From positions 1-46,030 of the forward strand of contig CAMDQN010000046.1 of NCBI GenBank assembly GCA_945905925.1: 46,030 bases of DNA, written 5' to 3'. Position 1 is the stretch's first letter, and the number at the start of each line of letters is the position of its first letter. Made by a program: the position numbers and the translations under genes. Below the pieces are notes generated by a model that saw only the letters and a program-made list of their open reading frames with translations, had not been told where the DNA came from and did no database searches. This stretch comes from Singulisphaera sp. GP187 (GTDB lineage: Bacteria > Planctomycetota > Planctomycetia > Gemmatales > Gemmataceae). Of the stretch, positions 1 to 46,030 are shown piece by piece.

Positions 1-92
1 CGGAGGGTGAACGCCTCGCGACTGCGGAGTCCGGCCCCGAGCGCCAGGCGCTCGGCGTCGGTCAGTTCTCGAACGAACAGAGGTGGTTTCAT
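1..92 (-). CDS. N-terminal fragment of a transposase-like protein (IS630 type suspected), cut by the window edge
   Basis: Read on the minus strand from an ATG at 92-90, the frame stays open to the window edge and encodes about 30 residues beginning MKPPLFVRELTDAERLAL. The short Leu/Thr-Asp-Ala-Glu-Arg segment followed by a Gly-Leu-Arg-Ser-Arg stretch resembles the start of the helix-turn-helix region of IS630-family transposases common in planctomycetes. The catalytic DDE part would lie outside the window. Family assignment is from recall of the N-terminal style only. No inverted terminal repeat could be verified in 93-180. Confidence 0.5.
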   Translation of the reverse strand, partial: MKPPLFVRELTDAERLALGAGLRSREAFTL

Positions 93-292
93 GACCCATT
101 ATTCGGGCCTATCACCCTTCGGACAAGTAACCGAATGAGACTCCACTAGCAGTCGACGTAAGATCGGGCAGGGGCAGAGGGGTGGGGCTTGCCCTGACTA
201 CGGGGCACGGGAACAGCAATCTTGCACGAATCCGCCGCTCGCGGGACTGCTCCCGCTACACTCTTCTGCACCCGCGCTATTGGAGATTCATC
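93..292. other. Intergenic region between transposase fragment and M14/S9 gene
   Basis: About 200 bases. It would hold the end of the suspected insertion sequence and the promoter of the peptidase gene. I see no clear promoter hexamers or repeats. A GGAGA Shine-Dalgarno-like stretch at 282-286 precedes the GTG at 293. Confidence 0.4.
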
Positions 293-3200
293 GTGTTTCG
301 CATTACCGCCGCACTTGTTGCGCTCGCCCTTCCCGCGTTCGCCTTCGCTCTACCACTACAAACGGTAGCGGAAAAGAGCAACTACAAGGCCACGTCCACT
401 GGCGCAGACGTGATCCAGTTCTGCGAAGCCGTCGCGAAGCGCGGCCCGGTCGCGCGGCTCGATCACTTCGGCACCTCCCACGAGGGGCGTAAGTTGCCAC
501 TGCTCGTGATCGCGAACCCGCCCGTCGCCACGCCCGAAGACGCGAAGAACTCCGGTAAACTCGTCGTCCTGGCATTCGCCAATATCCACGCCGGCGAGGT
601 CGATGGCAAGGAGGCACTTCTCGCATTCGCTCGCGACCTCACCGACCAGAAGAATCACCCGCTCCTCAAAGACCTCATCATCCTGCTCGTCCCGAACCTT
701 AACGCGGACGGGAATGAAAAAATCGACCCGAAACACCGGCCCGGCGACAACGGCCCGAGCAACGGCGCCGGCACACGAGCCAACGCGCAGGGACTCGATC
801 TCAACCGCGATTTCGTGAAACTCGAATCGCCCGAGGTTCGCGCGCTCGTGAAACTCGTGAACGCCTGGAACCCGGCACTGATCATCGACTGCCACACGAC
901 GAACGGCAGCAAGCACCGCTACGCGCTCACCTACGACGGCCCGCGTTACCCTTCGACCGACACCGACATCGCGAAGTGGGCCAACAACACACTGTTCCCG
1001 ATGGTCACGAAGAAAGTAAAAGCCGCGACCGGGTTCGACATCGCGCCCTACGGCAATTTCAACAAAGACCGCACGAAGTGGGAAACGTATGACGCTGCGC
1101 CGCGGTACGGCATCCAGTATTTCGCGCTGTGCGGGCGCGTCGCCGTGCTGAGCGAATCGTACAGCCACGCGCCGTTCCAGCAGCGCATCGAAGCAACGAG
1201 AGCGTTCGTGACGGAATGTTTTGAAGTCACCGCGGAGAAGAAGGCGGAACTGGCGAAACTCACGCAACCGGAGAAGACGACCCGCGTTGCACTGCGGACG
1301 CAGACGGACACGTTCCCCGAAAAGCTCGCGGTCCTCGGTTTCGAGGAGATCGAGAAAGACGGAAAGCGCGTCGCGACCGACAAGCGCAAGGAGTACACAC
1401 TCGACTTCGTGGGCCGCGTGGCACCGAAAGAAACCGCGGACGCACCCTTCGCGTATCTGGTTCCCGCGAGCGAAACGGCCGTGATCGAGAACCTTCAGCG
1501 GCACGGGATCGCGGTCGAGGAACTGCGCGAGGACATCAACCTGGAAGCCTCGGAGTTCCTGATCCAGAGTGTGGACGTGACGGAAGCCGGGTTCCCGAAG
1601 AAGCACCAGTTGACCGAAGTAACCGGACGGTGGAACGGACACACCCGGCTCATCGCGGCCGGCACGGTCGTGGTGAAGACCGCGCAACCGCTTGGCGCAC
1701 TGGCCGCGTACCTGCTCGAGCCGCGCAGCGAGGACGGGCTGACCGCGTGGGGTCTATTCGCCAACTCGCTCGCACCGGGCAAAGGCTTCCCCGTGCTGCG
1801 CCTCGTGAAACCGGTCGCGCTGGCACTCGGCGCGGCGCCCAAACTGCTCGAAGCGCGGCTCGCGAACCAGCCGGTCACGGAAGCGGTGTTGATGGGTCGC
1901 GGGGGCGCGTTCACGTTCGGCTTCGCGGGCACGCCGCTCACCACCGGCGCGTGGATCGATGCCGAACACTTCCTTCAGGTGAAGGAAGGCAAACTCCTCA
2001 AGGTGGAAGCGCGCACCGGCAAAGGCGAACCGTTCAGCGACCCAGAGAAGATCAAGAAGTCGCTCGCCGCGATCAAGGATTTAGACGCGACGGCGGTAGA
2101 TCGCATCGCGAAATCGACATCGTTCCGCACCAGCCCGGATCGCACCGCGTTCCTATTCGACATCGAGTTTGATATCGGCCTCGCGTACTTCGACGGCAGC
2201 CCCGGCGCGCGTCTGACGAAGAGCGTCGGCACGAAAGAGTACGTGACCTTCTCGCCGGACGGCAAACGGGTCGCGTTCGTGCGCGCCCGGAACCTGTTCG
2301 CGGTGAGCGTCGAGAAGCCGGGCGAGGAACACCAACTCACGACCGACGGCGGCGGCGACATCTTCAACGCGAAAGGCGACTGGGTGTACGAGGAGGAGAT
2401 CTTCAACCGCAACGGCAAGGCGTACTGGTGGTCGCCGGACGGCAAGCAGCTCGCGTTCCTGCGCTTCGACGATGCGCCGGTGCGGAAATTCAACCTCGTA
2501 GATCTTCAACCGGTCGCCGGGCGACTGGAAAGCTACGCGTACCCGAAGCCCGGCGACCCGAACCCTCTCGTGAAGATCGGCGTAGTATCCGCCGATGGCG
2601 GCAAACCGACGTTCCTCGACGTGGGCGAATACAAGCCCGAAGACACCGTCATCGCGCGTGTGGGTTGGGTCGCGGGGTCGAAGACGGTGTTCGCATTCGT
2701 GCAGAATCGCACACAGACGTGGCTCGACTTCGTGACGTGGGAAGCGCCCGACGCGAAACCGAAGAAGCTGTTCCGCGAGACGACGAAGGCGTGGGTGGAT
2801 GACCCCGGCGAACCGCACTTCCTCCCAGACGGCACTTTCCTATTCCTCAGCGAGCGATCCGGTTGGAAACACCTGTACCACTACGCGGCCGACGGGAAAC
2901 TGCTCAACCAAATCACGAAGGGCGAATGGGAATTTCGCGACGTGCTGCGCGTCGATGCGAAGGAAAAGACGGTGTACTTCAACGCGGGCTACACCATCGC
3001 AACCGGCACGGACATGTGCCGCGTCACGTTCGGCAAGGACACGGAACTGCTCACCGAGAAGGGCACCACGCACCGCGTCTCGCTCGCCCCAAAGGGCGGG
3101 TTGTTCGTAGACCGCTTCAGTGACGTGATGACCCCACAGCGCTCGAACCTCGTTGAAGTCGGTAAGGGGGTGGTGCGGAAACTCGACACGAACCCGGTGC

Positions 3201-3982
3201 GCGAGCGCGACGAGTTCAAGTTCGGGAAGTACGAGCGCGTGAAGATCACGCTGAAAGACGGGTTCGTGCTGGAAGGTGCGATCACGTACCCGCCGAACTT
3301 CGACAAGTCGAAGAAGTACCCGGTGTGGCTGTTCACATACGCGGGTCCGCACGCCCCGACGCTGCGCGACGAGTACGGCGGCGGGCGCGTCATGGAGCAA
3401 TCGCTCGCGACGAGTGGCATCATCGCGTTCCGCGTGGACCCGCGATCGGCGAGCGGCAAGGGCGCCCAGTCCGCGTGGACGTGTTACAAACAACTCGGCG
3501 TGCAAGAGCTAAAAGACCTGGAAGAAGCGGTCGCGTGGTTGGCGAAAAACCCGTACATCGACGCGTCGCGCGTGGGGATCAGCGGCCACAGTTACGGCGG
3601 GTTCATGGCGGCGTTCGCGCTGACGCACTCGAAGACCTTCAGCGCAGGTATCGCGTCTGGCCCGGTGACGGACTGGAAGCTGTACGACACGATCTACACC
3701 GAGCGATACATGCTGACGCCGAAGGAGAACCCCGAAGGCTACGCGAAAACGAGTTGCGTGGCCGCCGCGAAGAACCTCACCGGTAAGTTGCTGATCGTTC
3801 ACGGCATGATGGACGACAACGTTCACATGCAGAACAGCGTGCAACTCGCGGACGCACTACAGCGGTCGGGGAAGGACTTTGAGATGATGCTATACCCGCA
3901 GTCGCGTCACGGCATCGGCGGAGCACACTACCTGAAACTACAGTTGGAGTTCATCCGCCGCACGATGAGCGTACAGAAATAG
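293..3982 (+). CDS. Secreted M14 metallocarboxypeptidase / S9 prolyl-oligopeptidase fusion
   Basis: This 1229-residue exported protein joins two peptidases. The GTG at 293 is chosen because a hydrophobic signal peptide (about residues 1-20) follows it directly and GGAGA lies 6 bases upstream. An open frame extends back to 182 but has no leader character. The M14 zinc carboxypeptidase part (about 30-530) shows HAGE (H99, E102), DCH (H201) and the catalytic Glu in SESYSH (E288). A DPP-IV-like beta-propeller (about 540-970) and an S9 alpha/beta-hydrolase follow, with GHSYGG (S1100), HGMMDD (D1174) and SRHG (H1206). Both active sites look intact. The likely role is degradation of exogenous peptides in the periplasm. 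M14 and S9 enzymes are normally separate proteins, so the in-frame join is unusual. The TAG stop is the first triplet of a 108-bp repeat. Confidence 0.9.
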   Translation: MFRITAALVALALPAFAFALPLQTVAEKSNYKATSTGADVIQFCEAVAKRGPVARLDHFGTSHEGRKLPLLVIANPPVATPEDAKNSGKLVVLAFANIHAGEVDGKEALLAFARDLTDQKNHPLLKDLIILLVPNLNADGNEKIDPKHRPGDNGPSNGAGTRANAQGLDLNRDFVKLESPEVRALVKLVNAWNPALIIDCHTTNGSKHRYALTYDGPRYPSTDTDIAKWANNTLFPMVTKKVKAATGFDIAPYGNFNKDRTKWETYDAAPRYGIQYFALCGRVAVLSESYSHAPFQQRIEATRAFVTECFEVTAEKKAELAKLTQPEKTTRVALRTQTDTFPEKLAVLGFEEIEKDGKRVATDKRKEYTLDFVGRVAPKETADAPFAYLVPASETAVIENLQRHGIAVEELREDINLEASEFLIQSVDVTEAGFPKKHQLTEVTGRWNGHTRLIAAGTVVVKTAQPLGALAAYLLEPRSEDGLTAWGLFANSLAPGKGFPVLRLVKPVALALGAAPKLLEARLANQPVTEAVLMGRGGAFTFGFAGTPLTTGAWIDAEHFLQVKEGKLLKVEARTGKGEPFSDPEKIKKSLAAIKDLDATAVDRIAKSTSFRTSPDRTAFLFDIEFDIGLAYFDGSPGARLTKSVGTKEYVTFSPDGKRVAFVRARNLFAVSVEKPGEEHQLTTDGGGDIFNAKGDWVYEEEIFNRNGKAYWWSPDGKQLAFLRFDDAPVRKFNLVDLQPVAGRLESYAYPKPGDPNPLVKIGVVSADGGKPTFLDVGEYKPEDTVIARVGWVAGSKTVFAFVQNRTQTWLDFVTWEAPDAKPKKLFRETTKAWVDDPGEPHFLPDGTFLFLSERSGWKHLYHYAADGKLLNQITKGEWEFRDVLRVDAKEKTVYFNAGYTIATGTDMCRVTFGKDTELLTEKGTTHRVSLAPKGGLFVDRFSDVMTPQRSNLVEVGKGVVRKLDTNPVRERDEFKFGKYERVKITLKDGFVLEGAITYPPNFDKSKKYPVWLFTYAGPHAPTLRDEYGGGRVMEQSLATSGIIAFRVDPRSASGKGAQSAWTCYKQLGVQELKDLEEAVAWLAKNPYIDASRVGISGHSYGGFMAAFALTHSKTFSAGIASGPVTDWKLYDTIYTERYMLTPKENPEGYAKTSCVAAAKNLTGKLLIVHGMMDDNVHMQNSVQLADALQRSGKDFEMMLYPQSRHGIGGAHYLKLQLEFIRRTMSVQK

Positions 3983-4087
3983 GTGCCGCTTGCCGAGCGA
4001 CACGCGATAGCCCGCGTTCATGTGTTGCGGACGCTCGCCAAGCGAATCGAGTCGTGCAACCGTGCCGTTCGACAAGCGGCACCTACC
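3980..4087 (+). repeat. 108-bp palindromic element, copy A
   Basis: The element starts TAGGTGCCGCTTG and ends CAAGCGGCACCTACC, so its ends are inverted repeats carrying TA. A second 108-bp copy lies on the other strand at 28028-28135, roughly 80% identical by eye. The first three bases are the stop codon of the preceding peptidase gene. The element separates this gene from ychF, and its translation would give a false N-terminal extension to YchF. It resembles a non-autonomous MITE with a TA target. Confidence 0.85.
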
Positions 4088-4156
4088 AAGCGTACTCCGC
4101 GAACGATAAATAGAAGGTTTCGTCTTCTGTTTCGCCACTCGCGGGGAATCATCCAG

Positions 4157-5260
4157 ATGGGTTTCGAGTGCGGTATCGTCGGGCTGCCGAACGTCGGGAA
4201 ATCGACCCTCTTCAACGCGCTGCTTTCGACCATGCAGGCCGAAGCTGCGAATTATCCGTTCTGCACAATCGAGCCAAACGTCGGGCGCGTCGCGGTGCCG
4301 GACGAGCGGCTCCCGCAGCTCGCGAAGATCGCGGGTTCGGCGAAGCAAATCCCGACGCAACTCGAATTCGTGGACATCGCGGGGCTTGTTCGCGGAGCCA
4401 GCAAGGGCGAAGGCAAGGGTAACGAGTTCCTGTCGCACATCCGCACCGTCGATGCCATCCTCTACGTGCTGCGGTGTTTTGAGGACACGGACATCGTCCA
4501 CGTCGAAGGCTCCATCGACCCACTACGCGACGCGGAGGTGATTGAAACGGAGTTGATGCTCGCGGACCTCGACAGTTTGGAGAAGCGCCTTCCGACCGCG
4601 CAGAAGAAGGCGAAAGGCGGGGACAAGACCGCGGCCGAGCAAGTCGGGATCATGGAACGCGTCCTGAAGGTGCTGCAAGACGGCAAGCCCGCGAGTGCGA
4701 TCAGCCCGCGCGACAAGGCCGACCGCAAAGCGCTCGACGCGATTCAACTGCTCACGTCGAAGCCGGTGATGTTCGTGTGCAACGTGGACGAGGGCAGCGC
4801 CGCGACCGGCAACTCTCTTTCGGCGAAGGTGATTGCAATGGCCGCGGCCCGCGGCGCGCCGTGCGTGGTCGTCTCCGCGAAGATCGAGGCGGAGATTTCC
4901 GTTCTGCCAAGCGAAGACGAAAAACGCGAGTTCCTCGCGGGGTTGGGCTTGGCGGAAACGGGTTTAGCTAAGGTCGTGAAAGCCGGTTACCGGTTGCTCG
5001 ACTTGATCACGTATTTCACGCTGGGGCCGAAGGAAGCGCGTGCGTGGACGATTGTGTCCGGGATGCTGGCACCGCAAGCGGCGGGCGTAATTCACAGCGA
5101 CTTCGAGGCCGGTTTCATCCGCGCCGAAACGGTGAGTTACGCGGACTACGTGCAGCACAGCGGCGAGCCGGGCGCGAAGAAGGCCGGCCGCTTCCGGCTC
5201 GAAGGCAAGGAGTACGCGGTGCAGGACGGCGACGTGCTGCACTTCCGCTTCGGCCCGTGA
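4157..5260 (+). CDS. ychF: Ribosome-binding ATPase YchF (Obg-family)
   Basis: A 367-residue protein of the usual YchF length. The P-loop GLPNVGKS is at residues 9-16, and a DIAGLVRGASKGEG switch segment follows. The nucleotide-specificity position reads CNVDEG rather than NKxD, as expected for YchF, which prefers ATP over GTP. A TGS domain ends the protein with the typical AVQDGDVLHFRF tail. The family binds the 70S ribosome and is linked to translation and stress control. The ATG at 4157 starts the conserved MGFECGIVG; upstream in-frame codons run through the 108-bp repeat and are rejected. Confidence 0.96.
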   Translation: MGFECGIVGLPNVGKSTLFNALLSTMQAEAANYPFCTIEPNVGRVAVPDERLPQLAKIAGSAKQIPTQLEFVDIAGLVRGASKGEGKGNEFLSHIRTVDAILYVLRCFEDTDIVHVEGSIDPLRDAEVIETELMLADLDSLEKRLPTAQKKAKGGDKTAAEQVGIMERVLKVLQDGKPASAISPRDKADRKALDAIQLLTSKPVMFVCNVDEGSAATGNSLSAKVIAMAAARGAPCVVVSAKIEAEISVLPSEDEKREFLAGLGLAETGLAKVVKAGYRLLDLITYFTLGPKEARAWTIVSGMLAPQAAGVIHSDFEAGFIRAETVSYADYVQHSGEPGAKKAGRFRLEGKEYAVQDGDVLHFRFGP

Positions 5261-5342
5261 CGCGGGCGAACCGTTGACGTCATCGAGGAATCAAGTTAGG
5301 ATCGCTGATTGAGTATCCCTTGTTGTGCCGACCGGCATAAAC

Positions 5343-5867
5343 ATGAGTTCGGCCGCAGAGGGCGTATTGGTGGACGAGAACGAGAAGTTGTCGATGGACG
5401 ATGTTTTCGCGCTTGCGTTCGCTGGGCAAGCTCCCGGTATTAGTAAGCGGCACGTTGAGATGAAGACGCCGTCGGGCCGGACGTTCCGGTATGAACTGTC
5501 CGAGTTCCCGATTAGTTCCAGCGTCACGCCGGAAGGGGCACTCACGCAGGCCAAGCGCATCTTCCGTGAGAAGTACCGCTACTGCGAGTGGGACCGAAAC
5601 CACCCCGAGGTCAATGTCGAGCAGGAGATGCTCACCAAGATCGTGAATTTCATTCTTTCGGAAGCTCAATCGATCCGCCGCGCTGAGGCGAAAAAGCCAA
5701 AGGTCTATGCGTGTTGGGGAGTCTTCCTCAACGGCAATCTTGTCGCGGAGTTCCCGTTTGCCGCCCGTACCGATGCAGAACTGCGACTGAGCGACCTGCT
5801 TGTCCAGCATCCAGGCCAGTGTTACATCAGCCTAGTTAAGCGCACTGGTTCGGCACCAAAGGCCTAA
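5343..5867 (+). CDS. Uncharacterised 174-residue protein
   Basis: I do not recognise this protein. It is hydrophilic, has no signal peptide or membrane segment, and contains a SGRTFRYELSEFPIS stretch, a Tyr/Trp-rich patch (YRYCEWDRNHPEV) and a C-terminal half with mixed alpha/beta character. The ATG at 5343 is taken as the start; a GTG at 5325 in the same frame is an alternative, and neither has a convincing ribosome site. It lies 82 bases after ychF on the same strand. Base composition is slightly less GC-rich than in neighbouring genes. No function is proposed. Confidence 0.7.
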   Translation: MSSAAEGVLVDENEKLSMDDVFALAFAGQAPGISKRHVEMKTPSGRTFRYELSEFPISSSVTPEGALTQAKRIFREKYRYCEWDRNHPEVNVEQEMLTKIVNFILSEAQSIRRAEAKKPKVYACWGVFLNGNLVAEFPFAARTDAELRLSDLLVQHPGQCYISLVKRTGSAPKA

Positions 5868-5974
5868 CGCGGCGCTGCCGCTGACCGAAGCAAATCGCGT
5901 GGTTGGTGCCTACAGTTGCTCGTGCCCGAGCCATTTTCTCTTGTCCCGGTTCGGTGACGGGTTACAGTGGCATT

Positions 5975-6193
5975 ATGATCCTCATTCGCTTTCCCAATAC
6001 CGCTGCGAAGCGGTCGGCACTCGCCCGACTCGCGGGGCGATTCAGTTTCAAGAGTTGGGCGAACGGTGACATGCTCGTGCCCGAAGACGCCCTCGCGTTC
6101 CTGGCCGTCGAAGGCGTCCCGTTCACCGTCGAGAGGCCGGCCACCTATGAGAATGGTTCGGCGTTTCGAGGTACTGCTCCCGCTCCGGTTTAA
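5975..6193 (+). CDS. Small hypothetical protein, 72 residues
   Basis: Starts MILIRFPNTAAKRSALARLA and contains GRFSFKSWANGDMLVPEDALAFLAVEG. Amphipathic helices and codon use look like a genuine small soluble protein. The style is familiar from planctomycete small ORFs, but no domain can be named. The frame is open further upstream to 5903, with no start signal better than the ATG at 5975. No strong ribosome site is visible, so the call is moderate. Confidence 0.55.
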   Translation: MILIRFPNTAAKRSALARLAGRFSFKSWANGDMLVPEDALAFLAVEGVPFTVERPATYENGSAFRGTAPAPV

Positions 6194-6226
6194 CGACGGC
6201 ACTCGGCCCCAGCCATCAACTCAGTG

Positions 6227-6475
6227 TCAGTTTTTGGTGTTCCTTCCAATCACGAAGCCGAACACGAGCGTGACGACCGGCAGGATGAGTTGCCACACTT
6301 CCAAAAGCAAGTCGGGAAGCGCGAGCGACGCGAGCAACCCAACACCAAACGCAAGGATGATTGCCGCACCCGCAAGGTTGTTCGGCGCATTCTCTGGCGA
6401 GCCGAAGATGCGGCGGTAGAGGGTTGGCCGGACACTTCCAGAGTCATTCGGTGGTTCGCATCGCATTGGGAGCAT
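6227..6475 (-). CDS. Small membrane protein with two predicted transmembrane helices
   Basis: 82 residues: a hydrophilic N-terminal 30 residues, then two hydrophobic segments (about 34-53 and 57-77) separated by a short acidic turn, and an RNTKN tail. It lies 27 bases downstream of the DUF1501 gene on the same strand and could be co-transcribed with it. The start is uncertain because the first 30 residues have no recognisable feature. Function unknown. Confidence 0.5.
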   Translation of the reverse strand: MLPMRCEPPNDSGSVRPTLYRRIFGSPENAPNNLAGAAIILAFGVGLLASLALPDLLLEVWQLILPVVTLVFGFVIGRNTKN

Positions 6476-6502
6476 CCCCGCGCATGATGGGCGACTTCGC
6501 TT

Positions 6503-7930
6503 TCACTCCAGCGCCTTCTCCACCACAAAGCCGCCGACATCGGTGAGGCGCTCGTCGCGCCCGCTGTGGCGGTACGTCAGCTTCTCGTGATCCAACCCCA
6601 ACAGGTGAAGGATCGTCGCGTGGAAGTCGTTCGGGCCGACCGGATCGTCTACGGTCTTCAGCCCGAACTCGTCCGTCGAGCCGACCACGGTTCCGCCCTT
6701 CGCCCCACCACCAGCCATCCACATCGTGTAGCCGTGCGGGTTGTGGTCGCGACCTTTCCCGCCCTGGCTGTTCGGCGTACGACCGAACTCGCTGCACCAC
6801 ACCACCAGCGTGTCCTTCAACATCCCGCGTTGCTTCAAATCCTTCAGCAGCGCCGCGATCGGCTTGTCCACATGCCCGCACATCTTCTCGTGGTTCGTGT
6901 TGATGTTGTCGTGCGCGTCCCACTGCGTCACCAGCGGACCGCCGCCCGAGTACACGGTCACGAACCGCACCCCGCGTTCAACCAATCGACGCGCGAGGAG
7001 TAACCGCGTGCCGAAGTCCGCGGTCGCCTTGTCGTCGAGGCCGTAAGCCTTCTTCGTAGATTCGGTTTCCTTCGCGAGATCGACCGCGTCAGGCGCGTGC
7101 TTCTGCATCTTGAACGCGAGTTCGTAACTCGATGCACGCGCCTCCAACTCCGCGTCGCCTATCGACTGCGCCGCGTTCAGTTTCTGCACGAGGTCGAACG
7201 CCCGCTTGTTTTGCTCCTCGCTCGTATCGGGTGGCGGCTTCAAGTTGATGATGGGATTCGGTCCGCGACGCAACAGTGTGCCCTGGTACACCGGCGGCAG
7301 AAACGCGCCCGACCAGCACGGCGCGCCGCCTTCGGGCACGCCCTCTGGTTGCGGCATCACGCAGTACGCTGGGAGGTTCTCGGAAACGCTTCCAAGTCCG
7401 TAGGTGACCCAACTGCCGAGGCTCGGCCACCCCATCTGCGTGCGCCCGCTGTGCAGTTCGTACATCGCGGGGGCGTGAACGGTATTGCTGCACCAGCAGG
7501 CACGCAGGAAGCAAATGTCATCGGCACACGTCGCGAGATTCGGCATGAGGTCGCTAATCTCAATCCCGCTGTTGCCGTGTTTCGCGAACTTCCGAGTACT
7601 CGGAAGAATGACTTCGTTGCCGGTGGTGAACTGACTCTTGGGCCGGCCGGTTGATTCCGGGAGCGGCTTTCCGGCCCATTTCACGAGTCCCGGCTTCGGA
7701 TCGAAAAGATCCATCTGCGACGGCCCGCCGACCATGAACATGAAGATGACGCGCTTGGCCTTCGGCGCGAAGTGCGGCTTCTTCTCCGCGAGCGGGTTCG
7801 ACGACAAGCCCGAAGCGCGAGCAAGGGTCTCTTGACTGTGCAAGTAGTTAAGCGCGATGCCGCCAAGCCCGCCGCCGGAGCGGAACAAGAACTCGCGACG
7901 CGATTGTGCGAATGGGAAGTGCGTGTTCAT
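6503..7930 (-). CDS. DUF1501 family exported protein (alkaline-phosphatase-like fold)
   Basis: 475 residues from the ATG at 7930. The N-terminus has a Tat-type leader with [12 protein letters not shown], then typical DUF1501 signatures: [72 protein letters not shown] (cited in parts) and a C-terminal [14 protein letters not shown]. Planctomycetes encode many of these beside DUF1549/DUF1553 cytochrome-like genes. Here no partner gene is adjacent, which is worth noting. The biochemical role is not established; the fold suggests hydrolysis of phosphate or sulfate esters. It is divergent from the protease gene at 8003, with a 72-base shared upstream region. Confidence 0.93.
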
Positions 7931-8002
7931 GATGCCTAGCGTACTCGTGAGTCCGAGACGGTGCAAGCAGACGCGACGCCGCCGATCAGGTAAACTGAAG
8001 GC

Positions 8003-10054
8003 ATGTTTCTCGCCATCACTCTTGCTCTCGTCGCCGCGCCCACCGACGTTCCGCTAACCTCGTGCGCGTGGGTCCGTGCTGAGAACGACGGGGCCGGTAG
8101 CGGGTTCGTCGTCGATGCCGAGAAGCGGTTGCTCGTCACCTGCCGGCACGTCGTCGCGGACCGCAAGAAGGTCGATGTCTTCCTTCCCTGGATGCGCGAT
8201 GGCGAACTCGTAACCGATCGGCGCGAGTACTTGCGCAACCGCGAGCAACTCCGCGAACGCGGGTTACTCGTGATTGGCACGGTCTTGAAGTCTAGCGACG
8301 AACTCGATCTCGCGCTCGTGGAACTCGACTCACTTCCCGTCGGTACGAAAGCGGTTACCTTCACGGCGCGAGTGCCGCAACCTGGCGATCCGCTTCGCAT
8401 CGTGGGCAACCGGCTCGACCTCGACACCGTGTGGAACGTGACCGTCGGCCCGTTGCGCACGAGCGGGAGGCTCACTGAAGGCTACTTCTGGCGCGGGAAG
8501 AAACTCGCCCTCGGAGCACACACACTGATCGCGCAGTTTCCCACGGAAGAAGGCGATTCCGGTGGCCCGGTGTTCGACGCGCGCGGCGCGGTGGTGGGCA
8601 TGGACTGCGCGCTGCGCCGAAATTGCCCGCTCGCGGCCGTCGTCATATCCGCGGACGATGTCAAGCGATTTGTGAACGCGAAGGATGTTCCCGCGAAGAA
8701 GCAAGAACCCGCGCCCCTCGCGGACGCGATCATCCGCGCAACGGTGTGGGTGAAGCCCACCGCGACTGATGTACACATTGCGGGCGTGCTGATCGAAGCG
8801 AACCTGGTGCTCACCTGTGCCCGCGGGCTGACGACTTCCGATCGTGTGGGCATCGCCATTCCGTTGCGCGACGGCGACCGCTGGGTGAGTGAGCGCGACG
8901 CCTACCGCGACCCGCTCGCGCTGCACCTCCGCGGCGCCTGGCGCACAGGCACCGTACTCGCGCGCGACACCACACGCGACCTCGCGCTGATTCAACTCGA
9001 TTCCGGCTTCGAACAGATGAAGCCGCTGACGATCGCGGCCGATGTTCCGAACGCGGGCGACGCGCTACACACGCTGAGTCACCCCGCCGGGCTAGAGTTC
9101 GCGTGGGTGTACGCGAGCGGCTCCGTGCGGCAGCGCGGACGCGTGGCGCTCGACGCGGGTGAGAAGGCACCACGCGTCGCAGCGTTCGTGTGTCAACTTC
9201 CCGCGCAAGCCGGTTCGCCCGGCGGACCACTCGTCAACGCGAAGGGCGAACTGGTCGGCGTGCTGTCTTCGCGTGAAGGCGCGCAACTCGTGGGTTACTC
9301 CGCGACCACCGATGAGATTCGCACGTTTCTGGATGTCGCACTCCGCGACCGGCCGGCGCGCTCGCTCGCGGGACTGATCGCGCGCGTCGAAGCCGTTCCC
9401 AGACAGCAAGCGGTAATGCTGGCTCGCACACTCGCGAAGCGCGCGGAGGAACACCGCGCCGCGGGCCGGTTCGCGGAAGCGAAGCGCGACTGTGACAACG
9501 CGTTGTCACTCGACCCGGGCTGTGCGGAAGCGCGTTGGTGCCGGGCGCTCATGCTCGAACCGGAACTGGCGCTCGCGGAGCTCGACGCGGCGGTTGAGAA
9601 GGCACCGTTTTACCGAGACACGCTCGTGCTGCGGGCGTCACTCGCGACCGCCGCGAAGGACTACCGCAAGTCGCGCGGTGACGCCGATCGCGTGCTCGAT
9701 GTGTTCCCTGCGGACGCGGACGCGAGAGAGCAGTTGGCACACGCACTACTCGGTCTGGGCGACGACGCGAAGGCCGCGACTGCACTCGGCGATCTAGTCC
9801 GCGCCAACCCACTGCGTATGAAGTCCGTCGCGGGCGTGATGCTTTCGCACGCGGACGCTCTGGAACAGAAGTTCCCCGATGCGCCCGGCATCGTAGCGGG
9901 TTGGCTCGTGAAGGCGCTCGCGGGTGTTGAGAAGGGGACGCGCGACCCGAAGTCGAAGGCCGCAGTCGCGGAGTTACTCAAGGTCGCCAGCACCGCGAAG
10001 AACGATGCCGAACGCTTGAAGTTGTTGCGTGTCGGCGTAAAGAGCTTGAGGTAA
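8003..10054 (+). CDS. Tandem trypsin-like protein (second domain degenerate) with C-terminal TPR repeats
   Basis: 683 residues with a short hydrophobic leader (about 1-13). Domain one (about 20-225) has a full S1C-type triad: H49 in TCRHVVAD, D102 in [11 protein letters not shown]186 in GDSGGP. Domain two (about 240-445) repeats the fold, but the His position is Arg (TCARGL, R274) and the Ser position is Pro (SPGGP, P406); only D326 remains. It is probably a substrate- or ligand-binding pseudoprotease. TPR-like repeats fill about 470-640. The product is likely periplasmic or membrane-associated. It is followed after only 7 bases by the flavoprotein oxidase gene, suggesting one transcript. Confidence 0.88.
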
Positions 10055-10061
10055 CGATCTG

Positions 10062-11192
10062 ATGCCACAATCGTTCGACGTGATCGTGCTCGGTGTCGGC
10101 GGAATGGGTTCCGCCGCGTGCTTTGAGTTGGCCCGCCGCGGTCGGCGCGTACTCGGGTTGGAGCAGTTCCCACTGGTTCACGCACGCGGTAGTTCGCACG
10201 GGCACACGCGCATCATCCGCACCGCCTACGCCGAAGGACCGGCATACGTACCGCTCGCGAAACGCGCCTTCGAGAAGTGGTATGAACTCGAACAGTTAAC
10301 CGGGCGGCACCTCCTCACGGAGTGCCCGTGCCTCAATGTCGGGCCGCCGGAGAGCGAACACGTTGCGGGTGTGCGCGCCTCGGTGAGCGCACACCAACTC
10401 GCGGCCGAGGAACTGACCGGGCACGAGATCAACCGGCGGTTCCCCGCGTTCAACTTCCCGACCGACTACAGCGGCGTCGTCGAGCAAGCCGCCGGCTTCT
10501 TGTACGTCGAAGAGTGCGTTCGAGCACACATTGACAGCGCGATGTCGCTGGGCGCAGAGATTCACGCTGAGGAACCCGTTCGAGCGTGGAAAACAGTGGG
10601 CAATGGCGTCGAATTGACCACCGACAAAGGCACGTATCGCGCTGCGAAGCTCGTCGTCACAGCGGGCGCGTGGGCGACGAAGTTGCTTGCGGACATCGGC
10701 GTACCGCTCCGCGTCATGCGGCAAGTGCTCCTGTGGTTCGGCACAGGGAAGCGGCCAGAACGGTTTCGCCGCGACCACTTCCCAATCTTCATCGCGGACG
10801 TGCAGGGGATGCCGTTCTACGGGCTGCCCGCGATCGACGCGTTCGGCGCGAAGGTGGCACGCCACTACGGCGCGCCGGAACTCCCCGACCCAAAGGGCGT
10901 GAACTGGGAAGTGACGGGCGAGGACGTTAACGCGATGCGCGAGAACTTCGCGGACTTCCTGCCCGGATTAGGCGAGTTCACGAAAGGTCAAGTGTGCATG
11001 TACACGGTCACGCCGGACAAACACTTCGTGATCGACCTGCACCCAGAGTTCCCACAGGTGAGTATCGCGTGCGGATTCTCCGGGCACGGGTTCAAGTTCG
11101 CGCCCACCGTCGGCGAAGTCCTCGCCGACCTCGCCGAACACGGCAACACGAAGCACGACATCGGCATGTTCTCGGCGCGCCGAACCTTGTGA
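10062..11192 (+). CDS. solA: Monomeric sarcosine oxidase / N-methyl-L-tryptophan oxidase family flavoprotein
   Basis: 376 residues, the usual length of the MSOX/MTOX family. The FAD-binding GxGxxG appears as VLGVGGMGSAAC near residue 11. SSHGHTRIIRTAY matches the family segment that contacts the flavin. The Cys for covalent FAD attachment is present at C312 (QVCMYTVTPDKHF), near the position known in MSOX and MTOX. FSGHGFKFAPTVGE closes the protein. The family oxidises N-methyl amino acids to the amine, formaldehyde and peroxide. Whether the substrate is sarcosine or N-methyltryptophan cannot be told. GAGGT about 10 bases upstream supports the ATG. Confidence 0.92.
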   Translation: MPQSFDVIVLGVGGMGSAACFELARRGRRVLGLEQFPLVHARGSSHGHTRIIRTAYAEGPAYVPLAKRAFEKWYELEQLTGRHLLTECPCLNVGPPESEHVAGVRASVSAHQLAAEELTGHEINRRFPAFNFPTDYSGVVEQAAGFLYVEECVRAHIDSAMSLGAEIHAEEPVRAWKTVGNGVELTTDKGTYRAAKLVVTAGAWATKLLADIGVPLRVMRQVLLWFGTGKRPERFRRDHFPIFIADVQGMPFYGLPAIDAFGAKVARHYGAPELPDPKGVNWEVTGEDVNAMRENFADFLPGLGEFTKGQVCMYTVTPDKHFVIDLHPEFPQVSIACGFSGHGFKFAPTVGEVLADLAEHGNTKHDIGMFSARRTL

Positions 11193-11230
11193 CCCGTATG
11201 CGCCTCACTCAACGCATCACCCAAGAAACA

Positions 11231-11246
11231 GGGGGCTTACGCCCCC
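11231..11246 (+). repeat. Short palindrome with GGGCTTACGYCC core, copy 1
   Basis: GGGGGCTTACGCCCCC lies in the 71-base gap between the oxidase and RNA ligase genes. The core GGGCTTACGCCC recurs, with different flanking arms, in the palindrome at 31112-31137, suggesting one REP-like family. Confidence 0.6.
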
Positions 11247-11263
11247 CGCTCGCCAAGAGCCAC

Positions 11264-12535
11264 ATGAACCTCCGCCTCGACCATCTGCTCGACGACCTCC
11301 GTACCAACGGCGCGGACATCCTCCGCGCCATCGACACCGACCCGCTTCTGGTGAAGCGGCAGTCCGGGGCGCTCGTGCTCGCGAACGCGGGCGGGGCGCT
11401 GTTCACGCCACAGCAACAGCACCAACTCTTCGCGAAGGGGATCGTCTACTTGCGCGATCCGTTTAGGCTGGTGTCGTTGCCGCTCGTGAAGATTTACAAC
11501 CTCGGGGAGAAGAGCGTGTCTGCGGCCGACCTCGCGGGCATCGCGAGCGAACCGGGGAACGCGCGGCTCCACTTCCTTCAGAAGCTCGACGGCACGCTCC
11601 TCCAGCGGTTCCAGCATGACGGGCGCGTGTACTTCACGACGCGCGGCATGATCGAAGGCGGCCCGTGCTACGGCTCGCAAGACGAAGACGCGTCCGCACG
11701 CGCCGCGAACTTCGACTTCCTCGGTACCGCGCGCCGACTCGCGCAGGCGAAGTACCCGGCGTTGTGCGAGGCGCGACCGGAATTCGAGAACGTCACGCTG
11801 GTGTTCGAGTTCCTCCACCCGGAAACGCGCGTCATCACGAACTACGGCGAGCGCGAAGACTTGGTGCTTCTGGCGTGCTTCGACCGCACCGATCACCGCT
11901 ACCGCACCTTCACGGAGGTCAAGGAGCTCGCGAGTGCGCACGCCCTCGTGCATGTCGATGAGTTCGCCCCGCCCGGGAACACCATCGGCGAGCAGATCGA
12001 ATCGTTACTCGCGTCGATCGCGGGGACCGACCACGAAGGAACGGTCATCACCATCGAGCACGGACACCGCGTCGTGTACCGCGTCAAGGTGAAGGGTCCG
12101 GACTACCTCCGCGTGCTGAAGTTGGTCGTCACCTGCACCTACGACCGCACCGTGGAGTTAATCGACGCTCACCCGCACTGGAAGGAATGGGCGGACGTGG
12201 AAGCACACCTGCGCTCGCTCGGTCGCGAGCAGGTACCGGAAGAGGTACTCGGCTTCTACCGCGAACACTACGACGTGTACGCCTCGTACATCGCGGACTG
12301 CGAACGTCTTCGCGACTGGGCCTGTGCGAGAGGAGCGGAAGTACGCAAAGAAGCGGAAGCCGAAGCGGGAATTGGAAACGACCGACTGTTGCGGAAGTGC
12401 TTCGCGGCTCGCGCGGTGAAGATGCCCTTGAAGCCGCTGCTGTTCGCCGCGCTCAACGGGCGGTTGGACATAAGTGCGGTCCGCCAATTCGCCCGCTCGC
12501 CGGCCGAGGCCCGCGACGCGGTGACGCAGTTGTAG
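11264..12535 (+). CDS. T4 RNA ligase 1-like (Rnl1 family) ATP-dependent RNA ligase
   Basis: 423 residues from the ATG at 11264. PLVKIYNLGEKS (74-84) is the segment that precedes motif I in T4 Rnl1. Motif I is KLDG with the adenylated lysine K107, followed by TTRG (125-128). Motif III-like FEFLHPETRVI is at 181-191, motif IV HEGTVI at 257-262, and motif V RVKVKG near 273-278. All elements needed for lysine adenylylation are visible. T4 Rnl1 reseals broken tRNA anticodon loops during phage defence conflict. The C-terminal 130 residues are helical and Arg-rich and may bind RNA. No polynucleotide kinase gene is adjacent. It probably shares a transcript with the oxidase 71 bases upstream; longer upstream frames are shadows of that gene. 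Confidence 0.88.
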   Translation: MNLRLDHLLDDLRTNGADILRAIDTDPLLVKRQSGALVLANAGGALFTPQQQHQLFAKGIVYLRDPFRLVSLPLVKIYNLGEKSVSAADLAGIASEPGNARLHFLQKLDGTLLQRFQHDGRVYFTTRGMIEGGPCYGSQDEDASARAANFDFLGTARRLAQAKYPALCEARPEFENVTLVFEFLHPETRVITNYGEREDLVLLACFDRTDHRYRTFTEVKELASAHALVHVDEFAPPGNTIGEQIESLLASIAGTDHEGTVITIEHGHRVVYRVKVKGPDYLRVLKLVVTCTYDRTVELIDAHPHWKEWADVEAHLRSLGREQVPEEVLGFYREHYDVYASYIADCERLRDWACARGAEVRKEAEAEAGIGNDRLLRKCFAARAVKMPLKPLLFAALNGRLDISAVRQFARSPAEARDAVTQL

Positions 12536-12546
12536 TCTGCTCTTTT

Positions 12547-12595
12547 GGTGCAGGCGGCCCGCCTGCAGAACCGTTGCAGGCGGGCCGCCTGCACC
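12547..12595. repeat. Perfect 21-bp inverted repeat, possible bidirectional terminator or REP element
   Basis: Arms at 12547-12567 and 12575-12595 are exact reverse complements with a 7-base loop (GAACCGT). Each arm is itself nearly palindromic around CAGGCGG/CCGCCTG. It sits between the convergent RNA ligase and TPR membrane genes. No T-run follows either arm. Confidence 0.85.
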
Positions 12596-12650
12596 ACGAA
12601 GAGTACAACCAAGACGGCGGGACCGCACAACGCGCTGTCCCACCCCACAA

Positions 12651-15356
12651 TCACCCCTTCCCCAGACGCTTCAGCGCGTCCTTCGCCTCCCAGTACTTCG
12701 GGTGTTCTTCGTACACCGTGACCGCGTTGTAATACTTGATCGCGTTCGCGGGATCGCCCATCGCTTCGTAGCACTTCCCGATGTTGAATAGCGTGTCCGC
12801 GCCGCTCTTGTGGTACTCCTTGTAGTCCAGATACGCCTTCACCGCGAGGTCCGGCCGGCTCAGTTCCTCAAGGTACAACTGACCGAGTAACCGCGTCGCG
12901 TTGTACCAGGCTTCTTCTTCGTCGCCCGAACCCTTTTCGCTCTCGCGCACGTCTTCGATCAGTGAAATTCCTGTGTCGCGCTCGCCGCGGCGAAGCAGGC
13001 ACCGACCTTCGAGCAGGCGTACGCGGTTGCTGGTCGGCTCCATCACCTTTGCGAGCCTCGCCAGGTGCGTGGCCCAGTCGAGCAGGTCGGCGTCGGCGTC
13101 GGCGCGGTTCAGCACGGCCATAGCTTTCTTCACGCAGTACGCCACGTCGAACCACTTCCCGACGTTCGCCTTCGCACGCTCCAGGCGCTCGATCGGGATC
13201 GAGTAGTAGTAGCTGTCGCGCTTCGCAAGTAGGTCGGGGTCGGAGTTGCTGTACTCCATCGCCGCAGCCACGTTGATGACCGCGTTCAGCGGGTCTCGCA
13301 TCTTGCCGTACAGCTCCGCGATCTTGCGGTACGCTTCCAGAACAGCCCCGCCACCGTCGTCGCGGTACAACTGCTGGTCGGCAATAGCGGCCTCATAGTA
13401 CGGCCGCGTTTCGGCGTCTTTCGCCTCTCGCGTCGATGCGTCACCGGCGGCATCGGCGGCGTCCGCTTCCACCTTGATCGCGTCACCCTCGGCCTCCGCG
13501 AGCGCCGCGAGTTTGCGTAGCGCGTTGAGGTAAATCTCTTTCTGATCCTTCGCGAAGTTCCGCGGCCCGAACTCGCACCCGCTGCGTTTGATCTGTTCCG
13601 TGTATCCACGGGCGTTGTGAACGTCGCCGTACTTCTCGCTCACGTCTGCGAGTTTCTTGAAGAGGCCCGGGGTGCGGTCCGGCAGCCCTCGCGCGGCGAC
13701 GCGTAAGTAACCCAACCCGCGATCGCGGCGCTCGGGGTCGTTGTTGTCCGCGAGTTGCAGCCCGAGTTGTTCGACGTATTCGTAGCTGAAGTCCTTCGGC
13801 GCGCCCGCAACCGCGACCGCCGCGACGAACTCGCCCTCTTGCAACTCCGCGTAAAGGACATTCCGATACTCTTTCGCCTTCTCGTTGCTCGCATCGGCCA
13901 CGAGTTTCCGTTCGACCGCCGCGATTGCCTCCATCCGCCGACCGGGTTTGTTCAGTTCGGGCCAGCCCAGGCGCTCGGTTAAGCCCTTCGGACCATCGAT
14001 TGCCAGCGACCACGCATCGAACAGAACCGTGTTGCGCACGGTAGGGTGGTAGTCCGGCGTTTCGGGACTTAGCAACCGGCCAAGCGCATCGGCTGCGGAG
14101 TCGTACTGCTTCGCGTGGATCAGGGAGATCACGCGAAGGTAATCGACCCGCGCGAGATACACCGGCTTCTTCTGTTCGACCAGGTTCAGGAAGCGGTCGG
14201 CTTCGTCTCGCGCCTGCGGCGTCGGCGGCGTCATTAAAAGAACGTTCGCGCGGTCGAGGCACAGCCTGAAGTCGAGTTCATCGACCAAATCCGGGTGCCG
14301 GTTGAGCGTTGAGAGCGTGAGGTTGTCGTGGAGCCGGTGCATCCCCTCGATCGCGAGTTCGCTCGCGGGGTTGAGTTCGAGCGCGCGCCGAAAGAACCGG
14401 ATCGCGAGCGCGAGTTGGCCGAGGTGCATATAACTGAACCCGCGCAGGACGTGCTTGAACACTCGGAGTCCGGGGAGGACGCGGGTCGCGTACACGAAAT
14501 ACAACACCATCGGAAAGAGGAACGGAACCGCGCCCCCGTAGTTACTATCCAGGCCGAGCAGGTGCAGCGAAACCCCAAGCGTCGCGCACAGCGTCATGAT
14601 CTCGACTTCCGACTCTTCCGCTTCGCCGCTGAACGTGAGCAGGTAGAAGAACGGCAGACCGAGCAGGAGGTAAATGCCGAGGTTGAATTTGGCGTTCACA
14701 TCGTCGAACAGCAGTCTCATTTCCGCAAGCGTCTTGCTCGGGTCCGCGGGGTCCGGGATCATCTTTGCGATGAGCCTGGTCGTATCCTCCGCGTCGGGCA
14801 CGAGTACGGGTACTTTGATCTGGAGGACGTACTCCTTCGCGACCCACACCAGCGCCGCCGCCACTCCCAGCCCGACGAACAACCGCGTCGGCCCGGCTTC
14901 CATGTTCCGCATCTGGTAGAGGCCGAGACCCAGAACCACGCCGCCCAGAATGCAGTACACGAGCCAGTCGCCAACCGGCGGGCGGTGAGCGATCTCGTCC
15001 CACGTGAGGCCGACCGCCGCCGCCATGCCTTCTGAATAGGGCCGAAGCAACTCGCTGCCGGACAACGTGCCGAATCCCAGCCCGAGCATGATGCCGCTGT
15101 AGATGAATAGAGGGCTTTCGAGCAGCACGAGGAGCGGGAACGCTTTCCAGTTGCCCCACGGCATCACGCCGCGGCGCATGAGTCGTGCCGTGCCGAAGAT
15201 CAGTCCGATCGCGAGGCCGGTGCAAACCCAGCCGAGAACCCACGCGATTTCTTTCCATGCGAGCGAGCTGTCCGAGGGCACTTGAAGTGCGAAGAAGACC
15301 CACAACCCGAGGAACAAGCCCTTCAGGATGTACTCGTTGCGGTGCCAGGGGGTCAT
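12651..15356 (-). CDS. Integral membrane protein with long TPR region
   Basis: 901 residues. The first third holds about six to eight hydrophobic helices (for example about 12-30, 36-58, 70-95, 128-148, 158-172, 225-245 and 262-295). The rest is a long TPR-type alpha-solenoid, with a readable repeat GQLALAIRFFRRALELNPASELA after the last helix and further repeats to the C-terminus (NIGKCYEAMGDPANAIKYYNAV). An Ala/Asp/Glu-rich stretch near 625-655 is low-complexity. The family is not recognised; the layout suggests a membrane-anchored scaffold. It appears monocistronic. Confidence 0.85.
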   Translation of the reverse strand: MTPWHRNEYILKGLFLGLWVFFALQVPSDSSLAWKEIAWVLGWVCTGLAIGLIFGTARLMRRGVMPWGNWKAFPLLVLLESPLFIYSGIMLGLGFGTLSGSELLRPYSEGMAAAVGLTWDEIAHRPPVGDWLVYCILGGVVLGLGLYQMRNMEAGPTRLFVGLGVAAALVWVAKEYVLQIKVPVLVPDAEDTTRLIAKMIPDPADPSKTLAEMRLLFDDVNAKFNLGIYLLLGLPFFYLLTFSGEAEESEVEIMTLCATLGVSLHLLGLDSNYGGAVPFLFPMVLYFVYATRVLPGLRVFKHVLRGFSYMHLGQLALAIRFFRRALELNPASELAIEGMHRLHDNLTLSTLNRHPDLVDELDFRLCLDRANVLLMTPPTPQARDEADRFLNLVEQKKPVYLARVDYLRVISLIHAKQYDSAADALGRLLSPETPDYHPTVRNTVLFDAWSLAIDGPKGLTERLGWPELNKPGRRMEAIAAVERKLVADASNEKAKEYRNVLYAELQEGEFVAAVAVAGAPKDFSYEYVEQLGLQLADNNDPERRDRGLGYLRVAARGLPDRTPGLFKKLADVSEKYGDVHNARGYTEQIKRSGCEFGPRNFAKDQKEIYLNALRKLAALAEAEGDAIKVEADAADAAGDASTREAKDAETRPYYEAAIADQQLYRDDGGGAVLEAYRKIAELYGKMRDPLNAVINVAAAMEYSNSDPDLLAKRDSYYYSIPIERLERAKANVGKWFDVAYCVKKAMAVLNRADADADLLDWATHLARLAKVMEPTSNRVRLLEGRCLLRRGERDTGISLIEDVRESEKGSGDEEEAWYNATRLLGQLYLEELSRPDLAVKAYLDYKEYHKSGADTLFNIGKCYEAMGDPANAIKYYNAVTVYEEHPKYWEAKDALKRLGKG

Positions 15357-15612
15357 GTCGGATTACCCGGATAGACGGGGATGGTGTCCCGCCGGGTCGC
15401 CGGAAGGTCGGCGCGGGACCGGAGACGGTAACTCCCAGCGCCGCGAACCCCGGAAGGTCGGGAGCGGCCGAAGGGACCGGAGGCAGGTAGCTAAAACATT
15501 ACAATATCGCGCCGGGCGCGGCGATGGTAGAGCACACGCAACGCGAATCGGTTCTTGACGCTCCACCTCGCTCCCGCTAAGTTCGCTTTGGTATTCAGTT
15601 CAGGGAAGTGCA
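15357..15612. other. Intergenic region with an imperfect direct repeat
   Basis: 256 bases between divergent genes. CCGGAAGGTCG occurs at 15399-15409 and 15450-15460, each followed within about 25 bases by GGGACCGGA. A short AT-rich stretch (AAAACATTACAATAT, 15492-15506) may belong to a promoter of the gene at 15613. Confidence 0.5.
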
Positions 15613-16197
15613 GTGTTCGCACGCTCCACCACACTCCGACTCGCGATCGCGGTCACGGCACTATTGGGCCAGTTGACCCCGGTGGTCGCGTTGCCGGTGG
15701 GGGCGGCGATCCGCCCGAAATCGCTCCCCTCTGTCGGCTGTGCCCCGGCGTCTTGCGCGTGCGCACCGGTCGATAAGGTGTTGACCGGATGCTGTTGCAG
15801 CACACCGGAGGCGAAGAACCCCTCCCCAACCCCTCCCCTAAAAAGGGAGGGCGAGAAAGAGTCTGAAGCCCCTCCCTTCTTCGGAGAGGGGTTGGGGAGG
15901 GGTTCCTCCCGCACCGCGAAGCCGGTTTCGTGTTGCGAGGTGAAGTCTCCCCCACAAATCGAAGCCGAGGTCGCACGATCGACCACGCCGCAACACACGA
16001 ACACCGCCAAACTCTCGCCCGGCGGCAAGTGCCGGTGCGACAAGGTAAACGGTGTCGCCACGGCCGAACCCGCGATCCCGCCGACCGCAGCGCCGCTCAC
16101 GGTGTTCGACTGCGCCGCGCGCCCCAAACTGCCCCGCTGGGCGGCGCTCACCGCGACCGACCCGCTCCCACCCCCCGCCCCACCCCCGCGAGCCTGA
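15613..16197 (+). CDS. Cys-rich exported protein carrying an in-frame palindromic repeat
   Basis: 194 residues from a GTG. A signal peptide (about 1-27) is followed by a Cys-rich segment with closely spaced Cys (CAPASCACAP, TGCCCSTP), then a Pro/Lys/Glu/Gly-rich insert encoded by the palindromic element at 15817-15904, then further Cys (SCCEV, GKCRCDK) and a Pro-rich tail. The Cys clusters could bind metal or form disulfides. No domain is recognised. The repeat splits what looks like one Cys-rich domain. Confidence is reduced by the low-complexity tail and the weak start signal. Confidence 0.6.
   Translation: MFARSTTLRLAIAVTALLGQLTPVVALPVGAAIRPKSLPSVGCAPASCACAPVDKVLTGCCCSTPEAKNPSPTPPLKREGEKESEAPPFFGEGLGRGSSRTAKPVSCCEVKSPPQIEAEVARSTTPQHTNTAKLSPGGKCRCDKVNGVATAEPAIPPTAAPLTVFDCAARPKLPRWAALTATDPLPPPAPPPRA
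15817..15904. repeat. 88-bp palindromic element inside a coding region
   Basis: Outer arms at 15817-15837 (AACCCCTCCCC then AACCCCTCCC) and 15884-15904 are inverted repeats with one mismatch. An inner inverted pair AAGGGAGGG (15843-15851) / CCCTCCCTT (15870-15878) is present. It is translated in frame within the Cys-rich protein as a KREGE...GEGLGRG-type segment. Confidence 0.85.
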
Positions 16198-16637
16198 CCA
16201 AACCCGCTGAACCGCAAACTCCACTCGTATTTCGAGCGGTCGAAACAGTTCGCGCGGGTTCTGGTGAATATCGTTCGCACGGCTCGCGTCTCAATCCGGC
16301 GAGAGGCCGATGTTCACGACCGTTACGGCGCGCCCGAACTGCGAGAGGTGATTCTGTGAGAGGAACCCCACACTCTCGGTGATTGGGAACAATCCGGTCC
16401 TGGCGCACTGCGGCGGTCCAGTCGGCGGGAGGTTCGATTCCTGCCGCGAGCCACTGCTCTAACCTACCTGAAACTCGCGAACCCGTTCGGAATCCGATCG
16501 AGCGGCCCGCGAACGAGATTCCATCAGATACCGACGATTTTCCATCCGGCGCGGGCCGGACAAGAGAAATAGTTTGCCGGCGGAGCGTTTGACGGTCACT
16601 CGCTCCGACCGACAGGCTGTGTGTGAGGAGTGTTTCA
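16198..16637. other. 440-base region without a confident gene
   Basis: No ORF here has a credible start and composition. A tRNA T-arm-like motif, AGGTTCGATTCCTGCCG, occurs at 16430-16446. It is followed by CGCGAGCC (16445-16452), which is complementary to GGCTCGCG at 16281-16288. No anticodon or D arm can be fitted. The last bases hold the ribosome site of the cytochrome gene. Confidence 0.5.
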
Positions 16638-17072
16638 ATGCTGCGGGTGATGACGAAAGTGGCTCTAGCCAGCGTGTTCGGGCTGTGCGCGGTGATGTTC
16701 GCCAAAATGGAGAACGTGGGCGCGCAGGAGAAGAAAGAAGAAAAGAAGTTGACGACGAAGCAGATCATGGGCACCGGGCACAAGGGTGCCGAAGCGTTGT
16801 TCGGTAAGATCCAAGCCGCAGTGAAGGCCAAGAAGCTAGACGATGCCGTGGCACCGGCGAAGGATCTCGCGGCCAACGGCTCGCTGTTCCCGAAGGCCAC
16901 CCCGCCGAAGGGCGACGCGAAGTCGTGGGACGACCTCGCCGGCAAGTACGCAGTCAACACGAAGGCGCTTGCTGACGCCGCCGAGAAGAAGGATGAGGAC
17001 GCGGTCAAGAAGGCAATCGCCACGATCGGCGGTTCGTGCAAGGCGTGCCACGACAACCACCGCGGCAAATAA
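16638..17072 (+). CDS. Cytochrome c'-type monohaem protein
   Basis: 144 residues. A signal peptide (about 1-33) is followed by a charged, helical body and a single haem-attachment site, CKACH (C134, C137, H138), ten residues from the C-terminus. A C-terminal CxxCH on a four-helix, Lys/Ala-rich body is the c'-type (cytochrome c class II) layout. Such proteins bind haem in the periplasm and may handle NO or electrons; here the role is unknown. A good GAGGAG ribosome site at 16625-16630 supports the ATG at 16638. A strong intrinsic terminator follows 23 bases after the stop. Confidence 0.85.
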   Translation: MLRVMTKVALASVFGLCAVMFAKMENVGAQEKKEEKKLTTKQIMGTGHKGAEALFGKIQAAVKAKKLDDAVAPAKDLAANGSLFPKATPPKGDAKSWDDLAGKYAVNTKALADAAEKKDEDAVKKAIATIGGSCKACHDNHRGK

Positions 17073-17095
17073 CCAACCCGTCGCGAAACGAGACG

Positions 17096-17134
17096 CGCCC
17101 CCGCCCGGCGAAATCGCCGGGCGGGGGCGTTTTT
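17096..17134 (+). terminator. Rho-independent terminator of the cytochrome gene
   Basis: A perfect 15-bp GC-rich stem (17096-17110 with 17115-17129), AAAT loop and five T residues at 17130-17134. It is the only textbook intrinsic terminator in the window. Confidence 0.93.
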
Positions 17135-17513
17135 CTTCTGGCATCGCGGGGCCGCGCCTCGTGGTGTATCTTCAATACCGTGGCACGGGTAGCGTATTTA
17201 CACCGGTTATTTCCCGCAGTCTCCCTACGGCAGGCGAAATCTGGATCAAAGTCGAACCGGTTCTCGCGTACTATGTGTGATCTGTTCTCAGACAAGTTGC
17301 GGCCAGAACTGGTTTTTGGGGACTTGTCTTGCCATGCTCGCAGTAGCAGCCCCTGTTTAACCCAGCCGTAGCCCCCAATGACGGCTTACAGAAGACCGCG
17401 CGGCGCGGGGCCAAAGCCACCCAACGCCCAGCCAGCAAACTCCCCGACGACGGCTCGGCCCTATTCCTCGGATGGAACGGCACCTCGCACAAACCCACTT
17501 CAAAGGAGTAGCT
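17135..17513. other. 379-base region without a gene
   Basis: I see no credible coding frame, tRNA or strong repeat. It ends with AAGGAG at 17503-17508, the ribosome site of the DUF1801 gene. A promoter for that gene is expected here because the preceding terminator is strong. Confidence 0.5.
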
Positions 17514-17894
17514 ATGGCTGAGAAAGAGGGGGCGAAGAAGGTGACGAAGGCTACGAAGAAGGCCGATGGCGAGGCTGCAGTGCTCGCGAAGATCGCTGCG
17601 ATGCCCGCGCCCTACCGCGCCATGGGCGAGCGTCTCCACGCGCTCATCTTGCGCAGCGCGCCGGTGCTCCAACCGACCGTGTGGTATGGCATGCCGGGGT
17701 ACGCGAAGGACGGCCCGTGCGTCTGTTTCTTCCGCGTGGACAAATACATGACGTTCGGCCTTACCGAGAAGGCGAACTTCGCCCTCGAAGAGGGCCCGCC
17801 GCACCAGCTCATGGGATCCGCGTGGTACTTCAACGTGCTGGACGACGCGACCGAGGCCATGCTCTCCGCCATCGTGCGCAAGGCGGCGAGTTGA
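17514..17894 (+). CDS. DUF1801 family protein (YdhG/Fra-like fold)
   Basis: 126 residues. A Lys-rich N-terminus (1-20) precedes a compact domain with MPAPYRAMGERLHALI, PTVWYGMPGYAKDG, CFFRVDKYMTFGL and a C-terminal AMLSAIVRKA helix, all typical of DUF1801. Members include a Bacillus iron-chaperone candidate, but the general function is unsettled. The start is fixed by AAGGAG five bases upstream of the ATG. The last base of the TGA stop is the first base of a perfect palindrome. Confidence 0.85.
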   Translation: MAEKEGAKKVTKATKKADGEAAVLAKIAAMPAPYRAMGERLHALILRSAPVLQPTVWYGMPGYAKDGPCVCFFRVDKYMTFGLTEKANFALEEGPPHQLMGSAWYFNVLDDATEAMLSAIVRKAAS

Positions 17895-17920
17895 GAGTGG
17901 TCTGCACGGCAGACCACTCT
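17894..17920. repeat. Perfect 12-bp palindrome after the DUF1801 gene
   Basis: AGAGTGGTCTGC, loop ACG, GCAGACCACTCT. It overlaps the final base of the stop codon. It could act as a terminator stem but has no T-run; it may be a REP-like element. Confidence 0.8.
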
Positions 17921-18088
17921 GTCCGCCAGAACCTGAAGGCTCCTTCTGCAACGGTGGTTCGCGGTCCACGCGGGCCAGCAGTTCGGCGATTCCATACGAG
18001 ATTGAACTTGCGACGGCGGAACCTCCGCGACGGCCACGCGGTCAGCCGAGCGATAGAGCCAAACCCACACCAAATTCAGGAGCACGCG

Positions 18089-18229
18089 ATGTTATTCGGC
18101 GACTTCGACTGGAATCAGGTTCTCATCAAGGGGTTGATCGGCGGCGTGGTCGGTGGTGTTGTCGGCCTCTTCGTCTGGCTCGGCAAAAGAGCAACTGGCG
18201 CGAACAAGCAAGATCCCGACAAGTCCTGA
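18089..18229 (+). CDS. 46-residue membrane peptide with glycine-zipper helix
   Basis: MLFGDFDWNQVLIKGLIGG begins the protein; the single hydrophobic helix (about 12-32) contains GGVVGGVVG, a glycine-zipper pattern that favours helix packing. A polar, basic tail follows (KRATGANKQDPDKS). AGGAG at 18078-18082 gives a strong start. It lies between the DUF1801 and PKD genes on the same strand. The function is unknown; a small membrane regulator or toxin-like peptide are both possible. Confidence 0.7.
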   Translation: MLFGDFDWNQVLIKGLIGGVVGGVVGLFVWLGKRATGANKQDPDKS

Positions 18230-18330
18230 CCGCGGGGCGCGTGAGCCGCGCGGTTCGGCTTGCCCCGCCCTTCCCTTCCCGCGTATCCTCCACAATCGAA
18301 TATCCCGATCCGGTCACGGAGGACCGCCCG

Positions 18331-19635
18331 ATGTCGCAAACCGCTCCCGCTCCCACCACGACCCCTCCAGCGCCCGCGAAATCCGGCGGGTGGCTCATGG
18401 CGGCACTCATCGGCCTGCTTGGGCTTGGTGGCGGCGCTCTCGGCACCTACGCGACCGCAGTCGTCGATCGCGTCGTGAAGCCGACCAAGCCGGTCGCAAA
18501 CTTCGCCGTCAGCGCCGACGGACTGAACCTCGCCTGCCAGAACCACGCGTCCGGCGAGAGTGGTTGGTGGGACTTCGGCGACGGCACCCCGCTCGAACCG
18601 TTCGCGGCAGAACAACACGCCACGCACACCTATGCCAAGCCCGGCAACTACACGGTCAAACTCACCGTTCGCAACTACTTGGGCGACGAGAACGAACGCA
18701 CCGTACCCGTGGACGTAAAAACCGCGACGCTGGACGCAGCGCCCAAGATTAGCGCGTTCGCAGTGCAACCGGTTTCGAGTGCGGTCGCGCCGGCAACATT
18801 CCGTCTCACTGCCGACGTGTCGCAGGCCGATTCGTGCGTGTGGGATTTAGGCGACGGTCGCGTGGAAGTAACTGCGGGCGGGAAGATCGACCGACTCGTG
18901 ACATTCGAGAAGCCGGGCACGTTCCCGATCTCGCTCGTCGCGCACAACGGCAAGACTGGCGCGAAGCAATCCACCGTCACGAAGGTCGAAGCACCGCGCG
19001 ACGGCACCACGATGGTCGTGCTGAAAGTCACCGACACGGGGAACAAAATTGAGCGCACGACAACAACGGAATCGGTAGCGGTATCCGTGCCGGGCGAGAA
19101 GGTCGCGACCGCGTTCACGAAAACCGTTAGCGCGCGACCCGGCTGCACGATCGCCGAGGCAACGCTCGGCGATGCACCCGCGACCCTGAAGAACCTCAAG
19201 ATGGAAGTATCGCCGGACAAGCGCACTGTGAAGGTAACGGGCGAGTGGGCCGGCGACCCGAAAGCGACGAACAAAGCCGCCGGCGGTTCGGACGCGCTGG
19301 TGCGTGTGAAGCTCACGCAGGAGCGAGCGACGCCCCAACCGGCGAGCGTCACGATGGTGACCGGCACGTTCGCCGCGGTCGGTTCGACGATCCGCACCGA
19401 CCTGCCGCTGCCGCCCACGCTGCTCGGCATGAACGGCGGAAAGCGCGAATACCAACTCGACATTCGCTCCGTGCAGGCGGGCAAGTCAACGACCGTGATC
19501 CAGGCTCCGCAAGCCGGAAAGGGACCGCTCGGCTTCCCGTGGTCGGCGAACCAACAGGGACCTGGTTGGACCGTGACCTACAGCGCGAAGGTCGAGGGCG
19601 AAACTGTCGTCGTGACCGCGGTACAATCGAATTAA
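18331..19635 (+). CDS. Membrane-anchored protein with PKD domains
   Basis: 434 residues. A Pro/Ala-rich cytoplasmic start (1-18), one transmembrane helix (about 20-44), then an extracytoplasmic region. Two PKD-type modules are marked by SGWWDFGDG (near 73) and CVWDLGDG (near 170), each followed by a TYxKPGxYTVxLxV-type strand pattern. The C-terminal 200 residues are beta-rich without a named domain. PKD modules mediate protein or polysaccharide contact at the surface. The ATG at 18331 is preceded by GGAGG; upstream in-frame codons look non-coding. Confidence 0.85.
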   Translation: MSQTAPAPTTTPPAPAKSGGWLMAALIGLLGLGGGALGTYATAVVDRVVKPTKPVANFAVSADGLNLACQNHASGESGWWDFGDGTPLEPFAAEQHATHTYAKPGNYTVKLTVRNYLGDENERTVPVDVKTATLDAAPKISAFAVQPVSSAVAPATFRLTADVSQADSCVWDLGDGRVEVTAGGKIDRLVTFEKPGTFPISLVAHNGKTGAKQSTVTKVEAPRDGTTMVVLKVTDTGNKIERTTTTESVAVSVPGEKVATAFTKTVSARPGCTIAEATLGDAPATLKNLKMEVSPDKRTVKVTGEWAGDPKATNKAAGGSDALVRVKLTQERATPQPASVTMVTGTFAAVGSTIRTDLPLPPTLLGMNGGKREYQLDIRSVQAGKSTTVIQAPQAGKGPLGFPWSANQQGPGWTVTYSAKVEGETVVVTAVQSN

Positions 19636-19655
19636 CGTCCGCTTCAATAGCGGTT

Positions 19656-19715
19656 GGCACACTCCGGGTGCCGTGGCCTCTCCCAATGGAGTCGCGACGG
19701 CAGCTGGAGTGTGCC
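19656..19715. repeat. 60-bp palindromic element
   Basis: Outer arms GGCACACTCC (19656-19665) and GGAGTGTGCC (19706-19715) are perfect inverted repeats. Inner arms GCCGT (19670-19674) and ACGGC (19697-19701) also pair. It lies in the 176-base gap between the PKD and DUF971 genes and has the look of a small mobile cruciform. Confidence 0.75.
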
Positions 19716-19811
19716 TACTACTTTGCAAGGCCCAACCTCTCGGGTGGGCCGCTTCGTTTGCATTGCTACAATCAGTTGTGTTACATCGCCGCGCCCGTGC
19801 GGAGCAAGCAC

Positions 19812-20129
19812 ATGGCCACCGAGCCGACCCCCGTGACCCTCAAGCGCGAGGGCGACCTGCTGATGATCGAATGGAACGACGGCGTCACAACCACCGTTCC
19901 CTGGAAGAAACTCCGGGCGGAGTGCCCGTGCGCCACGTGCATCGAAGAGCGTAAGAAGCCCGCCGACCCGTTTCGCATCTTAACGCCACAAGAGGTCGCG
20001 GCCGGCGCGCCGTTGCCGCTCGCAATGGCACCGATCGGGCACTACGCGTACCAGATCAAGTGGAACGACGGTCACGACACCGGCATTTACCCACTCACGC
20101 TGCTTCGCGAACTCGGAGACAAGAAATGA
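19812..20129 (+). CDS. DUF971 (GBBH-like N-terminal domain) protein
   Basis: 105 residues. The pattern LLMIEWNDGVTTTVPWKKLRAECPCATC, a short linker, then AYQIKWNDGHDTGIYPLTLLREL is characteristic of DUF971; only fragments of it are quoted here. CPCATC at 38-43 may bind metal. DUF971 proteins often neighbour or are fused to Mrp/ApbC Fe-S carriers, and here the gene overlaps mrp by 4 bases (ATGA), implying translational coupling. A role in Fe-S assembly is inferred from this context. Confidence 0.9.
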   Translation: MATEPTPVTLKREGDLLMIEWNDGVTTTVPWKKLRAECPCATCIEERKKPADPFRILTPQEVAAGAPLPLAMAPIGHYAYQIKWNDGHDTGIYPLTLLRELGDKK

Positions 20130-20935
20130 ATCCCCAGATGCCCCCTAAAGTCTCATTGCCCGGCGTGAAGCAAGTAATCGCGGTCGCCAGCGGGAAAGGC
20201 GGCGTGGGCAAGTCCACCGTCGCCGCGAACCTCGCGATGGCGCTCCACATGTCCGGCAGTTCGGTCGGTCTGATGGACGCGGACATCTACGGGCCATCGG
20301 TGCCGATCATGTTCGGCCTCGGCATGGTCGATCCAAAGACGACGCCGTTTCCCATCGAAAAGTACGGCATCCGGCTGATGAGCATGGGTTTCCTGGTAGA
20401 CGTGAGCCAGGCCATCATCTGGCGCGGCCCGAAGGTCGCACAAGCGGTGCAGTCGTTCCTCACTCAGATCGACTGGGGCCAACTCGATTACCTCATCATC
20501 GACCTGCCACCCGGCACCGGGGACGCGCAACTCACGCTCAGTCAGAGTGCGCCGCTCACTGGCGCGGTGGTCGTCACCACGCCGGGCGAAGTCAGCCTGA
20601 TCGACGCCCGGAAGGGCGTGAAGATGTTCGGCGAGGTCCGTGTGCCGATCCTCGGCATCGTCGAGAACATGAGCTACTTCGAGGACGCGACCGGCACTCG
20701 CACACCAATCTTCGGCGTGGGCGGCGGGGCACGGCTCGCGCAAGAGAGCGATGTGGCTTTCCTGGGCGAATTGCCAATCGACCCGCGAGTGGCGCAGTGC
20801 TGCGACCACGGCGAACCGATCGTGCGGAAGTACCCGGATTCGTCGGTCGCTAAGTCGTACATGGCGCTGGCGAAAACCGTCGCGGACGCCGCGAACAAGC
20901 CGGCCGCGGCCACGCTCCCGTTCCCACAGTTGTGA
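20126..20935 (+). CDS. mrp: Mrp/NBP35-family P-loop ATPase, short form
   Basis: 269 residues. The deviant Walker A GKGGVGKS is at 23-30, DADIYGPSVP follows, and the switch DLPPGTGDAQLT is intact. The family carries and transfers Fe-S clusters. Two features differ from the usual bacterial protein: there is no N-terminal MIP18/DUF59 domain, and the CxxC normally found after ENMSYF is missing (the sequence there reads EDATGTRT). A CC pair occurs later (VAQCCDHGE). The start overlaps the DUF971 stop. It may rely on DUF971 for cluster ligation, which is an inference. Confidence 0.92.
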   Translation: MNPQMPPKVSLPGVKQVIAVASGKGGVGKSTVAANLAMALHMSGSSVGLMDADIYGPSVPIMFGLGMVDPKTTPFPIEKYGIRLMSMGFLVDVSQAIIWRGPKVAQAVQSFLTQIDWGQLDYLIIDLPPGTGDAQLTLSQSAPLTGAVVVTTPGEVSLIDARKGVKMFGEVRVPILGIVENMSYFEDATGTRTPIFGVGGGARLAQESDVAFLGELPIDPRVAQCCDHGEPIVRKYPDSSVAKSYMALAKTVADAANKPAAATLPFPQL

Positions 20936-20948
20936 TGCGTTCCGGCGC

Positions 20949-23054
20949 TTACACCTCCGCGCGCACCGTCTTGCGGAAGACGGTGTCTTCGCGGTACATC
21001 CACCCGCCGCGTTTCAGCAACTTCTCCCGCACGTCGTCCGCCAACTCCGGGTTCCGCAACGCGTCCAGGTTCTCGTCCAGATACTCCATTGTCGAAGGAG
21101 CCGTGAAGCACGCGGACACACCCGGCGTGTTCAACGTGTACCGGAAGCAGTCGCTCGGCCGAAACGACGGGTCCAGTAATCGCCCGTAGCAGGTGTTGTT
21201 GAACGTGAAGATCGAAGTACCGCGTGTGCGCGCTAGAGGAAACACTTCCGTTTCCGCTTTGCGGTGCGCCGCGCTGTGCCGCACCATCACCGGGTTCCAA
21301 CCTTCCGCAATCGCGTCGCGCGCGATGCCGCGATTGTGCGTCGAAAGCCCGAACACCTGCACCATGCCGTCGCGCTTCATGCGTTCGAGTTCGTCGCGCA
21401 CGTCCGGCGTGATGCGCTGCCACGACTGCGTCCAGAAGATCAGGAAGATACTCAACCGCTCCAGGCGCATGTTGCGAAGCGCACGCTCGGCGTCCTTGCG
21501 AATCTTCGCGGGGTCCGCCTCGAACGTGCCCACGAGAACGTGAATCCCGCGACGGTCGTTCGGCGAGAGTCGCGTCACGAAGCGTGTGAGGGTCACGTAG
21601 TTCGGCTCCCAGAAGAAGAGGTTCACGCCCGCTTCCGCAGCACGGGCATAGCCTTCGACCGGCAGTCCGTAATGTCCAGACACGCCAAGCGGCGACACCA
21701 CCGGCCCATCGGTTCCGCCGACCTGCCGCGCACGCACAAGTGTGATTGCTGGAATCGCAAGTGATTGTGCCGCCGCTTGCGGCTTCGCGGGCGGCTTCCA
21801 CGGCGTTTCCGGCGCGAGCTTCCAGATGGGAACGCGCGCCAGCTTCGCGGCGCGCGACAGCACGAACCACGACGTTTCGAGCGTCGGGTTCTCGACCAGT
21901 TCCTTAGCGTGTTCAGGAGTGAGCGCCGCGGCGCGCGAGGAGGGGTGATCCGGGGAATAGTGTTCGGCCGGTTGCGATGTCGTCCCGAGCAAGCGGGCAA
22001 ACGCGGCCTGAACACTTCGCGGCCGGTATTGAAGGTTCTTCGCGAACCGGTCGAGGTCGGTTCGTACCTCGCTCGCGGGAAACGCTTCGTTCACCTGTCC
22101 CAGCGCCCAGATCAATGCCGCGCCTTCGGGGCGTTGCTGCGCGAGAATGAACTTCGCGACCGCTTCGATGCGGTCCAACTCTATGCCGCGGGTGAGCGTT
22201 TCGAGTACGGGCGCGGTATCTTCGCGCGGGTCGCCGAGCAACGCGAGTGCATCGGTCCAGTGCGAAGGCGTGCCGTGTTCGCGCAGCGTGAGAATCACCC
22301 AGGCGCGCACGCGCTCGTCGGGGTGGTTCACGAGGCGAACGAGTACCGGTAGCGCCTCACGCCGCCCAGCGCGTCCGAGAGACTCCAGGTTGCGTGCGAG
22401 TACCGCCGCATCCCAATCCCAGAACGAGCACCACGACTGCGGATCAACGCCGAGGCGCTCGGGCGGTAGTTCGCCGGTCCAGCGGTAGTTGAGGTAATCG
22501 CGCAGCCGAAGGGCGCGCGCGTCCTGGCTCGTTTCGGAGAGCATCGCGAGCACCTTCTTGCGATCCGTCGCGTCGCGCCCCCACTCTTCCAACACCGTTG
22601 CAAGAGCATATCGCACGCGCCAGTGCGGATCGGACGCCGCGAAAAGCGATTGCCAGCGATATGAATCGGGATCGGTCGTGATCGCGTTCACTGCGGCGCG
22701 CCGGACTTGCCAGATCGGGTCGCGTTTCATCAACTCCACGAGCGCGTTTCGTGCTCGCGGGAACAACGCGCGTCGAACGACTTCGCCGGCCGCGAGAATG
22801 CGGACACTCGGGTGCGGGCTGTCGAGCGAACGCACGATGGTATCGCACACCAGCGGTGACGTGTCGTGTTCGATTGTGCGAATCGCGGCGCTCGCGGCGG
22901 TCGCGCCGGTCTCGCGGTCCAGCACCAGTTCGACCAAGCCTTCGACGATAGCCGGTTCGGAGAGCCCACGAAACGACTCGGCAACGGCCAGCGCGAGGTC
23001 CGGGTCGAGGAGGGCGTAAGTGCGGGCCAGTTGGTGGTCGTTGGGAACGCGCAT
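20949..23054 (-). CDS. HEAT-repeat / aldo-keto reductase fusion
   Basis: 701 residues. The N-terminal half (about 10-400) is an alpha-helical solenoid of HEAT-type repeats (for example HPSVRILAAGEVVRRAL, DPIWQVRRAAVNAI, HPDERVRAWVILTLREHG). The C-terminal part (about 450-695) resembles an aldo-keto reductase: PVVSPLGVSGHYG, AAEAGVNLFFWEPNY with Y486 at the catalytic Tyr position, then TIM-barrel-like strands. The residue normally Asp in the family signature (GxxxxDTAxxY) is not conserved (FWEPNY), so activity is uncertain. It converges with mrp (13 bases between stops) and is divergent from the RT gene. Confidence 0.82.
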   Translation of the reverse strand: MRVPNDHQLARTYALLDPDLALAVAESFRGLSEPAIVEGLVELVLDRETGATAASAAIRTIEHDTSPLVCDTIVRSLDSPHPSVRILAAGEVVRRALFPRARNALVELMKRDPIWQVRRAAVNAITTDPDSYRWQSLFAASDPHWRVRYALATVLEEWGRDATDRKKVLAMLSETSQDARALRLRDYLNYRWTGELPPERLGVDPQSWCSFWDWDAAVLARNLESLGRAGRREALPVLVRLVNHPDERVRAWVILTLREHGTPSHWTDALALLGDPREDTAPVLETLTRGIELDRIEAVAKFILAQQRPEGAALIWALGQVNEAFPASEVRTDLDRFAKNLQYRPRSVQAAFARLLGTTSQPAEHYSPDHPSSRAAALTPEHAKELVENPTLETSWFVLSRAAKLARVPIWKLAPETPWKPPAKPQAAAQSLAIPAITLVRARQVGGTDGPVVSPLGVSGHYGLPVEGYARAAEAGVNLFFWEPNYVTLTRFVTRLSPNDRRGIHVLVGTFEADPAKIRKDAERALRNMRLERLSIFLIFWTQSWQRITPDVRDELERMKRDGMVQVFGLSTHNRGIARDAIAEGWNPVMVRHSAAHRKAETEVFPLARTRGTSIFTFNNTCYGRLLDPSFRPSDCFRYTLNTPGVSACFTAPSTMEYLDENLDALRNPELADDVREKLLKRGGWMYREDTVFRKTVRAEV

Positions 23055-23125
23055 CGGTGCTTGAGATGTTACGAGGAGTCAGCTACCTTCTCTTCACCTA
23101 CTTAGGGCTACGGAGAGCATTCGCA

Positions 23126-24673
23126 ATGGCCGCTTCCCAATCCATTCCAGCATGGCTGTTGTTGCCGCTCCCGGCCAACGCGGATACCGACGCAGCACTT
23201 ATCGCTACCGTCGAACAACACGGCGCGAATTTACCCGAAGGCTTCAAGCCGCTCCACGACGCACTCGACCAAGTGCGAGCGCTCGCGACATACGAACCAG
23301 CCGTGAACCTCGCCAACGGACTCGTCTGGAGCAAACTCGAATCGCTGCTTTCCGCACCGGACCCAACACCGCGGCTCGCTCTCATCAAGTACGCGCGCGA
23401 CCACATGCCGGAACGCGCCTGCGCCAGAGTTTTGCGACGCCTCGCGAAAGACCCCGATATGGAGGTGCGGCGGACCGTCACGCGCGCGGTTCGCACGGCG
23501 AAGATCCTGGAAGTCGCGATCCCGGCAAAGAAAGACGGCGACTGGAACCCCACCGGGTGGTTGTTACTGAGTGACGAAAAGAAGTTCACCCGGCACAAGC
23601 CGGGCACGCGCACGCAAGAGCGCAACAAGGTGCCGATCCTCACGAAGCTCGCCGAAGTGCGGAAACTGCTCAACATCAAGTCGTCTAAGCAACTCGGGTT
23701 CTTCCTGCTCGCAAGCGACGCGGCCGGCGGCCCGTACACAACGCACACGATCCCGAAGCGCGACGGTAGCGACCGCAAGATTTGCGCGCCCAAGAAACAA
23801 CTGAAGTGGGTGCAGAAGCAGGTCCTGAAGCACATTCTGAGCAAGGTTCCACCGCATCCGGCGGCGCACGGGTTCGTCAACGGCCGATCCACAGTCAGCA
23901 ACGCCGCCCCGCACGTCGGCGCGGAACTGATCGTGAAGTTCGACCTCAAGGAGTTCTTCCCGACGGTCCATTATTTCCGCGTGATGGGGCTGTTCGCGAG
24001 CCTCGGCTACGCGGTCGGCAACTGCATGTTCGGCACCGACGATGAGGCGAATCAAATTGCGCCGGTTCTCGCGCGGCTCTGCTGCTACACGCCCGACCCA
24101 AAGCAGTGGGGCACCGCGACGCTCCCTCAAGGCGCGCCGACTTCTCCCGCGATTTCCAACTTGGTGTGTCGGCGGCTCGACGCACGGCTCACGGGTCTGG
24201 CGGAAGCGAACAAGGGCACGTACACGCGCTACGCCGACGACCTCACCTTTTCGTTCCAATCCGCCGACGGCATGAAGCTCGGTCGGTTCCGGTGGTGGGT
24301 CGATCAGGTGTGTCAGCAGGAAGGGTTCGTGGTGAATCAGGAGAAGTTCCGCGTCATCCGCGATTCGCAGCGGCAGGTCGTCACGGGCATCGTGGTGAAC
24401 GACGCCCTGCGAGTGCCACGCGAACTCCGGCGCGAACTGAAAGCCATTCTCCATAACTGCGAACGCCAAGGCATCGAATCGCAAGCACAGCGGCACCCGA
24501 AGTTCAACGGGAACGTGCCCGCGTTCAGCCAGTACCTTCGCGGGATCGCGGCGTACCTTAACATGGTTCAACCGGAACAAGGTTCCGCGATGCTCCGCCG
24601 CGTCAATGAGTTGCTCGGCACGGCGGGCGAATGCAAGGACGAAACGCCGGACGAGAAAGCGGGTGACGCATGA
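23126..24673 (+). CDS. Retron-type reverse transcriptase with helical N-terminal extension
   Basis: 515 residues. Residues 1-165 are mostly helical, with a HEAT-like stretch near 84-130 (ACARVLRRLAKDPDMEVRR). The RT core follows: TIPKRDGSDRKICAPKK (208-224), the retron X-region motif NAAPH (259-263), motif A FDLKEFF (272-278), motif B LPQGAPTSP (333-341), motif C YADD (369-372) and the retron VTG motif (419-421, VVTGIVVN). All catalytic Asp residues are present. Retron RTs copy a structured RNA into msDNA in anti-phage systems. A typical msr-msd is not visible in the 71-base upstream gap. The stop overlaps the next gene by 4 bases. CGGAGAG nine bases upstream supports the ATG. Confidence 0.92.
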   Translation: MAASQSIPAWLLLPLPANADTDAALIATVEQHGANLPEGFKPLHDALDQVRALATYEPAVNLANGLVWSKLESLLSAPDPTPRLALIKYARDHMPERACARVLRRLAKDPDMEVRRTVTRAVRTAKILEVAIPAKKDGDWNPTGWLLLSDEKKFTRHKPGTRTQERNKVPILTKLAEVRKLLNIKSSKQLGFFLLASDAAGGPYTTHTIPKRDGSDRKICAPKKQLKWVQKQVLKHILSKVPPHPAAHGFVNGRSTVSNAAPHVGAELIVKFDLKEFFPTVHYFRVMGLFASLGYAVGNCMFGTDDEANQIAPVLARLCCYTPDPKQWGTATLPQGAPTSPAISNLVCRRLDARLTGLAEANKGTYTRYADDLTFSFQSADGMKLGRFRWWVDQVCQQEGFVVNQEKFRVIRDSQRQVVTGIVVNDALRVPRELRRELKAILHNCERQGIESQAQRHPKFNGNVPAFSQYLRGIAAYLNMVQPEQGSAMLRRVNELLGTAGECKDETPDEKAGDA

Positions 24674-25654
24674 ACAACGAAGAAGACGATGAAGATTACA
24701 CACCCCCGAACCCGGACGAAGCATTGCAGTTCCCGTCCGCGAAGGCGATCGTCGAACTTGAATCGCTCACCAAGCAGGAAACGACGAAGGAGCGGGCACT
24801 GGCCGCGTGGAAGATCGTCACGACCGCGGCCGTGAACCCGGACGCGCACGCGGTCCTGGACTTCGCGCGCGATCACGAGTTGGTGCTGCCGTGCGAACAC
24901 ACGGACTCTACGATCGCGAACCTCACGTGGACGAACCCGATCGACGGTTCGGAGATGGTGTGGATACCCGCGGGCAGGTTCGTCTACGGCACCGACGGCA
25001 AGACTGCGGAGTGCGGCGGGTTCTCGCTCGCGCGCTGGCCCGTCACGAATGCGCAGTTTTATCTGTTCGTAACAAAGACCGACTACGACCCCATGGAACA
25101 CCCGGACTACGACACCTTCGTGTCGCACTGGACGAACGCGGGGGCATCGGGGCGGGTGAGGCACCCTGCAACGTTCGTGTCGCTGTTCGACGCGCTCGCG
25201 TACTGCCAGTGGGTCGGGTTCACGCTGCCGACTGAATGGATGTGGGAGAAGGCCGCACGCGGCACCGACGGGCGACTCTACCCGTGGGGCGAAGGCGCGC
25301 GAGGGATCAAGAAGCAAGACCTCGCGCACGTGAACGCGGCTTCAACGAGTGAGGTCGGGAAGTTCTCGCACGTCCGCTCGCCCTACGGGTGCGAGGAAAT
25401 GGTTGGGAACGTGTCGGAGTGGTGCCAGCCCTCTGCGCCTGGCGCGGCGATCGGCGACTTCCCGCCGCTCAAGACGGTCGTGTCGCTGCCGCGCGAAGGC
25501 GAGACGGTGGAAGCGGTTGTTCGCGGGGCGTGTTTCTACCGAACGTCCGCGAACGCGCTGAAGTGCAGTCACCGCCGGAACCTGTCGGTCGCGCCGGAAC
25601 CAGTGGGTCGGGTTCCGCCCCGCGTGTGTACTTCCCGTAAGGCCAGCAGTGTGA
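24670..25654 (+). pseudogene. FGE-sulfatase (SUMF1) fold protein, one-base frameshift near C-terminus
   Basis: Residues 1-307 are in frame: an acidic N-terminus (1-20), a helical linker to about 85, then the FGE fold with MVWIPAGRFVYG (96-107), RWPVTNAQF (122-130), LPTEWMWEKAARG (186-198), YPWGE (204-208), GNVSEWC (246-252) and VVRGACFY (283-290). After 25590 the family C-terminus continues only if one base is skipped: from 25592 the frame reads RRNQWVGFRPACVLPVRPAV and stops at 25654, giving 327 residues. Unshifted, the frame instead runs on antisense through the next gene to 26820. It is either a disrupted gene, a sequencing error or a recoding site. Its start overlaps the RT stop (ATGA). 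Its likely role is as an accessory or effector of the RT; the fold is also used as a binding scaffold. Confidence 0.85.
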
Positions 25655-25678
25655 TGGTTCTTACTGTGATTTTCTTTC

Positions 25679-25690
25679 GCCGCTTGCGGC
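25679..25690. repeat. GCCGCTTGCGGC hairpin between convergent genes
   Basis: A 5-bp stem with TT loop, flanked by AT-rich sequence on both sides (TGATTTTCTTTC and TTAACAAATTAA). It lies between the FGE-like gene and the ARPP-1 gene and could terminate transcription from either side weakly. Confidence 0.45.
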
Positions 25691-25698
25691 TTAACAAA

Positions 25699-26601
25699 TT
25701 AACTTGCGCTCACCAAACTGCCGTGTACCAGGTTCCCGTTCAGCGTGAGGACCGAGCCGTGCCACTGGGCGCTCTCTGTCCGCTGATCCTCGCCAGCACC
25801 AGCCGGTGTGACCGTTTGCCACGACGCCGTTCGGAGCGTTTCAACTGCGGCCGTTACGGCGGCCTCGGACACGGTCGCTGCGGCTCGCTCCTCCATCGAA
25901 TCGAGAACCATTCCGCTGATGACGCGCGGCCACACCTTCCGGCACGTCTCCGGTGCGTCGAACAGATCGACGGACACGATCTTCCCGCCGATCGCGACCG
26001 CGAGGCCGCTCGCACCTTCGCTATACGCGACCTCCGCGATGTGGCGCTCGATTGTCGGTTGGTGCGAAGCCATCGTGTCGGACATCGCCATCGTCGCGGA
26101 CTCACTGCCGAGCGAACTCATCTGCCGGCTCACTTCGCCCCACACCGCGCGCTGATCGGAACTGTGCCCGCCGCCGCTCATCGTGGAGTCGTTAACGGAC
26201 TTCTTCAGCACCTTGCGGAGCTTGGAGGAACCGTGATAGCCGGACGATGTGAAGTTCTTGGACACGTACCGCCATCGGCCCTGTTCGACACAACTTACCG
26301 GCAGCACGGTCTTCGTCTTCGCCGCAATCAGCACGGACGAGTTCAGCACGCGGTTCTGCTTCGCACCGCGAAGCTCCTGACCCTCGACGAACAGCACGAG
26401 CGTGTCGCCTTTGTTGTCCACCGCGAGGTTCGGGACACTCCCGCCCTCGGTCACTTCTTCGACCACCGCACTGCCGTCGCTGAGTGCTTCTTCGGACAGG
26501 CGGTAGTTCGGTGCCATGGGCGTTTCGAGGAACAGCGGGAACACGGTGAGCTTGTCGTGCGTGACCGGGGAACCGACGCGAACATTGGGAACGGCAACCA
26601 T
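25699..26601 (-). CDS. ARPP-1 family domain protein
   Basis: 300 residues, no signal peptide. TEGGSVPNLAVDNKGD (51-66), FVEGQELRGAKQNRVLNSSV (71-90) and LPVSCVEQGRW (100-110) match my memory of the ARPP-1 domain, named for its association with ADP-ribosylglycohydrolases and rhodanese-phosphatases. A Ser/Gln-rich helical section near 140-180 is followed by AVAIGGKIVSVDLFDAPETCRKVWPRV. The biochemical role is not established; the association suggests ADP-ribose-related signalling. It converges on the RT/FGE pair and lies upstream of no obvious partner. The ATG at 26601 has GGAG about 11 bases upstream. Confidence 0.72.
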   Translation of the reverse strand: MVAVPNVRVGSPVTHDKLTVFPLFLETPMAPNYRLSEEALSDGSAVVEEVTEGGSVPNLAVDNKGDTLVLFVEGQELRGAKQNRVLNSSVLIAAKTKTVLPVSCVEQGRWRYVSKNFTSSGYHGSSKLRKVLKKSVNDSTMSGGGHSSDQRAVWGEVSRQMSSLGSESATMAMSDTMASHQPTIERHIAEVAYSEGASGLAVAIGGKIVSVDLFDAPETCRKVWPRVISGMVLDSMEERAAATVSEAAVTAAVETLRTASWQTVTPAGAGEDQRTESAQWHGSVLTLNGNLVHGSLVSAS

Positions 26602-26686
26602 GGGCTAACTCCGGGGACGGTGACACTTGGTGGAAGAATTGCACCAAAACGGACACGCGATCCCGGAGTGACGTTCACTCACGGCA

Positions 26687-28015
26687 TCATTTCGTCTCGA
26701 TGCAGTACAGGTACTTCTCGCCCCGCAGGAACAACTGCTTACCAACCGCTACGGGCGAGGCATCAATCGGGTCGTCGAGTTTGTTCACCGCGACCACGTC
26801 GAGAGTGTCGCCGGCTTTGAGGACAACCGTGGTGCCGCTCCGGTCGGTGAAATATACCCGGCCGCTCGCGGTGATCGGCGACCCGTAGAGGCTCTTAACT
26901 TGTGGCAGCCGTTCCTTGTCGATGATGACCTTCCCGGTCTTCACGTTCAGCACCGTGAGCACGGAATCATTCGCTGACGTGAAGTAAAGAGATTCGCCCA
27001 CGAGAACCGGCGATGGTACGTAAGGCGTCCCGGATGCGTACCGCCAGTTCACCTTACCCTTGTCGCCAAGATCGCCCGTCGAACCGAGCGGCACTGACAT
27101 CGCCGCCGCACCCCGGTAGCCGCTGACACAGATGACGGAATCGCCGAACCGGAGCGGTGACGGGATTGGGTTCACTGTCATGCCGCCGCACTGCCATACG
27201 ACTTCGCCCGTAGCGAGGTCGTAACTGCGGATGCGGGTCGTGCCGTTCGTGACTGCCTGTATTTTACCGCCGTGGTCAATGACAACAGGTGTCGCCCAAG
27301 TCGTTTTCTCGTCACGCTTCGCGGCCCACTTCGTTTTCCCCGTGGTCGCGTCGAGGCAGTAGAGCTTGGAATCCGCTTCCTGGTCGAAATTCAGAAGAAG
27401 CGCGCCGCCGTGAACGACCGGTGTGACGGCTTCGCCCCAGCCGAGGCGCGTGTGCATCCGGCCTAGGTCGGTGCGTTCCCACTTCACGTTGCCATCGAAG
27501 TCCAGACAGAACGTGCCGAACGACCCGAACGACGCGTAGAGGAGTTTGCCGTCAGTAGTCGGCGAACCGGCCGCGTAGGAGTGCGTCACGTGCGTCCCCT
27601 CGTGCGGCACCATCTCGGAGACGACCTTCTCCCACAACTTCTTACCGCTCGTGCGGTCGAAGCACAGCACCACGAATTTGTGGAAGTGCGTCGGCGGATC
27701 GGTCTTCACGTCAAACCGGGGGTCCGGCTTCGGCATCTCTTCGGGCTTGGCTTTGCGGTCAGTCTTGATCGCGGTCAGCACGAAGACGCGGTCACCCCAC
27801 ACGATCGGCGTTGCAGACCCCTTCCCCGACAGTTCGGTCTTCCAGGCGATGTTGGTCTTCGCGTCCCATTTGGTGGGCGGGTCGGCTTTCGGCGCGGATC
27901 CGTCCGCGTTCGGCCCGCGCCAACTGGGCCAGTTGTTATTGGCGTCCTTCGGGAAGTCGGCGGCGGTTGCAGTCGCGGCGCAGAGCACGAGCGAAAGGGT
28001 TGCGAAGCGGTACAC
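26687..28015 (-). CDS. PQQ-type beta-propeller exported protein
   Basis: 442 residues from a GTG at 28015, which directly precedes a signal peptide (about 1-19, ending ATATAADF) and has AGAGG 6 bases upstream. The propeller blades show repeated W-type signatures (GKKLWEKVV, TGKTKWAAK, TGEVVWQCGG) and NWPSWRGPNADG near residue 27, typical of planctomycete PQQ-like (PF13360) proteins. No PQQ or dehydrogenase catalytic residues are evident, so a binding or scaffold role is more likely than an enzyme. The apparent frame extending to 28132 runs through the 108-bp repeat and is rejected. Confidence 0.9.
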   Translation of the reverse strand: MYRFATLSLVLCAATATAADFPKDANNNWPSWRGPNADGSAPKADPPTKWDAKTNIAWKTELSGKGSATPIVWGDRVFVLTAIKTDRKAKPEEMPKPDPRFDVKTDPPTHFHKFVVLCFDRTSGKKLWEKVVSEMVPHEGTHVTHSYAAGSPTTDGKLLYASFGSFGTFCLDFDGNVKWERTDLGRMHTRLGWGEAVTPVVHGGALLLNFDQEADSKLYCLDATTGKTKWAAKRDEKTTWATPVVIDHGGKIQAVTNGTTRIRSYDLATGEVVWQCGGMTVNPIPSPLRFGDSVICVSGYRGAAAMSVPLGSTGDLGDKGKVNWRYASGTPYVPSPVLVGESLYFTSANDSVLTVLNVKTGKVIIDKERLPQVKSLYGSPITASGRVYFTDRSGTTVVLKAGDTLDVVAVNKLDDPIDASPVAVGKQLFLRGEKYLYCIETK

Positions 28016-28027
28016 GTTGAACCTCTG

Positions 28028-28135
28028 GGTAGGTGCCGCTTGCCGAGCGGCGCGGCTGGACAATTCGTAGCGATTTGCGAATGTCCGCAGTAGTTGAACG
28101 CGGGCTATCGCGTGCCGCTCGGCCAGCGGCACCTA
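28028..28135 (-). repeat. 108-bp palindromic element, copy B
   Basis: Reverse-complement copy of the element at 3980-4087 and of the same 108-bp length. Strongly conserved are the outer 20 bases and a CACGCGATAGCCCGCGTTCA block. Read on the minus strand it starts TAGGTGCCGC, and its TAG is the stop codon of the kinase gene at 28133-28648, just as copy A ends its upstream gene. It separates the kinase from the PQQ gene. Confidence 0.85.
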
Positions 28136-28648
28136 CTCAGAAAGATATGCCAGCGCTCGCGTCACGCAATCCTCAAGCGAGAGCGCACCAGTGTCGAGCG
28201 TGAGTCGCGGCACCGTGAGTGGCACCGCGGCGGCCTTCACGCGGTCATACAGGTCAGACGTTCGGTTGCCCGCGAGATGCACGCCCGCGGTGTGATCCGC
28301 TGCGAGCCGAGCACGGGCGACTTCGTCAGGACACACGCACTCGATGACGCGAAGCATGACGCCGAGCGCGACCGGTGCGTCGAGTTGGCCCGGTTTGCTG
28401 AACGTGCGGCCGTCGAGGAAAACGGCGCGAGCGGGATTCGCTTTAAGGATGTACGCCGCGGCTTCGTACACCGCGGACATCGCGATTTCGTCTTGCGCGG
28501 AAGTGTAATCGAGAACGGGCGGCGCAAACAGCGCCGCCCGCACCACGTCTTTGCACAGCACCACGCCGCCCAGAACAGCGGCGAGCCGGTTTGCGAGCGT
28601 GCTTTTCCCGCTGCCGGGCAATCCGACCATCACGATCAACACGCGCAC
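28133..28648 (-). CDS. P-loop kinase-like AAA protein
   Basis: 171 residues. Walker A GLPGSGKST is at 9-17 after a short beta strand, followed by LCKDVVRAALF, a lid-like region and VFLDGRTFSKPGQ, the pattern of AAA_33/zeta-toxin/polynucleotide-kinase-like kinases. The substrate is unknown. The stop codon is contributed by the 108-bp element; without it the protein would continue, so the native C-terminus may have been altered. It is read in the same direction as the PQQ gene and starts 49 bases after the stop-side end of the G8 gene. Confidence 0.85.
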   Translation of the reverse strand: MRVLIVMVGLPGSGKSTLANRLAAVLGGVVLCKDVVRAALFAPPVLDYTSAQDEIAMSAVYEAAAYILKANPARAVFLDGRTFSKPGQLDAPVALGVMLRVIECVCPDEVARARLAADHTAGVHLAGNRTSDLYDRVKAAAVPLTVPRLTLDTGALSLEDCVTRALAYLSE

Positions 28649-28697
28649 ACCTCTGCACCTCAGCCGCTCGCGGATTCGCGACCGACTGAGAAGTCGC

Positions 28698-30992
28698 TTA
28701 CTTCAGCTTCACCACCATCGGCGTCTTCTCGACGTTCCCAGACTCGTCTTCCGCAAACGCCTTCAGTTCAGTCGCGGCGTCGAGCGTAATCTCCCATTCG
28801 CGGAAGTTCCCTTCCACCGACTTAGCGTCTTTACCGTTCACGGTTACGCGCTTCACGGTGCCGTTGTCAGATGAACTGCCGCGAACGATCAACTTCCCGT
28901 CCTTCTTGGTCACGCCCGTAATGACGGTCGCTGGCGGCAGGTCGTCCACGATCTTCGGTATTTCTGGGAATGCCACCTCCTTCACCTCCGCGACGCGGGA
29001 CTCGTTTCCGGTCAGGTTCGTCTCGTCGCGGAACTTGTCCGGGGCCGCCTTGAACTCGCCCGACTTCACGCTCACCACCATCGCGTGCCGGCCCGCGCCG
29101 AACCAGTCGTGGAAGTAGATCGGCACGCCCTTCTCCGATTTCGGGGTCGGGCGCGGACCGCCGCCCAGGTTCGCGAGCGCCCTCTGCTTGCTGTTGTCGG
29201 CCCAGTTCGTGGTCTTCACGTTCCGCATGTGCGTGACCGCCGCGCCGGTCGGGTTGTCGTCGCTGATCTGAATCAGTGGCATCCCGCCCGAACGAATCCC
29301 GTCGAACGTGAGTCCGTCCACGACGAGCGGTCCGTATTGCACGCTCAGGTCGTCGTGCCCGCGGTTGAACGGCTCCGTGTTCGTGTACCCGATGTAGACG
29401 TTCTTGTAGTAGTGGTTGTCGTAGTTCGGGTGGTACACGCCATAAGCGACCTTGTAGATGTTCAGGTTCTCGACGACGAGATTCGGCACCTGCGGGCGAA
29501 AGCCGTAGTGGACGTCCCAAATCCTGAGGTTCTTCACGACGAATGGGTGCTGCGCGTCTGGGCCGACGCGGTTCACGCCTTCGCCGAGATTCACGCCATA
29601 CAGCCCGTGACTGCTGTGAACTTCGTTGTCCTCGAACCGCACGAACGGCAAGGTTCGCGGGTCGAGGGTCTTGCGCGAACCGTCCGGCTGGCGGATCGGG
29701 AACTGCAACTTCAGCGCGCTCGTCGGTGTGGCTTCGTAACGGAAGCCGTAGTTGCCGCACTCGGCCGCGACGTTTCGCGTAAACGAGTTCAGGCTGCACG
29801 TCCACCAGAACCCGGCCCCCTCGTTGCCGTCGAACGGGAGAACCTGCTTCGGCAGGCGCTTGCCACGCTCGGCACCGACCGCGAGGTTGCGGTCGAGTAC
29901 GTTGTAAACCTCGGTGCCGTCTTCGAGGAAAAAGCCGTGACCGACGCTCTTGTAGCCGACGTTGTCTCGCACCACGAGGTAATCCGTTCCGTGGATCGTG
30001 ATCCATCGGTTCTGGCTATCCCAGACCGAACAGCCGACCACCGACGAGCCGCGCATCGTGTCGCGACAAAGGTGGAAGTGGATCGCGTACTTCCCAAGGA
30101 TGTCTTTCTTGCCGAGGTGCCGGAACTCCGCGTAACTGAGACTCCCCGCGGAATACTTGTGGTACATCGTGTGCCCACGAACGCCTTCCGGTGTTGCCGA
30201 TTCGACCACAACGTTGCGGCTCAGGTTCGCGACCTCGGCCCGGTAATCGCCTTCACCGAGGTGCGCCATCGCGAGCGCCTTGTCAAACGTGAGCTTCGTG
30301 CCGTCGATCGCGGTGACGACGCGTTCTTCGGTCAGCGATTCGGTCTTCGCGATCCCGTGCGTCTGCGAACCGGTGACAATGATTCGGTCGCCGACCTTCC
30401 AGCCTTTCACGGCTTCAGCGAGTGACAGTGTGGTGTCACCGACCTTTGCGGTGGCGCCGAGTTTCACCCACACGCGCGACAGCGGTTGCCCGTGAAGGTC
30501 CATGCGACCGCCACAGCAGATGATCGCGGGGCACGTTTCCCGGTTCATCCCTTCGACATGGTGTAGCCGAATCAGTGCCGTCTTGCCCACTGCAACGGGC
30601 GAGTCCGGGGTGCCGACGAGCAGCGCCGCGCGCACCGCGCCGGGCGCCGGTTCTTCCATGTGACCTTCGCAGTCGAAGCCCTCTTCGGAGTACGTTTCAC
30701 TCGCCTGAATCTTGATCAGGCCAACGTTTAGAACGGTGTCCTTGTCCGTCGCGAATGCGAGCGTACCCGCAACGTTAATGCCGCGAACGACCGCGTCGGA
30801 CTTCAAGTCATAGTTGATGGTGTGGCCGGTACGAATCAGGACGCGGGTACCGGCGCCGGGGACGGTATTGCCTTCCCAGGTTTCCTTCGCGGACCACGGC
30901 CCGTTCTTCGCGGACTTGATGACAGGCGGATCGGCAGCGAAGGCACCGGATGCGAATAACACGATTGCAGCGAGAGAGGCAAAGAAACGCAC
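28698..30992 (-). CDS. G8-domain exported beta-helix protein (CEMIP/TMEM2/PKHD1L1-like)
   Basis: 764 residues with a signal peptide (about 1-19). A G8 domain follows (SAKETWEGNTVPGAGTRVLI near 34-53, then the HTINYDLKSDAVVRGINVAG strand). The central part is a parallel beta-helix: FRHLGKKDILGKYAIHFH, WITIHGTDYLVVRDNVGY, GHGFFLEDGTEVYN, all strongly similar in style to animal hyaluronan-related G8 proteins. A C-terminal beta-sandwich-like segment (VITGVTKKDGKLIVRGS) ends the protein. Likely roles are carbohydrate binding or cleavage at the cell surface; no catalytic residues can be assigned. Confidence 0.87.
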   Translation of the reverse strand: MRFFASLAAIVLFASGAFAADPPVIKSAKNGPWSAKETWEGNTVPGAGTRVLIRTGHTINYDLKSDAVVRGINVAGTLAFATDKDTVLNVGLIKIQASETYSEEGFDCEGHMEEPAPGAVRAALLVGTPDSPVAVGKTALIRLHHVEGMNRETCPAIICCGGRMDLHGQPLSRVWVKLGATAKVGDTTLSLAEAVKGWKVGDRIIVTGSQTHGIAKTESLTEERVVTAIDGTKLTFDKALAMAHLGEGDYRAEVANLSRNVVVESATPEGVRGHTMYHKYSAGSLSYAEFRHLGKKDILGKYAIHFHLCRDTMRGSSVVGCSVWDSQNRWITIHGTDYLVVRDNVGYKSVGHGFFLEDGTEVYNVLDRNLAVGAERGKRLPKQVLPFDGNEGAGFWWTCSLNSFTRNVAAECGNYGFRYEATPTSALKLQFPIRQPDGSRKTLDPRTLPFVRFEDNEVHSSHGLYGVNLGEGVNRVGPDAQHPFVVKNLRIWDVHYGFRPQVPNLVVENLNIYKVAYGVYHPNYDNHYYKNVYIGYTNTEPFNRGHDDLSVQYGPLVVDGLTFDGIRSGGMPLIQISDDNPTGAAVTHMRNVKTTNWADNSKQRALANLGGGPRPTPKSEKGVPIYFHDWFGAGRHAMVVSVKSGEFKAAPDKFRDETNLTGNESRVAEVKEVAFPEIPKIVDDLPPATVITGVTKKDGKLIVRGSSSDNGTVKRVTVNGKDAKSVEGNFREWEITLDAATELKAFAEDESGNVEKTPMVVKLK

Positions 30993-31111
30993 GGTGTAGC
31001 TCCGTAGGTCTGGGAATGGTGTCGCGTTGGGATGGTTCGCGACGGCAGGGTGGGATGAGTGTACCCAGTGGCGGGCCGCGACTCAACTGCTTTGCGCGCG
31101 AGGTGCTTCAA

Positions 31112-31137
31112 GGCACCAGGACGTAAGCCCTGGTGCC
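31112..31137. repeat. Palindrome with GGGCTTACGYCC core, copy 2
   Basis: The arms GGCACCAGG and CCTGGTGCC pair around ACGTAAGC. On the minus strand the centre reads GGGCTTACGTCC, sharing the core of the palindrome at 11231-11246. It lies just downstream of the second DUF1501 gene. Confidence 0.65.
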
Positions 31138-31148
31138 GAGGTGGTCAG

Positions 31149-32528
31149 TTACAGCAACTCAGCGATCGGTTCGGGATCGTCGAGTACGTTCACCGGGCGT
31201 CCGCTCGGGTCGAGGAGTTGCAGTTTCGGGTCGATGCCGAGGACGTGGTAAATCGTCGCGTGGATGTTCGACGGCGTGACCGCGCGCGTGTGCGGACGCT
31301 GGCCGAGGCGGTCTGTCGAGCCAACGATCTGACCGCCCTTCACGCCACCGCCGCCCATCAGGCAGAACATCGAGTTGCCCCAGTGATCGCGGCCCGGCGT
31401 GCCCTTGCTCATCGGAGCGCCGCCGTTGCCGCCGTCGTTCATCTTCGGCGTTCGACTAAACTCACCGCACAACACCACCAGCGTCGTGTCGAGCAACCCG
31501 CGATCATCCAAATCGGTGAACAGCGCGGAAACGGCGCGGTCCACCTTCGGCAAGTAGTTCTCGTAGCCGGCCTTCAAATCCCAGTGGTGGTCCCAGCCGC
31601 CGAAGTGGACCGTGACGAACGTCGAACCGGCTTCGACCAGTCGGCGCGCGAGCAACGTCGATTGGCCCCAACTGTTGCGGCCGTAACGGTCGCGGAGGCG
31701 CGTGCTCTCCTTGCCGATGGCGAACGCGTCGCGCGCGGTCGGCCCGGTGACGAACTCGAACGCCTCGCGCCCGAACCGGTCCATCGCCTGTGCGGTCGGG
31801 TGCGCGTCCAAATGCGACTTCTTCGAGTCGAAGTGCGCCAACAGCGAGCGGCGGTCTTCCATCTTCTCCAACGTCAGCCCGGTCGCAAGGTTCAGGTTGC
31901 GCACCTGAAAGTTCGCGGCGCTCGGGTCGCCGGTCACGAACGGATCGTGTTGCGCGCCAAGCATGTGCCCGCCGAAGTAGCCCGGCGCGAGACCGATGCT
32001 CGCGGCGTGCGGACTCGCGGTGTAACCCGGCATACCCGGCACGCGCGGCCCGATTTCGCGGTTCACGATCGCACCGATGCCAGGGAACTTCTGCGGCGTG
32101 TTCAGCCCCGCGACGCCCATGTCCTTCGTGGTCAGCATCCGGTGGCCGCCGGCGAAGTGGTCGCCGGTGTCGTGGTGCAGCGACCGCACCATCGAGAACT
32201 TGTCGGTCACCTGAGATTGGAGTGGGAACAACTCCGTGACATCGAAGCCCGGCACCTTCGAGCGGATCGGTTTCCAGATGCCGCGGTATTCGACTGGCGC
32301 GTCCGGTTTCATGTCGTACATGTCCATGTGACCCGGCCCGCCGTCGAGCCAAATCAGAATCACGGACGTGTTCTTGCTGCTCGTTGGTGATTGCGCAGAA
32401 GCCGCCTTCGCGCGAAGCAGTTCCGGCATTCCCAGACTCGCCATCCCGGCCACACCCAGCTGCAGGAAGTTGCGGCGCGAAGCGCCGTCGCAGTAGCGTC
32501 CGGACGAGCCGAGATCGAGACTGAACAT
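31149..32528 (-). CDS. DUF1501 family exported protein, second copy
   Basis: 459 residues from the ATG at 32528, which has GGAG 8 bases upstream. The Tat-type leader contains ASRRNFLQLGVAGMASLG. Signatures: VILIWLDGGPGHMDMYDMKP, HHDTGDHFAGGHRML, RRLVEAGSTFVTVHFGGWDHH, VVLCGEFSRTPKMN, GRDHWGNSMFCLMGGGGVKGG and NIHATIYHVLGIDP. It differs clearly from the copy at 6503 and belongs to the subgroup with the DUF1501 IWLDGGPGHMD signature. No DUF1549/1553 partner is adjacent. The product is predicted to be periplasmic. Confidence 0.94.
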   Translation of the reverse strand: MFSLDLGSSGRYCDGASRRNFLQLGVAGMASLGMPELLRAKAASAQSPTSSKNTSVILIWLDGGPGHMDMYDMKPDAPVEYRGIWKPIRSKVPGFDVTELFPLQSQVTDKFSMVRSLHHDTGDHFAGGHRMLTTKDMGVAGLNTPQKFPGIGAIVNREIGPRVPGMPGYTASPHAASIGLAPGYFGGHMLGAQHDPFVTGDPSAANFQVRNLNLATGLTLEKMEDRRSLLAHFDSKKSHLDAHPTAQAMDRFGREAFEFVTGPTARDAFAIGKESTRLRDRYGRNSWGQSTLLARRLVEAGSTFVTVHFGGWDHHWDLKAGYENYLPKVDRAVSALFTDLDDRGLLDTTLVVLCGEFSRTPKMNDGGNGGAPMSKGTPGRDHWGNSMFCLMGGGGVKGGQIVGSTDRLGQRPHTRAVTPSNIHATIYHVLGIDPKLQLLDPSGRPVNVLDDPEPIAELL

Positions 32529-32725
32529 GCTGAACTCCGGGAGCGGAAGCGGATGGCGGGAGGTTCGGCGAGTGCGGGCGCGTTCGTGCGGTAACAAGAC
32601 TGTCGCACACCCACGACCCGCAGTCAAGAACGCGTCTCGGAACACAACACGTGACCGCTTGACACGCGGCGCGGTTTCGTCACGCTAATAGCACTTGCCT
32701 TGTTACGTTGCGCGAGGGTGAAGCC

Positions 32726-35044
32726 GTGGCCAACATCGCGTCATTGTATCCGCCCGCGCCCGACGCGGTGCCCGTGGACCTTACCGCGCCATCTCGCGCG
32801 TACCGCGCCCGCGTTGTCATCGTGCTGTTGTGCCTCATCGTGTTCGTCGGCACCTACCTCGGCCTAACGGTCGGCTCCGCGATTACCTGCTACTACTGCT
32901 TCTCGGAACTCGCCGCGGACGACCCGCCCCCGACATACACGCCACCACCCGCACCCCAGTCCAAAAACGGGCAGTACCCGACGCGAACCTACACCCCGCC
33001 AACCGCCGCACCGCGCCCGCCCCGCGAGGAAAAGCCGGTGTTCGGGTTACTCGTCGGCGGCGTCACGTCCGGTCTGCTGTGCCTATTCCTCGTGAAAGGG
33101 CTATTCAAGCGGTCACGCGCCGGTGGCGGGGTGCGTGTCGAAGTCACCGAGAAGGAGCAACCGGCGTTGTTCGCGTTCATCCGCAGGTTGTGTACAGAGG
33201 TCGGCGCGCCGTTCCCGCACAAAGTATTCGTGGTCCCGGAAGTGAACGCGGCCGTGTCGTTCGACGAGTCGTTCCTCAACCTCGTGTTCCCGTCGCGCAA
33301 GAACCTCCTCATCGGTCTCGCGCTCGTGAACCGGCTGAACCTGACCGAGTTCAAGGCGGTACTCGCGCACGAGTTCGGCCACTTCTCGCAGAACAGCATG
33401 AAGCTCGGGAGCTACGTGTACACCGCGAACCGCGTCGTCGCGGAGGTCGTGTACGGGCGCGACAAGGTAGACGACTTCCTCGACACGCTCCGCCGCACCG
33501 ACATCCGCATCGCGATCTTCGCGTGGGCGTTCACCGGCATCCTGTGGGTGATGCGCAAGTCGCTCGAACTGCTCTACCGCGGGATCAACTTCGCGCACGT
33601 CGCGCTGTCGCGCCAGATGGAGTACAACGCGGACCTGGTCGCGGTCCGCGCTGCCGGAAGCGACGCGCTCACGTTCGCGCTGGCCCGGCTCGACTTCGCG
33701 GGCGACGCGTTCGGACAGACGTGGACCGACCTGACCGCCGCCGCCGACCACGGGCGGTTCACACGTGACATCTACTTCCACCACACGAAGGCCGCGGAGT
33801 ACCTCCGCACACGGCGCAACGACCCAAAGCTCGGCGAAGTCCCGGCGATCCCGGAGGCGCCGAACGAAACGGTGCAAGTGTTCAAACCGGAAGACCTCAG
33901 CGTGCCCGCGATGTGGGCCACGCACCCGTCGAACCACGACCGAGAAACCAACATCAAACTGCGGTACGTCCGCGGGCCGGTGGACGATCGTTCGCCGTGG
34001 TTACTGTTCGACGACGCGGGCGCAGTGCGCGAAGCGGTCACGCGCGCCGTGTACCTGATGGCCCGCAAGACATGCCCGGAGAAGCTCGAAGACCCCGAAG
34101 CGATACAGGCCTTCATCGACGCCGAGCATGCCGAGATGACGTACAACCCACGCTACCACGGGCTGTACGACAACCGCTACATCAAGCCGGGCGACCTCGC
34201 GGAACTCACCGTTCGCGCAGCCCGCGAAGAGTTTGACGACCCGGCGAAGCTCGATGCCGCGCTCACCGCGCTGTACGGTCCCGATCTGAAGGACCGGACC
34301 GATGGCCAAAAGTCGCGTAATGAGGAATCGGGCAAACTGACCCGGCTCATGCAAGGCGCGGCGGCACTCACGGGCACCGACTTTGAACACCGTGGCCGGC
34401 GGTACGGACGCGCCGATGCTGAGCGTCTCCTCAAGGAAGTGGACGCGGAGAGCGAGCGATACTTCGAGTCGGTCCACGCACTCGACCGCAACGCGTTCCG
34501 CGTCCATTACGCGATGTCAGTTCAACTCGGAGAAGAAGACGCGGCCGAACTGGAGCGCTGGTACCGGTTCCACCTCGGGGTCCAGGAACTCCATTCCACG
34601 CTCGTCGGCTGGGCCGGGTTCGTGCAAAGCACGATGGCCGGGATGACCGGACGGCGCCAGGTGCCAGAGGCCGATTTCCAGAACGCGATAGCCACCCTGC
34701 GTCAGGCGCACGAAACGCTCAGGCTCCAACTGCAACGCGCACGCGAATTGTTGCTCCCGCCACTCACGAACATGACCGCGGGCGAACCGCTCGGGCCGTT
34801 CCTGCTGGCCGAGCCGCTCATGGACAACCTGCCCGCCTCCACGAACTCGCTCGACGGTGCCTGGGTTCAGCAACTTCTCAATCAGACAGGCGAGGTGATC
34901 GACAAGGCCGCCCGCGTGCTTTTCAAGAGCCTCGGTGGTCTGCTTCTGTTACATGAACGGCTCGCCGAGCGCTGGGCGCGTCCGCCGGTCGTCGTACCAG
35001 AAACCGCGCCGGATGCTGCATCCAGGCGCCCGGAGTCGGCTTAG
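32726..35044 (+). CDS. Membrane-bound M48-family zinc metalloprotease
   Basis: 772 residues. The GTG at 32726 has GAGGG seven bases upstream. Two N-terminal helices (about 28-60 and 107-128) flank a Pro/Thr-rich loop. The peptidase M48 core has LAHEFGHFSQN (H215, E216, H219) and a MEYNAD segment giving the third zinc ligand E299; a hydrophobic segment lies near 264-285. The second half (about 400-770) is helical and lacks a named domain. M48 enzymes such as HtpX act in membrane protein quality control. The long C-terminal extension is not typical of HtpX. Confidence 0.9.
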   Translation: MANIASLYPPAPDAVPVDLTAPSRAYRARVVIVLLCLIVFVGTYLGLTVGSAITCYYCFSELAADDPPPTYTPPPAPQSKNGQYPTRTYTPPTAAPRPPREEKPVFGLLVGGVTSGLLCLFLVKGLFKRSRAGGGVRVEVTEKEQPALFAFIRRLCTEVGAPFPHKVFVVPEVNAAVSFDESFLNLVFPSRKNLLIGLALVNRLNLTEFKAVLAHEFGHFSQNSMKLGSYVYTANRVVAEVVYGRDKVDDFLDTLRRTDIRIAIFAWAFTGILWVMRKSLELLYRGINFAHVALSRQMEYNADLVAVRAAGSDALTFALARLDFAGDAFGQTWTDLTAAADHGRFTRDIYFHHTKAAEYLRTRRNDPKLGEVPAIPEAPNETVQVFKPEDLSVPAMWATHPSNHDRETNIKLRYVRGPVDDRSPWLLFDDAGAVREAVTRAVYLMARKTCPEKLEDPEAIQAFIDAEHAEMTYNPRYHGLYDNRYIKPGDLAELTVRAAREEFDDPAKLDAALTALYGPDLKDRTDGQKSRNEESGKLTRLMQGAAALTGTDFEHRGRRYGRADAERLLKEVDAESERYFESVHALDRNAFRVHYAMSVQLGEEDAAELERWYRFHLGVQELHSTLVGWAGFVQSTMAGMTGRRQVPEADFQNAIATLRQAHETLRLQLQRARELLLPPLTNMTAGEPLGPFLLAEPLMDNLPASTNSLDGAWVQQLLNQTGEVIDKAARVLFKSLGGLLLLHERLAERWARPPVVVPETAPDAASRRPESA

Positions 35045-35206
35045 TAAGTTATACGGGATGGCCGGTTTCCTCAGGTCTTTCGGGTTGTGCCGAATATTCC
35101 GATTTGACTGGAACGATTTCCTGTCGCAAGTTGAACGTGACGAAGAATTCCCATCCCGCAAGAGTGCTGTTTCTCAATCGACCCCCTATTTACACAGAGA
35201 GACAAC

Positions 35207-36025
35207 ATGAGCACTGAAAATTCCCCCCGAACCTCGTTCTCCACGTACCTCAGCGAGATCGACCATACGCCCCTGCTTTCGGCCGTCGAAGAGCGCGAAC
35301 TTGGCGCCCGCGTACTGACCGGCGATGCCCAGGCCCGTGACTGCATGGTACGTGCCAATCTGCGACTCGTCGTCAACATTGCCCGCGGCTATACCGGCAA
35401 GGGACTCGCTCTCGACGACCTGGTGTCCGAAGGGAACATGGGTTTACTGCGTGCAGTCGAGGGCTTCGAGCCGTCGATGAACACGCGGTTTTCGACTTAC
35501 GCGAGTTACTGGATCAAGCAGAGCATCAAGCGCGCGGTTGTAAACACCGCGAAGACGATCCGCATCCCCGCATACATGGCGGAACTGCTCACCAAGTGGC
35601 GCCGCGCCACGAACCAACTTTCGGACGAACTCGGGCGGCCACCGACGCACGAAGAACTCGCGAAGCTCTTGGGGTTGTCGAAGAAGAAGCTCGCGATCAT
35701 CAAAAAGGCAATCCGCGTGTCCAACGCGGGCGCGCAATCGGACCAGACCGACGCTGGGTGGAGCATCGAAGAGATGCTCATGGACGAACGGACCCACACG
35801 CCCGAAGCCGAGATGGTGAAATCGGACGACCTGAAGCAAGTGATCCAGTTGCTCGACAAGATGGATCCGCGAGAGGCGAACGTTCTGCGCATGCGGTTCG
35901 GTCTGAACGACGAAGAACCGAAGACCCTGAAAAAGATCGGCGAGCACCTCGGCCTGACCCGCGAGCGTGTGCGCCAGATCGAGAACGAAGCGCTTGAGAA
36001 ACTCGCCGACGGCATGAGCGACTGA
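35207..36025 (+). CDS. RNA polymerase sigma-70 family factor (RpoD-like, short)
   Basis: 272 residues. Region 1.2/2.1 (EERELGARVLTGD, RANLRLVVNIARGY), region 2.4 (FEPSMNTRFSTYASYWIKQSIKRAV), region 3 (RPPTHEELAKLLGLSKKKL) and region 4.2 (TLKKIGEHLGLTRERVRQIENEALEKL) are all present in order (quoted in part). It lacks region 1.1, so it is an alternative RpoD-like factor (group 2/3). A palindromic CCGAATATTCC lies 107 bases upstream of the start. It converges on the histidine kinase gene, with 15 bases between stops. Confidence 0.95.
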   Translation: MSTENSPRTSFSTYLSEIDHTPLLSAVEERELGARVLTGDAQARDCMVRANLRLVVNIARGYTGKGLALDDLVSEGNMGLLRAVEGFEPSMNTRFSTYASYWIKQSIKRAVVNTAKTIRIPAYMAELLTKWRRATNQLSDELGRPPTHEELAKLLGLSKKKLAIIKKAIRVSNAGAQSDQTDAGWSIEEMLMDERTHTPEAEMVKSDDLKQVIQLLDKMDPREANVLRMRFGLNDEEPKTLKKIGEHLGLTRERVRQIENEALEKLADGMSD

Positions 36026-36040
36026 CTTGTGACTCACTCG

Positions 36041-38713
36041 TCACTCAGAGAGCATCTCCTGTACGGCAGCGGCTAACTGACTGGGAACGTACGGCTTGTT
36101 CAGCCGGCGTGTGCCGGGCAGGTCGTCCGCGGAGAGCACCCCGCCCCCGTGGTTGCCGCTCGTGAACAGCACCTTCACGGCTGGATCGGCACGCCGGATG
36201 GCCTCGAATACTTGCCGCCCAGACAGCTTCGGCATCCTCGCGTCGAGAACCGCAAGTTTCACTTGCCCCTTCACTTTCTCAAACGCCTCCACCGCTTCCG
36301 CTCCGTCGGCGGCCACGAGCACGTGGTAACCGGACAGTTCCAGCACGATCCGGGCCAAATCGCGAATTCCGGGATCGTCGTCGACCACGAGCACAATCTC
36401 GCCACGCCCTTGGGGGAAGTCGAAGCAGCGTTCGGGCGCGGTGAGGGCGGGCGTGAGTTCCTCGGACGTGGTCCCCCTCAGCAGGTAGACGTCGAACCGG
36501 CTCCCCGTGCCCGGCGTGGAGGCCACTGCCACCGACCCGCCGTGCGCCTGCGCGACGTCGTCCACCACCGCCAGTCCTAGGCCCGTCCCCTGCCCCACCG
36601 CCTTCGTCGTGTAGAACGGGTCGAAGATCTTCGCGCGTACGTCTTCCGTCATTCCGGTGCCGGTGTCCGACACGCTGAGCCGAACGAACCGGCGCGCGCC
36701 GTTCGCGTCGCCCGACAGGTCCGCGTCGGCAGTCTCCAGCGCGAGCGTGCCGCCGTCAGGCATCGCGTCCCGCGCGTTCAGACACAGGTTCATCAACACC
36801 TGTTGAAGTTGAATGGGGTCGGCCACGACCGGGCGCAGATTCGGGTCCGGGCTGAACCGGATCGTGATCCACGAACCGATACTTCTGCGGAGCAGGTCCA
36901 GCGACTCTCGCACGATCGCGTTCAGATCGACGGTCACTCTGCGCAACGGCTGCCGACGCGCGAACCGGAGAATCTGCTTGTTCAACTCCGCGGCGTGCTT
37001 CGCCGCGCGCTCGGTCGAGAGGAGTAGTCCGGTCGCCTCGATCCGGGTTGCGGCCCCGCGCTGGACAAGTTCGAGGTTACCCAGCACAACGGCGAGCAGG
37101 TTGTTGGAGTCGTGCGCGATCCCACTCGCGAGGCGGCCGACTGCCTCCATCTTGTACGACTGGCGAAGTTCCTCTTCCAGTCGGTCCTGCTCGGTCACGT
37201 CGCGTCCGACAATAATCAACCCGCTGGTCGCGCCGGCGGCATCACGAAGCGGGGCGAGGACGATGTCGAGCAGCGACTTACGGCCGTCCGGGTAACTCAC
37301 CCACTCCTTGCCACGCTCGGTGCGGCCGGTGGAAAGTACGATTTGCTCGACTGCCCGAATCCGGGCCACCCATTCGGCGGTGAACAGTTCGTCGCACCGC
37401 AGCCCGATCACGCCTGCGGCCGGGCGCCCGGACAGCGCCTCGAACGCGGGGTTGCAACCGAGGAACCGACCCTCGCGGTCCTTGTAACACACGATGTCCG
37501 GGATTGACGCGATCAAACCTTCCAGCAGCGTCTGCTGTTCCACCAGTTCGCGCGCGACGCGTTCGTGCTCGGTGACGTCGTGGTAGTTTACCACCACCGC
37601 CTGAACGCTCGGGTCGTCGAGCCGGTTCACGCCGTTCATCTCGATGAGCCGCGTAGTGCCATCGGCTGTGATCGCTCGGAACGTGAAGGGCACGTCCTCG
37701 CCCGGCTGGCTCCAGCAGTGCGCCATCCACATGCGTGCGGTCGGGATATCGTCCGGGTGAACGAACGCGAACACGACTAATCCGAGGAGCGCCGCCGGCT
37801 CGAACCCCAGGATGAATTTCGCGGCCGAGGTCGCGTAGCGAATGTTGGCGGCTTTGTCGAGCAAGAGGATCCCGTCACGGCCCTTCTCCACGAGCGCGCG
37901 GAACCGCTCCTCGCTCTGGCGCACTGCGGCCTCCGCGGCGCGCTGCTCTGTCACGTCGGTGAGGCACCCGTCGAGACGCGCCGGACGCCCGGACGCATCG
38001 CGAACGACCTGCAACCGGTCTCGCACCCAGCGCACCACCCCATCGGGCGTCTGAACGCGGTATAACTGCTCGAGATCCTCGGACTCGGTGAGCAACCTGC
38101 TGAGCGCCACGCGGTACACTTCGCGTTCGGTCGGGTGAATGACCTCGGCCCACTTGAACGGGTGGTCGAAGTACTCAGCCGGTCGCCCCGCGATCCGGGC
38201 CAAAAGGGGCGAAACGTACAGGAACTGCCAGCCGGCGAACACGTCCGGCCCCGGCACGCGCTCGGCGCTCCACAGCGCGGCTGGTGAACTGTCCAGTACG
38301 GTACGCAGTTCGGCTTCCACGCGCCTTACCTGCGCCGACGCCGCCCGGCGCTCGCGGTCGTCGCGCGCGATGATCAGCCCCAGTGTCTTCGGCGCCAGGT
38401 GCAGACGCGACACCTTGAGACTCACCGACACCCAGTTGTCGTCCTTGGTGCGGAGCAGGAACCCATCCTGCCCGTGGAACACCATTGTCTTGGTGAACGC
38501 GTCTTCTAGACGCTGGATCCCACCTGCGGACTCTGACCTGAAAAGGTGCGTGGCGGAGAACTGAAGCACCTCGGCCCTTGAGAACCCGGTGAGTTGTAGC
38601 GAGGCCGAGTTCACCTCGAGCACCCGGTCCGTTTCTGGATCGAGTAGGAAAAGGGCGTCTCCAATCTCGGAGAGCAGCGCCTGGGCGAGTTCGGCCTGAT
38701 CGTAAGCGATCAT
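36041..38713 (-). CDS. Hybrid sensor histidine kinase with four PAS domains and a receiver
   Basis: 890 residues, no membrane helix, so a cytoplasmic sensor. Four PAS/PAC units occupy about 10-120, 140-265, 270-395 and 400-515. HisKA has H534 in LASGIAHDSNNLL (the more usual motif is AHDFNN), then HATPase_c with NLCLNARDAMP, DTGTGM and GQGTGLGLAVV. A receiver domain ends the protein with D824 in AVLDARMP. The multiple PAS units suggest small-ligand or redox sensing. No cognate response regulator is adjacent. It converges with the sigma factor gene, so a shared pathway is possible but unproven. Confidence 0.94.
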   Translation of the reverse strand: MIAYDQAELAQALLSEIGDALFLLDPETDRVLEVNSASLQLTGFSRAEVLQFSATHLFRSESAGGIQRLEDAFTKTMVFHGQDGFLLRTKDDNWVSVSLKVSRLHLAPKTLGLIIARDDRERRAASAQVRRVEAELRTVLDSSPAALWSAERVPGPDVFAGWQFLYVSPLLARIAGRPAEYFDHPFKWAEVIHPTEREVYRVALSRLLTESEDLEQLYRVQTPDGVVRWVRDRLQVVRDASGRPARLDGCLTDVTEQRAAEAAVRQSEERFRALVEKGRDGILLLDKAANIRYATSAAKFILGFEPAALLGLVVFAFVHPDDIPTARMWMAHCWSQPGEDVPFTFRAITADGTTRLIEMNGVNRLDDPSVQAVVVNYHDVTEHERVARELVEQQTLLEGLIASIPDIVCYKDREGRFLGCNPAFEALSGRPAAGVIGLRCDELFTAEWVARIRAVEQIVLSTGRTERGKEWVSYPDGRKSLLDIVLAPLRDAAGATSGLIIVGRDVTEQDRLEEELRQSYKMEAVGRLASGIAHDSNNLLAVVLGNLELVQRGAATRIEATGLLLSTERAAKHAAELNKQILRFARRQPLRRVTVDLNAIVRESLDLLRRSIGSWITIRFSPDPNLRPVVADPIQLQQVLMNLCLNARDAMPDGGTLALETADADLSGDANGARRFVRLSVSDTGTGMTEDVRAKIFDPFYTTKAVGQGTGLGLAVVDDVAQAHGGSVAVASTPGTGSRFDVYLLRGTTSEELTPALTAPERCFDFPQGRGEIVLVVDDDPGIRDLARIVLELSGYHVLVAADGAEAVEAFEKVKGQVKLAVLDARMPKLSGRQVFEAIRRADPAVKVLFTSGNHGGGVLSADDLPGTRRLNKPYVPSQLAAAVQEMLSE

Positions 38714-38951
38714 GCGCGGCCAGGAGGAGGAAATCGTGGGGCGCGGTGCGAGCGATACCGCGACCGACGGGGGAGGATACTAGAGTATGCAGCCGACCCA
38801 GAGTACCCAGTGACGCAACCACACCTGAATATTCGCAAAATCGTCCGACACTTACCGGAAAATCCGCACGACCGTCAGAATCGCACTCGAAACCGTTCAG
38901 GAACGAACGTCCCGCGGCGGAACTCACCCCGATGTGGCACCCGCAACCGGA
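38714..38951. other. Intergenic region upstream of the kinase
   Basis: 238 bases between the kinase start and the stop of the PQQ gene on the same strand. The only notable feature is GAATATTC near 38827, a palindrome also found upstream of the sigma factor and near 40450. Confidence 0.4.
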
Positions 38952-40223
38952 CTACTTTCCCGCGCCGAGACAATAGAGTCTCTCTTCGCGAGCGCCTTTC
39001 TCCTTCACCGCGACGCGCATGAAAATGCTCCCGCCACACACGGCGGGCGTCGCGTACACTTCGTCGCCGAGTCGGTTCTCCGCGACGGTCTCGAACTCCT
39101 TCGGCGTGGCCTTGAACACAAACGTGCGACCCGCTTCGTTCGTGGCGAGGATGTGCTCCCCCACGAGTACCGGCGACGCGCTGAACGTACCCGCGAGCCG
39201 GCCCTTCCACAGTTCCGCGCCGGTGTCACTCTTCCAGCAAACCGCGTTCCCCTCGTCCATCACCGCATAGAGGTGACCGTCGCGAACCAGCATCGACGGC
39301 ACATACACACGCGACTTGTTCTCCCACGCTAATCCAGAGCCGTCGATCTTGAACGCCGCGACGTGGTTCTTCGGGTATCCGCCGCTGACGAACACGTGTT
39401 TGCCGTCAGTCACGGTCGAGGTCACACACTCGGTGGTCGACCCCTTGACCTCCCAGTTCTCCTTCCCGCTGAGTGGGTCGAGGCTCGTCACGAGGTCGCA
39501 GCCGGTAACGACCAGTTGTTCCTTGCCCGCGACTTTCACGATGATGGGCGAGGCGTAGTTCGGCGCCTTGGGTCGCTTCCGGCTCCACACGACTTTGCCG
39601 GTTTCGCGGTCAAGTCCCGCGAGCAATCCGGTGTCCTCTCCCTTGTTGTCAGCGGTCACGAGCAATAGCGGCCCGATGATCGCGGGGGAGGAGCCGAACC
39701 CTTGGTGAAGCACGTAGTCCGTGACTTTTGTTTGCCACACCTTCTTGCCGTTAAGATCGATCGCGGTCGCATACACCGCGCCGGCGTTGAGGAAATTGAT
39801 GTACACCCGTTCGCCATCGCAGGCGGGGCTGGAAGAGGCGTGCGAACTTTTCGCGTTCCCGCCCTTCGCGAAGTTCCCCTTGTGAACCTGCGTCTGCCAA
39901 AGTTGCTTCCCGGTCTTCCGGTCGAAGCACAGTAACGACTGCGTTTCGGCCTCCTGGTTGGCCGTCGCGAGGAACACGCGATCCCCAACCACAATCGGGG
40001 AACCGTGCCCGCGACCGGGAATTGTGGCTTCCCACAGCACGTTCTTGTCCTTCGACCACTCCAAAGGCACCTTCTGGTCCGGTGTGGCGACGCCGTCGCG
40101 GGTGAGACCGCGCCACCACGGCCAGTCGGTCGCGGTGACCGCGATCTTGCTCGGCTCCGCGGCGGGCAGTTGGGACGCGAGCGCGGTGGCAGGTAGGGTC
40201 GCGAGGAACGTGCGGCGGTTCAT
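38952..40223 (-). CDS. PQQ-type beta-propeller exported protein, second copy
   Basis: 423 residues from the ATG at 40223; an Arg-Arg leader, MNRRTFLATLPATAL, precedes the ASQLPAAEP cleavage region. Propeller blades are marked by GKQLWQTQV, GKKVWQTKV, GKVVWSRKR, GKENWEVKG and AELWKGRL. It is only loosely similar to the propeller at 26687-28015. No enzymatic residues are recognised. Such proteins are abundant in planctomycetes. Like several other exported proteins here it lies alone. Confidence 0.9.
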   Translation of the reverse strand: MNRRTFLATLPATALASQLPAAEPSKIAVTATDWPWWRGLTRDGVATPDQKVPLEWSKDKNVLWEATIPGRGHGSPIVVGDRVFLATANQEAETQSLLCFDRKTGKQLWQTQVHKGNFAKGGNAKSSHASSSPACDGERVYINFLNAGAVYATAIDLNGKKVWQTKVTDYVLHQGFGSSPAIIGPLLLVTADNKGEDTGLLAGLDRETGKVVWSRKRPKAPNYASPIIVKVAGKEQLVVTGCDLVTSLDPLSGKENWEVKGSTTECVTSTVTDGKHVFVSGGYPKNHVAAFKIDGSGLAWENKSRVYVPSMLVRDGHLYAVMDEGNAVCWKSDTGAELWKGRLAGTFSASPVLVGEHILATNEAGRTFVFKATPKEFETVAENRLGDEVYATPAVCGGSIFMRVAVKEKGAREERLYCLGAGK

Positions 40224-40573
40224 GGCGGGTTCCGCTTGGAGGAGGGTTGAGTTGAGATATGAGGCAGGCACCCGAACACAAGTACGATAATCGTTGGTAC
40301 AAGAGAGGAAGGCTTGTTCATGCTGAACGAAACTACCGTCCCGATGGGCACCACCGCGAACATCCCATAGCCTCCAAATACACTATATTTACCAGACTAT
40401 CTTGCGTCAATTGGCCAGTCTTGCCTTACTCCGAAGTGCAATTATTCCGAATATTCCATTTTAATGGTTAATAAGGTTCCATCTCATGTCGGTTTCGTCT
40501 ATAAACGGCACTTCCCCGTCACATGTACGGTGCGGGGTCGCCCCTGTGGTTACACACCAAGGAGTTCGACGAG
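40224..40573. other. AT-rich 350-base intergenic region
   Basis: Conspicuously less GC-rich than the rest of the window (for example 40380-40475). It holds CCGAATATTCC at 40447-40457, 117 bases upstream of the following start codon. An in-frame extension of the next gene starts at 40523 but lacks a ribosome site. It is probably the promoter region of the thioredoxin-like gene. Confidence 0.5.
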
Positions 40574-41188
40574 ATGACCACGACGATTCTGGCCGCAATC
40601 GCTTTGTCCGGTTCACTGGTGTCTACGGCGAAGCCGGAGTTCCAGGCCCAAACCGATTACGGCCAGGCGATGCGGCAGGCGGCGACCGAAGGGAAGCCCA
40701 TGGCGGTACTGATTGGGCACGGGAACACGTTCGCCAAGATGATGGGCGATGCGACCCTCCCGGAAGCGACGGCCAAACTGCTCCGCGACAAGTACGTTTG
40801 TGTGACCGTGGATGTGGACACTGCGACCGGGGCGCAACTGGCGAGTCAGTTCCAACTCACCAACGGCCTGGTGATCAGCAGCGCCGGCGGCACGCACCAG
40901 GCGTTGCGGCAGGCAGGTGCGGTCAGCACTGCCGACCTGACGAAGCACGCGGCGACCTTCGTGGGCGCGAGCGGCACTCCAGCGACGACCGTGACCGTCG
41001 GCACCCCGGTGGTGACCAGCACTTCGGGCTACACGCCGATCACCCCGAACTTCGGGACCGTGATTCAGAGCAACTGCGCCGGCGGCAACTGCCCGACCAT
41101 TCAAGATTACTACTCATCACCCTCCTCCGGCGGTTGCGCAAACGGTCAGTGCCCGACCCCGACCACGACCAAGTTCCGTCGCCGCTAA
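40574..41188 (+). CDS. Exported thioredoxin-like protein without CXXC, with C-terminal Cys-pair motifs
   Basis: 204 residues from an ATG with AAGGAG nine bases upstream. A weak leader (about 1-20) is followed by a thioredoxin-like domain (about 25-130: YGQAMRQAATEGKPMAVLIG, then KYVCVTVDVDT, QFQLTNGLVISS). The usual WCxxC is replaced by GHGNTFAKM, so no thiol-disulfide exchange at the normal site is expected. The C-terminus carries two similar CxxxxC units, NCAGGNCPT and GCANGQCPT. Function unknown; the Cys pairs may bind metal or crosslink. A perfect hairpin follows the stop at 41214. Confidence 0.8.
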   Translation: MTTTILAAIALSGSLVSTAKPEFQAQTDYGQAMRQAATEGKPMAVLIGHGNTFAKMMGDATLPEATAKLLRDKYVCVTVDVDTATGAQLASQFQLTNGLVISSAGGTHQALRQAGAVSTADLTKHAATFVGASGTPATTVTVGTPVVTSTSGYTPITPNFGTVIQSNCAGGNCPTIQDYYSSPSSGGCANGQCPTPTTTKFRRR

Positions 41189-41213
41189 GCGAATGAACGG
41201 ACTGGAAAACACG

Positions 41214-41243
41214 GCGACCGGCGGTTCTCCAACCGCCGGTCGC
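41214..41243 (+). terminator. Perfect 13-bp hairpin, probable terminator
   Basis: GCGACCGGCGGTT, loop CTCC, AACCGCCGGTCGC. It lies 25 bases after the thioredoxin-like gene. No T-run follows; it may work as a terminator stem for either of the convergent genes. Confidence 0.65.
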
Positions 41244-41270
41244 GTGCGCAGTGTCACCCTCCGGGTGATC

Positions 41271-41663
41271 TCATTTGTTCGGAGCACCCTTCACCGGGGT
41301 CCCGGGCAGAGTCGGTGCTGGGAGGAGCGCATCGCCCGGCGCCGGATACGGAATCGCGGGCGGGCGGATCATTTCGTTCGGCGATGGCATGTGGAGTTCG
41401 TCCGGTCGCGGACCTCCGATCGGCCTGATCGGAGGGTACGGATTGCCGGGAATCACACTCGGAGGAATTCCCGGCGAACACGGCACCGGTTGCCCGGTCG
41501 CGGCGTCGAAGCATCCGGTGTTCCGACCGACCGTCTGAAACGAGCGATCGGATTTGGTGTTGGACGTGAACAACCCCGGTCGGTCACCACACCGCGACCG
41601 ACAGCCCGATTGAGCCGCGACTAGAACGACTGCAGCGGCAATCAGTAGCGACCGGCGGAGCAT
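41271..41663 (-). CDS. Proline-rich lipoprotein
   Basis: 130 residues. A hydrophobic leader ends in the lipobox AQSGC, giving a predicted lipidated Cys21. The mature part is Pro/Gly-rich, with a CFDAATGQPVPCSPG Cys pair and a PGNPYPPIRPIGGPRPDE stretch. No domain is recognised. Likely outer-membrane or cell-surface attached. It converges with the thioredoxin-like gene. Confidence 0.8.
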   Translation of the reverse strand: MLRRSLLIAAAVVLVAAQSGCRSRCGDRPGLFTSNTKSDRSFQTVGRNTGCFDAATGQPVPCSPGIPPSVIPGNPYPPIRPIGGPRPDELHMPSPNEMIRPPAIPYPAPGDALLPAPTLPGTPVKGAPNK

Positions 41664-41944
41664 CGCAGAACCCTCTCATCATGACGCAGCGATTTGCCGC
41701 GTCGTGTCGGTTTCCCCAACTTCACTAATTCTGCGCACGAGTTGAGGTTCCGCAACGGAACGAGCGCTACAAAACCTCCGCGCGCAAGAGTTTACCCTGG
41801 CGCTCCGAGCGTAATCGACGAGAACCGAATAACCGTCACGACAGGTGCGACAAGAAAGGGTTCGCCAGCTTTACAGACCTGGAAAAGCAACAACCCAGGG
41901 ACAGCAGTCCCCGGGCTTGGAGGTGTCTGGAGAGGCGTTACTGT
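41664..41944. other. 281-base intergenic region
   Basis: Contains only a small hairpin, GGGAC-AGCA-GTCCC, at 41896-41909. Nothing else is recognised. Confidence 0.5.
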
Positions 41945-44557
41945 TTACTTCTTGTCCTTGATCAACCCGCGCAGGTGGTCGAGCGCTTTCGACAATTGCT
42001 TGTCCTTCGCGGGGTCCACGGAAGCGGGCTTCTTGCCCGGTGGCGGGATCACTTCGAGGTCGCGGCTGTACTCGAACCAGTCGGCGAGTTCTTCGCGTGT
42101 CAGTTTCAACTCGAACCCGGCGTCGGGCTTCACGCCCCATTCGTCTTTCTTCTTCAACTCCGGGTCTTGCTCGGACGCGACCTTGTCGATGTTCTTGCCG
42201 CTCGGCGGGTAATACCGGGCGACCGTGTATTTGATGCGTCCTTCAGTCTGCTCATACGGTTCTACGTGCTGAACGCTGCCCTTGCCGTAGGTGCGCTCGC
42301 CGATGATCGTCGCGCGGCCGTGGTCTTGGAGACACGCGGCCAGAATTTCGCTGGCGCTGGCACTGTTGCCGTTGATGAGTACCACGATTGGGAAGCTCTT
42401 GTCGCCCGCAGCGCGGCCGGAGTAGGTGAAGGTAGCGCCAGCGCCGCCGCGTTCTTTCGTGGTCACGATTGCCTCGCGGCCGACGAACAGTTCGCAGATG
42501 TCGATGACACCCTTGAGCGACCCGCCGGGGTTGTTACGCACGTCGATCACGAGCCCGTTCAGCCCGTTCTTCTTCATGGTCGTGAGCGCCCGCTTGATGT
42601 CGGCGGTCGTGCCGAGTTCGTCCGAGATCGAGATGAACTGGCTCAGGTGCAGGTAGCCGATCTTGCTCTTCTCGTCGATGTAGTAGCCCCAATCCTGCTT
42701 GTCGTCGCGCTTCACACCGTGAACGGTTTCCACCATGACGTAGTTGCGGGTGATGCGGAACTCCTTCGGCTCTTTCTCGCCCTCACGCTGGATCATTAGC
42801 GTAACCGGCGTGTCCGGCTTCCCGGTGATCAGGTTCACCGCGTCGTCGGTCTTCAGCCCCTTGGTACTGTGGATCTTCTTCGCGTCTTCCGGGAGCGGTT
42901 TGCCCTGTTTGTCCACTTCCAGCCGGATTTCCGTGATGAGGTCGCCAGCCTGGATGCCAGCGCGGAACGCCGGGCTGCCCTTGATCGGGGTGACGACGAG
43001 CAACCCATCGCGAACCGCTTCGCGACGGATGATGATGCCGACGCCCGGGAACCGGCCGAACAGTTGCCCCTGCGTGCGGAGCCACTCTTCCTTCGTGTAG
43101 TACCCGGCGTAGGGGTCGTGCAAAGCGCCGATGAGGGCGCGGATGGTCACGTCGGCGGCCTTGTCGCCGTCGAGGTCTTCACGCTTGCCGAGCCGGAGCC
43201 GGGCCTCTGTCATGAGCTCCGTGCCGCGATTGTCGCCGATGTCCTTGGGGGACTTGATCGCGTCGGCGATGTCCGCGGGAAGCGGTTCGTCGGTTTCGGT
43301 GAACATGCCACGAATCGCCAGCGCGGTCAGTTCGCCGCGAGACATCGGCTTGATGTACTCGGCCGACAATTTGTAAACCGATGGCATCACCTTCTTGGTG
43401 AAGTCCGACGCGTCCTCGGCCGCGAGTTTCAGCCCTTCGAGCAGCGACTTGCGTGCGGCTTCGAGGTCGGCCACGGTCCCGCCGTCGGCGAGCTTCTGGT
43501 ACTCTTTGCGAAGCGTCTGGCTCCACTTCAGTTTCGGCATTCGGAACAGCAGGTTGATCGCTTCCTTCGACAGTTCGGGTGTCAACTTGGTGCCCTTCGC
43601 GAGCAGTTCAACGGCTTCGATCCGCTTCTTGATTTTGTCGGTCTCGGCTGGGTTGCGCGTCAACCAGAACTTGCTGGCCCCGCGGCCGACGAACACCGGT
43701 TCGAGTTCCTTTTCCTTGTCTGTCTTGCCGACCATACGAGCCGCGGTGGGGATCTCTTTTTCCAGGTACTTGAGCAGTTCGCGCGTGGTGACGATGCCGT
43801 CCGACTCGTAGCCCTCGTTGTAAGGAGCCTCGTCCGCTTTCCCGCCGAGGCCCGCGGACAACACCGAGAAGAACAGTCCGTGATCGCCCTTCGTGAGCGC
43901 GTCCTGGAACGGCGGATTGCCAAGGATCATGACGCGGTTCGGCGGGAGCATATTGTCGTCTTTTTCGTCGCCGAACACGAGCTTCATGATCTCCGCGTAA
44001 CTCGGCTCGACGACCTTCTCGGTGCCGGCGTCGATCCCGCCCTTGTACTGCACATCCATCATCAAGAGGACGTTCTGGTTCTTGAGCTTCTTGAACGCCG
44101 GCTCCAGGTCGGACATCTGAAGAGCGGTCTTGCCGCGTTCTTTCACTGTGCTATCGGCGGTGAAGAAGCACGGCTTATCGCCGGCCGAAGTTCCACGCCC
44201 GAAGAACGCGAGGATCACCGTGTCTTCGGACCCGGTGGAAGCGACGGCCAAGTCAACGGCCTTGACGACGGCTTCGCGGGTCGCGTCGGCGGAGAGGAGC
44301 AGTTTCGCGCGATCGGCGGAAGCACCGAGGTACTTCTTGTCGGTGAGCATCGCGTGGAGCGCCTTGGCGTCCGCGTCGGCGGTCGGTCGCGGGCTGATCG
44401 CCTTGTCCTTGAACTCGCCAACACCGACGACGACGACATACGGCCCTTGGGCCTTCCCGTTGTCGCCTTCGCGGGGTTGGGCCGAAGCTCGCAAGTTCGG
44501 ACCGACCGTTATTGCGATGGTCGCGATTGCGCCGAGTATCCACAGACGCGCGTTCAT
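41945..44557 (-). CDS. Degenerate-caspase / PDZ / S41 tail-specific protease fusion
   Basis: 870 residues with a signal peptide (about 1-27). Residues 38-290 have a caspase (C14) fold: VVVVGVGEF, DADAKALHAML, TVILAFFGRGT, NVLLMMDVQ. The catalytic His is Arg (GRG, R121) and the Cys is Gln (DVQYKGG, Q170), so it is predicted inactive. A helical linker (about 300-470) is followed by a PDZ-like domain (about 515-635) and the S41 peptidase (about 650-800), with the nucleophile S734 in NSASASE and K759 in TYGKG intact. The tail-specific C-terminal processing protease activity is therefore likely retained. The pseudocaspase may bind substrates or sense peptides. Fusion of these two is unusual. AGAGGAT upstream supports the ATG. 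Confidence 0.9.
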   Translation of the reverse strand: MNARLWILGAIATIAITVGPNLRASAQPREGDNGKAQGPYVVVVGVGEFKDKAISPRPTADADAKALHAMLTDKKYLGASADRAKLLLSADATREAVVKAVDLAVASTGSEDTVILAFFGRGTSAGDKPCFFTADSTVKERGKTALQMSDLEPAFKKLKNQNVLLMMDVQYKGGIDAGTEKVVEPSYAEIMKLVFGDEKDDNMLPPNRVMILGNPPFQDALTKGDHGLFFSVLSAGLGGKADEAPYNEGYESDGIVTTRELLKYLEKEIPTAARMVGKTDKEKELEPVFVGRGASKFWLTRNPAETDKIKKRIEAVELLAKGTKLTPELSKEAINLLFRMPKLKWSQTLRKEYQKLADGGTVADLEAARKSLLEGLKLAAEDASDFTKKVMPSVYKLSAEYIKPMSRGELTALAIRGMFTETDEPLPADIADAIKSPKDIGDNRGTELMTEARLRLGKREDLDGDKAADVTIRALIGALHDPYAGYYTKEEWLRTQGQLFGRFPGVGIIIRREAVRDGLLVVTPIKGSPAFRAGIQAGDLITEIRLEVDKQGKPLPEDAKKIHSTKGLKTDDAVNLITGKPDTPVTLMIQREGEKEPKEFRITRNYVMVETVHGVKRDDKQDWGYYIDEKSKIGYLHLSQFISISDELGTTADIKRALTTMKKNGLNGLVIDVRNNPGGSLKGVIDICELFVGREAIVTTKERGGAGATFTYSGRAAGDKSFPIVVLINGNSASASEILAACLQDHGRATIIGERTYGKGSVQHVEPYEQTEGRIKYTVARYYPPSGKNIDKVASEQDPELKKKDEWGVKPDAGFELKLTREELADWFEYSRDLEVIPPPGKKPASVDPAKDKQLSKALDHLRGLIKDKK

Positions 44558-44673
44558 CTAGTTATCCTCTCCAATTGGCCAGTACAGGCAGTTGACTATT
44601 CTGAGTATTGTCACCATCGGGCGGAAGCCGTCAATCGCATTTACACGGCGGTTACCAGAGGCGACTACTTCTT

Positions 44674-44710
44674 GTTTTGCCCTCTCCCACAATGGGAGAG
44701 GGCAAAACAG
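44674..44710. repeat. Perfect 17-bp inverted repeat
   Basis: Arms TGTTTTGCCCTCTCCCA (44674-44690) and TGGGAGAGGGCAAAACA (44694-44710) with a CAA loop, in the gap between the aminotransferase and S41 genes. CCCTCTCCC-type palindromes are related in style to the element at 15817. It may work as a terminator for the aminotransferase. Confidence 0.85.
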
Positions 44711-44722
44711 AAATACGACGTT

Positions 44723-45838
44723 TCACTTCCCCTTAGCCAACCGCCGCAGAATCTCGATGCCGCGATGCAGCGTGGCGTCGGTAGCGGCGTAAGACACACG
44801 AAAGTGCGTATCGCGTCCACTGAACACGTTGCCCGGGATGACGAGCAGGTTATGTTGGATGGCCGAAGTGACGAAATCGGTTCCGGTTCCCCACGGAACT
44901 TTCGGGAACAGGTAGAACGCCCCGCCCGGAATCTCGATGTCGTATACGTCCTTCAACCCGGCGATGAGTAGATCGCGTTTCCGCAGGTAGTCCGCAACGA
45001 TCGCGGACACGTCGAAGTCCATTGCCGCGACGCCGGCCCATTGGACGACACTCGGTGCGCACACGAACGTGAACTGCTGTAACTTCGCGATCTCCGCGAT
45101 CAACCGCTTCGGGCCGTGCGCCCAGCCGAGCCGCCACCCGGTGATACCATAGGTCTTCCCGAAGCCTTCGATTACGAGCACGTCTGGGTCGTGCGCCGCG
45201 GGCGAAAGAGGCGGCCCGTCATAGTGGAACGCGCGATAAATCTCGTCGCTGATGAGCAAGATACCGCGATCGCGAGCAAGTGCCGCTAGCGCCCGTTGGG
45301 TGTTCGCGTCGAACACCGCACCGGTCGGATTCGACGGCGACGAGAGCATGATTGCCTTCGTGCGCGGCGTGATCGCGGCTTCGATTTTCGCGACGTCGAG
45401 TCGGAAATCGGGGTACGTATCGACGGTAACGAGTTTCCCGCCCGCTACCGCGACCATGTTCGGGTACGCCACGAAATACGGATCGGCGGTGATGACCTCG
45501 TCACCGGGGTTCACGACCGCGAGCAGCGCGAGCAACAAGCCGCCGCTTGTGCCACCGGTCACGACAACGTCTCGGTCCTGTCCGGGAAATCGCGATTCGA
45601 CATCGGCGGCGAGGCGCGCGCGAAGTTCGGGAATGCCCTGGGTTACCGTGTAGCCGTTGTGGTTCAGGTCGATGGCCGCTTTCGCCGCGGCTTTGATCGG
45701 GTCCGGCACGTCGAAGTGCGGTTGGCCGATGCTGAGGTTAACTGGGTCTTTGAGCGACCGCGCGAGTTCGAAGACCTTCCGCACGCCGGACACTTCGACC
45801 GCTCGCGCGCGGTCCGCGAACAATGCTTCGGGAATCAC
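44723..45838 (-). CDS. Class I/II PLP-dependent aminotransferase
   Basis: 371 residues from a GTG with AGAGG six bases upstream. Signatures: VNLSIGQPHFDVPDPI, GYTVTQGIPELR, SPSNPTGAV, ISDEIYRAFHY and EGFGKTYGITGWRLGW with the PLP-binding Lys at K228. An Arg in FRVSYA near the C-terminus would bind the substrate carboxylate. The fold is that of aspartate-type aminotransferases; the amino acid substrate cannot be inferred. It lies 62 bases downstream of the truncated gene at the right edge and probably shares a transcript with it. Confidence 0.94.
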   Translation of the reverse strand: MIPEALFADRARAVEVSGVRKVFELARSLKDPVNLSIGQPHFDVPDPIKAAAKAAIDLNHNGYTVTQGIPELRARLAADVESRFPGQDRDVVVTGGTSGGLLLALLAVVNPGDEVITADPYFVAYPNMVAVAGGKLVTVDTYPDFRLDVAKIEAAITPRTKAIMLSSPSNPTGAVFDANTQRALAALARDRGILLISDEIYRAFHYDGPPLSPAAHDPDVLVIEGFGKTYGITGWRLGWAHGPKRLIAEIAKLQQFTFVCAPSVVQWAGVAAMDFDVSAIVADYLRKRDLLIAGLKDVYDIEIPGGAFYLFPKVPWGTGTDFVTSAIQHNLLVIPGNVFSGRDTHFRVSYAATDATLHRGIEILRRLAKGK

Positions 45839-45900
45839 GGGAACCTCTGAAGACGGAAGATACAGGACAGGAAACAGAAGTCAGACTGGAGTTTCGGACT

Positions 45901-46029
45901 TTACCGAACGGCGGCAACCCAGTTCACGAGTGTGTCGAGGATTTCGGGTTCGTCTGGTTGCGTTCCCGAAGTCACAGCAATTCGTTTTTCCCACAATTGC
46001 AGGCGTAAGGCGCCGAGCATGTCCGCGAA
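45901..46029 (-). CDS. C-terminal fragment of an unknown protein, cut by the window edge
   Basis: An open minus-strand frame enters from the right edge and gives 42 residues ending in TAA at 45903-45901. It reads in part ALRLQLWEKRIAVTSG, followed by an acidic segment (DEPEILDTLVNWVAAVR at the end). The composition looks coding. The family cannot be told from this fragment. Confidence 0.6.
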   Translation of the reverse strand, partial: FADMLGALRLQLWEKRIAVTSGTQPDEPEILDTLVNWVAAVR

Positions 46030-46030
46030 C

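Follow-up and report, generated by a model that had tools for sequence, protein, structure and literature searches.

The window, i.e., the whole stretch of 46,030 nucleotides analyzed here, carries on its minus strand a gene whose product is predicted to be an exported, envelope-located S41A carboxy-terminal processing protease (CTP) with a PDZ domain and the Ser-Lys residues of this class, preceded by a caspase-like domain that has lost its catalytic His-Cys dyad. The reading that we favor, at a probability of roughly one half, is that a Gemmatales ancestor acquired a dead orthocaspase-type domain in a single event and that selection has since retained it inside an envelope CTP, where it would bind ligands or regulate the enzyme. 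We file the gene among the CTPs, with an N-terminal domain of a new kind. Its features are as follows.

41945-44557, minus strand: pseudo-caspase CTP gene, a single ORF of 870 aa
44477..44557, minus strand: signal-peptide-like start, residues 1-27 (basic start, hydrophobic core and ASA site, as read from sequence)
43658..44446, minus strand: pseudo-caspase domain (C14-type, p20 plus p10-like), residues 38-300 (Pfam PF00656, AlphaFold2, structure matches)
44369..44371, minus strand: D63, putative first acidic S1-pocket residue (98/98; aligns with the NDA Asp of metacaspase-1)
44195..44197, minus strand: R121, at the place of the catalytic His (alignment; never His in 98 family sequences)
44054..44056, minus strand: D168, putative second acidic S1-pocket residue, D-x-C motif (97/98)
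44048..44050, minus strand: Q170, at the place of the catalytic Cys (alignment; never Cys in 98 family sequences)
43778..43834, minus strand: acidic EF-hand-like loop with D242, E251, D253 and E260 (conservation; putative metal site)
43178..43657, minus strand: helical linker and CTP N-terminal (dimerisation-type) helices, residues 301-460 (AlphaFold2)
42773..43045, minus strand: PDZ domain, residues 505-595 (Pfam PDZ models)
42164..42664, minus strand: S41 protease domain, residues 632-798 (Pfam, TIGR00225)
42356-42358, 42281-42283 and 42269-42271, minus strand: protease residues S734, K759 and Q763, respectively

Assignment to the S41A CTPs is based on a family profile above its cut-off (NCBIfam TIGR00225, C-terminal processing peptidase, 256.6 against 218.6 bits), the presence of Ser-Lys-Gln and a PDZ region ahead of the protease. 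Pfam S41 (PF03572) matched residues 632-798 at 157.6 bits against a cut-off of 24, PDZ models at about residues 505-595 scored slightly below theirs (PDZ_6, 26.8 against 27; PDZ_2, 25.2 against 27), and a weak CtpB_N-like match at 384-425 was also below the Pfam cut-off. By sequence, the best solved relatives are CtpA/CtpB-type proteases, and N-termini resembling the signal-peptide-like start were also found in 19 relatives compared. The Pfam C14 caspase model (PF00656) matched residues 41-171 with 28.1 bits against a cut-off of 21.4. Among 48 aligned members, matches at E<=0.01 were obtained for S41 in 48, PDZ in 44, the CtpB_N-like region in 28 and the caspase domain in only 24, so the fusion is readily missed. 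Among the papers listed in a literature search, conducted mostly outside subscription journals, none was seen to describe the fusion. The genome of the window has seven S41 and four C14 matches in total.

Structure prediction supports a caspase fold in the N-terminal part, as the earlier note had proposed. AlphaFold2 models of the caspase domain alone reached a pLDDT of 94.5 and a pTM of 0.92, and the domain matched MALT1 (8v4x; Z 20.4, rmsd 3.0, 211 residues aligned), the metacaspase AtMCA4 (metacaspase 4, 6w8r; Z 20.3, rmsd 3.0, 220 aligned) and the bacterial protein GSU0716 (3bij; Z 19.5, rmsd 3.0, 211 aligned). Since the aligned ranges cover the whole domain, the model represents a complete caspase fold with p20 and p10-like parts; Foldseek concurs (E ~4e-9), and the domain is thus predicted to belong to the caspase-haemoglobinase fold. 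A chance match to the caspase profile was considered and ruled out by the predicted fold. The model of the mature protein, built from 48 sequences, had a mean pLDDT of 90.1; its front part again matched metacaspase 4 and MALT1 (Z ~20), structural alignment to PDZ-bearing CTPs covers the PDZ region, and the arrangement of the domains relative to each other is predicted with moderate confidence (pTM 0.76).

The earlier note had also claimed that the caspase dyad is replaced by R121 and Q170 and that a PDZ domain and an intact S734/K759 pair follow. These residues are found at the positions given, in the motifs FFGRG (R121), MMDVQ (Q170), NSASAS (S734) and YGKGS (K759). In the family profile, column 121 aligns with the His of the metacaspase SGHG motif, and Q170 takes the position that Cys holds in the D-x-C motif of active relatives, at a strand end in the model. 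A survey of 98 fusion-family sequences identified His at position 121 in 0/98 and Cys at position 170 in 0/98, and the alternative that related proteins keep His and Cys is thus rejected for the fusion relatives. Position 121 is occupied by Q (39 sequences), R (37), E (9), N (7), S (5) or A (1) and position 170 by N (43), Q (17), H (16), A (9), D (7), S (4), T (1) or Y (1). As these residues vary, with 17 pair types among the 98 sequences, the dyad does not appear to have been replaced by one new site. Without the His-Cys dyad the domain is not a C14 peptidase, and it is referred to here as a pseudo-caspase domain. S734, K759 and R674, on the other hand, are each present in 93 of 93 readable sequences and Q763 in 90 of 93; protease residues were unreadable in 5 of the 98 (L102, L112, L122, L165 and L167) due to contig ends, frame changes or a stop. 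Sequence comparison across the order hence supports a dead caspase domain joined to an S41 protease with intact residues.

Both columns could be read with the same profile in 25 distinct stretches of caspase relatives from outside the order; 21 of these carry His and Cys, and the other four read NS, RH, YP and HN. Loss of the dyad is therefore a trait of the fusion family and not of the sampled planctomycete caspases in general. In the available part of a survey of planctomycete metacaspases, HC is reported for only 64% of the proteins, and S41 is nowhere mentioned in the main text of that survey (PMC3501461).

The fusion is widespread in the Gemmatales. With residues 38-300 as the query, 90 of 102 Gemmatales genomes showed a match at E<=1e-10, including 69 of the 71 genomes of good quality, and in the genus of the window 18 of 19 genomes matched at E<=0.001, with strong matches in 17. 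Across the phylum, 392 genomes were sampled, with up to 6 first-look candidates scored per genome, and 13 matched at E<=1e-10; one of these is the genome of the window itself, and the other 12 matched weakly (E 1e-10 to 1e-16). Caspase relatives outside the order were examined at 26 loci (24 matched places in those 12 genomes with ~1.5 kb on each side, plus L169 and L231), and none of these loci showed an S41 domain. Within the order, by comparison, the same ORF matched both the caspase and the PDZ-S41 parts in 94 of 97 strong places besides that of the window, two of these ORFs being shortened (L112 and L122), and the ORF stops before the PDZ-S41 part in L102, L165 and L167. In L102 (G024) and L122 (G027) the fusion copy is split over two frames, which could reflect either an assembly frameshift or a real break. 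Two or three pseudo-caspase CTP copies per genome were observed in G032, G019, G027, G043, G060, G061 and G063. A peptide-pattern scan of a named genome collection identified 62 loci, mostly from genomes labeled Gemmata, Gemmataceae, Gemmatales, Fimbriiglobus, Zavarzinella formosa, Planctomycetota or Planctomycetaceae; a few bins labeled Bacteroidales, Candidatus Kuenenia or Singulisphaera appear to be misnamed.

Other caspase-domain proteins were found along the way. A second dead caspase-like family is represented in the genome of the window by a 569 aa protein (G000:C17:43361-44062; L004, L030), with relatives in L022, L026, L027, L028, L031 and L032; it forms its own clade and has R at the His place and D at the Cys place in all rows read. 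Two further caspase-domain proteins are encoded in the same genome (G000:C11:64429-65109, L001; G000:C84:1665-2219, L003), one of them with WD40 repeats, and His and Cys are present in both, by alignment in L001 and by motif reading in L003. Outside the order, L169 (G462), L050, L058 and L231 have two caspase stretches each, with His-Cys intact in those read. Caspase fusions outside the order (two scanned) involve WD40 (L049, G462 locus) or an FGE-sulfatase domain (L231, from Phycisphaerae, in which the caspase keeps HC).

Phylogenetic analysis placed the caspase domains of the fusion proteins in one clade with a support of 100/100, apart from both the active caspases and the second dead family; this tree included 49 of the 98 fusion rows after filtering at 66% identity, with L165, L167 and outgroup stretches shorter than 170 aa excluded. 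Row sets comprised 31 of the 98 sequences (A1), the window plus 47 of the 62 scan loci after exclusion of 4 short rows (L231 among them) and of near-identical rows (A2), and the window plus 50 of the 62 loci (A3). The dead domain is under strong purifying selection and is held about as tightly as the protease, with dN/dS values of 0-0.142 for p20 (12 of 13 pairs, the other being saturated) and of 0.008-0.167 for S41 (12 of 13 pairs, the other giving no value). In 9 of 11 pairs, p20 had a lower dN/dS than the helical linker. A search for related protease cores in 199 genomes, with up to 8 candidates scored per genome, gave 33 matches besides that of the window, the related CTP cores elsewhere in the phylum having 36-42% identity; 26 of these proteins are 431-613 aa long and 7 are 743-795 aa long. 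Of the seven longer proteins, L259 alone was fetched (784 aa), and it has a different N-terminus. No caspase match at E<=1 was found on either strand in 19 of 19 sister CTP loci fetched, in all of which the protease itself was seen. Most simply, these data suggest that the fusion arose once in the Gemmatales line and that the dyad was lost there once, early on.

The single clade, the low dN/dS of p20 and a near-invariant acidic residue pair, described below, support the view that the dead domain does something. The suggestion of the earlier note that the pseudo-caspase is a sensor or regulatory module thus stands in so far as it implies a functional domain; that this function is one of sensing or regulation is what we infer. 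It is very improbable that the caspase domain performs other chemistry or is a degenerating relic. Polar or charged residues do prevail at positions 121 (Q/R/E/N/S) and 170 (N/Q/H/A/D/S), but the pair is not fixed, and a relic is rejected by the p20 dN/dS values together with order-wide retention. We know of no hydrolase that uses R/Q or Q/N at the dyad positions.

In conservation, D63 and D168 rank near the top of the domain, as do D242, E251, D253 and E260 of the acidic loop, whereas positions 121 and 170 come only 136th and 181st of 263. Judged by motif position and partial profile alignments rather than by superposed coordinates, D63 and D168 are probably the counterparts of TbMCA2 Asp95 and Asp211, to which the accessible parts of two reports assign the holding of basic substrate residues (PMC4357240, PMC6426788). 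The latter, in the same part, also describes dead cyanobacterial orthocaspases that retain the acidic S1 pair (PMC6426788). By analogy with these orthocaspases and with the Asp pair of TbMCA2, a non-cutting receptor for basic peptide segments would be the favored role. A role of the Asp pair in fold stability is possible as well, because active relatives share the pair and the second dead family keeps D168 (D63 was not aligned in most rows of that family). In the genus of the window, R121 might occupy and block the acidic pocket.

Building on the favored reading of a regulatory module acquired once, a mechanism can be proposed in which the dead domain still binds peptides without cutting them, namely basic, Arg- or Lys-bearing segments and possibly together with Ca2+, with the two Asp of the S1 pocket contacting basic residues as in orthocaspases. 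Once bound, the domain would recruit substrates to the PDZ/protease core or gate this core, and, as an N-terminal receptor adjoining dimerisation-type helices, it could act in cis as the LbcA and NlpI adaptors act in trans. In its full form, i.e., a built-in receptor whose S1 pocket reads basic segments of envelope proteins and licenses a PDZ-gated serine protease across the order, this proposal is tentative and on balance unlikely. If true, a single chain would combine two protease folds unrelated to each other, one for caspase-type recognition and one for proteolysis.

A purely structural role, in which the dead domain binds no substrate and instead determines the oligomer or links the protease to a partner in the envelope, is a serious if rather unlikely alternative. 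CTPs act as dimers or hexamers and caspases dimerise, and here the domain directly precedes helices resembling the N-terminal dimerisation helices of CTPs; moreover, the dead-site residues vary and core glycines and hydrophobic residues are kept. Conserved acidic S1 residues and an EF-hand-like loop would, however, be needless for a scaffold, even though they may stabilise the fold.

The conserved acidic loop could also be part of a Ca2+-responsive switch, with calcium binding by D242, E251, D253 and E260 shifting the pose of the PDZ and protease domains. Many metacaspases require calcium, and dyad-intact planctomycete caspases carry D-x-N-x-D-G-x-V-T-x-x-E loops, which we take to be EF-hand-like. 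Calcium-dependent rearrangement is described for TbMCA2 in the available portion of one of the above reports (PMC4357240). In the fusion family, however, the loop has an insertion and an altered first position, and the alignment showed that active relatives carry the same acidic loop, which may therefore just belong to the fold; a switch of this kind is thus improbable.

The neighborhood of the gene offers one candidate partner. The relevant features are:

44723..45838, minus strand: class I/II aminotransferase, upstream (Pfam)
41892..41917, minus strand: terminator-like hairpin between the protease and lipoprotein genes (11-pair stem)
41271..41663, minus strand: small proline-rich lipoprotein-like gene, 130 aa, downstream (candidate partner)

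Of 90 testable loci, 41 have a proline-rich lipoprotein ORF immediately downstream of the protease gene and on its strand, as compared to 26 of 2860 random windows, a rough control because these windows were not restricted to stretches just behind genes. One of the 42 loci initially flagged (L104) was dropped as spurious. By homology 9 more loci matched, of which 4 are clear and were counted (L076, L099, L117 and L158) and 5 are weak (E about 1e-5 to 1e-6). Roughly half of the testable loci yielded no such lipoprotein, including L072 and L073, which are close relatives of the window. The hairpin between the two genes argues against a simple operon; the window stretch contains 10 terminator-like hairpin sites versus 4.5 expected. 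An aminotransferase relative lies upstream in at most 36 of the 98 loci, an upper figure since antisense shadow frames appear in the single-linkage clusters, and no compelling partner was seen in the neighbor clustering of the 98 loci. The lipoprotein represents a lead as a partner of the pseudo-caspase CTP; it could anchor the enzyme or be its substrate, which would be the weakest step of the mechanism proposed above.

Compared with known S41A CTPs (CtpA, CtpB and Prc), the protein shares N-terminal helices, a PDZ domain and Ser-Lys-Gln at identical spacing. The best structural match of the protease part is Helicobacter pylori CtpA (9jr1; Z 32.8, rmsd 2.9, 350 residues aligned), and the spacing of Lys at +25 and Gln at +29 from Ser is the same as that of S300, K325 and Q329 in this enzyme, as numbered in the title of entry 9ku3. 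Unlike these proteases, it has a dead caspase domain of ~265 residues in front, which was found in none of the 19 CTPs from other orders that were retrieved for comparison. Control of an envelope CTP by a non-catalytic module would resemble the LbcA-CtpA and NlpI-Prc systems, NlpI being the adaptor that controls Prc, except that LbcA and NlpI are separate TPR lipoproteins and that here a caspase fold would act in cis. The ORF at 41271-41663 showed no Pfam match at E<=1, and hence no TPR of the kind found in LbcA/NlpI-type adaptors. According to the parts available of the respective papers, LbcA shifts the PDZ domain of Pseudomonas aeruginosa CtpA and realigns the catalytic residues of this enzyme (PMC11021448), and the roles of PDZ differ between Prc and CtpA/B (PMC6686036). 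The fusion family bears on how CTPs, several of which are adaptor-dependent, select their substrates, and on envelope proteolysis in planctomycetes, which is poorly understood.

With the cyanobacterial pseudo-orthocaspases (YS/YN variants, SyOC), as described in the accessible text of PMC6426788, the domain has in common the p20 fold, the lost His-Cys and the retained acidic S1 pair. Unlike the YS/YN variants, the fusion family never has Tyr at position 121 (0/98), with Asn at 170 in 43 and Ser in 4 of 98 sequences, and its pairs include R/Q, Q/N, E/D, N/H and others. A signal-peptide-like start, fusion to a residue-intact serine protease and the presence of a p10-like part further distinguish it from the cyanobacterial proteins, and the terms S41 and Planctomycetes have 0 occurrences in the available text of that paper (PMC6426788).

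To our knowledge, most pseudoproteases described so far either stand alone or partner proteins of their own kind. In cFLIP, a dead caspase regulates the active caspase-8, and the cFLIP-caspase-8 complex (3h11) is among the structure matches of the caspase domain. While cFLIP acts in trans, caspase on caspase, the pseudo-caspase of the Gemmatales would act in cis on an unrelated serine protease; joined to a residue-intact protease and kept across an order under strong selection, it provides a clean test of what a non-catalytic caspase fold can do.
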